Shown: positions 1 through 41,352 of the stretch, piece after piece | How the letters are laid out: every line of letters starts with the position of its first letter | Numbering within the stretch: position 1 is the first letter of the stretch | Source: Candidatus Dependentiae bacterium | Lineage (GTDB): Bacteria; Babelota; Babeliae; Babelales; Vermiphilaceae | Direction: 5' to 3' | Assembly (NCBI GenBank): GCA_026389015.1 | Contig: JAPLIR010000010.1 | Location: 1-41,352, forward strand | DNA length: 41,352 bases | The notes under the pieces: model-generated | The model's database searches: none | What the model was told of the DNA's origin: nothing | What the model saw: only the letters and a program-made list of their open reading frames with translations | Made by a program: the position numbers and the translations under genes

Positions 1-3000
1 ATCATCTAATACTTTCTGAACAGCTGTTTTTATGGTGGAATCAGTGGCACTATAGGCCAGAGCTTGCGCTCTTTGTGCCAATTGCCAAGCATCTGATGTT
101 TGACTTAATGCTGCTGCTATTTCACCTTGAGTGCTGGCTTTTTCTACCATCGCTTGCGCTGTTTTTTGAGCATCTTGAGCTTTTGCGATGGCGATTTTTG
201 GGTCGTTGGCGATTGCCATTGCTAGTTCTGCTGGTTTAGCCTGAGCGTTGCGTAGAGTGGCGATTACTTTTTGCATGATCTCATTTGCCGACGCTCTTAG
301 AAGATCATTTAACGATACTGTTGCTGATAGGTCTTGAGCTTTTTGAGCTAATATTTGAGCTTTTTGTGCTGCCGTAATGGCTGCTTGAACGGCAGCATCT
401 GTTGTGGCCGTATCAACCAATTTTTGTGCATTAGTTTGAGCATCTTGAGCATCGTTAATAGCTTTTTGCGCCATACCTAAGGTGGTTAATTGGGTTTGTA
501 TTTTTGTAATAAGTGTATTTGCATCGTCTATAATTCCTTGAGCTCTTGCTTGATCATCTGTTTGAGTGCCAGTTTTTGCTTTTGTCGCCTGCGCTAATGC
601 TGTTTGTGCTTGTGCCAAAGCTGCATTAATTTGGTCAGAGGTGACTGATGTGTTCGCTTGTGTATTGGCAGCAGCTACAGCTCTTTGAGCGTCAGTTACC
701 GCTTGATACGCGGCTTGTGCTGCATCAGTTTTATCATGTGCCATTTTTACTGTTGTGGTTGCATCATCCACTATTTTTTGAGTATCTATTTTAATGGTGC
801 TGTCAGTTGCATTGGCGACTGCGGTTTGAGCATTCATAGCTTTTAACTGAGCATTTTCTGCTTGAGATAAGGCAGCTGCTATGGTTGTTCGCGTAGTTGC
901 TTGGGCTACGGATTGTTGGGCTTCTGTTAGAGCGATTCGTGCTTGATTTAACGCGGCCGTTCTAAATTCCAATACTGCTTGTTCTTCGGCTGCTATTTGG
1001 GCGGCTGCTATATCTTTTTGTGATTGAGAAGCTGCAGCGGCATTGATTTTACTTTGTGCCATGTTTGATGTCGCGAATGCATCGAGGTATACTTGGTGAG
1101 CTGCTTCTACTAGTGCAGGATCCTTTGAATTATTTACTGCAAGGTAAGTATCTTGTGCTAGTTTTAAGGCTGCTTGTGCTTGCTTGAGGGCTGCGAGTAT
1201 ATCGTTCGGATTTGCAGCAGTATCGACTGCTTTTTGTGCGTCGGTTTGAGCTGTTTTTGCTAAAACTATAGTATTTTGAGTTGCTGCTTGAGCTGTTTTG
1301 GAAGCCTGCAAAGCAGTAGTTTTTTTATCTTGCGCCATAGTTACTATTTTTTGAGCATTACTACGCGTATCGTTGGCAGCAGTCTTAATAGTGCCATCTA
1401 TCTGGTTTTCGGCTAATAGTTGGGTGTTTTGAGATCCGGCAAGGACTGTTAGTGCTTGTGTTAATGCTGATTCTATTTGGTCGAGGGATGTTGCTGAGTC
1501 GACCGCAGTTTGTGCTGCTTGTATTGCATATTGAGTTTGAGTCAGCGAGGCTTGTGCTGCTTTTACGGCATTAAATAGGTCTTGTGCTGTTTTCAAGGTT
1601 GCGGTTGCATCGTCTACTGCTTTTTGAGCTGCTGCTTTGAGTGTATCATCTCCCTGTGTGGCTGCTGCATCTCGAGCATTCTTAGCATTAGATAAGCTTG
1701 ATTGAGATGCAGTGACTGCTGCTTGTATAATATCGTGTGTTGTTGCAGTATTGATCACCGCTTGAGCTGCTACATTTGAATTTTGAGCTACTTTTATATA
1801 GTTTTGCACATTGGTAAACCCATTGAGTTTACTTTCTGCTTTACTCATGGTTTGGCCTGTATCAAATAATAGTTTTTGACCCAATGCTTTCAACGTATCG
1901 TCTGTTGTTTTGAAGGCGAGAATATTGGCATTTTGAGCTTTGGAAAGAGCCGATTTTGCTTGCGTTAATGCGGCTTCAATATCTGCTTGCAAAGCAGCCT
2001 TATCCAAGGCTGCTTGCGCTGTTTGTTGAGCATCTTGTGCAATCGTGAGTGCCGCTTGAGCATCGGCTTTGGCTTGTTGGACTGCTTGAGCTGTTTGCGC
2101 TGCTCGTGCTATTTGATAGGCGGCTTGATCTACTTGCATTTTTTGTGTTTGGTTTTGTATGTCATTGATCACGCCTTGTGCTTCATTGAGGGTGCTGGCG
2201 GTTGCTGCTTTGATGGTGGCATCAAGATTGGCAGTCAATGGTGGTAGACTAGTAGCCACTATTTGAGCATCTTGCGCTTGTTTTAACGCATCTTGCGCAA
2301 ACGTTAATGCTCGTGCTAGGTCACTTTGTGTTTGAGCCCATCCTAATTGTGCCCTGGCTATGCTGAGGGCGTTTTGAGCTTTGGCTAGGGCTGTTTGTGC
2401 AGGATTGGCTTGCAGTTGTTCTGTTGTTGCAAGAGCATCTGCTTTGGCTTTTTCATCGGCTAATTGAGCTGCTGCTAGGGCATCAGCTTTGGCATTATCT
2501 TCGGCCGCTTGAGTTGCAGCCAGGGAAATTGCTTGAGCTTTATCTTGTGCATCTTGTTTAAGTTTATCGGTGATCTGAATTTGTTCTATGATTTTGGGCG
2601 TTCCGATGCTATTTAAGAATGATCGATAAAGATCGTATACATCAATACTATAGGCCCATTGCACCAAGTTTGCTAGGCTTGAGTCTGTACCCGGCAGATT
2701 CAAGAAATCATGATCCCAACCTTGTGCGGTTGTTATGATACTGCTCAGTTTTTCTTGTGCTGCTTGTTTTGCTTGGGGACTATTGTTTGAAGTGTACCAA
2801 TAGTTCTGAAGCAGGCTGGATAATTCCATGATATCTTTTTGAAGAGCATCGTATTGAGCCATTTTTGTACGTGCTTTTTCATAGTCTTCTTGTTGTTGAT
2901 TTGCTGCAGCGATCAAAGCTTTTTGGATTAATGGTGCATCGGGATATTTGTTAAAAATTCTTTGGTAGGAATCCAATATTCCAAGTTTATACGTTGGCGC

Positions 3001-4617
3001 TACTAACGATGCTATGTGTGCATCGAGGGTAATAAAATCTTCGTAGCTGAGTCTATCGATTTTTTCTATTATTTCTTCAAATGCAATAATAGCAGGATTG
3101 AGTAAAAAATTGGCAATGCTTTGTTTTATGGTTGCAAGAAATACTTCTTGAGCTTGCTTGGTAAAATTGGCGAATTTTTCCTGGCTGGCATCGGTCATTA
3201 TTGCAGGCAAGGTGCCATATTGTTTAAAGTATTCTAACATGCCCTGAAACCAACCGGATAAGGTTAGCCAGAGAGGCGGCGTGTTCCATTCCATATCAGC
3301 AATAACAGCCTGTAGAAATTGATAGTATAAATCAGTCATCGCTTTAAACCCTAATGCAGTTGAAGCTATATTCTGTCCTTGTGCTTCACTTAATGCTCTT
3401 ATTACGGAAGTAATGGTTGCGTCTTGTAATGTTTGATTTTTTATATCTTGTTGTATGGTTGCCGTAATAGCAGGGAAGTTGAAAGTATTGATAGTAATTT
3501 GTTCTTGAGAAATTTGTTGAGGAGCAGTTGCAGGAGTAGGGGTTGTTGCGACTTGTGCGTCAGCTAATGCTTTTGCTATAGCTTCTTGTTGTAATGCCGC
3601 AGCCTTATCGGCAGCAGCCTTGGCGTCTTGCGCGGTTTTAGCGTCATCGGCAGCTTTTTTTGCTTGTGCATCAGCCAATGCTTTTGTTGTAGCTTCTTGT
3701 TGTAATGCAGCAGCTTTGGCATCTTGCGTAGCTTTTTCTTGAGCATCTTGAGCAGCTTTTGCATTTGCGGCCTGTTTTGCTTGTGCGTCAGCTAGTGCTT
3801 TTGCGGCTTCGTCTTGTTGTAATGCAGCAGCTTTGGCTTGTGCAACTTGTTGTGCTTGTGCCTCAGCTAAAGCCTTTGCGGCCTCTGCTTCTTTTAATGC
3901 AACGGCCTTAGCATTTGCATCGGCTTGAGCTTTTGCGTCTTGTGCGGCTTTTGCCTGTGCAGCTTGTTGTGCTTGCGCGTCTGCTATTGCCTTTGCTGCT
4001 TCTGCTTGTTTTTGTGCGATTTGAGCTTTCGTGAGTGGTTTTAACGCATCTTTAATGGCTTTGAGTGTATCGCTCGCTAATTTTTTTGCTTGAGTAAGGG
4101 CGTCTTTAATATCAGCATCATTATTTAATTTTTTAGTTGAAGCTAATTTGGTGACATCATCCAATTGTTTGGTGATGGATTTGAGTGCGTTTTCGGTTTT
4201 AGCTGTTTGTGCGGCTGTTTTTGCTGTGGTAATTTTTTGTAGTATATCGGTTTTTGCAGCAGCTGTCTGAGCGTCTTTAATTTCTTTAAGAGTATCGCTT
4301 ACTTCTTTTTTTGCTTGGACTAGAGCGTTTTTAATATCAGCATCATTATTTAATTTTTTTGTGAGAGCTAATTTGGTGGCATCATCTAATTGTTTGGTTA
4401 TAGATTTGAGAGTGTCTTCGGTTGTAGCTGCTTGTGCGGTTGTTTGAGCAGCAGTAATTTGCTGAAGCATGTTAGTTTTAACCTTTTGCAGATCTTCTGT
4501 CACTTTTGGGGTTGCAGCTGCGGTTTTAGGCTGAATAACGGCGACCGCGTTGTTTGTCAACGCGGTCAATAGTATAATCATAAAAACGTATTTTTTTGAC
4601 ACATATTTCACAAGCAT
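1..4617 (-). CDS. Giant secreted Ala/Gln-rich coiled-coil repeat protein, C-terminus beyond the window
   Basis: Reading the minus strand from 4617 to the left edge, I checked every triplet and found no stop in 1539 codons. Residues 1-26 look like a signal peptide: basic start, hydrophobic core, likely cleavage after AVA. Residues 66-195 hold two copies of a 75-residue repeat (TLKSITKQLDD...KKLNNDADIK). Residues about 199-360 are TolA-like Ala/Gln/Lys helix (ALADAQAKQAA). Residues about 370-680 are a non-repetitive, helical, Trp-containing domain. From about 700 to the edge run nine degenerate repeats of 80-113 residues anchored on an I..AL.QA..AL..AQ motif. I saw no Cys codon. The ATG at 4617 has AGAGG only 1-2 nt upstream, whereas a GTG at 4611 sits 7-8 nt from it and may be the true start. 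No family is recognised. An elongated surface, periplasmic or released structural protein is inferred. Confidence 0.85.
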   Translation of the reverse strand, partial: MLVKYVSKKYVFMIILLTALTNNAVAVIQPKTAAATPKVTEDLQKVKTNMLQQITAAQTTAQAATTEDTLKSITKQLDDATKLALTKKLNNDADIKNALVQAKKEVSDTLKEIKDAQTAAAKTDILQKITTAKTAAQTAKTENALKSITKQLDDVTKLASTKKLNNDADIKDALTQAKKLASDTLKAIKDALKPLTKAQIAQKQAEAAKAIADAQAQQAAQAKAAQDAKAQADANAKAVALKEAEAAKALAEAQAQQVAQAKAAALQQDEAAKALADAQAKQAANAKAAQDAQEKATQDAKAAALQQEATTKALADAQAKKAADDAKTAQDAKAAADKAAALQQEAIAKALADAQVATTPTPATAPQQISQEQITINTFNFPAITATIQQDIKNQTLQDATITSVIRALSEAQGQNIASTALGFKAMTDLYYQFLQAVIADMEWNTPPLWLTLSGWFQGMLEYFKQYGTLPAIMTDASQEKFANFTKQAQEVFLATIKQSIANFLLNPAIIAFEEIIEKIDRLSYEDFITLDAHIASLVAPTYKLGILDSYQRIFNKYPDAPLIQKALIAAANQQQEDYEKARTKMAQYDALQKDIMELSSLLQNYWYTSNNSPQAKQAAQEKLSSIITTAQGWDHDFLNLPGTDSSLANLVQWAYSIDVYDLYRSFLNSIGTPKIIEQIQITDKLKQDAQDKAQAISLAATQAAEDNAKADALAAAQLADEKAKADALATTEQLQANPAQTALAKAQNALSIARAQLGWAQTQSDLARALTFAQDALKQAQDAQIVATSLPPLTANLDATIKAATASTLNEAQGVINDIQNQTQKMQVDQAAYQIARAAQTAQAVQQAKADAQAALTIAQDAQQTAQAALDKAALQADIEAALTQAKSALSKAQNANILAFKTTDDTLKALGQKLLFDTGQTMSKAESKLNGFTNVQNYIKVAQNSNVAAQAVINTATTHDIIQAAVTASQSSLSNAKNARDAAATQGDDTLKAAAQKAVDDATATLKTAQDLFNAVKAAQASLTQTQYAIQAAQTAVDSATSLDQIESALTQALTVLAGSQNTQLLAENQIDGTIKTAANDTRSNAQKIVTMAQDKKTTALQASKTAQAATQNTIVLAKTAQTDAQKAVDTAANPNDILAALKQAQAALKLAQDTYLAVNNSKDPALVEAAHQVYLDAFATSNMAQSKINAAAASQSQKDIAAAQIAAEEQAVLEFRTAALNQARIALTEAQQSVAQATTRTTIAAALSQAENAQLKAMNAQTAVANATDSTIKIDTQKIVDDATTTVKMAHDKTDAAQAAYQAVTDAQRAVAAANTQANTSVTSDQINAALAQAQTALAQATKAKTGTQTDDQARAQGIIDDANTLITKIQTQLTTLGMAQKAINDAQDAQTNAQKLVDTATTDAAVQAAITAAQKAQILAQKAQDLSATVSLNDLLRASANEIMQKVIATLRNAQAKPAELAMAIANDPKIAIAKAQDAQKTAQAMVEKASTQGEIAAALSQTSDAWQLAQRAQALAYSATDSTIKTAVQKVLDD

Positions 4618-4656
4618 TCCTCTTGGAAATGACTTATTGTAAGCACTGTTTAAAAC

Positions 4657-5346
4657 TTATTCAGTAATAACAATAGGTGCAGGTTGATTCATATATTCTG
4701 GAAAAGCGTTGTCTATTAATGGTTTTAGTTGTTCTAGTCTTTGACTGAATGCGTTGCGGAAGTCAGAGAACTCAAATTGGGCCATGATCCAAAGTCCCAG
4801 GATAGGGAAGGTAGTCATGATAGCAACATGAAGGTTTTTTAAAGCTGCTCTGTTTTGAGGGGTTTCTGCATTTCTTTGGATTTTTTCTGCCATTGTTTGT
4901 GAGAGGTCATAAATTTTTTGTATAGCAGGTAGGAATGCTTTCATGTCAGGTACCATCGCCTTAAATTTCTTTTCCCACTGTGAAGTTGGAAACTTAATGA
5001 ATTCAATAATAAACGCTTTTATTTCAGGTTGTGCATTCTTAAATTTTGCTAAAGCATCTTTAGCCGCTTCTTTTAATGGTGATGGATAGGTTGCTATCTT
5101 GAGTTGTGATTCGAATGACTTCATCGTGTTATTAAATTGAGTAGTAAAATCTTTGACTAATTTATCTTGTTCTTTTTTTAATCTCTCCAGTTCTTTTTTT
5201 GCTGCTAATTCTGCTGCGGTCTTTTTGACGACCGGTGCTTTAGTTGCTGGCTTTATTACCACAGCTTGTGCCTGAGGTGCACAGAAGGCTAAGCTTATCA
5301 TGGCAATCGAGAATGCTAAGACATGTTTAGGGGATATGTTTTTCAT
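4657..5346 (-). CDS. Secreted helical protein of unknown function
   Basis: This is a 229-residue protein with a clear Sec signal peptide: a basic MKNISPKH start, a hydrophobic core, and likely cleavage after AQA near residue 28. A Lys/Glu/Ala-rich predicted coiled coil follows (residues about 43-75, with runs like KKELERLKKEQDK). The rest is a helical domain containing a hydrophobic stretch around residues 170-190 (IMTTFPILGLWIMAQ), which may be buried or membrane associated. A good ribosome site (AGGAAG, 7 nt before the ATG) supports the start. It lies 39 nt upstream of the giant Ala/Gln ORF on the same strand, so the two probably share a transcript and perhaps a location. No family is recognised. 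Confidence 0.8.
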   Translation of the reverse strand: MKNISPKHVLAFSIAMISLAFCAPQAQAVVIKPATKAPVVKKTAAELAAKKELERLKKEQDKLVKDFTTQFNNTMKSFESQLKIATYPSPLKEAAKDALAKFKNAQPEIKAFIIEFIKFPTSQWEKKFKAMVPDMKAFLPAIQKIYDLSQTMAEKIQRNAETPQNRAALKNLHVAIMTTFPILGLWIMAQFEFSDFRNAFSQRLEQLKPLIDNAFPEYMNQPAPIVITE

Positions 5347-5510
5347 AGTAACTTCCTTTTTTTAAAAACTATATTGGTAACTTTATTATCAGTATTCCAT
5401 AGTGACAAGCAAGAAATCAATAGTTTTATTAAATTCAATTATAATTGTTATTCGTAGGCGAATTAGGAGTTTTATGAGGGGAGTTAAAAGTTGCTCGAGA
5501 TAGGGATTGT

Positions 5511-6194
5511 TTAGGGTCGATGGTTCATAATTCTTTTTGATAGCGCCACTGATGGAGCGGCCAAGGCTATTGCGGCTAGCTTTATGATATAACTGACGAT
5601 AATAATGTGCAGAATGTTGTCCACGATGCCATAGAGACCTAAAAAGCTAAATAATATGGTGTCGAGTAATTGACTGACGATAATCGATGCACCATTGCGG
5701 ATGACTAAATGGCGATTGACTAGGGCTATCTTGAGTCGAGCATAAAGCCATGAATCAAAGAACTGCACTACTAAATAGACAACAAATGAGGCAATAACAA
5801 TGCGGGGCATGAATCCTAGGATGGCTTGAAAGTGATCTTGCATGGTGTCGCTTGGGCTTGGAACGTAGGCCAGTTGAATTTGCGATACGATACCATAAAA
5901 AGCTAAGAGGCCAAAGCTGGTCCAAATTGCCTTTTTTGCACTCTCTTGTCCAAAGTATTCTTGGAGAAGATTTAAACCCAATACAGCACCGATGGTGAAT
6001 GCATCAGAACAGGTGGCGTTAAAGCCAAAAAGCGTGGTTTGCTTGGTGACAAATATGTTTGCCAAAATGCATTGCACAGAAATAAAGGCAACAAGCGCCT
6101 CTTTGCCCATACGGAGGGCAAGGAGTGCTGATGCGGCAATGAAAAGAGAATGAGCGGAGAAAATTAATTCATTAATCATGTCAGTAACGGCCAT
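5511..6194 (-). CDS. yhhQ: Queuosine precursor transporter (VUT/YhhQ family)
   Basis: This is a polytopic membrane protein of 227 residues with about six hydrophobic segments. The conserved stretch SQLLDTILFSFLGLYG near residues 172-187 and the early NIFVTKQ...FG..ATCSDAFTIGA region match the VUT (DUF165) family, whose E. coli member imports queuosine precursors (preQ0/preQ1). It is the last gene of trhO-murB-yhhQ. Two starts are possible. The ATG at 6194 overlaps murB by 19 nt. The ATG at 6179 (MINELIF) makes a 4-nt ATGA overlap with the murB stop, which favours translational coupling. A queuine-scavenging role is inferred from the family; no other queuosine gene is visible in the window. 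Confidence 0.85.
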   Translation of the reverse strand: MAVTDMINELIFSAHSLFIAASALLALRMGKEALVAFISVQCILANIFVTKQTTLFGFNATCSDAFTIGAVLGLNLLQEYFGQESAKKAIWTSFGLLAFYGIVSQIQLAYVPSPSDTMQDHFQAILGFMPRIVIASFVVYLVVQFFDSWLYARLKIALVNRHLVIRNGASIIVSQLLDTILFSFLGLYGIVDNILHIIIVSYIIKLAAIALAAPSVALSKRIMNHRP

Positions 6195-7153
6195 TCTTTA
6201 AAGCCAATGAGTTGGCACTCAGGTTGGGGAATAATGCCAAATTCTTTTTTGACCAATTCTTGCATGGTGCGCACAAGGTTAACAATATCAGTTGATGTGG
6301 CATTGCCACGGTTTATGAGCATATTGGCATGTTGATAGGATACTATCGCATCGCCAACGGCAAGTTGACCTTTAACGCCGATTTTATCTAAGTAGTAGGC
6401 AACGTAGATCATTTTTTTACCATTACTCATCAAGGTAACTTCATTGTCATGAAAATTTCTGAAAAATGAGCCACAGGTGTGCGTGCTGGGGTATCGTTTA
6501 ACGCGGTGGCGTATAATTTCAATCCGTCTGCCTTGTGCATAGGCCGTTGCTAAGTCGGTTGTCCTTTTAAGCTTAAATGTTGCGTTAAGGAGGTAGTGAT
6601 TTTTATCGAATAGTTTTGATTGGTCGTAACCAAAATTAAACCATGCCGTGGATACTGTTTCAACCAGACCTGATTCTTTATGGATAATCTGCGCGCTGAC
6701 TAAAAATTGCTCAAGTAAGAACTCATAATAGTGAAGATTGATATAGACCGAACCGCCTACAGTACCTGGAATGCCACTAAATTCCTCCAAGCCGACGATA
6801 TTGTGTTCAAGGCAATATAGGATGAGATCATGGATAGTAACGCCAGCGCCGGCTGTAATTTCTACAGATTCTTCATTTAAGCAGTTAATGGTTATTTCAT
6901 TAAGTTGTGGTCTTATGACTAATCCATCAAAACCATCATCACTGATTAATATATTAGCACCTTGTCCAAGTACAAAAATAGCCAGTTTGTGTTCTTGCGC
7001 ATAAAAAAGTGCTTGCGCAAATTCTTGTGCCGTTGTTGGCTCTACATAATTTTTTGCAGCACCACCGGTTCTGAACCAGTTTTTATCGGCAAGCAAAATA
7101 TCGTGTTGAACCACGAGACTATGTTGGTTGTGATGGGGGCTTTGTGTGTGCAT
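6176..7153 (-). CDS. murB: UDP-N-acetylenolpyruvoylglucosamine reductase (MurB)
   Basis: MurB reduces UDP-GlcNAc-enolpyruvate to UDP-MurNAc with NADPH and FAD in the cytoplasm, an early step of peptidoglycan synthesis. This 325-residue protein shows the FAD-domain motifs: RTGGAAKNYVEP at 28-39, GQGANILISDDGF at 63-75 and SGIPGTVGGSVYIN at 126-139. The substrate domain has the proton-donor serine in CGSFFRN (Ser229), and near the C-terminus FGIIPQPECQLIGF keeps the Glu (312). The site that reads YRxS in E. coli MurB (catalytic Arg159) reads YDQS here (176-179), so that Arg appears replaced by Asp. The ATG overlaps the trhO stop (TAATG), which indicates coupled translation. Confidence 0.9.
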   Translation of the reverse strand: MHTQSPHHNQHSLVVQHDILLADKNWFRTGGAAKNYVEPTTAQEFAQALFYAQEHKLAIFVLGQGANILISDDGFDGLVIRPQLNEITINCLNEESVEITAGAGVTIHDLILYCLEHNIVGLEEFSGIPGTVGGSVYINLHYYEFLLEQFLVSAQIIHKESGLVETVSTAWFNFGYDQSKLFDKNHYLLNATFKLKRTTDLATAYAQGRRIEIIRHRVKRYPSTHTCGSFFRNFHDNEVTLMSNGKKMIYVAYYLDKIGVKGQLAVGDAIVSYQHANMLINRGNATSTDIVNLVRTMQELVKKEFGIIPQPECQLIGFKEWPLLT

Positions 7154-8082
7154 TATTGTACGGAGCAGGCTGTTTGAGGTTCAGCTTTTTTAAACGGTGC
7201 ACGCACGGCAACTTTTTTATTCGTCACTAATTCTGAGCATTCTTTGCTACAAGTGTTGTGGTATTGTGTAACACAGTCTTGGCAGGCAATAAAATGTTTG
7301 TTGCAGGTGGCATTGAGGCAATTGGTGTAATCATCAGATGCATTGCTGCATAGGTCGCAGATGCTCAAAATGTCATCATTAATCTTAACCGCTACGCGAC
7401 TATCAAAAACATAGTTTTTCCCTCTAAAATAACCATCGGGGAATTGTTCGGTATAACGAACAATTCCGCCTTCAACTTGATAGACTTCTTGGGCAATGCC
7501 TTTTTGGTTGAGGTAAGCGGTTGCTCGTTCGCAACGGACGCCGCCGGTGCAGAACATTAACACTTTTTTGTCTTTAAACTGCTCAGCATTGATGTCCAAA
7601 TATTCTGGCAGATCTCTAAAATTCTTAATATCAGGAATAATTGCATCAGTAAAGGTGCCAATTCTTGATTCGTAGTTGTTTCTGGTATCTAGAATAACCA
7701 GGTTCTCTGGTTTGTCTTGTAGCAATGCATGGGCTTGAGCAGGGGTAAGGTGGCGACCGCCATCACGAACAGTGACTTTTTGTGTATCTTGACCAAAGTT
7801 AACGATTTCATCTTTAATTACAATGCGTAGTCGTGGGAAGTAGTCAGAATCGCCTTCGCTTTTTTTAAAATCAATAGCGCCAAAAAGTTCGTGATTGTTC
7901 ATGAGGGTAATGTAACGTTCTACCATGGTATTGTCCCCGGCTAGGGTGCCGTTAATGCCTTCGTGGGCGAGAATAATACGGCCTTTTAATCCAAGATCTT
8001 GGCAAATTTGAGTCTGCCATTTTAGGATTTGCTTAGGGTATTGAATGTCGACGTATTTATAGAAAAGGATTAATGTGCCCAT
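7153..8082 (-). CDS. trhO: tRNA uridine-34 hydroxylase, rhodanese family (TrhO/YceA)
   Basis: TrhO hydroxylates uridine 34 of certain tRNAs to 5-hydroxyuridine using oxygen. The N-terminal region (FYKYVDIQYP...GRIILAHEGINGTLAG) is the acylphosphatase-like domain of the family. The rhodanese domain carries the signature loop FCTGGVRCERA with catalytic Cys168 and Cys174. The C-terminus is Cys-rich (CDLCSN...CLNATC...CQDC...CSKEC), as in family members that probably bind metal. The ATG at 8082 is chosen: a TTG four codons upstream (8094) also opens the frame, but neither has a clear ribosome site, and family members begin close to the FYKYV motif. It is the first gene of an overlapping operon with murB and yhhQ. 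Confidence 0.9.
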   Translation of the reverse strand: MGTLILFYKYVDIQYPKQILKWQTQICQDLGLKGRIILAHEGINGTLAGDNTMVERYITLMNNHELFGAIDFKKSEGDSDYFPRLRIVIKDEIVNFGQDTQKVTVRDGGRHLTPAQAHALLQDKPENLVILDTRNNYESRIGTFTDAIIPDIKNFRDLPEYLDINAEQFKDKKVLMFCTGGVRCERATAYLNQKGIAQEVYQVEGGIVRYTEQFPDGYFRGKNYVFDSRVAVKINDDILSICDLCSNASDDYTNCLNATCNKHFIACQDCVTQYHNTCSKECSELVTNKKVAVRAPFKKAEPQTACSVQ

Positions 8083-8235
8083 AGGATTTTTCAATAAATT
8101 AAGGGTTAAAAGTTCTTATATACTCTTATTTTTACTATAGCATATTGCTATGGGGCCGTCGATAGTCAATAGGTTTTTAGAGTGTCAGATCTATTGGCGT
8201 AATGTCTTTTTAAAAACATTACAAAAAGAAAATTA

Positions 8236-8260
8236 TTGACAAACTGCTTGTATCTGTCAA
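8236..8260. promoter_or_regulatory. Inverted repeat TTGACA-N13-TGTCAA upstream of the first ankyrin gene
   Basis: Perfect 6-bp arms at 8236-8241 and 8255-8260 lie 45 nt upstream of the ATG at 8305. The left arm is also a consensus -35 hexamer, but no convincing -10 lies 16-18 nt further. It could be an operator or chance. The rest of the 222-nt divergent region with trhO holds only an A+T-rich near-palindrome at 8199-8222. Confidence 0.3.
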
Positions 8261-8304
8261 CATCTCTCCTCTGTATGTTAGCGTTCAATTTTTTGAGGTT
8301 TGTT

Positions 8305-9393
8305 ATGTGTGATTTAAGAAAAATATTTTTGATAGGGTTATTCAATATAGTTTCTGGTGCATTTGCTGGTCAGGGTGGAAGTTGCGAGATTCTCCCATTA
8401 GATAAATATAATCCAGATGTTGCGGATGGAGTATCAAGATTGTTAATGAAGGCGATTGTAGCAAGTGATTATGGCCAGGTTGTGCGGGCTTTGGATTTTC
8501 ATGCTGATGTTAATGCATCAGCAGAGGAAGGAATAACTCCGCTTATGCTTGCCTGCAGTAAAGACAACAGTGATATAGTGAAATTTCTTATTTGTTGTAG
8601 AGCCGATTCCAATATTCAAGATCTTAGTGGTGAGACAGCTCTTCATGTAGCTGCATGTTATAGTGCATACGGGTGTATAAAATTATTGCTTGAATCAGGC
8701 GCTCGGGTTGACGTAAAAAACAATAAGGGTCAGACGCCAGTGGATTTTGCTATGGTGTCTGGTAATTATAAATGTATGGGAGTTCTGGTAAGAAAACTTT
8801 TTGAACCAACCAAGCGTACGGTGACGCCAAAACATTTTATATTTGCACCAATATTGCCAAAAGCGGTGCATGGAGCTCTTATGTTTTCTAATAAAGAAAT
8901 GATAAAAGATTTTCTGAATGGTCCGGCAATGCATTGTGGCGATAACGTTGAAGCGGTAGATGTTTCAACTGGTTCTTGTTTGTTATCTTTAGCCGCAGCG
9001 TATAGTTCTGAAGAAATAGTACAAATGATCTTATCAAGAAGGCCTCATCTTAATAGAAAAAATCGTCTAGGGCAAACAGCTTTGCATCGTGCTGTGTCAC
9101 ATGCTCAGCCAAACATAGTGGAGTTGCTTTTAATAGCTGGTGCTTCTGCTAATATAGTTGATAATGCCGATAGGACAGCGTTTGATATTGTTTGTGTTGG
9201 TTCAGATTTTAAACATGCTGAGTTACGTAAACATTATTTAGAAAAAAAAACATTATTGGTTGATCACATGAAACGCAACATGGCCATCGAGCTTTATAAG
9301 CATACTCCGATAGCAAATTACGACACGCGCGAACAAATAACAAAATTAATTATGGATTATCATACTATCAGTGAGCCACGGCCTCACCAATAA
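8305..9393 (+). CDS. Exported ankyrin-repeat protein
   Basis: A signal peptide (MCDLRKIFLIGLF..., likely cleaved after AFA near residue 21) precedes ankyrin repeats. Good repeats are EGITPLMLACSKDNSDIVKFLI, SGETALHVAACYSAYGCIKLLL and KGQTPVDFAMVSGNYKCMGVLV. After a less regular linker there are further units (TGSCLLSLAAAYSSEEIVQMIL, LGQTALHRAVSHAQPNIVELLL). The last 70 residues are non-repetitive. The ATG at 8305 is chosen because GAGG sits 6 nt upstream; the longer frame from a TTG at 8236 has no ribosome site and would bury the signal peptide. Ankyrin repeats bind proteins, and exported copies in intracellular bacteria are often host-directed, but the target here is unknown. The next gene is also an ankyrin protein, 44 nt downstream. 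Confidence 0.85.
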   Translation: MCDLRKIFLIGLFNIVSGAFAGQGGSCEILPLDKYNPDVADGVSRLLMKAIVASDYGQVVRALDFHADVNASAEEGITPLMLACSKDNSDIVKFLICCRADSNIQDLSGETALHVAACYSAYGCIKLLLESGARVDVKNNKGQTPVDFAMVSGNYKCMGVLVRKLFEPTKRTVTPKHFIFAPILPKAVHGALMFSNKEMIKDFLNGPAMHCGDNVEAVDVSTGSCLLSLAAAYSSEEIVQMILSRRPHLNRKNRLGQTALHRAVSHAQPNIVELLLIAGASANIVDNADRTAFDIVCVGSDFKHAELRKHYLEKKTLLVDHMKRNMAIELYKHTPIANYDTREQITKLIMDYHTISEPRPHQ

Positions 9394-9437
9394 TAAAAAT
9401 TGAGTCGTTAGCACCAGCGAATTTTTAAGGATATTGC

Positions 9438-10160
9438 ATGAAACATAGTACAAAAATAGTATTAACCTTCTCACTCGGAATGAACATGACCGGCCTTGTC
9501 GCCATGTTGCCTTACTGGAGAGTTTCTGAAGCTTTAAAAGCCAATCCGGAGCGATCTATTACACAAATATTTTCTCAAGAATTATTAATAGCAAGTCAAT
9601 CTGGTCAGTTGAATACAATGCAAGAATTGATTGAGATAGGTGCCGATGTGAATTTTCAAGGGGCCGATGGTACTACTGCGCTGCATAATGCATTGCTTAA
9701 TAGGCATCTTGGATGTGTGCAATGTTTGATTAATGCAAAAGCTAATATCAACCTTGCAGATGGTGAAGGTATAACACCACTTCATTGTGCCACAAGTCGT
9801 AATGATGGAGCATCTATGAATCTGTTAATTGAAAAGAATGCTTTCATTGCAGCATGTGATAATGACGGGCAAACTTCAATGCATGTTGCCGTTGAGCAGG
9901 GCTATAGCGATGGTTTGCAGCTTTTGCTTGATAACAATTTTGGTCCTGAGACTACGCTTTGTATTGATAAGGCTAATGCAAATGGTGAGACGCCACTGCA
10001 TTATGCGGCAGATCTTGGGGATGAGCAATGCCTGAAAATTTTGTTGGCAGCAAAAGCTAATGTTAATCTTAGAGCTGCTAGTGGTAAGACGCCATTTGAG
10101 TTAGCGTTTGATCGGGATAATGCCTTATGTATGATTCTTTTATGTTTACAGCAGCATTAA
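9438..10160 (+). CDS. Ankyrin-repeat protein, probably exported
   Basis: This protein has 240 residues. The N-terminus is basic then hydrophobic (MKHSTKIVLTFSLGMNMTGLVAML), consistent with a signal peptide or anchor. About five ankyrin repeats follow, several with the classic G.T.LH.A pattern (DGTTALHNALLNRHLGCVQ, EGITPLHCATSRNDGASMN, DGQTSMHVAVEQGYSDGLQ, NGETPLHYAADLGDEQCLK, SGKTPFELAFDRDNALCMI). The repeats run to the C-terminus with no extra domain. AAGGA sits 8 nt before the ATG. It lies directly downstream of another ankyrin gene, probably in the same transcript. The repeats are more regular than those of its neighbour, so a very recent duplication of the whole gene is unlikely. Confidence 0.85.
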   Translation: MKHSTKIVLTFSLGMNMTGLVAMLPYWRVSEALKANPERSITQIFSQELLIASQSGQLNTMQELIEIGADVNFQGADGTTALHNALLNRHLGCVQCLINAKANINLADGEGITPLHCATSRNDGASMNLLIEKNAFIAACDNDGQTSMHVAVEQGYSDGLQLLLDNNFGPETTLCIDKANANGETPLHYAADLGDEQCLKILLAAKANVNLRAASGKTPFELAFDRDNALCMILLCLQQH

Positions 10161-10230
10161 TCATAGATGGCGAGCATGATGAAAATTAGTCTTATTCATT
10201 GATTTTGCGCTAGCACGCTATGGTTCTTTT

Positions 10231-10239
10231 TGGTATACT
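10231..10239 (+). promoter_or_regulatory. Extended -10 promoter element TGGTATACT
   Basis: A TGn-TATACT extended -10 lies 51 nt upstream of the FKBP lipoprotein ATG. No good -35 is visible at 16-18 nt spacing, which extended -10 promoters tolerate. The same nine bases occur just before uvrB. Confidence 0.4.
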
Positions 10240-10289
10240 GACACTGAAACTGATAGTGTGTAAGTGTATCAAAAAAAAGGATCGTAATT

Positions 10290-10799
10290 ATGACAAAAAA
10301 ATTAATGTTAGCATTGTTATGTGGCGTAGCTCCAGTAATGTTTAATGGATGCTCATGTCAGACAGATAAAAAAGAAACAAAAGAAGTAACAACAAAAACA
10401 GCAACCACAAAAGAAATGAAAAATACTATGAACGAAATTAAAACTACTCCGTCAGGATTACGTTATCAAATTCAACAAGCAGCACCTGCTGATGCTAAAA
10501 AACCTACCAAAGGTAATAAAGTAACCGTTCACTACACTGGCTGGTTGGAAGATAAAGATGGTCAACCAAATTTAGATAAGAAATTTGATAGCAGTGTTGG
10601 TCGCGCTCCATTCAGTTTTGTTATTGGTGCAGGCATGGTAATTCAAGGCTGGGACGAAGGTGTTATGGATATGGCAGTTGGCGAAAAACGTCGCTTAATT
10701 ATTCCTGGCAATCTTGCATATGGCAAACAAGGCTACCCTGGTGTTATACCACCTAACGCAACATTGATTTTTGATGTTGAGCTTTTAGAAGCTGCATAA
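10290..10799 (+). CDS. FKBP-type peptidyl-prolyl isomerase, lipoprotein
   Basis: This 169-residue lipoprotein begins with a signal peptide ending in a lipobox (FNGC, lipid-bearing Cys21). A Lys/Thr-rich linker to about residue 50 follows. A complete FKBP domain then starts with TTPSGLRYQI. It contains VTVHYTGWLEDKDG, KFDSSVGRAPFSFVIGAG, VIQGWDEGVMDMAVGEKRRL and IPGNLAYG...IPPNATLIFDVELL, which include the usual active-site aromatic and Asp residues. It probably catalyses prolyl isomerisation while anchored in the envelope, helping exported proteins fold. It is a single-gene unit with its own promoter element at 10231 and a strong terminator after the stop. The lspA gene at 23880 encodes the peptidase that would process its signal. 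Confidence 0.92.
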   Translation: MTKKLMLALLCGVAPVMFNGCSCQTDKKETKEVTTKTATTKEMKNTMNEIKTTPSGLRYQIQQAAPADAKKPTKGNKVTVHYTGWLEDKDGQPNLDKKFDSSVGRAPFSFVIGAGMVIQGWDEGVMDMAVGEKRRLIIPGNLAYGKQGYPGVIPPNATLIFDVELLEAA

Positions 10800-10823
10800 A
10801 AATAGATTATAAAAATTGGTTAT

Positions 10824-10864
10824 AAAAAAAGAAGCTGGGCTTAAAAAACCCGGCTTCTTTTTTT
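10824..10864. terminator. Bidirectional hairpin terminator
   Basis: The stem AAAGAAGCTGGG (10828-10839) pairs with CCCGGCTTCTTT (10849-10860), with one G-T pair. It is flanked by A7 on the left and T-rich sequence on the right, so it can end the FKBP gene on the plus strand and the ABC/NTT operon arriving on the minus strand. Confidence 0.85.
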
Positions 10865-10915
10865 GTTTGAAATCTTGATAAAATCCTGCAGAAATAAGTA
10901 AGACGCATAGGCGTA

Positions 10916-11710
10916 TTAGATATGATCGACTTTCTTTTTGAAGTAATGCCAGGTGAATATCGTAAAAAGTACGGTAAATAGAGTAAGCGCTCCTGCACAA
11001 ATCCAAACAGGCATAAAGTTTGGTGTGCCAAGCATAGCGCGACGTAGCCCTTCGGTGACATACACAAATGGATTTAAAAGTAAGATGTAGCCAAGTGGTG
11101 GACAGAATTGTTTAATGATTTGCCAGGGGATAAAGGTGCCACCAAACAGTAGTAATACAAAATTAATACGCATCCAGAACGATCGTAGACTTCGTGAACT
11201 TGGCATTAGGCAGGCGGTTAAATGAGTGTATGCAGCAGAGCAGAGCGCGCTCAAAAATATAATGACGGAGGTTGCAAGCCATGATGCATGTGTGGTTACA
11301 AACATAGTGCCGAGAATCAATTTTGCCATAGGGAAAAATGGTAATGCGATAATACAGGTAAAAATCGTATTGAAGAGAATGCGTTGAACTATTACTAATC
11401 GTGGATCGAGCAAAGTAATTTGATAATCGATAAAGCGTTTATTTTCAAGATCAAAAATTAATCCAATGCTCAAATTATACGCAAACGAAAAAACAACAAT
11501 CAGCATGTGGCCGACTAATAGTGTGGTGCTTTGGATAGCGCTATTAGGTCCAAAATAGGTTGTTGCCATAATATAGCCGATGCCAATCGTGTATATGGTA
11601 GGATAAATAAAACAATAGTTGATGAAGTACGTGAGCAAGCGTTCGCGATAGTTATAGGCATCACGATATAAAAATTGTAAAAAAATGCGCGCTGTTTTTG
11701 TGATATTCAT
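10916..11710 (-). CDS. ABC-2 type transporter permease
   Basis: This is a membrane protein of 264 residues with about six hydrophobic segments, typical of ABC-2 exporter permeases of the DrrB/NodJ type. The late section LLLNPFVYVTEGLRRAMLG is the usual 'NP..Y..EG.R' signature before the last helix. It is the last gene of the operon, 7 nt after a second permease of similar length that carries an equivalent signature (LLNPITYAAEGIRAAFLG). With the ATPase at 12524 the two would form a heterodimeric exporter. The substrate is unknown. AGG lies 6-7 nt before the ATG. Confidence 0.85.
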   Translation of the reverse strand: MNITKTARIFLQFLYRDAYNYRERLLTYFINYCFIYPTIYTIGIGYIMATTYFGPNSAIQSTTLLVGHMLIVVFSFAYNLSIGLIFDLENKRFIDYQITLLDPRLVIVQRILFNTIFTCIIALPFFPMAKLILGTMFVTTHASWLATSVIIFLSALCSAAYTHLTACLMPSSRSLRSFWMRINFVLLLFGGTFIPWQIIKQFCPPLGYILLLNPFVYVTEGLRRAMLGTPNFMPVWICAGALTLFTVLFTIFTWHYFKKKVDHI

Positions 11711-11717
11711 ATATTAC

Positions 11718-12503
11718 CTATACCGGATCTAATCTTTTTTTGACGCCATACACTAAACAAACACAATTAAATACAATAAAGATGCTGAGCATGACAGCAC
11801 ATAGTGGCCAAGGGATAAAGTCTTGGTTGCCAAGAAATGCTGCGCGTATGCCCTCTGCAGCATAGGTGATTGGGTTGAGTAGCATGCAGTAGGCAATCCA
11901 TGGTTGCCAAAGATAGACTTTTTTCCATACAACTAATGTTGCACCAATCCACCACATGGGTGCAAGAATTCGTGGCCATGAATTGGCCATAATCCATGAC
12001 AGTGACAACGAGTAACTGAATGCTAAAAAGAAAGTAGAAAAATAAGCTAAAATTAATGGGTAAACGATTGCAATGCCTAGCCAACTGATTGCTGCTAGGT
12101 TAAAGTGCGTATGTAATAGGCCAACGCCAATCGTGAACAGTGGGAGCGTTACGATCGCAACCTCAAGCATGTGATTGATAATGAATGAGGCAAAGAGCCA
12201 TCGCTTAGGAATGGGTAACGTCAGATGATAATCAATAAAGCGATCATGTTCTAAATTAAAACTTGTTTTTAGTACAAAGGCATATCCCAAATGGAATAAT
12301 AATGAGGTCATGCTACCAAGGTAGGTAGGTGCAATCATGGCAGATGGCGTTCCCAGTAAGGGGAATAAATAACCAAAGGTGGTGACTTGTACGATAAGCG
12401 GTGGTATGCAATCAATGATAATTGAGCTCACATTGGCAGCGATCATTTTGAGATCTTTGCTTATCAGTACGCGGAGTATTCGAGCATTTTTAAGGGTACT
12501 CAT
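11718..12503 (-). CDS. ABC-2 type transporter permease
   Basis: This 261-residue integral membrane protein has about six hydrophobic segments and the ABC-2 signature LLNPITYAAEGIRAAFLG near residues 204-221. It resembles the downstream permease in organisation (a region like NLEHDRFIDYHLTLPIP compares with DLENKRFIDYQITLLDP there), so the two probably arose by duplication and pair with each other. AAAGG lies 7 nt before the ATG. It follows the ATPase by 20 nt. Lipids, polysaccharide or small molecules are possible cargo; the sequence does not decide between them. Confidence 0.85.
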   Translation of the reverse strand: MSTLKNARILRVLISKDLKMIAANVSSIIIDCIPPLIVQVTTFGYLFPLLGTPSAMIAPTYLGSMTSLLFHLGYAFVLKTSFNLEHDRFIDYHLTLPIPKRWLFASFIINHMLEVAIVTLPLFTIGVGLLHTHFNLAAISWLGIAIVYPLILAYFSTFFLAFSYSLSLSWIMANSWPRILAPMWWIGATLVVWKKVYLWQPWIAYCMLLNPITYAAEGIRAAFLGNQDFIPWPLCAVMLSIFIVFNCVCLVYGVKKRLDPV

Positions 12504-12523
12504 TATTAAGCCTTTCAGGCGGT

Positions 12524-13276
12524 TTAGAGCTCTTGTATGTCTTTGGTGATATGTATAAAAATATCTTCTAGGTTGTCCATGCTATGTTTTGCTTTAAGTG
12601 CGGCAACCGATTCAATGAGTATGAGTCTTCCTCTGTGCAAGATACAGACTCTATCAGAAAGAACTTCAGCTTCGTCCAAATAGTGAGTCGTTAAAATAAT
12701 CGTGATACCCATGCTTTTTAAATTTCTAATAATGGCCCAGAGTTTTCTGCGAATGTCAGGATCAAGACCTACGGTTGGCTCATCTAAAATAACAATTTCT
12801 GGATTGTGCATGAGTGCTCGTGCAATCAACACGCGTTGTTTAGTGCCGCCAGAAAGGGAATCGATAGCCGCATTCTCGTGGCGTTTAAGCTCAAGCTGTT
12901 CAATGAGTTTATCAGTACGTTGTTGGACTATTTCTTCGGGAATCAAAAAGTAACGGCCAGCAAATAATAAGTTTTCTTTAACCGTTAAAAATTGATCAAG
13001 GTTTTGTGTTTGTGGGCAAAATCCTAAGTGTGTTCGATAGTCAGGAATGTTTTTATAGATTGAAGTGCCATTAAAAAGAATGTCACCCGAAGTTGCAGGA
13101 TGCAGGGTAGCTATGATAGAAGATAGTGTTGTTTTGCCAGCACCATTCACGCCAAGGAGCCCAAATATTTCGCCTTTATGAATATCGAGCGATACATTGT
13201 CCAAGGCTTTGGTAGTACCGTTTTTGCCTTGATATATTTTGGTGATATTTTTGATCGAAAGAATATTTTGTTGCAT
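12524..13276 (-). CDS. ABC transporter ATP-binding protein (exporter type)
   Basis: This is a 250-residue ATPase. It has Walker A (GVNGAGKTT near residues 43-51), Q-loop (FCPQTQNLD), signature LSGGTKQR, Walker B (VILDEPTVGLD) and a switch histidine in TTHYLDEAE. The LSGGxKQR form and short length fit the DrrA/CcmA-like group that powers ABC-2 permeases. It lies 5 nt after the upstream NTT gene and has no obvious ribosome site of its own, which suggests coupled translation. The two permeases directly downstream are its likely partners. It is cytoplasmic and peripheral to the membrane. Confidence 0.93.
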   Translation of the reverse strand: MQQNILSIKNITKIYQGKNGTTKALDNVSLDIHKGEIFGLLGVNGAGKTTLSSIIATLHPATSGDILFNGTSIYKNIPDYRTHLGFCPQTQNLDQFLTVKENLLFAGRYFLIPEEIVQQRTDKLIEQLELKRHENAAIDSLSGGTKQRVLIARALMHNPEIVILDEPTVGLDPDIRRKLWAIIRNLKSMGITIILTTHYLDEAEVLSDRVCILHRGRLILIESVAALKAKHSMDNLEDIFIHITKDIQEL

Positions 13277-13281
13277 AGGTA

Positions 13282-14682
13282 TTACTCGATGATAGTTCCG
13301 ATTTTAATGAGATGCTTATTTTTATTGGCAACATAAATAGCAGCGAATATCCATACGACTGTTATGCCGCAGCTTATAAGTGTGCCAAATATCATTAAGT
13401 TGCCGATGTTATTTTTAAAGATGTTATTGATTTGTGCTCCTGTTTGTTGTGCTGCGCGGAAAGCAAACATATCAATCCATCCTTTGGTTTTAAAGCGAAT
13501 ATCTTTGCTGGTAGGAATGTAGAGCATTTCTTTTACTGGATTATTAAGGCCGTATGCTAATCCTTTTGCAAGAAGCATGACACCAAAGGTTGCCCATAGA
13601 AATTGTCCAGCAGTTGGATTGCCAAGATTAAAAAAAACGAATAATGATATGAATGCAGTTGCCAAACATACGGGAAATACTAATAAACAGAAGCGTATGC
13701 CAAAGCGTTTTAATAAGTAGCTCGTACCAAAAAAAGCCATGAGTAATGCGAGGGTATTCACGCTTATACCGTACATGCCTTGAAACTGTGCGAAGACGTC
13801 TTCTTGACAAAATGACGGATGCTCATGTGCGCTCGTTTGCATTTGGTATTCAACGATTTGAGTGATAATTTCATAAAAAGTAGAAATGACCAATATGCAG
13901 AGTACGTATGGTTTAGTGATTAGCAATATAAGACCAGAAAAAAATCCCTTAAGAAACCCTTCTTTTTTGTTTTCTGTGGTATGTGCTTCGGGATTGCCAA
14001 TTTGTTGTTGTGGTGGTATAACACGCATAAAATAGTACATGAGGCAGCCAATTATAATAGAGGTGGCTGTAGCAATTAAAAAAAATGTCCATATGCCCCC
14101 AAACTGTAGTGAGCCAAGGTTGATAAGTGATCCTGTAATTGCGCCGCATTGTGCCATTGTAACGAGAAAAGGATAGCTTCGTTGTGCTGATTGCGTAGTG
14201 CTAATGCTTATGGTGAACGACCAGAAGAGCGTAATTAATAAAGCGCCGAAGCTGTCGGTGGCAAAAAATGATAACCAGCCTATGCCAGCAAGAATATTTT
14301 TACCTAAATACATATCGCCATAAAAATGACGTAACGCAAGCAATAGAGTGATACCACCAAAAAGAAACGTGTATAAGCTGCAGAGTAAATAAAAAACGGT
14401 ATGTTTTTCGAATAAATCAATTATTTTCGAATATAACAAAATAAGAAGAATTATGACAAAAGGCGACCAAAACTTTGCAATTGGTTGCATAAGGCAACCA
14501 TAATTTGCGGGCCATCCGAATTGACTAGGGAATGCAATCTTAAAAAAAATCGTGTTTTTAGCTAAACCTACGAGCCAATACGTACCTATGATAAGAAAAA
14601 AAATCATACCAAGAATAGTATATTTTTTGAGCTCTTCTTTGTGTAAATCAGGCCAAAAAAAGTGTACGAATTTGGTTAACAT
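13282..14682 (-). CDS. NTT-family nucleotide (ATP/ADP-type) translocase, copy 1
   Basis: This 466-residue carrier has about 12 hydrophobic segments. It matches the NTT/Tlc family of energy-parasitic bacteria and plastids: early IGTYWLVGLAKNTIFFKIA, and late KEMLYIPTSKDIRFKTKGWID and RAAQQTGAQIN. The family exchanges ATP for ADP or imports nucleotides across the inner membrane. It is plainly a paralogue of the gene just upstream, of identical length and roughly 70 % identical by eye. Position 39, just before the AKNT motif, is Gly here but Arg in the paralogue. The ATG at 14682 is chosen: AAGGA lies 7 nt upstream and it aligns with the paralogue's start, whereas a GTG eight codons earlier would overrun this ribosome site. 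Confidence 0.92.
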   Translation of the reverse strand: MLTKFVHFFWPDLHKEELKKYTILGMIFFLIIGTYWLVGLAKNTIFFKIAFPSQFGWPANYGCLMQPIAKFWSPFVIILLILLYSKIIDLFEKHTVFYLLCSLYTFLFGGITLLLALRHFYGDMYLGKNILAGIGWLSFFATDSFGALLITLFWSFTISISTTQSAQRSYPFLVTMAQCGAITGSLINLGSLQFGGIWTFFLIATATSIIIGCLMYYFMRVIPPQQQIGNPEAHTTENKKEGFLKGFFSGLILLITKPYVLCILVISTFYEIITQIVEYQMQTSAHEHPSFCQEDVFAQFQGMYGISVNTLALLMAFFGTSYLLKRFGIRFCLLVFPVCLATAFISLFVFFNLGNPTAGQFLWATFGVMLLAKGLAYGLNNPVKEMLYIPTSKDIRFKTKGWIDMFAFRAAQQTGAQINNIFKNNIGNLMIFGTLISCGITVVWIFAAIYVANKNKHLIKIGTIIE

Positions 14683-14712
14683 AATGAGTTCCTTAGTATT
14701 GTACACAAATTC

Positions 14713-16113
14713 TTATTCAATAATTGTTCCGCTTTTGATAAGGTATTTGTTTTTATTTGCAACATAAATAGCGGCAATTATCCATACTACTGTAATACCA
14801 CAGCTAATCATGGTACCGAAGACCATTAATTCACTCATGTTATGTTTGAAAGCGTTATTAATCTGTGCGCCTGTTTGTTTTGCAGTGCGGCTTGCAAACA
14901 TATCAATCCAGCCTTTTGATTTAAAGCGAACATCTTTGCTTGTTGGAATATACATGATTTCTTTGACTGGGTTGTTGACTGCGTATCCCAAGCCCTTTGC
15001 AAGAATCATAACGCTAAAGGTTGCCCAGAGTAGTTGACCTGTGCTTGGGTTGCCAAGTTTGAAAAAACTGAACAGTGATAAAAATGCAATTGCTAGGCAA
15101 ATAGGAAACAACAATAAGCAGAATTTGAGTCCAAATCGTTTGATCAGATAGCTTGTGCCAAGAAGTGCCATGAAGAACGCCATGGTGTTAACGCAAATAC
15201 CATAAATACCTTGAAATTGTGCAAAGCCTGCTTCACCGCAAAATGATGGGTAGACATAGGCATTGGATTGCATTTGGTATTCTATAATTTGGGTGATAAT
15301 TTCATAGACGGTAGAAACAATTAATACACCAAGCAAATACGGTTTTGTTACCAGCAATATGAGGCCAGAGAAAAATCCTTCAAAAAAACCTTCTGTTTTT
15401 TTTTCTGTTGCATGTGCTTGTCGGTTGCCAATAAGTTCTTGGTGCGGAGTGACGAGCATGAAATAATACATGGCGCCGCCGGCTGCTATGATGGCGAAAG
15501 TTGCGATGAGAAAGAGTACCCACATGCCACCCAAGCGCTCAATGCCCAAGGTAGGAATGGAACCTATAATAGCACCAAATTGTGCTGCGGTTCCAAGAAG
15601 TGGGTAGCCGCGCTGTGCAGAAGCCGATGTGCTGATACTGGTGGTAAATGACCAAAATAGAGCAACAAGTAATGAGCCAAAACTTTCGATAGCAAAAAAA
15701 GAAACCCAACCAACATTGGCAAGAAGTATTTTTCCTAAATAAACATCGCCATAAAAGTGGCGCATGGCAAGAAGCACTGTTATGCCACCAAATAGTATGG
15801 TGTAGATAGCGCATAGAATGTAAAAAACAACATGCTTTTCAAACCAATCAATCATTTTCGAGTAGATGAGTACCAAGGCAATAATAACAAAGGGCGACCA
15901 AAATTTTGCCACCGGTTGCATGAGACAACCTTGATTTGCTGGCCAACCGAGAGTTGTTGGGAATGCAATTTTAAAAAACAAGGTGTTTTTTGCTAAGCGC
16001 AAAAGCCAATAGGTACCAATGATAAGAAAGAATATAGACGAAAGAATGCTGAATTTTTTTAATTCTTGTTGTTGTAAATCGGGCCAAAAAAAGTTGATCA
16101 TACGCGCTAACAT
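14713..16113 (-). CDS. NTT-family nucleotide (ATP/ADP-type) translocase, copy 2
   Basis: This 466-residue protein has about 12 hydrophobic segments and the family landmarks YWLLRLAKNTLFFKIAFP (Arg39, Lys42), KEIMYIPTSKDVRFKSKGWID and RTAKQTGAQINN. NTT carriers let intracellular bacteria take host ATP or other nucleotides in exchange for ADP. Substrate choice cannot be read from sequence alone. It is the first gene of a minus-strand operon that continues with its paralogue 30 nt away, then an ABC ATPase and two permeases. AAGGA lies 8 nt before the ATG. It keeps the Arg that copy 1 has lost, so it may be the more typical carrier. Confidence 0.93.
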   Translation of the reverse strand: MLARMINFFWPDLQQQELKKFSILSSIFFLIIGTYWLLRLAKNTLFFKIAFPTTLGWPANQGCLMQPVAKFWSPFVIIALVLIYSKMIDWFEKHVVFYILCAIYTILFGGITVLLAMRHFYGDVYLGKILLANVGWVSFFAIESFGSLLVALFWSFTTSISTSASAQRGYPLLGTAAQFGAIIGSIPTLGIERLGGMWVLFLIATFAIIAAGGAMYYFMLVTPHQELIGNRQAHATEKKTEGFFEGFFSGLILLVTKPYLLGVLIVSTVYEIITQIIEYQMQSNAYVYPSFCGEAGFAQFQGIYGICVNTMAFFMALLGTSYLIKRFGLKFCLLLFPICLAIAFLSLFSFFKLGNPSTGQLLWATFSVMILAKGLGYAVNNPVKEIMYIPTSKDVRFKSKGWIDMFASRTAKQTGAQINNAFKHNMSELMVFGTMISCGITVVWIIAAIYVANKNKYLIKSGTIIE

Positions 16114-16265
16114 GAGTAAATCCTTACTAGGTATTTTCGTGAAATATCAGATTGTGGTAGAGGTAAGAAGGGAAGGTAGTGCAACAAAGGCAGCACTTAC
16201 CACTTTTTACTTATAAAGGTTACCATGTAATTGAGTGCATGACAACGATTGATTGCCATGTTTTT

Positions 16266-16978
16266 TTATTCGATGCGGGCTAGGCCGCGAGCTCTACTTT
16301 TTTCAAACATGGCTTTAAAGAACATGATAGCCAAAGCGAGGTACATTACGTTTAATGCAAGACTGATTGCCATATAATCAATACGCGGAATATTTTCTTC
16401 CATCATTGAGCGCATGCCTTCAAATACATAAGTAGGTGGGAGTGAGTAGGCGATGCATTGGAGCCAGGTTGGTAATGTTTTTACTGGATAGTACATGCCA
16501 ATAAAAGGTGATATGAAGTAGCCGATTGCCCAGTTTGCCCAATTAAGGCGCATACCGCCATGCATAATGAGTCCCGCGGTACAAAAACCAAGTATCCAGC
16601 CGGTCAAAAGAAGGGAAAGGCTAAATGGGAAGAGCATCCAACCGATAGCAAAAATATTGAGTGAGTACAGCATCCACGCAAAGCTTGCGCACAAGGTTAT
16701 AATAAAGGTTACTCGAATGATTCCCAGAAGCATTACTGCTGCGATCCATTCATTAATGGTGAGTGGTGAGCTAAAAATATTGATGAGGTTTTGAGACCAT
16801 AATTCATCGATAAGGTTATTGGTAATGGCGTTTCAAGCCATAGGCTCATCATGCCCCAGATTACAACATCAATGAGTGGCCAAAATACAAAATCACCGAT
16901 TACTAATAAATCGCGTGTTGATTGGCGCAGATAGCGGAGTGTTACTGCCCATATACGGTATGATTTCATGGTCATCAT
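16266..16978 (-). pseudogene. ABC-2 permease broken by a single-base frameshift
   Basis: The 5' part reads from ATG 16978 (MMTMKSYRIWAVTLRYLRQ...IDVVIWGMMSLWLE), then enters a wrong frame. The correct continuation (NAITNNLIDELWSQNLINIF, then TINEWIAAVMLLG and on to the stop at 16266) lies in another frame. Both parts together make one ABC-2 permease of about 237 residues with the late signature YVFEGMRSMM. The break lies at a short A run, GAAAC on the minus strand (TTT at 16831-16833); one more A would restore the frame as LENAITN. The in-frame TGA just before it rules out a much earlier switch. It starts with a 4-nt ATGA overlap with the ATPase gene. It could be a real pseudogene, a sequencing error, or frameshifted expression. 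Confidence 0.8.
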
Positions 16979-17967
16979 AAGGCTGCACCAGCTTTGTGTG
17001 ATGGTGTTCTTGAGGGTTCGGCAATTTGTAAAAAGTAATCTTGTAATGTTGGTTTTTCGATAGTAACGCCCGCGTAAGCAACTTTAGCATGTGCTAGATT
17101 AGTAAGGAGCGTTGCAACTTTTTGTTCGTTGATCTCAATAGAGATAGTGGTGTTGCGTACGGCATGAGGCAATGCGTTGTGTCGTGCATAATGCACGGCT
17201 CTATCAAGACCCTCTTTAATGGTAAGTTGCACCCGTGATGTTGCAATGCGAGATGCAAGGAGTGCCGGTGTATCATTTGCAATGAGTTTGCCTTGTTTTA
17301 TGACAAGAACACGATTGCACAGTTCTGTTACTTCATCCATATTGTGCGATGCCAGGAGAATAGAGATGCCAAGGTCTCGTTGTTGTTGGAGGACGAATTG
17401 TCGCATTTCGTAGGCGATGTCGGGATCCAACGAAGCGGTGGGTTCATCAAGAAGCACAATTTTAGGTTTGGCAAAAAATGCTTTAGCAAGCATAACGCGT
17501 GTTGTTTGTCCTGCAGATAGTGTTGCAGTTTCTTTATGGCGCATGTCCCAAAGACCAAAGAACTTTAAGAAAGTTTCAATAATATGTGCTCGTTCTGTAT
17601 GGCCAAGGCCGTAAAGTCTGCCAAAGACATCCAAATTTTCATAAATGGTGAGTCGAGGTGCAAGTTTTATATATGAACTTGCAAAGCCTATATGTTGTAA
17701 AATTTCTGATCGATTGCTGGAAAAATCTTTGCCAAAATATTCAATAGTTCCGCTTGTTGGTGTAACGGTTCCTAGCAGCATCTGCATGATGGTACTTTTG
17801 CCCGATCCATTAGTGCCAAGAAGGCCAATAATTTCTCCGGGTTGCATGGTAAATGATATGTTGTCGATGGCCGTAAAGCTTCCTTGGGGGTGTTCTCTGA
17901 TGAAAAAACCCTTGGGTTCAAAAATTTTAACTAATGAATTAACGGCTAAAATACATTTGCTGGGCAT
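16975..17967 (-). CDS. ABC transporter ATP-binding protein (exporter type)
   Basis: This is a 330-residue ATPase. It has Walker A (GTNGSGKST near residues 50-58), signature LSAGQTTR (Ala in place of the second Gly), Walker B (VLLDEPTASLD) and H-loop (ASHNMDEV). A C-terminal extension of about 90 residues after the core resembles the regulatory tail seen in ABC-2 exporter ATPases (YTIKEG...LQDYFLQIA type). The last codons overlap the start of the frameshifted permease (TTATGATG), so the two were translated together. It has no second permease next to it, unlike the 10916-13276 system. I see no strong ribosome site before the ATG. If the permease is dead, this ATPase may be orphaned. Confidence 0.9.
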   Translation of the reverse strand: MPSKCILAVNSLVKIFEPKGFFIREHPQGSFTAIDNISFTMQPGEIIGLLGTNGSGKSTIMQMLLGTVTPTSGTIEYFGKDFSSNRSEILQHIGFASSYIKLAPRLTIYENLDVFGRLYGLGHTERAHIIETFLKFFGLWDMRHKETATLSAGQTTRVMLAKAFFAKPKIVLLDEPTASLDPDIAYEMRQFVLQQQRDLGISILLASHNMDEVTELCNRVLVIKQGKLIANDTPALLASRIATSRVQLTIKEGLDRAVHYARHNALPHAVRNTTISIEINEQKVATLLTNLAHAKVAYAGVTIEKPTLQDYFLQIAEPSRTPSHKAGAAL

Positions 17968-18206
17968 ATATTTTTTATAAATCCACTCATGGTAGGTGTT
18001 GAAATTTCCAAATTATTACGGTGATAAAAAAGAAATAATATGTGTATAACCGTTCCCATAATTTCCTTTTAGTTAAGGTCTTTTTTGGCCTATAACGTAT
18101 ATGATATACACTATACCCGAACTAAATGCTGACGCAAGTTATACTTTGTTTTTTTTAATGAGTTTTTTTGGTGCGCTCTTTTATTGCGAAAGTTGTTAGT
18201 GAGATG

Positions 18207-18236
18207 GTATGAAATATGATGAGTCGTATTTCATAC
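18207..18236. promoter_or_regulatory. Perfect 10-bp inverted repeat upstream of the aquaporin gene
   Basis: GTATGAAATA (18207-18216) and TATTTCATAC (18227-18236) are perfect complements with a 10-nt spacer, ending 34 nt before the ATG at 18271. It could be an operator bound by a dimeric regulator or a hairpin in the leader. The rest of the 300-nt divergent region (17968-18270) shows only A+T-rich sequence, including a small GTATAT-ATATAC palindrome near 18098. Confidence 0.5.
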
Positions 18237-18270
18237 TTTATTACATTCTTTTTATAAGGAGAGTTTCTCT

Positions 18271-18885
18271 ATGAAACGTTTTTTATCTGAAGTAATGGGC
18301 ACGTTTTTTCTTGCCCTTGCTATTAATTTTACCGCTAATCCATTAGCGATAGGCTTTATGTTTTTGGTAATGGTGGTTCTTCTAGCACCAATTTCGGGGG
18401 CTCATTGCAATCCAGCTGTTTCTTTGGCAATGGCGTTACGTGGCAGATTAGCCATGGCACAACTGCCAGTATATATGGCAGCACAAGTTCTTGGTGTTTC
18501 GTTGGTGTCGGTGCTTGTGTACCTTGTTACCCAACAGGTTATGCCTGCGGCGGTTATTCCTGCTGACAAGCTCTTGTTTGTTGGTATTGTAGAATTATTA
18601 TTAAGTTTCCTATTTATCTTAACATTCTTGGTGGTGATGACTTCTAATAGATTTAGAAACAGTGAGCACCAAGGTCTTATTCTTGGTTTTGCTTTAGCGG
18701 CAGTTGCCTTCTTTGGTGGCAGCTATAACCCTGCTATTGCGCTTGGTTCTATTATTGCTAATGTAGTGGCCAATGGCACCATGCCAGGCATGAATGAATT
18801 GCTTGTGTATGTTCTTGTGCCATTTGTTGGTGCCGGCCTAGCGGTATTGAAATACAATTGGTGTTATAGAGAGAACGGACAATAG
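18271..18885 (+). CDS. MIP-family channel (aquaporin-like) with altered second NPA box
   Basis: This 204-residue membrane channel has the aquaporin fold signs: an N-terminal Glu-containing helix (FLSEVMGTFFLALAIN), a first NPA box in ISGAHCNPAVSLA (47-49), an AQ..G motif in YMAAQVLGV, a second conserved Glu (GIVELLLSF), and a second NPA box in GGSYNPAIALG (153-155). In typical water or glycerol channels the second NPA is followed by Arg, which forms the selectivity filter. Here it is Ile156, so the pore selectivity is probably different. It is shorter than E. coli AqpZ or GlpF. AAGGAG lies 9 nt before the ATG, and a terminator follows. Confidence 0.9.
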   Translation: MKRFLSEVMGTFFLALAINFTANPLAIGFMFLVMVVLLAPISGAHCNPAVSLAMALRGRLAMAQLPVYMAAQVLGVSLVSVLVYLVTQQVMPAAVIPADKLLFVGIVELLLSFLFILTFLVVMTSNRFRNSEHQGLILGFALAAVAFFGGSYNPAIALGSIIANVVANGTMPGMNELLVYVLVPFVGAGLAVLKYNWCYRENGQ

Positions 18886-18911
18886 TTCTTTGCGATACAC
18901 AAAAAATCGGG

Positions 18912-18941
18912 GGCAGCTTTGTAACAGCTGCCTTTTTTTTT
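18912..18941 (+). terminator. Rho-independent terminator after the aquaporin gene
   Basis: GGCAGCT (18912-18918) pairs perfectly with AGCTGCC (18926-18932) around a 7-nt loop, followed by nine T residues. Confidence 0.9.
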
Positions 18942-18959
18942 AATAAAAAAGGGATGTAT

Positions 18960-19592
18960 ATGAAGTTCAAAGATCGTGTTGATGCTGGCCAACAATTGGC
19001 TGAACAGTTGAGTCGTTATAAAAACATTGATGATGTTGTAGTGCTTGGTCTTTCTCGTGGCGGTGTGGTTACCGCTCATGCCGTAGCAGAAGCTTTGCAT
19101 CTGCCGCTGGATGTTATGGTAGTAAAAAAAATTGGATCACCATCAAATGATGATCTTGCGGTTGGTGCTTTGACGGCAGGAGGCACTACTTATTTTAATA
19201 AGTCTGTAATGGAAAAATATGGCATTACTGTCGAAAATCTTGTGCCGATTATTGAAAAAGCACAAGAAGAGGTAGCGCGACGTCTGAAAGTATATCGCGA
19301 TGCTTTGCCGGCCAGAAACTATATGAATAAAACCGTCATTGTGATAGACGATGGCATGGTTACCGGCTCAACCATGCAAGCTGCTATTCTGTCCTTAAAA
19401 AATCTGGGTGCCAAAAAGGTGGTTATTGCCGTGCCTGTTTCATCGGCACATGCGTTGCGTGAACTCAAAGCAGGAGTTGATGAAGTACTATGTTTGTATG
19501 AATCTGATACGGTACTAGGTGTCAGCCAATTTTATGATTCTTGTGAGTCGGTTACAGATGACGAAGTAGTAGCTCTGCTGGGCAATGATTAA
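18960..19592 (+). CDS. Phosphoribosyltransferase-family protein
   Basis: The type I phosphoribosyltransferase fold is shown by the PRPP-binding motif VIVIDDGMVTGSTM (near residues 123-136) and by the early VVVLGLSRGGVVTAHAVAEAL and VMVVKKIGSPSNDDLAVGAL segments. This subgroup often occurs beside hydrolases or as a stand-alone enzyme of unclear base specificity. The substrate cannot be given. Two ATGs stand 6 nt apart; the second (18960) is chosen because AGGG is only 2-3 nt before the first but about 8 nt before the second. It follows the aquaporin terminator, so it needs its own promoter or read-through. No nucleotide salvage partner is adjacent. Confidence 0.85.
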   Translation: MKFKDRVDAGQQLAEQLSRYKNIDDVVVLGLSRGGVVTAHAVAEALHLPLDVMVVKKIGSPSNDDLAVGALTAGGTTYFNKSVMEKYGITVENLVPIIEKAQEEVARRLKVYRDALPARNYMNKTVIVIDDGMVTGSTMQAAILSLKNLGAKKVVIAVPVSSAHALRELKAGVDEVLCLYESDTVLGVSQFYDSCESVTDDEVVALLGND

Positions 19593-19636
19593 ATTGCCCG
19601 TTTAAAAGCATACAAAAGGTGTTTTTACCCCAATTG

Positions 19637-19666
19637 TTGATTTCTATTAGAAATATTGCCTATAAT
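19637..19666 (+). promoter_or_regulatory. Sigma70-like promoter
   Basis: TTGATT (19637-19642), an 18-nt spacer and a perfect TATAAT (19661-19666) lie upstream of the secreted protein gene at 19723, giving a leader of about 50 nt. Confidence 0.6.
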
Positions 19667-19722
19667 GAACTATGGAATATAAAGATGGAAGTTATTGCAA
19701 TACCAGGGTTTGAGGAGCAAGC

Positions 19723-20364
19723 ATGGAATGTAAGCAAATAATGACACGCTTTTTACTGTGTTTGGCGGCAATGTTCGGTGCTTTTAATGCTACGTGGGCT
19801 GGAGGGCATGGCGCTCACGGTGCACCAGCTGCACCAGTGGCTCCGGTTGCGCCAGTTGTAGTTCAAACACCGTTGAAGATTTCTGGTGTTGTTATAGATC
19901 TTGCAACAGAAATAACGTTAGAAAGCGAAAGCGCCAAAAAGGATGCTTTTGTGCTTCCTGCATCAGTTGCGTTTCAATCGCCCCTCATTCAACAAGTGGT
20001 CAAACAAACGGTGGAGCAAGGTTCGCCCATCTATTTTATCAAATTTGATGATATTCCTGCGCAAGATCTCAAGCTCATGGTTGATGCAATGACTATCATG
20101 AGTGCGTTGCCCGACGAGCCATTATTTAGTGTGATGTTTAATCTTGAAAACAATCTTGAACTACCAAAGCTCATATCGCTTGATTTATTCAATCAAGCTG
20201 CCTTTCTACAGCTGAAACCATTCGAGACGCTCTTGGCTCGTTATATTGCGACCGCTATTCATGATGGCAAGATAGCCAAAGATGTGGTCTTTGGTAATTT
20301 CACTAAGCCGCTTAATGAAGAGATCTCGCAGCAATATTATAATTTATATCAAAAGTTGCTGTAG
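19723..20364 (+). CDS. Secreted protein of unknown function
   Basis: This 213-residue protein has a signal peptide (MECKQIMTRFLLCLAAMFGAF, likely cleaved after TWA near residue 26). A short Gly/His then Ala/Pro/Val linker follows (GGHGAHGAPAAPVAPVAPVVV). The remaining mixed alpha/beta region contains repeated Asp/Leu-rich segments (FDDIPAQDLKLMVDAMTIM, LISLDLFNQAAFLQLKPFETLLARYI). The composition of the last part recalls SKP1/POZ-like helices (LDLFNQAAFL), but this is too weak to assign. GAGGAG lies about 7 nt before the ATG; a second Met at codon 7 is possible. A good promoter lies at 19637. The ankyrin gene follows 34 nt downstream, probably on the same transcript. Confidence 0.8.
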   Translation: MECKQIMTRFLLCLAAMFGAFNATWAGGHGAHGAPAAPVAPVAPVVVQTPLKISGVVIDLATEITLESESAKKDAFVLPASVAFQSPLIQQVVKQTVEQGSPIYFIKFDDIPAQDLKLMVDAMTIMSALPDEPLFSVMFNLENNLELPKLISLDLFNQAAFLQLKPFETLLARYIATAIHDGKIAKDVVFGNFTKPLNEEISQQYYNLYQKLL

Positions 20365-20398
20365 GGTTACCAACTTTAAAAGATTGCTAGGAAAAATA

Positions 20399-21460
20399 AT
20401 GTCAGATAAAAGAATCAATAAGAGAGTAAATGATTATGATCATGTAACGGGCAGAACTCCGTTTATGGATGCTGTTTGCTTTGGTAACAAGGATGAGGTT
20501 ATTGCATTACTATCAGCTGGTGCGAAGATAAATCTTCAAAGTACCAATGAAGGTTCTGACCCTAGTGGTAGTACTGCTCTTATGTATGCTGCCGAAAGGG
20601 GGTATAAGGAGATAGTTGATATATTAATTAAGGCTGGCGCCAATGTTAATATTCGTAATTCAATTGGTAGAACAGCTATTATGTTTCGGTCTTCTCAAGA
20701 CCGATCGCCCGATCTTGGAAAATGGTTTGCAATCAGTAAAAAAGGTGAGGATTATAAAGATATAATAGATACGTTAATTAAAGCTGGTGCAGAGGTGAAC
20801 GCTCAAGATGAAGATGGCAGAACGGCTCTTATCTTAACGATTGTTTGGGTTCATCCTTATGCTGAATGGGTAGTTAATGCATTATTGAAGGCCGGAGCGG
20901 ATGTTAATATTCGCGATAAATCGGGTCAAAGTGCCTTTGCTTATAGCACGCATGGTTACCCTTTTAGTAGGAGTGATGATATCATTGCTGCTGCATTAAT
21001 TAACCATGGCGTTGATGATCTTTCTTTTAAAGATAGGTATGGCCAAACCGCTCTCATGAATGCTTGCGTCTTTGGAGGCAGAGATACCGTTGCTGCATTA
21101 ATCAAGGCTGGTGTTGATCTTAATGTTCCTGACCAGAATGGCCAAACAGCATTAATGAAGGTTGTTGAGCGTAATGAGCAGCTCGTGGATCAAGGAAATG
21201 GTGTGGTATGGCGATATGAAGATGTATTGGATGCATTATTGAAGGCTGGAGCGGATGTTAATGTTCAGGATAAGAACGGTCAAACGGCTCTCATGAAAGC
21301 TGCTTGTGGCGGAAAAGAAAGTATGGTTATGGCATTACTTCTAGTCGGTGCTGATACAACTATTACTGATAAACATGGCGATACAGCTGAAATGTTTGCC
21401 ATGAAGAGTGATCATTCTGAGATAGTAAAACTTTTACAAGAAAAAAATAAAACCACTTAG
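20399..21460 (+). CDS. Ankyrin-repeat protein without signal peptide
   Basis: This 353-residue protein is made almost entirely of ankyrin repeats, about eight to nine. Examples are TGRTPFMDAVCFGNKDEVIA, GSTALMYAAERGYKEIVDIL, DGRTALILTIVWVHPYAEWV, YGQTALMNACVFGGRDTVAA and NGQTALMKAACGGKESMVMA, with ANVN or ADVN turns. Some units carry insertions (a DRSPDLGKWFAISKKGEDY stretch and a DQGNGVVWRYED stretch). The ATG at 20399 is chosen because AGGA lies 7 nt upstream and the preceding frame overlaps the end of the secreted protein gene. Unlike the two ankyrin proteins at 8305 and 9438 it has no signal peptide. It may act in the cytoplasm or leave by a Sec-independent route. Confidence 0.88.
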   Translation: MSDKRINKRVNDYDHVTGRTPFMDAVCFGNKDEVIALLSAGAKINLQSTNEGSDPSGSTALMYAAERGYKEIVDILIKAGANVNIRNSIGRTAIMFRSSQDRSPDLGKWFAISKKGEDYKDIIDTLIKAGAEVNAQDEDGRTALILTIVWVHPYAEWVVNALLKAGADVNIRDKSGQSAFAYSTHGYPFSRSDDIIAAALINHGVDDLSFKDRYGQTALMNACVFGGRDTVAALIKAGVDLNVPDQNGQTALMKVVERNEQLVDQGNGVVWRYEDVLDALLKAGADVNVQDKNGQTALMKAACGGKESMVMALLLVGADTTITDKHGDTAEMFAMKSDHSEIVKLLQEKNKTT

Positions 21461-21567
21461 TGTGACCTTGCTCCTTTCATAATTGAAGCTTTTCCTGTTT
21501 TGACGTATGCTAAAATATATCTCAACAATATTTTTGTTTCGACCGTCTTTACAAGGGTAGTTCCATA

Positions 21568-23883
21568 ATGAAATTATCGATTTCCTGGGTTTTTGATCAC
21601 ATTGATGCAGATTGGAAAAAGCTTGATATTAACGATCTCATAAAGCGCTTTAACCAAATGGTTGCTGAAATTGAAGGGTTTACCAAGCTGTCCATTGATC
21701 TTGTGCCATTTACGTTAGCGCATGTCACACGTACTGATGAAAAACAGACAGCATTGTTTAGCCAGGAATGGCAACAAGAATGTCTTGCGCCAGGTCGCAA
21801 GGGCATTCAGATTGGTCAGTTATTTTTGATCAAAAAAACACAGAAAGGTTTCGATTGGGCATTGGCTACCGATTTGGGCAGTGGTAAAGATGCCATTTTA
21901 CCAGCACTTTTTTGTGATGAGTCGGAAGTCGCCGGAGCTTGGAAGAACTCCTTTGAAACAGAAGATTACATTCTCGAGCTTGATAATAAATCGGTTACTC
22001 ACCGTCCAGACATGTGGGGTCACCGTGGCTTTGCGCGCGAAATTGCAGCAATGTTTGATATGCCACTAAAGCCGGCCAGTCAATTTTTAGCAGATAAAAA
22101 AGTTACGCAGTACACAAAAACGGTACCTGCAACAAAAACTAATCCGTGCGCTATTGATATGCAAGCGCCGCTTGTGTGCAAACGACTTGCTGGCATGTAT
22201 TTAGACAATGTTGTTACGCAACCATCATTATTATGGATGGTGCATCGCTTGGTGCGTGTTGATGCACGGCCAATTGAAGCAATCGTCGACATGACTAATT
22301 ATGTCATGCTTGAATGGGGACAACCAATGCATGCGTTTGATATGGCACAATTGCCAACCAACAGATTAGTCCCACGCATGGCACGAATGGGCGAGTCATT
22401 AGTATTGCTTGATGGCCAAACGGTTGAACTGACACCAGAAGATTTAGTAATCAGCGATGGCGACAAAGCATTGGCATTAGCTGGTGTTATGGGCGGCCGC
22501 GACAGTGGCATTAGTGCATCTACCACATCTATTATTGTCGAATCGGCCTGTTTTGATGCGGTGACCATTCGTAGAACAGCTACTCGGTACAAAAAGCGAA
22601 CCGAAGCTTCTGCTCGTTTTGAAAAGTCGTTGGACCCTAACCAAAACACTCAAGCAGTTGCTCGGTTTTTAAAATTAATGCACGATGCCAAAATCAAAGC
22701 TGTTGAATCAGACGAAATTTTTTCTGTGGGTGATCCAGCACAAGAAAGCACGATTGTCATAGCACATGATGTTATAGAAAAACGTCTGGGCGTGGTGCTG
22801 TCACCTGAATTTGTGTATAACATGCTCACCAAATTAGAGTTCAAGGTCGCGGTTACTAATGGTATCTACACCATTACCATTCCTACTTTTAGAGCTACCA
22901 AAGATATTCGTATTAAAGAAGATATCATTGAAGAGATTGGTCGTTTTTATGGGTATACAAATCTTGCGCCTGAACTGCCAAAATTACAATTACGGCCAGC
23001 CGAGCTTGGTTGGGTGTACCGTCAACGCACTATTAAACAGTTGTTGGCACACACCGCAAAAATGCGCGAGCTTTACTCTTATGCATTTTTTGATGAAGAA
23101 TTTTTAAATCACGTTGCATGGCAACCAAAAGATACGCTAGAAGTCCAAAGTCCGGTTTCTGAAAACTGGCGACGCTTGGCGACATCGTTAGTTCCAGGAT
23201 TGCTCAAAGCAGTAACGACTGCAAGTTCAGAACACGATGCTTTACGCTTTTTTGAATTAGGCCGCACATGGCATGCTAGTGCGGATGTTGTAGAGAAAAA
23301 ATCTTTAGCGGGTGTTTTCTTTGATAAAAAGAATGTTGATTTTTATGATGCCAAGGCATTATTGCAACCACTGTTTGATGCACTAAAATTATCCGTTGAA
23401 TGGGTGAAAGTTAATCAGCCAACATCGCCATGGTATGCGCCGTATCAAACAGCTGAGCTGTTCTATAACGGTACCAAGATTGGCGTAGCAGGCAAGATGC
23501 ATCCAACATTTTTACAAGCAGTGTGCCAAGGTGATGCCTTTATTTTTGAATTAGATGCAGACTTTTTGTTGACTCATCAACCAGCTCTTGAACGTTGTAC
23601 CAGAGAATGTAAGTATCCTGGCATGGTGCGCGACATCAGTATGCTTGTCGCACGAGACACAACCGTGGATATGATTTTGCATAGTATTGCACAGGTTAAT
23701 ACAAAAATCTCAAGCGTAACGTTGCAGGACTTCTTTGAAAAAGAAGAATGGCCAGATCAACGAGCAATGACTTTCCGTTTTGTGATTTCAGATCAAGAAC
23801 GTACGATGACTAAAGAAGAAGCTGATGTTATATGGGATGCGGTAGCTGTACAAGTTAAAGCAGTCGGAGCAGTGATTCGATGA
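21568..23883 (+). CDS. pheT: Phenylalanyl-tRNA synthetase beta subunit
   Basis: This is the 771-residue beta subunit of the (alpha beta)2 enzyme that charges tRNA-Phe. In order there are an N-terminal tRNA-binding (EMAP-II-like) region to about 150, HRPDMWGHRGFAREIA at the junction, and the B3/B4 editing domain with RPIEAIVDMTNYVM and LALAGVMGG. Then come the B5 domain (VIEKRLGVVLSPEFVYNMLTKL), the catalytic-like core (RELYSYAFFDEEFL), and a C-terminal FDX-ACB anticodon-binding domain beginning YPGMVRDISMLV. The length is near normal (about 790). A TGC-TAAAAT extended -10 at 21508 may be its promoter. pheS is not next to it, and the gene overlaps lspA by 4 nt. Confidence 0.95.
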   Translation: MKLSISWVFDHIDADWKKLDINDLIKRFNQMVAEIEGFTKLSIDLVPFTLAHVTRTDEKQTALFSQEWQQECLAPGRKGIQIGQLFLIKKTQKGFDWALATDLGSGKDAILPALFCDESEVAGAWKNSFETEDYILELDNKSVTHRPDMWGHRGFAREIAAMFDMPLKPASQFLADKKVTQYTKTVPATKTNPCAIDMQAPLVCKRLAGMYLDNVVTQPSLLWMVHRLVRVDARPIEAIVDMTNYVMLEWGQPMHAFDMAQLPTNRLVPRMARMGESLVLLDGQTVELTPEDLVISDGDKALALAGVMGGRDSGISASTTSIIVESACFDAVTIRRTATRYKKRTEASARFEKSLDPNQNTQAVARFLKLMHDAKIKAVESDEIFSVGDPAQESTIVIAHDVIEKRLGVVLSPEFVYNMLTKLEFKVAVTNGIYTITIPTFRATKDIRIKEDIIEEIGRFYGYTNLAPELPKLQLRPAELGWVYRQRTIKQLLAHTAKMRELYSYAFFDEEFLNHVAWQPKDTLEVQSPVSENWRRLATSLVPGLLKAVTTASSEHDALRFFELGRTWHASADVVEKKSLAGVFFDKKNVDFYDAKALLQPLFDALKLSVEWVKVNQPTSPWYAPYQTAELFYNGTKIGVAGKMHPTFLQAVCQGDAFIFELDADFLLTHQPALERCTRECKYPGMVRDISMLVARDTTVDMILHSIAQVNTKISSVTLQDFFEKEEWPDQRAMTFRFVISDQERTMTKEEADVIWDAVAVQVKAVGAVIR

Positions 23884-24341
23884 ATCGACCAATGCATTTT
23901 TTTCAATATATTATTGTATTTTTATTCTGCTTTCAGATTGACCGTATTACCAAAGGACTTGCACTTGAACGTGCGGTTGACCGTTATGAGATTAATCAAT
24001 TCTTATCATTTGAATTGGTATTCAATCGTGGCGTGACCGGTGGTTTGTTTGGTTCTGATAGCCCACTATTATTTTTACTTTTGAGTCTGTTCATTGCATC
24101 CATTATTGCCGTCTTGGCGGTGTATGCTTATTTTCGGTGGCGTGAAGATAAATCCATTTTGGGAGAAGTGCTAACACTGGCTGGTGCGATTTCAAATCTA
24201 CTCGATCGTGTTCTTTATCAAGGTGTGATTGATTTTGTGGTACTTTCGTGGGGTGATTATACCTTTCCGGTATTTAATATAGCTGATGTGTGCATTGTGC
24301 TTGGTGTCGCGATTATATTTTTTGTTCACGTACGGGAATAA
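23880..24341 (+). CDS. lspA: Lipoprotein signal peptidase (signal peptidase II)
   Basis: This 153-residue inner-membrane aspartyl protease removes signal peptides from prolipoproteins. It has four hydrophobic segments. The family boxes are NRGVTGGLFG (49-58), GAISNLLDRVLYQGVIDFV with catalytic Asp109, and FPVFNIADVCI with catalytic Asp126. The usual Ala before Phe/Trp in the NxGxAFG box reads Thr-Gly-Gly-Leu-Phe, a small divergence. It starts within the pheT stop (ATGA overlap) and ends 1 nt before pgpA. Its likely clients in the window are the lipobox proteins at 10290 and 26761. Confidence 0.93.
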   Translation: MNRPMHFFQYIIVFLFCFQIDRITKGLALERAVDRYEINQFLSFELVFNRGVTGGLFGSDSPLLFLLLSLFIASIIAVLAVYAYFRWREDKSILGEVLTLAGAISNLLDRVLYQGVIDFVVLSWGDYTFPVFNIADVCIVLGVAIIFFVHVRE

Positions 24342-24342
24342 G

Positions 24343-24792
24343 ATGCTTGTACGATTATTTGCCACCCTTGGCCCCATTGGGCATCGGCCATTTTCTGGGA
24401 CCTGGGCAAGCTTATTAACATTGCCGATTATTTATGGACTTAGTGCTCTTGATGTTTCTATTGTTGTCTACAGCGGTTTAATCATAGGTTTGGTTGTAGC
24501 TGCGTGGTATGCAATTGAAAAGTCGCTTGCCTACTTCAAACATCATGACCCTAGACAGATAGTTATTGATGAGGTTGTCGGGTGCATGGTTACTTTTGTG
24601 GCAGTGCCAATTTCTTTTACATCGCTTGCCATGGGCTTTGTATTATTTCGCTTGTTTGATATCACCAAAATGTTGGGCATCAAAAAGCTCGAATCTATTC
24701 GTGGCCCCTGGGGAATACTTTTGGACGATATTGCAGCTGGGTTATTGAGTAACGTTATTTTACAACTAGTGCTGCATGCGGATTTGATGTGA
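24343..24792 (+). CDS. pgpA: Phosphatidylglycerophosphatase A family protein
   Basis: This 149-residue membrane protein shows the PgpA landmarks: FATLGPIGHRPFSGTWASLL at the N-terminus, DPRQIVIDEVVGCMVTF in the middle, and FRLFDITKML followed by RGPWGILLDDIAAGLLSN near the end. PgpA removes the phosphate from phosphatidylglycerophosphate to give phosphatidylglycerol. The acidic residues of the DE and LDD motifs, thought to bind Mg, are present. The ATG at 24343 is chosen because it starts 1 nt after the lspA stop and aligns with family starts; a longer frame would overlap lspA by about 55 nt. Its stop overlaps the GTG of the next gene. Confidence 0.9.
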   Translation: MLVRLFATLGPIGHRPFSGTWASLLTLPIIYGLSALDVSIVVYSGLIIGLVVAAWYAIEKSLAYFKHHDPRQIVIDEVVGCMVTFVAVPISFTSLAMGFVLFRLFDITKMLGIKKLESIRGPWGILLDDIAAGLLSNVILQLVLHADLM

Positions 24793-25475
24793 ACATACAC
24801 TTAGCAAAATTTTCTTCCTTTATATACGCAATCCCCAATGTATTAATCGATCTCCTATCGCCTCCCATCTGCGCGCATTGCAAAGATTTTGTGCCACAAC
24901 GTGTGGTATTTTGTGATTCATGCGCCATCAAACTAGAGCCGGTCGTAACAATTATGTTGCCGATTACCGCAACTATTTCGGTAAAGTTATGTGCAGCGGC
25001 GGCCTATAAAGAACCCATTAAAACATTAATTATGGCTAAGCACTGGTCGGATGAGGTTGCCAGTTATCAGTTGGGCCAGTTGATTTGGGAACGCACTGAT
25101 GTAAAGACTGTTGCGTGTGATTATATCATCCCGATTCCTTTACATTGGACTAGGTTTGCCAAGCGTGGTTTTAATCAAGCGGAAGAAATTGCACAGATGC
25201 TGAGTAAAAATAATGGTAAACGGGTAGTGAATATACTAAGCCGTGTAAAAAAGACGTCATTCCAAGCTGGGCTAAAATCGGCCGATCGTATTGCCAACGT
25301 GCATGAAGCATTCGCGTTAAAGGGTCACGATAAGAGTTTGTATAAAGATAAGCATTTGATGCTTGTTGACGACTTGTGTACAACGGGCTCAACAGTACGT
25401 GCGGCAGCAAAAGTATTATTGAGCCTCAAGCCTTCGTCTATTACTGTTGTTGTTGCGTCTCGGGTGATTGATTAA
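24789..25475 (+). CDS. comF: ComF/GntX-type phosphoribosyltransferase-like protein
   Basis: This 228-residue protein has the ComF layout: an N-terminal zinc-finger-like Cys cluster (Cys28, Cys31, Cys42, Cys45 in PPICAHC and FCDSC), a middle segment with YKEPIKTLIMAKH and IIPIPLHWTRFAKRGFNQAEEIAQ, and a C-terminal PRPP-type motif LMLVDDLCTTGSTV. ComF proteins are linked to DNA uptake in naturally competent bacteria, but the biochemical activity is unclear and many non-competent bacteria keep one. The start is GTG within a GTGA overlap with the pgpA stop, so its translation is coupled. It is the last gene of the pheT-lspA-pgpA-comF chain. Confidence 0.9.
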   Translation: MNIHLAKFSSFIYAIPNVLIDLLSPPICAHCKDFVPQRVVFCDSCAIKLEPVVTIMLPITATISVKLCAAAAYKEPIKTLIMAKHWSDEVASYQLGQLIWERTDVKTVACDYIIPIPLHWTRFAKRGFNQAEEIAQMLSKNNGKRVVNILSRVKKTSFQAGLKSADRIANVHEAFALKGHDKSLYKDKHLMLVDDLCTTGSTVRAAAKVLLSLKPSSITVVVASRVID

Positions 25476-25508
25476 TCGCTCTAGTTATCAGTAGCTGATT
25501 AACAAAAT

Positions 25509-25552
25509 CGGGCAACAAGGAAGCATGATGCTTCTTTGTTGCCCGTATTTTA
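25509..25552 (+). terminator. Long hairpin terminator after comF
   Basis: CGGGCAACAAGGAAGCAT and ATGCTTCTTTGTTGCCCG form an 18-bp stem with one G-T pair at 25509-25545, followed by TATTTTATT. It separates the pheT-comF chain from the convergent minus-strand gene ending at 25593 and may act in both directions. Confidence 0.8.
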
Positions 25553-25592
25553 TTATCTAGAATGGATTCTACAGGTGTATTGCAGTCGCCAA

Positions 25593-26552
25593 TTATCCCC
25601 TTTTTTTTTCGTCGACTTTTACAGCCGATGCATAAGAAGAAGAGGATGATGATGATGATGAACTAGATGACGATAGCTTTGATCTATTTCTTACTGATTC
25701 AGGAATTGCTCCTGTAGGTGGTTGTGGTTTTAATGTTGCTGCATTTGATGTAGTTGCGGCTGCAGTGGAAGATGTTTCTATACTAAGATCTTTAATTGTT
25801 GTAGTTATTTGCCCGCTTGAACTGTCGCCTCTGCCTGTTACTTTTATTTTAAATACATCTTCTTTTGCAAGAAAATTGTCATATTGTTCATCGTCATTGG
25901 AACAATAGCCATTAAGGGGATCTTTTTGAAATGTTTTCGCTCTCATTTTATCAAGTTGTTGTATCTCAGCGACATTTTTTTCAAAGTTGGTGCGTACCGT
26001 CTCCATGATTCGCACAGCCTCTGCAGCAGCTTTTTCGGTATCAGCTTTGTAGGCTTCAAGTAAGGCAGCGACTGCTTTTGTTTTTTCTTTTTTTATAAAG
26101 GTTCGCAGATCTCTTCGGGTGGTACTATCAGTAATAGCAAGTCCTTTTTGATCTGATAATTCAAGAAATTCGGCTACTTTGTTTTTATCACTTTGGGCTA
26201 GTAATTTATTTGCTGCGCTTGCGATTACTGTTTGTGCGTTGGTATCGGCTTTAATGCGTTGGTGTGGTTTTAGTTCTCTGAGTGTTTTGATTAATTGTTC
26301 ATCGGTAGTGCCGGCAAACCAGGTTCCAATACCCGTTTTTATGGTTCCTGAAAACCATCCCCTATCTAATTCGATATATTCTATTATTTCTTCTTTTGAT
26401 GTAGGCGTTTCTACTGCTGCTGCTGTGGATGATGCTGATGTAAGATTTGTTTCAGGATTTTTGCGTTCTTCGCTTTCCATGGCGCGCATGCTAAGTGGAC
26501 AGGAAAGCAAAAGAGCTATGCTTAGGAAATATGAACTACGTGTAGTTTTCAT
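25593..26552 (-). CDS. Secreted protein with a polyserine tract, unknown function
   Basis: This 319-residue protein has a signal peptide (MKTTRSSYFLSIALLLSCPLSM, likely cleaved after MRA near residue 24). A low-complexity Thr/Ser/Ala segment follows. Next comes a region with IELDRGWFSGTIKTGIGTWFAGTTDEQL, then a long helical Lys/Ala/Glu segment (residues about 105-205). The C-terminal third is Ser/Thr/Ala-rich and ends in about 13 consecutive serines before YASAVKVDEKKRG. The tract is encoded partly by five TCA and three TCT repeats, a microsatellite at about 25633-25656. The signal peptide has a Cys (LLSCPLS), but it is followed by Pro, so a lipobox is doubtful. GAGGA lies 7 nt before the ATG. 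Confidence 0.78.
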   Translation of the reverse strand: MKTTRSSYFLSIALLLSCPLSMRAMESEERKNPETNLTSASSTAAAVETPTSKEEIIEYIELDRGWFSGTIKTGIGTWFAGTTDEQLIKTLRELKPHQRIKADTNAQTVIASAANKLLAQSDKNKVAEFLELSDQKGLAITDSTTRRDLRTFIKKEKTKAVAALLEAYKADTEKAAAEAVRIMETVRTNFEKNVAEIQQLDKMRAKTFQKDPLNGYCSNDDEQYDNFLAKEDVFKIKVTGRGDSSSGQITTTIKDLSIETSSTAAATTSNAATLKPQPPTGAIPESVRNRSKLSSSSSSSSSSSSSYASAVKVDEKKRG

Positions 26553-26669
26553 CTTGTCATCCTCGTTTTATAAAAGACTGATCCTATAACTAGGGTAATC
26601 CTAGTATATTTTTGCATGAGTTGGAAGGAAATTTTAAAGATGAGCATTTTTATGTTTATGTGCGATATT

Positions 26670-26699
26670 TTGTAAATTGTTTATTTTGTGATAGTATAC
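26670..26699 (+). promoter_or_regulatory. Possible promoter of the SurA/PrsA-like lipoprotein gene
   Basis: TTGTAA (26670-26675), an 18-nt spacer and TATACG (26694-26699) lie 61 nt upstream of the ATG at 26761, in the divergent region between two secreted-protein genes. Confidence 0.4.
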
Positions 26700-26760
26700 G
26701 ATGGTTCTGATAGTAAGTAACAGTTGTTTCATTAATAATAATGTTTAAAAAGGATATTCT

Positions 26761-27777
26761 ATGAATACAAAGGCAAAATTTGGCCTAGCATTACTTTTTG
26801 TTCCGGTCATTTTCTTACCGAGCTGCGGATTATTAGATTGCCTAAAAGGTAAAAAAGATGCTGCTAAAGTAGATGGTAAAGTTGTTGTTTCAATGGGTGG
26901 ACAAGCTGTTATTACCACCGAGAGCTTCAAACAAGAATTCGATCAATTAATTGAAGAAAATCCACATTTGAAATCAGTTCTTGCATTAATGCCAGATGCT
27001 AAAGAGAATTTCTTAAAAGGCATGGTAAATCAAGAAGTTGTTAACAAATGGGTTGTTGATAGCAAAATTGATCAATCAGAATCATACAAGAAAGATAAAG
27101 CTCGTATGTACTGCTCAGTTGATCGCATGCTGAACACCAAGTATTTTGGTCTAGAGCACCCAGTACAAGTTACTGAAGTTGAATTGACAGAGTTCTACGA
27201 CAAAAACAAAAACGTTATGCCTGATCTTATGATTTCACGTGGCGGCGTAAAAGCAGTTGGCGTTTCATTCGATAAAGAAGCTGATGCTAAAGCATTTGTA
27301 GCTAAAGTTAAAGAAACTAAGGATATCACCAAAGCTGCGCAAGCTGCTAATGTAAGCAAAAACTTACGTGATTTCAAAGTTGTTAACGATCAAAGCTTAG
27401 GTATGGATGCTGAATTGCGCGACAAAGTAGCAGCACTTGATAAAGTTCCTACCGTTGAAGTAATGCAAGCTTCAGACAAATCTTTCTGGGTTGTTAGCGC
27501 GACTGCAAAAGAAGATGTTAAATACCGCCCATTCGAGCAAGTAAAAGCTGGTCTTGAGCAATACGTTTCTAAAGAAAAACGTATGGAATTATTCGACAAA
27601 GAAATTTCAAAACTTAAAGTTGATTACAATGTTGTAGTTAACGAAGAAGCTTTGAAGCCAGAAATGCCAAAAGAAGAATCATCAGTAGCTCTTAACGAAG
27701 AAGTTGAAGCTGCTCAAGCTGAATCTACACAAGTAGCAGCAGTTGAGCCACAACCTGAAGCTACACAAGTAGCGTAA
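26761..27777 (+). CDS. PrsA/SurA-like folding lipoprotein
   Basis: This 338-residue lipoprotein has a signal peptide ending in a lipobox (LPSC, lipid-bearing Cys22). A SurA/PrsA-type N-terminal helical region follows (TTESFKQEFDQLIEENPHL, FLKGMVNQEVVNKWVVDSKI, VTEVELTEFYDKNKNVM). Next is a region with the layout of a parvulin domain (VKAVGVSFDKEADAKAFVAKVKETKDITKAAQ...VPTVEVMQASDKSFWVVSATAKE). The usual parvulin active-site residues are not obvious, so it may act as a chaperone rather than an isomerase. The C-terminus is an acidic Gln/Val/Glu tail with a repeated TQVA motif. AAAGGA lies 5-6 nt upstream of the ATG. A second SurA-like gene lies downstream after a terminator. Confidence 0.8.
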   Translation: MNTKAKFGLALLFVPVIFLPSCGLLDCLKGKKDAAKVDGKVVVSMGGQAVITTESFKQEFDQLIEENPHLKSVLALMPDAKENFLKGMVNQEVVNKWVVDSKIDQSESYKKDKARMYCSVDRMLNTKYFGLEHPVQVTEVELTEFYDKNKNVMPDLMISRGGVKAVGVSFDKEADAKAFVAKVKETKDITKAAQAANVSKNLRDFKVVNDQSLGMDAELRDKVAALDKVPTVEVMQASDKSFWVVSATAKEDVKYRPFEQVKAGLEQYVSKEKRMELFDKEISKLKVDYNVVVNEEALKPEMPKEESSVALNEEVEAAQAESTQVAAVEPQPEATQVA

Positions 27778-27822
27778 GAGTTACTTGCTTACCGTAGGTA
27801 TGGCATACTAAAGTAAATAAAA

Positions 27823-27859
27823 AGAGGAGAACTGAATATAAGTAAGTTCTCCTCTTTTT
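27823..27859 (+). terminator. Hairpin terminator
   Basis: AGAGGAGAACT (27823-27833) pairs perfectly with AGTTCTCCTCT (27845-27855), followed by five T residues. It lies between the two SurA/PrsA-like genes. Confidence 0.88.
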
Positions 27860-27889
27860 CATATCAAACCTTTGGAGATAGGAACGATA

Positions 27890-28930
27890 ATGAAAATAAA
27901 AAATGTAGTAATGGTGAGTTTGCTCGCGATAACCATGTCAGCGTATGGGGTTGATGCCAAAATTCAAGCTGATGCCGGTGCTGCCGAATCAAAAAAAACA
28001 AAAACCACAAACAAAAAACAAGCTCGTGCAACGCAGGTAAAAAAAGATACAACTCCTGTAGCCGTGGCAACAAAACAAACTTCAAAGGTTGCAGAGCAAG
28101 AAGATAAGAATATAAAGCTTCCCGCCAATGCTTACTTGTTGGACACTGTAGAAGCGGTTGTTTTCGGACAAGAGGGCACCAAAATTATTACGCGTGCTGA
28201 GCTTGAACGTCCAAGCTTGGATGGTAGATTTCGTACCCTTGATGATTTGGTGTACGAAAATTTAATGATACTCGATGCTCAACGCTTTAAAATGGTTCTT
28301 GATGAAGATATGATTGATAAGCATTTAGCGGCGGTGCAACGAGAAAATAACCTCAAACCTGATGATTTGAAAAACATCTTTAATGCTGCCGGGTATACGC
28401 AAGAGGATGGTCGTCGACAATTTGGTGTTATTTCTATCATTAATCAATTATTAGATTTTAAAATTCGCTCACGATTGATTGTCCCAGAAAAGGAAGTTGT
28501 AGCCTATTACAATGCAAACCCTGAAATGCAAGACGCTTCATATTATATTCAACGAGCATTCATTCCTTTTGCCTACGATAGAAGCACGCAAGAACAACAG
28601 GCTGAAATTCAACGATTTCTTGATGATAACATTGGTCTTGTAGAAATTGATTGGCAAGAGCCATTCTGGATTGAAGAAGCTGAATTAGCTCAATCTATGA
28701 AATTCATTACGACTATGGAAGTTGGTTGTATTGGAGAGCTAAAAGAAACTGAAGAAGGCTTTGAGTTATTCAAACTCGTGGAGAAAAAGCCAGCTCGTGC
28801 ATTAAGCCTTGAAGAACGCTATCGCACGATTGCCGAATTACTCAGACGGCCTCGGTATGAACAGCTGTTAACTGAGTATAAAAAGCAGTTAATGGACGGT
28901 GCGTCAGTCACCTACTTAACCGCTCAATAA
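27890..28930 (+). CDS. SurA-like periplasmic chaperone
   Basis: This 346-residue protein has a signal peptide (MKIKNVVMVSLLAITMSAYG, likely cleaved after VDA near residue 24). A Lys/Thr/Gln-rich linker leads to a SurA N-terminal-like domain (NAYLLDTVEAVVFGQEGTK, then LVYENLMILDAQRFKMVLDE, DMIDKHLAAVQRENNL). A divergent PPIC-like region follows (YYIQRAFIPFAYDRSTQEQQ...TTMEVGCIGELKETEEGFELFKLVEKKPA), then a terminal helix (SLEERYRTIAELLRR...YEQLLTEYKKQL). SurA guides outer-membrane proteins through the periplasm. The ATG at 27890 is chosen because AGGA lies 6 nt upstream; the longer TTG frame lacks such a site. It may serve exported barrels such as the one at 33092. Confidence 0.82.
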   Translation: MKIKNVVMVSLLAITMSAYGVDAKIQADAGAAESKKTKTTNKKQARATQVKKDTTPVAVATKQTSKVAEQEDKNIKLPANAYLLDTVEAVVFGQEGTKIITRAELERPSLDGRFRTLDDLVYENLMILDAQRFKMVLDEDMIDKHLAAVQRENNLKPDDLKNIFNAAGYTQEDGRRQFGVISIINQLLDFKIRSRLIVPEKEVVAYYNANPEMQDASYYIQRAFIPFAYDRSTQEQQAEIQRFLDDNIGLVEIDWQEPFWIEEAELAQSMKFITTMEVGCIGELKETEEGFELFKLVEKKPARALSLEERYRTIAELLRRPRYEQLLTEYKKQLMDGASVTYLTAQ

Positions 28931-28960
28931 GGTTAATTTTTTAAAATAGATTTAAATAGA

Positions 28961-28990
28961 AAAGGCCGGTCTTATAAACCGGCCTTTTTT
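28961..28990. terminator. Bidirectional hairpin terminator
   Basis: AAAGGCCGGT (28961-28970) pairs with ACCGGCCTTT, followed by T6 and preceded by an A run. It lies between two convergent genes (the SurA-like gene and the minus-strand gene ending at 29014) and can end both. Confidence 0.85.
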
Positions 28991-29013
28991 AACATATTCA
29001 GTGATTATCTAAA

Positions 29014-29538
29014 TTAAGCAAAATAGATGTTATCCATAAAATCTGCTTTAATTCTCATGGTGTGACGTGACCATGTGCCCTTATATTTTTGACCATCGGC
29101 ATAAACAGTGAACTTAAAGCTACGTTTATGGCTTACGGCTTCGTTTCTACCAGGTCTAATGCGGGTGCTTTCATTGCGATAGTTAACGAATTCAATGGTT
29201 TGGTCTGTGTCGTTATGGACTCTCCAGTATGTTTTGTCGTGGTTATCGAGTTCGATATCCTCAACAATGACTGGTTGCATAACCATTGGTCGTACCACAG
29301 TAACTGGACGAACAACTCTCTTTGGTTCTGCTAAGGGTATAGAAAAAGCTACTCCGCCGTTTCTTCCACCAAAGCCAAAATTTAGTTGAGGTTGTGGTTC
29401 ATAAAAACAGTGTCTTACTGGTTCAACATAGTGATATCTTGTGCCAGTTGAAAACCCGAAATTAAAGAAAGCAGATGCCGTTCCTGTAAGGGATGCTAAC
29501 AGTGTTACTGCTAAGATTGTTTTGATATTCTTATTCAT
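29014..29538 (-). CDS. Small secreted protein of unknown function
   Basis: This 174-residue protein has a signal peptide (MNKNIKTILAVTLLASLTGTASA, cleaved near residue 23). Next comes an aromatic/Gly segment (FFNFGFSTGTRYHYVEPV, LNFGFGGRNGGVAF), a Pro/Val stretch (RVVRPVTVVRPMVMQPVIV), and a compact beta-rich end (YWRVHNDTDQTIEFVNYRNE, KFTVYADGQKYKGTW). The C-terminal part could be a small beta-sandwich. GGAG lies 7 nt before the ATG. No family is recognised. It is a single-gene unit ended by the shared hairpin at 28961. Confidence 0.78.
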   Translation of the reverse strand: MNKNIKTILAVTLLASLTGTASAFFNFGFSTGTRYHYVEPVRHCFYEPQPQLNFGFGGRNGGVAFSIPLAEPKRVVRPVTVVRPMVMQPVIVEDIELDNHDKTYWRVHNDTDQTIEFVNYRNESTRIRPGRNEAVSHKRSFKFTVYADGQKYKGTWSRHTMRIKADFMDNIYFA

Positions 29539-29745
29539 AATGATTCTCCGTAGTTAAGGTGTTTTATACATTCCTTTACAGTAATCAGTATACGCCCTAC
29601 GAAAATAATGTCAATGTGTAATATTAATTAATTTTTGAATTTATTTGTATGAGGTGCTCGTATGGGGTGGTTTTCTACCTGGAGTACCAAAAGTGAGGTT
29701 TTTAAATGGGTGGCGATGGTAAAGGGATAGCGATAGTTGTGGTTA

Positions 29746-29788
29746 GAAATGTAGCCAATTAGGTTCAAAATTAACCTAGTTGGCTACA
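29746..29788 (-). terminator. Long hairpin, likely terminator of the glmU-sbcD operon
   Basis: TGTAGCCAATTAGGTT (29750-29765) pairs with AACCTAGTTGGCTACA (29773-29788), giving a 16-bp stem with one G-T pair. It lies 44 nt beyond the sbcD stop. The T tract on the minus side is weak (TTTCT), so it could instead be an mRNA-stabilising structure. I see no gene in the remaining 29539-29831 interval. Confidence 0.55.
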
Positions 29789-29831
29789 TTCAGGTTCAAA
29801 AATAAGGATTAGGGGTGAGAATTATTATAGC

Positions 29832-31070
29832 CTAAAGAGCTTCTTCAGATTTCTCTTTAGATTCTTCAAATAAAAGGATGGTCTTTTTAATAAGATCATC
29901 TTTTTTATCTTTCAATTCAGCTTTGGCGCTAAAATAGGTGTCCAGAAGTGTTGGCAGATCCATGGTCACTTGCATAGTAGCGCGACGTTCGCGAACCGCC
30001 ACGGGGCGAATGGGGATAATGCCTACCACATACATTGCACCCGCTAATGCTTTTTGAATAACTTTCAAATCAACAAAGTCTTTGCGATCGGCAGTCAGGT
30101 GATACAGAATTTTAACGACAGCATCATTAACGTTGTGTGCGCGAATGGCGTCAAGAATTTGGTCGGTTTGATTGCGTTCGGCATTAAGGTCAACTTCAAT
30201 TTGAATGAACGGCCTCATAGGGGTCTTAATAAATTCGTAGGTTGTTTTTTCTTTGCTTTCGATAGTGACTAAGCAAAATCCTTTATCTTCTTTACGTTCG
30301 CCAAAATCTATGCGTTCAATGGAGCCAGAATACACAATGGGCACGCCGTTGGGGTTCAGGTTTTGATAGCGGTGTAAATGTCCCAGAGCAATGTAATCAA
30401 ACGGTGCAATGGCAAGTTGTGAGGGCAACAGCACCGGGTCGTTCCCATAAATTGCACGTTTTTCAGAACCAGAAAATATGCCAGAGCTGACCGTCATATG
30501 CGCACCAAATACGGCAGGCAACGTTGGGTCTAGTTTTTTTGCATGATCTTGAATGATGTGACTAACTGCTTGGGAAATGTATGAAGTAATCTCGATAGCA
30601 TTTTTAAAAATATGTTTTGTCGATAGCGCAATAGTGTTGCGGGTTGGCCATGGCATGCCTACAATCTGAACCGGGCCGCCCTTGGTTTGTAGCACCAAGG
30701 TTGTCGGTTGATCGATAACATAAAAACCTTCAAGAGGAAGGTCGCCAAATATGTCCAGTGAGCTGGCTTTGCCAAAGCTGAGCGGGTTGTCGTGGTTGCC
30801 CACAATAATAACCGCAGGAATATTTGCTTTGTATAATCGTAACAAACATTTGAGCATCAACTTTTGTTGGGTCGGGCTTGGGTTGGTTGTTTTGTACGCG
30901 TCGCCGCAAAACAACAAGAAATCTACTTCTTCTTTTATGGCCGTATCAATGCAAGCATTAAAAGCACGCTCGAAATCCAAAAGCCGAGAATGAATCCCGG
31001 TTTCCGGATCGATTTTGCCATAATTTTCCATTCCAAAATGTACGTCAGCGGTGTGGATAAAACGAATCAT
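29832..31070 (-). CDS. sbcD: SbcD/Mre11-type DNA exonuclease
   Basis: This 412-residue metallophosphoesterase of the Mre11/SbcD group has the five phosphodiesterase motifs: HTADVHFG (8-13), FCGDAY, GNHDNP, GAHMTV and GHLHRYQ. These carry the Asp/His/Asn ligands for two Mn ions. SbcD works with the SMC-like ATPase SbcC to cut hairpins and process double-strand breaks. The C-terminal capping region (about 280-412) is less conserved and ends in a charged helical tail. It overlaps glmU by 4 nt (ATGA) and is probably co-translated with it. No sbcC is visible in the window; its location is unknown. Confidence 0.9.
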   Translation of the reverse strand: MIRFIHTADVHFGMENYGKIDPETGIHSRLLDFERAFNACIDTAIKEEVDFLLFCGDAYKTTNPSPTQQKLMLKCLLRLYKANIPAVIIVGNHDNPLSFGKASSLDIFGDLPLEGFYVIDQPTTLVLQTKGGPVQIVGMPWPTRNTIALSTKHIFKNAIEITSYISQAVSHIIQDHAKKLDPTLPAVFGAHMTVSSGIFSGSEKRAIYGNDPVLLPSQLAIAPFDYIALGHLHRYQNLNPNGVPIVYSGSIERIDFGERKEDKGFCLVTIESKEKTTYEFIKTPMRPFIQIEVDLNAERNQTDQILDAIRAHNVNDAVVKILYHLTADRKDFVDLKVIQKALAGAMYVVGIIPIRPVAVRERRATMQVTMDLPTLLDTYFSAKAELKDKKDDLIKKTILLFEESKEKSEEAL

Positions 31071-32530
31071 TGACCCTCGGAAAGTTTGCTATCGTGGTTT
31101 GTTTTTACAGCACCTATAAAGGATACCGATTGGTCGGCTTTGCTGATTTTGTTTTTTGTTTTCATCTTTTTTGCGTAGCCTTCTTTATTGATTTGGCGTG
31201 CGCGTGCAATGGCTAATGCGCCTTGTGGTACATCAACGGTGATGGTTGATCCTGCAGCGGTATAAGAGCCTTCTTCGATGGTCACGGGCGCAACCAGTGT
31301 GTTGTTGCTACCAATAAACGATCCATCTTTAATAATGGTTTTATGTTTTTCGCTGCCATCATAGTTACAGGTAATCGTGCCAGCGCCAATATTCACATGT
31401 TCGCCAATAATAGCATCACCTAAGTAGGCGAGATGTTTTGCTTTTGAATGTTGGCCAATGGTGCTGCGTTTGACTTCCACAAAGTTGCCAATAACGGCAT
31501 GTGCTTTAATGGTTGTATGTTCGCTCACGTGTGCGAATGGTCCAATCTTGGCATGTGCACCAACGTGTGAATCTTTAACAATGCAATGAGAAAAAAGGGT
31601 TACATTGTCTTCGAGTGTTGAGCCTTCAATAGCATTGAATTCGTGAATAAAACAATTTTGCCCGAGTACGCTACCCTTGAGAATATGTGCGCCGCAGCCG
31701 ATATAGGAGCCTGCGCCAATGGTGACATCTAAATCGATGTGCACGTTTTGCGCGACAGGAAATCTTACGCCGCGATCCATCCAATGTTTAATAAGTTCAG
31801 CACGTTTTACTTGTTCTGCGGCCCACAATTCTTGAAAGTTGTTTATGCCGCGAATACGGTCAAACGATGCTTTTACCGTGGTGATTGGTTGGTTGAGATC
31901 GCTTGCAATCTTAATGATATCGGTAAAATAAAATTGTTTACTCGTATCGTTTTTTTCGATCTCGTTGATATTGTTACTCAAGAAATCATTGGTAACAATA
32001 TAGATACCCGCATTGACGTAGCAATGGTCGTGCAAGTCGCCATCAAATTCTTTTGCTTCTACGATTTGAATTTTGTTGTCACCTTGTTTGACTACGCGAC
32101 CATACGAGAATCCACTTGGGTCGTCATTGTGGGCAACAATAAAACTAATGGTTGCCTGAGTCTCAATATGTTTTGCGTATAATTTTTCTATAATTTCTTT
32201 GGTTACTAGGGGCATATCGCCATGCATTACAAGAATATTGTCTGCTTGAAAGCTATTGCGTGCACACAAAATAGCGTGGGCAGTCCCGTGCTGTTCTTCT
32301 TGTACCACAAAATGTACATTGTCGTGATGGTGTTGCGTAACAATGTCTTGGATTAATTCTTTTTGATAGCCCACTACCAGCGTGGTTGGAATATTAAGTG
32401 ATTCTAATAATTTTGTAGAATATAGAACCATCTCTTGGCCACAGATTTTTTCAGCAAGTTTTGTTTTATGTGCATTGAATGAGCTTGACGTGCTTGCCGC
32501 AAGCACGATTGCTTGTAAATTTAGTAACAT
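31067..32530 (-). CDS. glmU: Bifunctional GlmU (UDP-GlcNAc pyrophosphorylase/acetyltransferase) with degenerate nucleotide loop
   Basis: GlmU acetylates GlcN-1-P and then uridylates it to UDP-GlcNAc, the precursor for peptidoglycan and other glycans. This 487-residue protein keeps the layout: an N-terminal Rossmann-like transferase with EEQHGTAHA and GDMPL (Asp105), and a left-handed beta-helix from about 250 with KAKHLAYLGD (catalytic His366) and NIGAGTITCNYDG. Two departures stand out. The signature loop LAAGxGTRM reads LAASTSSSF (10-18), losing the Gly and the Arg that binds UTP. The beta-helix site with E. coli Arg333 (ARLRPG) reads AHVSEH (333-338), losing that Arg. AAGGAG precedes the ATG by 5-6 nt. 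The sbcD gene overlaps its 3' end. Confidence 0.88.
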   Translation of the reverse strand: MLLNLQAIVLAASTSSSFNAHKTKLAEKICGQEMVLYSTKLLESLNIPTTLVVGYQKELIQDIVTQHHHDNVHFVVQEEQHGTAHAILCARNSFQADNILVMHGDMPLVTKEIIEKLYAKHIETQATISFIVAHNDDPSGFSYGRVVKQGDNKIQIVEAKEFDGDLHDHCYVNAGIYIVTNDFLSNNINEIEKNDTSKQFYFTDIIKIASDLNQPITTVKASFDRIRGINNFQELWAAEQVKRAELIKHWMDRGVRFPVAQNVHIDLDVTIGAGSYIGCGAHILKGSVLGQNCFIHEFNAIEGSTLEDNVTLFSHCIVKDSHVGAHAKIGPFAHVSEHTTIKAHAVIGNFVEVKRSTIGQHSKAKHLAYLGDAIIGEHVNIGAGTITCNYDGSEKHKTIIKDGSFIGSNNTLVAPVTIEEGSYTAAGSTITVDVPQGALAIARARQINKEGYAKKMKTKNKISKADQSVSFIGAVKTNHDSKLSEGQ

Positions 32531-32749
32531 ACGATCTCCTTTTTAAATCATTAATAGTCGAGAATAGGTAGAAAAATTTTAACATAATTGGTGTCTAAGT
32601 CCATAAAGTTTCATTGCGTACAAGCGTACGCAAGTAAGGAGATTAAAAATCAATGGTTTTTTGTTTTTTATCATGAATGGTCTTTCTTTGGCGGCATGGC
32701 GTATGAAAGAGGTTTAATAAATAAGGTACGTGATTTTTACCTGAAAACC

Positions 32750-32777
32750 TTTTCAAAATAGCAGGATGGGGTATTAT
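32750..32777 (+). promoter_or_regulatory. Possible promoter of the tRNA-Ser gene
   Basis: TTTTCA (32750-32755), a 16-nt spacer and TATTAT (32772-32777) lie about 38 nt upstream of the mature tRNA. The rest of the 284-nt region between glmU and the tRNA shows nothing else that I can assign. Confidence 0.35.
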
Positions 32778-32814
32778 AGTAATGCATTGATTCTTTGAGA
32801 ATGTAGAGCTTTTT

Positions 32815-32903
32815 GGAGAGATGGCTGAGTGGCCGAAAGCGGCTGCCTCGAAAGCAGTTATTCCGTGAAAACGGGATCGGGGGTTCGAATCCCCCTCTCT
32901 CCT
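32815..32903 (+). tRNA. tRNA-Ser, anticodon CGA
   Basis: The cloverleaf is complete: acceptor GGAGAGA/TCTCTCC, D arm, anticodon stem GCTGC/GCAGT with loop CTCGAAA (anticodon CGA, reads UCG), a long class II variable arm with stem TTCCGT/ACGGGA, and a perfect T arm GGGGG-TTCGAAT-CCCCC. CCA is not encoded. The discriminator base is T (32903), whereas bacterial serine tRNAs usually have G there. Confidence 0.95.
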
Positions 32904-32917
32904 AACTACGCTTATCC

Positions 32918-32954
32918 AGGCCTTCCGGCTTGGCAAGCTTCGTTAGGCAGGCCT
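32918..32954. repeat. G+C-rich nested inverted repeat just after the tRNA
   Basis: AGGCCT (32918-32923) and AGGCCT (32949-32954) flank GCTTG-G-CAAGC (32928-32938), giving a nested foldable element much richer in G+C than its surroundings. It is not followed by a T run. It could be a processing or stability element of the tRNA transcript. Confidence 0.4.
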
Positions 32955-33091
32955 CCCTTTTAAAGGATAAGTATTTGTAAAAAATACAAAAGTGACTTGT
33001 TTTTCGTAGTTCGTAAGAGCGAAGAAGAAAGTATGGGCCAGCAGGCCCGTAATAAGCAGAAAAATTTTAAAACATATAATCAGGAAGCAGT

Positions 33092-34336
33092 ATGTCTAAA
33101 GCACAAAAAATAGTAGTAGGGGCATTAGTAGCTCTCGTAGCACAATCAGCACACAGTATGGTGTTTGATAACAGATACATACCATTGTTACAAAAACCTT
33201 ACATTTCAGTAGACGATAGACCATCTCATTGTGCAGGCAATTTTTTTGTTACCACTGCAAGCAAAGCAATTGATAATCGAGAAAAAGAAATTGGCATTCC
33301 GGAGTTGAATGGCCAGTTTGATTTGGGCCAATATGGCGCTGCTTTTGATGTGGTAGGATTGCCCAACCCATTGCGTGCTGATATTCAGGGACAATCAATT
33401 CCATTCAATGTGAATGGCGTTATTCAAGCGCAAGGTGTTGAGTTTTCTTATTATCAATCCATTAAAGATGTTGCGGGCATTGGATTCAATTGGCTTTTGA
33501 TGCGTAGTGTTTCCCGCCAGGAATTTCTACCAAAAAAGATCGCCGGCATTGATAATGATGAACTTGATAGAACCAGACGCGAAATGTTCAAAACCGTTGG
33601 CTTGTGCGAGTCGTACGCTACTCAAGCAGGCATGGGCGACTTGGATCTTTATATGCGTTTTGGCTATGCGTGGGACTACACTCTAAAATTAAAACGAATC
33701 GATACTCGTGTTCGTGTTGGGGCATTGATTCCAGCGGGTGAAAAGATGCGTCTTAATAGCCCAGCGTCAATTCCTTTTGGTGGCAATGGCTATTGGGGAA
33801 TGTATGCAGCATCTGAAACAGAAGTTGAACTGCGCGAAGATATGAAAGTTGGATTGATTTTGAGAGGAGGCAAGCGCTTTGCTCGTACATCAGTTCAGCG
33901 TCTTCCTGTGGCGGCAAAATTATTAGGGAGCACCAAAGCAGCGGTTGAGCCACAAATTTTCGGGGTTATTACTGGACTTGCGCGAGTCAATCCTGGCGCC
34001 ACCCTTATTTTTTCTCCGTATGTTATGATGGAAAATCTTCGAGCTGGTCTTGGTATACGCATCAATTATGCCCTCACCAAACATTGGGCGGATTCTTGGT
34101 GTGATGCTCGATGCGATAAGGTAATTCCTATTGATTTATCACAAGTGAACTGTTTGTCTGCTTGGAAAACAGATTATATTTCGTTTACGGCTTTTTATGA
34201 TTTTGGTAAAGTTAAGGTGTGTCGTAGGCTTGACCCTATACTGATATTTACTTGGGATATTCCTTCATTATTGTTCGGTTCAGACCAAGCGGTAAATATG
34301 CACAAAATATCATTAGGTTTAGAATTTAATTTTTGA
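33092..34336 (+). CDS. Exported protein, probable outer-membrane beta-barrel
   Basis: This 414-residue protein has a signal peptide (MSKAQKIVVGALVALVAQSAHS, cleaved near residue 22). The mature part has many alternating-hydrophobic strands (VGIGFNWLLMRSV, MGDLDLYMRFGYAWDYTL, RVRVGALIPAGEKM, EVELREDMKVGLILRGG, TDYISFTAFYDFGKV). It ends in a strand with C-terminal Phe (ISLGLEFNF), the usual recognition feature for insertion of barrels by the BAM complex. The sequence matches no porin family that I recognise. AGGAAG lies 4-5 nt before the ATG. The gene lies between the tRNA-Ser and mreB and could share a promoter with either side. Confidence 0.75.
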   Translation: MSKAQKIVVGALVALVAQSAHSMVFDNRYIPLLQKPYISVDDRPSHCAGNFFVTTASKAIDNREKEIGIPELNGQFDLGQYGAAFDVVGLPNPLRADIQGQSIPFNVNGVIQAQGVEFSYYQSIKDVAGIGFNWLLMRSVSRQEFLPKKIAGIDNDELDRTRREMFKTVGLCESYATQAGMGDLDLYMRFGYAWDYTLKLKRIDTRVRVGALIPAGEKMRLNSPASIPFGGNGYWGMYAASETEVELREDMKVGLILRGGKRFARTSVQRLPVAAKLLGSTKAAVEPQIFGVITGLARVNPGATLIFSPYVMMENLRAGLGIRINYALTKHWADSWCDARCDKVIPIDLSQVNCLSAWKTDYISFTAFYDFGKVKVCRRLDPILIFTWDIPSLLFGSDQAVNMHKISLGLEFNF

Positions 34337-34379
34337 TCCACAACTATTATTGTCTGTAGCGCAGATATAGGAACAACGT

Positions 34380-35432
34380 ATGAGTCTTATGAAATTTTTT
34401 CCGGCAAAAAGATTATTTAGTATTTTTTCCAATGATATTGCGATTGATCTTGGTACAGCAAACACGGTTGTGTATGTGCGTAATCGAGGTATCGTGCTCA
34501 ATGAGCCTTCGGTAGTTGCTATCAGAGCGCATACCAATCAAGTGTTGGCAGCAGGAAAAGAAGCAAAAGAAATGTTAGGAAAAACTCCTGAAAACATTGT
34601 GGCATGCCGACCAATGCGTGATGGTGTTATTGCAAACTTTGAATTGACCGAAAGCATGTTGCGCTATTTCATTCGCGCCGTGCACGATGACCGTAGAACG
34701 TTGGTTCGCCCACGTATGCTTATTGGTGTTCCATCAGGCATCACCCAAGTTGAACTCCGCGCGGTTATTGAATCTGCAAAACAAGCAGGAGCTCGCGAAG
34801 TTCACACCATTTTAGAACCTATGGCTGCAGCAATTGGTGCCGGGCTTCCGGTGCAAGAGCCATCCGGTAACATGATTGTTGATATTGGTGGTGGTACAAC
34901 TGAAGTTGCCGTCATCTCATTAAAATCAGTGGTGTTCTGTAAATCAGTTCGCGTTGGTGGCGATGAAATGGATCGTGCGATTGTTCAATATGTTAAAAGA
35001 AAATATAACTTACTTATTGGTGAACGTACTGCTGAGCGCATTAAAATGGAAGTTGGTTCAGCGTTATTGTTGCCAGAACTAAGCAAAGAAAGCGTACAAG
35101 TTAAAGGCCGCGATTTAGTAACCGGTGTGCCAAAGACCGTCACGCTAAGCAGTCGAGAAGTTAATGAAGCACTTATTGAAACCGTAGCAAGCATCGTTGA
35201 TGTTGTACGTGTTGCTTTAGAAAACACACCACCAGAACTTTCCTCTGATCTTGTTGATCGCGGTATTGTAATGGCTGGCGGCGGTTCATTGCTCAAAGGC
35301 TTGGACCAATTGCTCGCAAGAGAGACAGGGTTGCCGGTGCGTGTAGCAGAAGATCCATTATTCTGTGTAGTTAATGGTGCAGGTAAGGCAATTGAAAACT
35401 TAAGCTTCTTCCGTGAAGCATTAATGAAATAA
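34380..35432 (+). CDS. mreB: Rod-shape determining protein MreB
   Basis: This 350-residue bacterial actin shows phosphate-1 motif [12 protein letters not shown] (residues 23-34), [17 protein letters not shown], the [15 protein letters not shown] segment, phosphate-2 motif [14 protein letters not shown], and the adenosine motif [13 protein letters not shown]. MreB forms membrane-associated filaments that guide cell-wall synthesis. An N-terminal amphipathic stretch ([14 protein letters not shown]) may bind the membrane. GGAA lies about 7 nt before the ATG. The rsmA gene follows after 14 nt. mreC, mreD and rodA are not in the window, so the rest of the elongation machinery must be elsewhere or absent. 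Confidence 0.96.
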
Positions 35433-35446
35433 AGGCGGTAAACACA

Positions 35447-36232
35447 GTGAGACCTTTTTCTCAAGGTATTCCCTTAAAAAAACAGTTTGGACAACATTTC
35501 CTGCGCGATCAATCGATTGTTGATTCAATTGTGCGCAGTGTTGATTTGAACGATCAAAGTTCAGTATTTGAAATTGGGTGCGGGGATGGTTTTCTTACCC
35601 GCACTATTTTACAAGCGAAATTAGCTCGGTTGTGGGTGTTTGAAATTGATGCCGACTGGGTTGATTACATGCGTAAATCGGTAACCGATAAACGGGCCGA
35701 AATATTTGAAGAAAACATTCTGGATGTTGATTTTGCGCGATTCGAGCCCAATGCCCCATGGACATTGCTCGCCAACTTGCCTTATCAAATAACGTTTCCT
35801 ATTTTGCATATGTTAAAGGCTAATCGCCTTTTGCTCAAAGAGGGCGTTATTATGGTGCAAGAAGAAGTAGCGCAAAAGATATTAAAAAGTTCTGGTAGGG
35901 GGTATGGGTTTCCATCACTCTACTTCCAGCATTTTTTTGAGTGGCGCGCTTTGGATAAAATTGCTCCTACGGCATTTTTTCCACCACCAAAAGTCTATTC
36001 ACGTTTGCTTTATTTTAAGCCTAAAAAAGATCTTGTCGTTATTCCTGACGAAGAGAATTTTTGGAAGTTTATTAAAGTATGTTTTAGACAACCGCGTCGC
36101 ACATTGCGGAACAATCTAGCACAGACTCACTACGCTGAGGCTGATGTGCCGGAAGAGTTTTTGATTCTGAGAGCGCAACAGCTTGATATGGATGATTTGC
36201 TTAAGATTTGGGATTCTCTTTCTAAGAGATAA
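35447..36232 (+). CDS. rsmA: 16S rRNA dimethyladenosine transferase (RsmA/KsgA)
   Basis: This 261-residue methyltransferase dimethylates two adjacent adenines near the 3' end of 16S rRNA. Motifs are KKQFGQHFLRDQSIVDSIV (the KsgA N-terminal box), motif I FEIGCGDGFLTRTIL, the acidic residue in FEIDADW, and the catalytic NLPYQITFPIL. The C-terminal domain has FRQPRRTLRNNLA, as expected for RNA contact. The start is GTG at 35447 because no ATG precedes the conserved box; a GGCGG site lies 9 nt upstream. It is 14 nt after mreB and ends before a perfect hairpin. Confidence 0.95.
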   Translation: MRPFSQGIPLKKQFGQHFLRDQSIVDSIVRSVDLNDQSSVFEIGCGDGFLTRTILQAKLARLWVFEIDADWVDYMRKSVTDKRAEIFEENILDVDFARFEPNAPWTLLANLPYQITFPILHMLKANRLLLKEGVIMVQEEVAQKILKSSGRGYGFPSLYFQHFFEWRALDKIAPTAFFPPPKVYSRLLYFKPKKDLVVIPDEENFWKFIKVCFRQPRRTLRNNLAQTHYAEADVPEEFLILRAQQLDMDDLLKIWDSLSKR

Positions 36233-36270
36233 GTATTTACTTTTTTAGAAGTGATTTAATGAAATTAAGT

Positions 36271-36298
36271 ACGGGATGCTTTTTACACAGCATCCCGT
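36271..36298. terminator. Hairpin between rsmA and the histone-like gene
   Basis: ACGGGATGCT (36271-36280) and AGCATCCCGT (36289-36298) form a perfect 10-bp stem. The T tract on the plus side is interrupted (AATCTTTTAG). It lies between convergent genes and probably ends both. Confidence 0.7.
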
Positions 36299-36314
36299 AA
36301 TCTTTTAGAGCAAT

Positions 36315-36818
36315 TTATCTTTTCTTAGCAGTTTTTTTACGTGCTTTTGTTCCAGCTGATTTTTTTGCAGGAGTTCTTTTGACCGCAGATGTTCTTTTTG
36401 CGGTTCTTTTTTTAGTAGACGCTCTTTTTGCAGTAGATTTTTTAGCTTTAGTTTTTACTTTTGTTGTTTTTCTTGCTGCTGTTTTCTTTGAACGAGATGG
36501 GCTTGTCTTAGCCTTGGCAACTTTTCTGACCGCAGTTTTTTTAGCTTTAGCTTTTGGCTTTGCCTTTGGTTTTGCTTTTAGTTTGACGGCAGCTTTTGGC
36601 TTCGCTTTAACTTTAGCTTTAGTTTTAGGTTTAGCTTTTGCCTTCGGTTTTGCTTTGGCTTTTGGTGCAGCTTTTGGTTTTGCTTTAGCTTTTGGGGCAG
36701 TTTTTTTTGCAGTTTCTGTTGGAGCAGGAACCTTGGTTCCTTTTGGGTCTGAAAGAGTTATGGCAATAGCTTCTATCACAGATTCTGGCTTCTTTCCATA
36801 TTTGTCGTCTGTCATCAT
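36315..36818 (-). CDS. Histone H1-like Lys/Ala/Pro-rich DNA-binding protein
   Basis: This 167-residue protein is nearly all Lys, Ala, Pro, Thr and Arg after a short N-terminal segment (MMTDDKYGKKPESVIEAIAI). It contains repeats of the KAKPKA type (about residues 45-100) followed by KKTAAR/KRTSAVKRTPAKK repeats. This pattern matches histone H1 C-terminal domains and bacterial H1-like proteins such as chlamydial Hc2. Such proteins bind and compact DNA. In Chlamydia they condense the chromosome in the infectious form; a similar role here is only inferred. AAGGA lies 6 nt before the ATG. The repeats are likely to vary in length between strains. Confidence 0.85.
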   Translation of the reverse strand: MMTDDKYGKKPESVIEAIAITLSDPKGTKVPAPTETAKKTAPKAKAKPKAAPKAKAKPKAKAKPKTKAKVKAKPKAAVKLKAKPKAKPKAKAKKTAVRKVAKAKTSPSRSKKTAARKTTKVKTKAKKSTAKRASTKKRTAKRTSAVKRTPAKKSAGTKARKKTAKKR

Positions 36819-36974
36819 GATCGATCCTTTTTTTTAAAAACAGCTTGTACAATAAATTCACTATGTGAGATTAATATTGTTGTGCTGTGCAAAGCAATAA
36901 TTTTTAAAAAAATTTTTTAATGAAGTTGGCGTGGTAACATCCTCTTATGTTATTTAACGTAAATTCGATCTAAG

Positions 36975-37014
36975 AAAAAAAATCTTAACCCCGCTCGCCC
37001 TGAGTGTTTCGAGC
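36975..37014 (-). terminator. Possible terminator of the hydrolase gene
   Basis: GCTCG (36993-36997) and CGAGC (37010-37014) form a short stem right at the hydrolase stop, followed on the minus strand by GGGGTTAAGA and eight T residues. The stem is short and the T run is displaced. The rest of 36819-37013 would hold the histone-like gene's promoter, which I could not identify. Confidence 0.4.
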
Positions 37015-38525
37015 TATTTTGTAGCGAGAAATGTAACGAATGGGTCGGGGGAAAAGTGACTTGCGATTGTAAGATTTTTTAGATCCGACCCTTCGATACT
37101 ATTCTCTTCGAGATCTTCATGCCTTTTGGATTCTTTTGCAGCCAATCGAGCAGCTTTTCTGAGCTGTTTTCTTTGTTTTTTGGTGCAATTTCGACGTTTA
37201 AGACGAGCTTGTAAGCTCCATTCGTCTTGATAAAACTCATGAGCTTTTATGTACGATTGGCGTATGCGTTCTTTGTATGCTTCCACGGTAAAACCTTCAG
37301 GGGCATATTCGAGTGCCATTGCCTGCATTCTTTTAAAGTCATGGCGTGGAATGAATTTTACGACCGTATAAAATTTATTTTTCTTTACGTTTTTTATCAG
37401 CGTTATGCCGTGTTCCGGACGCATATCAACAATGACGGGATATTTAGGAGATAATTGATCTTCAATATCTTGCACGCTTTTCAAGATGAAGGGCAGAATA
37501 GCTACGGTCGGCAATGGGTTGAGGGCAAATGATTGCCGATAATGGGTTGGTGACCATCCAAAAGCCCAGAGCTCGGCATGCCCAGGTGATGAATTTCTGA
37601 GTAAGTGAGATTTACCCGAAACAATGGCAGGATTATCCATGTTGAGCGTTAATTTAAACTTTTTAGGATTTGATCGTGCAGCAGCACTGCTTCGTGTGAG
37701 TTTAAGCTGTATCTGTACTAATTTTTTTGGTAATTTGAATCCTGTGCGTTCTTCAAAAATTCGTCGTGAAAACAGGCGAGTGTACGAAAAGAAATCTAGT
37801 TTTTGAATGCGGTCGCTGTTTGAATAAATGTTATAGACACGTTTAAAAACATCATCATTAACTAAATAATCGGTTTCTTTTTGTATGGGGACACCAAGAA
37901 GTACTGCTTCATCAATAACAAGATTTTTGTCGACTGGCATTTTTTGACGTACGGCACCAAGATTGAGTACTACATTGCCACCGTGACTGTAACCAATAAC
38001 CCGTATTTTAGGGGTAATGCCTTGTTTTTTGAACTGCTGTATTTCTTGTTGGATACTGTTATAAAGGCCAAAGGCGTCTTTATAGCGATTGGTAGGACTC
38101 AAAAGGCCTGACCAGCCATAGGTGTAATAATGATTTTCTATAGATGGCCCATGACTCAAAAGGGTTACTTCATCCAATATTTTTGCCAAAGCACTAGTTG
38201 CCTCTCCCTGGCCGGTTTTTTCTTTATCTACTCTATGAAGACCAAAGCCTTGCATCGCCTGGTTTTGATAGAAGTGGGGGTCCTGACGCATGATTTCTAC
38301 GGTTTTTGCATAGGTGGTATTTTCAACATCATCACGCATAAATCTGAGGAAATTGCTGATAGTCAGGTGGGGTTGGATACTCATAATGCCATGTACAAAA
38401 AAGGTAAGCCAGACTTGGCGCGGCTGCGTGACTATGGGCTGCTCGTTTTGAGCGCACAGAGGCGAATTAGCCAACGTTATGGCTAGTGCCGCAAGTAAGC
38501 AATATGCTAAATTTGTACGTTTCAT
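37014..38525 (-). CDS. Exported alpha/beta-hydrolase (lipase-like)
   Basis: This protein of about 503 residues starts with a signal peptide (MKRTNLAYCLLAALAITLANS, likely cleaved after LCA). The core has an early oxyanion-type strand VWLTFFVHGIM, a nucleophile elbow GYSHGGNVVLNLG with the catalytic Ser, and later candidates for the acid and His. This fits a lipase or esterase of the alpha/beta-hydrolase class. The C-terminal 90 residues are very basic (LKRRNCTKKQRKQLRKAARL) and then acidic, which is unusual. Two ATGs are possible: 38525, which puts the signal peptide at the N-terminus, and 38555, ten codons earlier. Neither has a clean ribosome site. The substrate is unknown; host lipids would fit the lifestyle but are not shown. 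Confidence 0.8.
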   Translation of the reverse strand: MKRTNLAYCLLAALAITLANSPLCAQNEQPIVTQPRQVWLTFFVHGIMSIQPHLTISNFLRFMRDDVENTTYAKTVEIMRQDPHFYQNQAMQGFGLHRVDKEKTGQGEATSALAKILDEVTLLSHGPSIENHYYTYGWSGLLSPTNRYKDAFGLYNSIQQEIQQFKKQGITPKIRVIGYSHGGNVVLNLGAVRQKMPVDKNLVIDEAVLLGVPIQKETDYLVNDDVFKRVYNIYSNSDRIQKLDFFSYTRLFSRRIFEERTGFKLPKKLVQIQLKLTRSSAAARSNPKKFKLTLNMDNPAIVSGKSHLLRNSSPGHAELWAFGWSPTHYRQSFALNPLPTVAILPFILKSVQDIEDQLSPKYPVIVDMRPEHGITLIKNVKKNKFYTVVKFIPRHDFKRMQAMALEYAPEGFTVEAYKERIRQSYIKAHEFYQDEWSLQARLKRRNCTKKQRKQLRKAARLAAKESKRHEDLEENSIEGSDLKNLTIASHFSPDPFVTFLATK

Positions 38526-38782
38526 AGCCCCTAATCTTTCCACTTTTCTACCCATCTTTGTTTACTAGTATCTTATCTTTAATGTTACCCAAAAAACCAT
38601 CATATTGTGATTGGCTTTTATCATCTTATTCTGTTTGTGCTCACAGAATGAAAATGTGCTTAAAAAGAGTGTATCACAAATAAATTCAAATTTCAAATTG
38701 AATTTGGGAATATGGGTATTAATGCGGAGAAAGGCTTTATATTCTATCGATTGGGGGGGCGGTAGCGGACCTTTTGAGTCTA

Positions 38783-38791
38783 TGGTATACT
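38783..38791 (+). promoter_or_regulatory. Extended -10 promoter element TGGTATACT just before uvrB
   Basis: TG-G-TATACT ends 6 nt before the uvrB ATG, so transcription would begin at or next to the start codon. No ribosome site is visible, in line with a leaderless mRNA. The rest of the divergent region 38556-38782 shows only A+T-rich sequence and a G run near 38753. Confidence 0.45.
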
Positions 38792-38797
38792 CATTAT

Positions 38798-40774
38798 ATG
38801 AAAAAATCATTATTTAAGCTTCACCTACCATTTCCGCCTGCAGGAAGCCAGCCCCAAGCTATTGAAAAGCTGGCGCAAGCCCGCCCCGGTAAATCGACCC
38901 TAGTGGGAGTTACTGGATCGGGTAAGACCTTTACTATGGCTAATGTCATAGCGCAGCAAAATAAGCCTGTGTTGGTTTTGGCGCCCAATAAAACCTTGGC
39001 TGCTCAATTGTATGAAGAATTTTCACTCTTTTTCCCTGAGAACAAGGTTTGTTACTTTGTAAGTTATTACGATTACTATCAACCAGAGTCCTATTTGCCG
39101 GCTCAGGATATGTATATTCCTAAGGAAACTAAGATTAATAGTGAGATTGAACGGTTACGGATTGAGGCTACTGCTTCCTTGGTGAATCGTCAGGACACCA
39201 TAATTATTGCTTCGGTTTCTTGTATTTATTCATTGGGTAACCCAACAGATTATCGCAACCTAGCCTTACCCCTCAAAGTGGGACAACAAATAAGTCGCAC
39301 TGAACTCATTCGCCAACTTATTTTCATTCAATATAAACGTAATGAGATGGACAAATCATCTGGTACCTTTCAGGTATTAGGTAACACTATTGAAGTTAAT
39401 TTGCCCTATCAAAAAGAAAAACTCCGTATTGAACTATTCGGCGACATGATAGAGGGTCTACAATGGGTGAGCAAACTCAACAATACCGTTGTCACAACAC
39501 TTGATAATACCTTGGTGTTCCCTGCAAAGCATTTCGTGACGACTGAAGAGCGTAAAAATGCGGCGATCAACAGTATTCAAGCAGAGCTTGATGCATGGGC
39601 GCCACAATTGACCAACCCAATCTATCACGAACGTATTAAAACCAGGGTTGCGCATGATCTTGAAATGTTGCAAGAGGTTGGCCATTGTTCAGGGATTGAA
39701 AACTATTCAGGTCATTTTGATGGACGTGTAAACGGTCAAGCGCCATTTTGCTTGTTCGATTTCTTTGAGAACAATGAGCTTCTTCTTATTGTTGATGAGT
39801 CACATATTGCGCTTCCACAATTGCGTGGGATGTACGCGGGCGACCAAGCACGTAAAAAATCATTAATAGAATTCGGGTTCAGATTGCCTTCAGCAGCTGA
39901 CAACAGACCACTTAAATTTGAAGAAATAGAACGATATTTTAAAGATGCGGTGTTTGTTTCTGCAACGCCAGGTGATTATGAATTACAACATTCTGATACG
40001 ATAGTAGAGCAAATTATTAGGCCTACTGGTCTTGTTGATCCGCATATCGAAATTGTCCCTCGTGTTGGGCAAATGGACCATCTCATTACCAACATCAAGG
40101 CGACAACCGACAAAGGGTTCCGTACCTTAGTCACCGTGTTGACCAAAAAATTAGCCGAAGATTTAGCGCGCTATTTGCAAGAACATCAAATTAAGGTTTG
40201 CTATTTACATAGTGAACTTAAGACTCCGCAACGTGCAGAACTGTTACACAAATTGCGTCTTGGGGTATTCGATTGCTTAGTGGGCGTTAACCTATTACGT
40301 GAAGGGTTAGATTTACCCGAAGTTGCGTTGATGGCAATTATGGACGCTGATATCGAAAGTTATTTGCGTGATAAGCGGTCGTTGATTCAGATTATAGGTC
40401 GCGCAGCGCGTAACACCGAGTCAAAGGTTTTGATGTACGCTGACAACATCACTAAGTCTATGCGTGGAGCAATAGACGAGACCAATCGTCGTCGCACCTT
40501 GCAAGAGGCATATAATATTCAGCATGGCATTATACCTGTCAGTGTCAAACGAGATGTCACTAAGAGTATTGTCAACATTCAAGAGGCTATTGCCAAAGCA
40601 TCGGAAGCTAAACGAAGCAAGAAGAAGCAAAAAGAGGAAGTTATACAAGACCCTCGCTTGGTTCTTATTGATTTAGAAATGCGTATGCGAAAAGCAGCTG
40701 AAGCATTAGACTTTGAGCAGGCTATTGCATTGCGTGCCCAATGGATGCAGATTAAAAAAGAATCTGGTCTTTAA
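38798..40774 (+). CDS. uvrB: Excinuclease ABC subunit B
   Basis: UvrB is the damage-verifying helicase of nucleotide excision repair, working with UvrA and UvrC. This 658-residue protein shows Walker A GVTGSGKT (about 37-44), PNKTLAAQLYEEF, the damage-probing beta-hairpin YYDYYQPESYLP, the Walker B region LLLIVDESHIALPQL, motif V GVNLLREGLDLPEV and motif VI QIIGRAARN. A C-terminal UVR domain for UvrC contact is present (DLEMRMRKAAEALDFEQAIALR). The length is close to E. coli UvrB (673). The ATG at 38798 is chosen because family members start just before LHLPFPPAGSQPQAI; a TTG eight codons earlier overlaps the promoter element. Confidence 0.97.
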   Translation: MKKSLFKLHLPFPPAGSQPQAIEKLAQARPGKSTLVGVTGSGKTFTMANVIAQQNKPVLVLAPNKTLAAQLYEEFSLFFPENKVCYFVSYYDYYQPESYLPAQDMYIPKETKINSEIERLRIEATASLVNRQDTIIIASVSCIYSLGNPTDYRNLALPLKVGQQISRTELIRQLIFIQYKRNEMDKSSGTFQVLGNTIEVNLPYQKEKLRIELFGDMIEGLQWVSKLNNTVVTTLDNTLVFPAKHFVTTEERKNAAINSIQAELDAWAPQLTNPIYHERIKTRVAHDLEMLQEVGHCSGIENYSGHFDGRVNGQAPFCLFDFFENNELLLIVDESHIALPQLRGMYAGDQARKKSLIEFGFRLPSAADNRPLKFEEIERYFKDAVFVSATPGDYELQHSDTIVEQIIRPTGLVDPHIEIVPRVGQMDHLITNIKATTDKGFRTLVTVLTKKLAEDLARYLQEHQIKVCYLHSELKTPQRAELLHKLRLGVFDCLVGVNLLREGLDLPEVALMAIMDADIESYLRDKRSLIQIIGRAARNTESKVLMYADNITKSMRGAIDETNRRRTLQEAYNIQHGIIPVSVKRDVTKSIVNIQEAIAKASEAKRSKKKQKEEVIQDPRLVLIDLEMRMRKAAEALDFEQAIALRAQWMQIKKESGL

Positions 40775-40866
40775 TTTTCCCCCTATCTCTTTTTCCCATT
40801 ATTGCATTTTTTGTGTATTCTGAATTTTAGAGTAAAAAATTCATACGTTCATAAAAAAGGCAGAGC

Positions 40867-41352
40867 ATGTGTAATAAATTGTTTGTTGGTATTGCTGTAT
40901 GTGTAGCAATTTTTTTGGGTCTTACTGTATTTACTAAAATGAAGGGCAATAAGCAGATGTTTAATATTCGTTCCACGGCTGATGTTATTCAGTTGTTTCC
41001 AAAATCAGTCAAAGAAATAGAACAATTAACCGAGCATTCTATAGCGTCAGCGCAACAAGCGGTTAACGAAATTATTGCCGTACCCGTAGAAGAAAAGAAC
41101 TATACTAATACTTTTAAGGCACTCGACACGTTGCATGCATTGTCTAATTTAGCCATTGCTGCTGCAGCGGTAGAGATTCTTGAAATGGTCAGCCCGGACA
41201 AAGAACTCCGCGATGCGGCACATGCTATGATTATCAAAATACAAGGTTTTGTTGTAGACCATATGAGTAATAATGTTGAGTTGTGCAATGCCCTCAAGGC
41301 ATATGTTGAAGGTAATGCAAAAAAAGAATTATTGTCCGAAGGGCAATGGTAC
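40867..41352 (+). CDS. Membrane-anchored or secreted M3-family oligopeptidase, N-terminal part
   Basis: The frame is open from the ATG at 40867 to the right edge (162 codons). Residues 5-24 are hydrophobic (LFVGIAVCVAIFLGLTVF), acting as an anchor or uncleaved signal. The following segment has features of the N-terminal helical domain of M3 (thimet/oligopeptidase F type) zinc peptidases: NTFKALDTLHALSNLA, then MVSPDKELRDAAHAM and FVVDHMSNNVELCNALKAYV. The HExxH zinc site lies beyond the window, so the assignment rests on this N-terminal match only. AAGGCAGAGC precedes the ATG. An exported M3 peptidase would cut peptides outside the cytoplasm, for nutrition or signal-peptide clearance. Confidence 0.7.
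   Translation, partial: MCNKLFVGIAVCVAIFLGLTVFTKMKGNKQMFNIRSTADVIQLFPKSVKEIEQLTEHSIASAQQAVNEIIAVPVEEKNYTNTFKALDTLHALSNLAIAAAAVEILEMVSPDKELRDAAHAMIIKIQGFVVDHMSNNVELCNALKAYVEGNAKKELLSEGQWY

Follow-up and report, generated by a model that had tools for sequence, protein, structure and literature searches.

What protein is encoded by the long open frame at the left edge of this window, and what could it do for the bacterium that carries it? The window is the whole of a 41,352-base contig (C10) of a draft genome of 1.33 Mb in 29 contigs. The PheT encoded in the window is 39-51% identical to the PheT of Candidatus Dependentiae and Babeliales genomes, which places the source organism among the Dependentiae; by analogy with the described members, it is most likely an intracellular protist parasite (PMC6561590, PMC4378268). 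As a group these parasites are poorly understood, and the way in which they contact and remodel their hosts is largely obscure.

The first-pass annotation had described an uninterrupted minus-strand frame of 1539 codons from 4617 to the left edge, starting with a signal peptide and open at the window edge, so that its full size could not be stated. All of this was borne out by reading of the frame and its coding signal, and the following features were assigned to it:

1..4617, minus strand: N-terminal 1539 residues of a giant exported repeat protein; open frame with gene-like codon use that runs past the contig edge.
4540..4611, minus strand: signal peptide, likely from GTG 4611, MKYVSKKYVFMIILLTALTNNAVA, cleaved before V; assigned by sequence inspection, the Shine-Dalgarno sequence and a hydropathy peak at residue 10.

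The frame is ended by the contig edge, not by a stop codon. Under the base composition of the region an open run of 1539 codons has a chance of about 1e-37, and each of the remaining five frames contains 80-111 stops over the same interval. The GC content at the three codon positions (57/43/27%) fits a real gene of this genome, and codon usage is similar to that of the other genes of the window. The start codon is probably GTG 4611 (codon 3) rather than ATG 4617; it is favoured because a good Shine-Dalgarno sequence, AAGAGGA (4624-4618), is placed 6 nt ahead of this in-frame codon. On inspection the signal peptide consists of a Lys-rich start, the hydrophobic core VFMIILLTAL and a cleavage site between AVA and V.

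Alanine and glutamine account for 30% and 12% of residues 31-370 and for 26% and 13% of residues 691-1539. In residues 371-690 the alanine content is 11%. Three repetitive or low-complexity parts were delimited:

4000..4491, minus strand: N-terminal pair of 75-residue helical repeats, residues 43-206; found as a tandem repeat and by autocorrelation.
3508..3999, minus strand: TolA-like, Ala/Lys/Gln-rich helical linker, residues 207-370; assigned by composition and a sub-threshold TolA match.
1..2400, minus strand: C-terminal array of nine repeats of about 88 residues, predicted three-helix bundles, residues 740-1539; assigned by profile matches and AlphaFold2.

The N-terminal pair is a tandem repeat of period 225 with 83% matches and an autocorrelation signal at lag 75, its two segments covering residues 43-122 and 118-206. 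In the C-terminal array the units are about 84-90 residues long, with bounds set by an iterated profile, and the ninth is cut by the contig edge. Within this genome the same profile identified 20 units, spread over three frames: these nine, four in a frame on contig C21 (about 13 together if both frames belong to one gene, see below) and seven in a paralogue on contig C15. Between units of the C10 array, and likewise between those of the C21 array, identity is about 34%; in the C15 paralogue it is 60%. As a control, a model trained on the seven repeats of the paralogue alone was scored with composition correction against 300 shuffled sequences. The C10 array obtained 54.9 bits and the C21 array 44.8 bits, whereas all 300 shuffles stayed below -29; uncorrected shuffles reach 151 bits, so only the corrected scores count. 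The N-terminal region fits the C-terminal repeat model by composition only (-47 bits once corrected), and it was therefore classed as a separate 75-residue repeat followed by a linker.

The AlphaFold2 model of three units, computed from 13 aligned rows, had a pLDDT of 95.5. It predicts helices at 25-50, 55-104, 109-134, 139-189 and 193-218. Short helices (about 26 residues) thus alternate with long ones (about 50 residues), and the long ones extend from each unit into its neighbour. The model thus gives good support to an array of three-helix bundles linked by continuous helices, which would form a long rod. The structure prediction for the repeats had been proposed in the first-pass annotation, which took the Ala/Gln-rich segments for heptad-like repeats of a fibre. 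The helical repeats stood, but the heptad-like fibre gave way to units of about 88 residues predicted as three-helix bundles with shared helices, and on the same model a simple coiled coil was dropped for the Ala/Gln region.

Between the linker and the array lies a stretch of different character:

2548..3507, minus strand: central domain, residues 371-690; low in alanine, with no Pfam match above cut-off and no PDB sequence match.
3223..3471, minus strand: part of the central domain in common with the C15 paralogue, with the motif LY...P-LWL...WF..M..Y; found by alignment.

The composition (low alanine over residues of about 370-690) agrees with the earlier description of a distinct central domain, and the profile search that had been suggested for it returned no known family above the curated cut-off, in line with the claim of an unrecognised family. 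The domain is not wholly unique, however: about 85 residues recur in the C15 paralogue of the same genome, with an alignment score of 81 compared with 33 ± 5 for shuffled sequences, and none of 500 shuffles reached this value. It was not found in genome contigs, viral contigs or phages. Weak Pfam matches to Ferritin, ThylakoidFormat and RPN13_C were below their cut-offs and were rejected. So was a weak match to the shared module in another genome (G096; E 4e-4, 45 residues): its frame looks like that of an exported protein of the alpha/beta-hydrolase type, and the match was put down to chance. The model obtained for the central domain is of low quality (pLDDT 59) and does not allow a binding function to be deduced.

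The C15 paralogue is complete and exported. It has 1,647 residues (contig C15, 63568-68511; L006:3568-8511) and contains seven repeats of 88 residues and a central module related to that of the giant protein, together with two copies, 91% identical to each other, of a Tyr-rich C-terminal domain of about 130 residues, for which no confident match was obtained in about 50 relatives (44-51 genomes). Judged by sequence, the giant protein and its paralogue have the rod and the core module in common and differ at their ends.

Where, then, is the missing end? The search beyond the window edge for a stop and a C-terminal anchor, as proposed in the first-pass annotation, yielded a probable C-terminus but no anchor. 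In the same genome, contig C21 starts with a frame of 476 residues that is open at the left contig end, stops at 1433 and holds four copies of the giant-protein repeat. The C10 and C21 frames point into each other, and the last unit on C10 stops at profile position 67, whereas the first unit on C21 starts at position 15, which leaves about 36 residues in the gap if nothing else is missing. No sequence overlap between the two contig ends was found, and we therefore infer the junction from other evidence, to which the following genes contribute:

4657..5346, minus strand: exported protein of 229 residues upstream of the giant gene, with a signal peptide and the Shine-Dalgarno sequence AAGGAAG; gap to the giant gene about 40 nt.
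5511..6194, minus strand: QueT-type queuosine precursor transporter, conserved locus anchor (TIGR00697, 2.7e-49).
6176..7153, minus strand: MurB, conserved locus anchor; family match and MurB-then-Tgt order in relatives.

MurB and Tgt are both present in 25 relatives, in 17 of which they lie on one contig and the same strand with MurB first, and the QueT transporter is located between them in 10 of the 11 loci checked. On C10, MurB, QueT, the 229-residue gene and the giant gene are all directed outwards. On C21 the C-terminal piece comes first and is followed on the same strand by Tgt at 3232. The gene order in relatives thus places C21 beside C10 independently of the repeat. It is very unlikely that the two frames are different paralogues and that the C10 protein ends elsewhere: the lack of overlap and the similarity of C10 to C21 units (33.9% identity, no closer than either is to C15) would suit two genes, but orientation, repeat phase and the MurB-QueT-Tgt order all suit one, and in the whole assembly just a single truncated 5' piece and a single truncated 3' piece are present.

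On these sequence comparisons the C21 piece is probably the missing end of the giant protein, whose full length would be at least about 2,050 residues. The two pieces together comprise 2,015 residues (214 kDa without the gap, pI 5.3) and contain no cysteine. No second hydrophobic segment was seen in these 2,015 residues, and neither a hydrophobic segment nor a sorting motif was found in the C21 piece. It is closed by a C-terminal domain of about 135 residues, the last 62 of which gave no confident relative in 44-51 genomes.

In relatives the interval between MurB and Tgt is filled by other genes, several of them with visible signal peptides, so that the giant gene occupies a variable locus. 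Different exported genes occur at this site in the Dependentiae loci compared (L054-L064), one of which (L055) encodes at least three proteins starting with MKQIK(A/T)L. The 229-residue protein is encoded in a single copy and belongs to no family above cut-off; its gene is possibly an operon partner of the giant gene, co-transcribed with it. Its mature N-terminus (VVIKPATKAP) is similar to the VIQPKTAAAT at the corresponding point of the giant protein. Farther along the window there are two adjoining ankyrin-repeat genes (8236-10160), followed by a gene for an FKBP-type isomerase (10290-10799). The only tRNA gene is that for tRNA-Ser (cga) at 32815-32903. A Lys/Ala-rich protein of 167 residues with AKPKAKAKPK repeats (36315-36818) is reminiscent of histone H1-like tails, and an exported protein of 513 residues (37014-38555) may be a lipase or alpha/beta-hydrolase, judging from its GYSHGG motif; it had no NCBIfam match.

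The distribution of the protein is narrow. The repeat profile had no match in 85 relatives and none in plasmids, and in a search of 101 genomes of the phylum two others showed marginal matches (E 0.006-0.007). Neither the whole protein nor the central domain had a clear homologue in 51 relatives, and no Pfam or NCBIfam family reached its cut-off with the rod repeat or the central part. The matches that came up at E 0.02-0.1 (L008-L011) are probably due to chance; the one in genome G017 lies inside a conserved, cytosolic-type frame of 843 residues, which is not a similar protein. By these sequence criteria the repeat and the central domain count as orphans within the phylum. Beyond it they are only likely to be orphans, since profile-sensitive searches do not span all bacteria.

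What could such a protein do? The signal peptide, the lack of any other membrane segment, the presence of two secretins in the genome, which means that a route for export across the outer membrane exists, the long rod and the restriction to one lineage led us to infer an exported rod. We propose, with about as much doubt as conviction, that it is a lineage-specific spacer or adhesive rod that acts outside the inner membrane, where it would touch the protist host. The Sec system would export the protein, whose length is at least about 2,050 residues, and its signal would be cleaved. The mature form would consist, in this order, of two short helical repeats, the TolA-like linker, the central helical domain, about 13 bundles and the C-terminal domain of about 135 residues. 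The rod, about 50 nm long and similar in plan to spectrin or Ebh, would keep the central and C-terminal domains apart, either at the cell surface or after release into the host, and the central module, which is kept in the paralogue, would be the likeliest binding part. In favour of this reading, 44% of the proteins of C. destructans carry signal peptides, and these are enriched among proteins of unknown function (PMC6561590). The two giant exported rods, so far seen in a single lineage, would be concrete candidates for lineage-specific parts of host contact, the more so as the gene studied here occupies a site at which relatives have other exported genes.

The giant protein showed no outer-membrane anchor, no autotransporter barrel and no wall-sorting motif, so it could be retained in the periplasm and might be a spacer or organizer of the envelope, of the TolA type or like a lipoprotein spacer, that never meets the host. 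A signal peptide combined with no visible outer-membrane anchor would suit such a role, as would the Ala/Lys/Gln/Asp-rich helical linker with its sub-threshold match to TolA and the likewise exported upstream neighbour. We regard this as unlikely. A normal periplasm is narrower than the predicted 50-nm rod, and occurrence in one species among about 100 members of the phylum would be unusual for a core part of the envelope. The likeness to TolA is also limited: where TolA has a membrane anchor the protein has a cleavable signal, the C-terminal domain of TolA is absent, and the score of 17.3 bits is far under the curated cut-off of 59.45.

It also seems improbable that the protein is released as an effector whose rod carries a central domain acting inside the protist. 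Dependentiae secrete many repeat proteins that are thought to be effectors (PMC6561590, PMC4378268), ankyrin proteins are encoded nearby on both C10 and C21, and the corresponding interval of relatives carries different exported genes. Against this, no enzymatic motif or eukaryote-like domain was recognized in the giant protein, and its central domain matches no family. The giant protein itself gave no Ank match; ankyrin repeats are present in nearby genes.

Close architectural parallels to the spacer or adhesive rod proposed above are the giant staphylococcal surface proteins Ebh and Embp. The repeats of Embp are composed of two three-helix bundles, which in the FG-repeat are joined by a shared helix (PMC7587433). 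In these proteins, as predicted for the giant protein, a signal peptide is followed by tandem three-helix bundles that share long helices and form a rod. However, the unit has 88 residues and is rich in alanine and glutamine, in contrast to the 125-170 residues of Ebh/Embp units, there is no C-terminal transmembrane part or wall anchor, and the host of the gene is a Gram-negative-type intracellular parasite. With hmmscan, neither FIVAR nor GA was among the families listed for the whole protein and the 20 units, and DUF1542 appeared in two of the 20 units at chance level (best E 2.4). The predicted helix pattern also fits the spectrin repeats of spectrin, plectin and nesprin, which are tandem three-helix repeats with a helix continuous into the next unit, but the giant protein is an exported bacterial protein with no spectrin sequence match: no spectrin family was listed among the Pfam matches, and no spectrin chain was found in the PDB profile search. 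Foldseek searches of the repeat model against the PDB gave nothing at E <= 0.001, the plectin and beta2-spectrin repeats being among the weak natural matches and not significant (E 0.23 and 0.51, TM 0.36 and 0.23), and nothing significant came from a library of viral structures. As far as the structural model goes, the protein resembles spectrin and Ebh in architecture, but its membership in either family is not supported.

We tentatively suggest that the protein represents a new repeat family of one Dependentiae lineage, which could have reached the spectrin/Ebh plan independently and would serve as a surface or host-inserted rod that bears a new binding domain; at least two paralogues, differing in their end domains, would belong to it. 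Designed helical repeat proteins (such as 5cwm and the DHF38 filament) headed both the PDB search with the repeat profile (E 7e-10), in which most matches were designed proteins, and the Foldseek search, a match that reflects idealized Ala-rich helix patterns and not descent. The repeat would be a natural case of near-ideal helical repeats similar to those of designed proteins.
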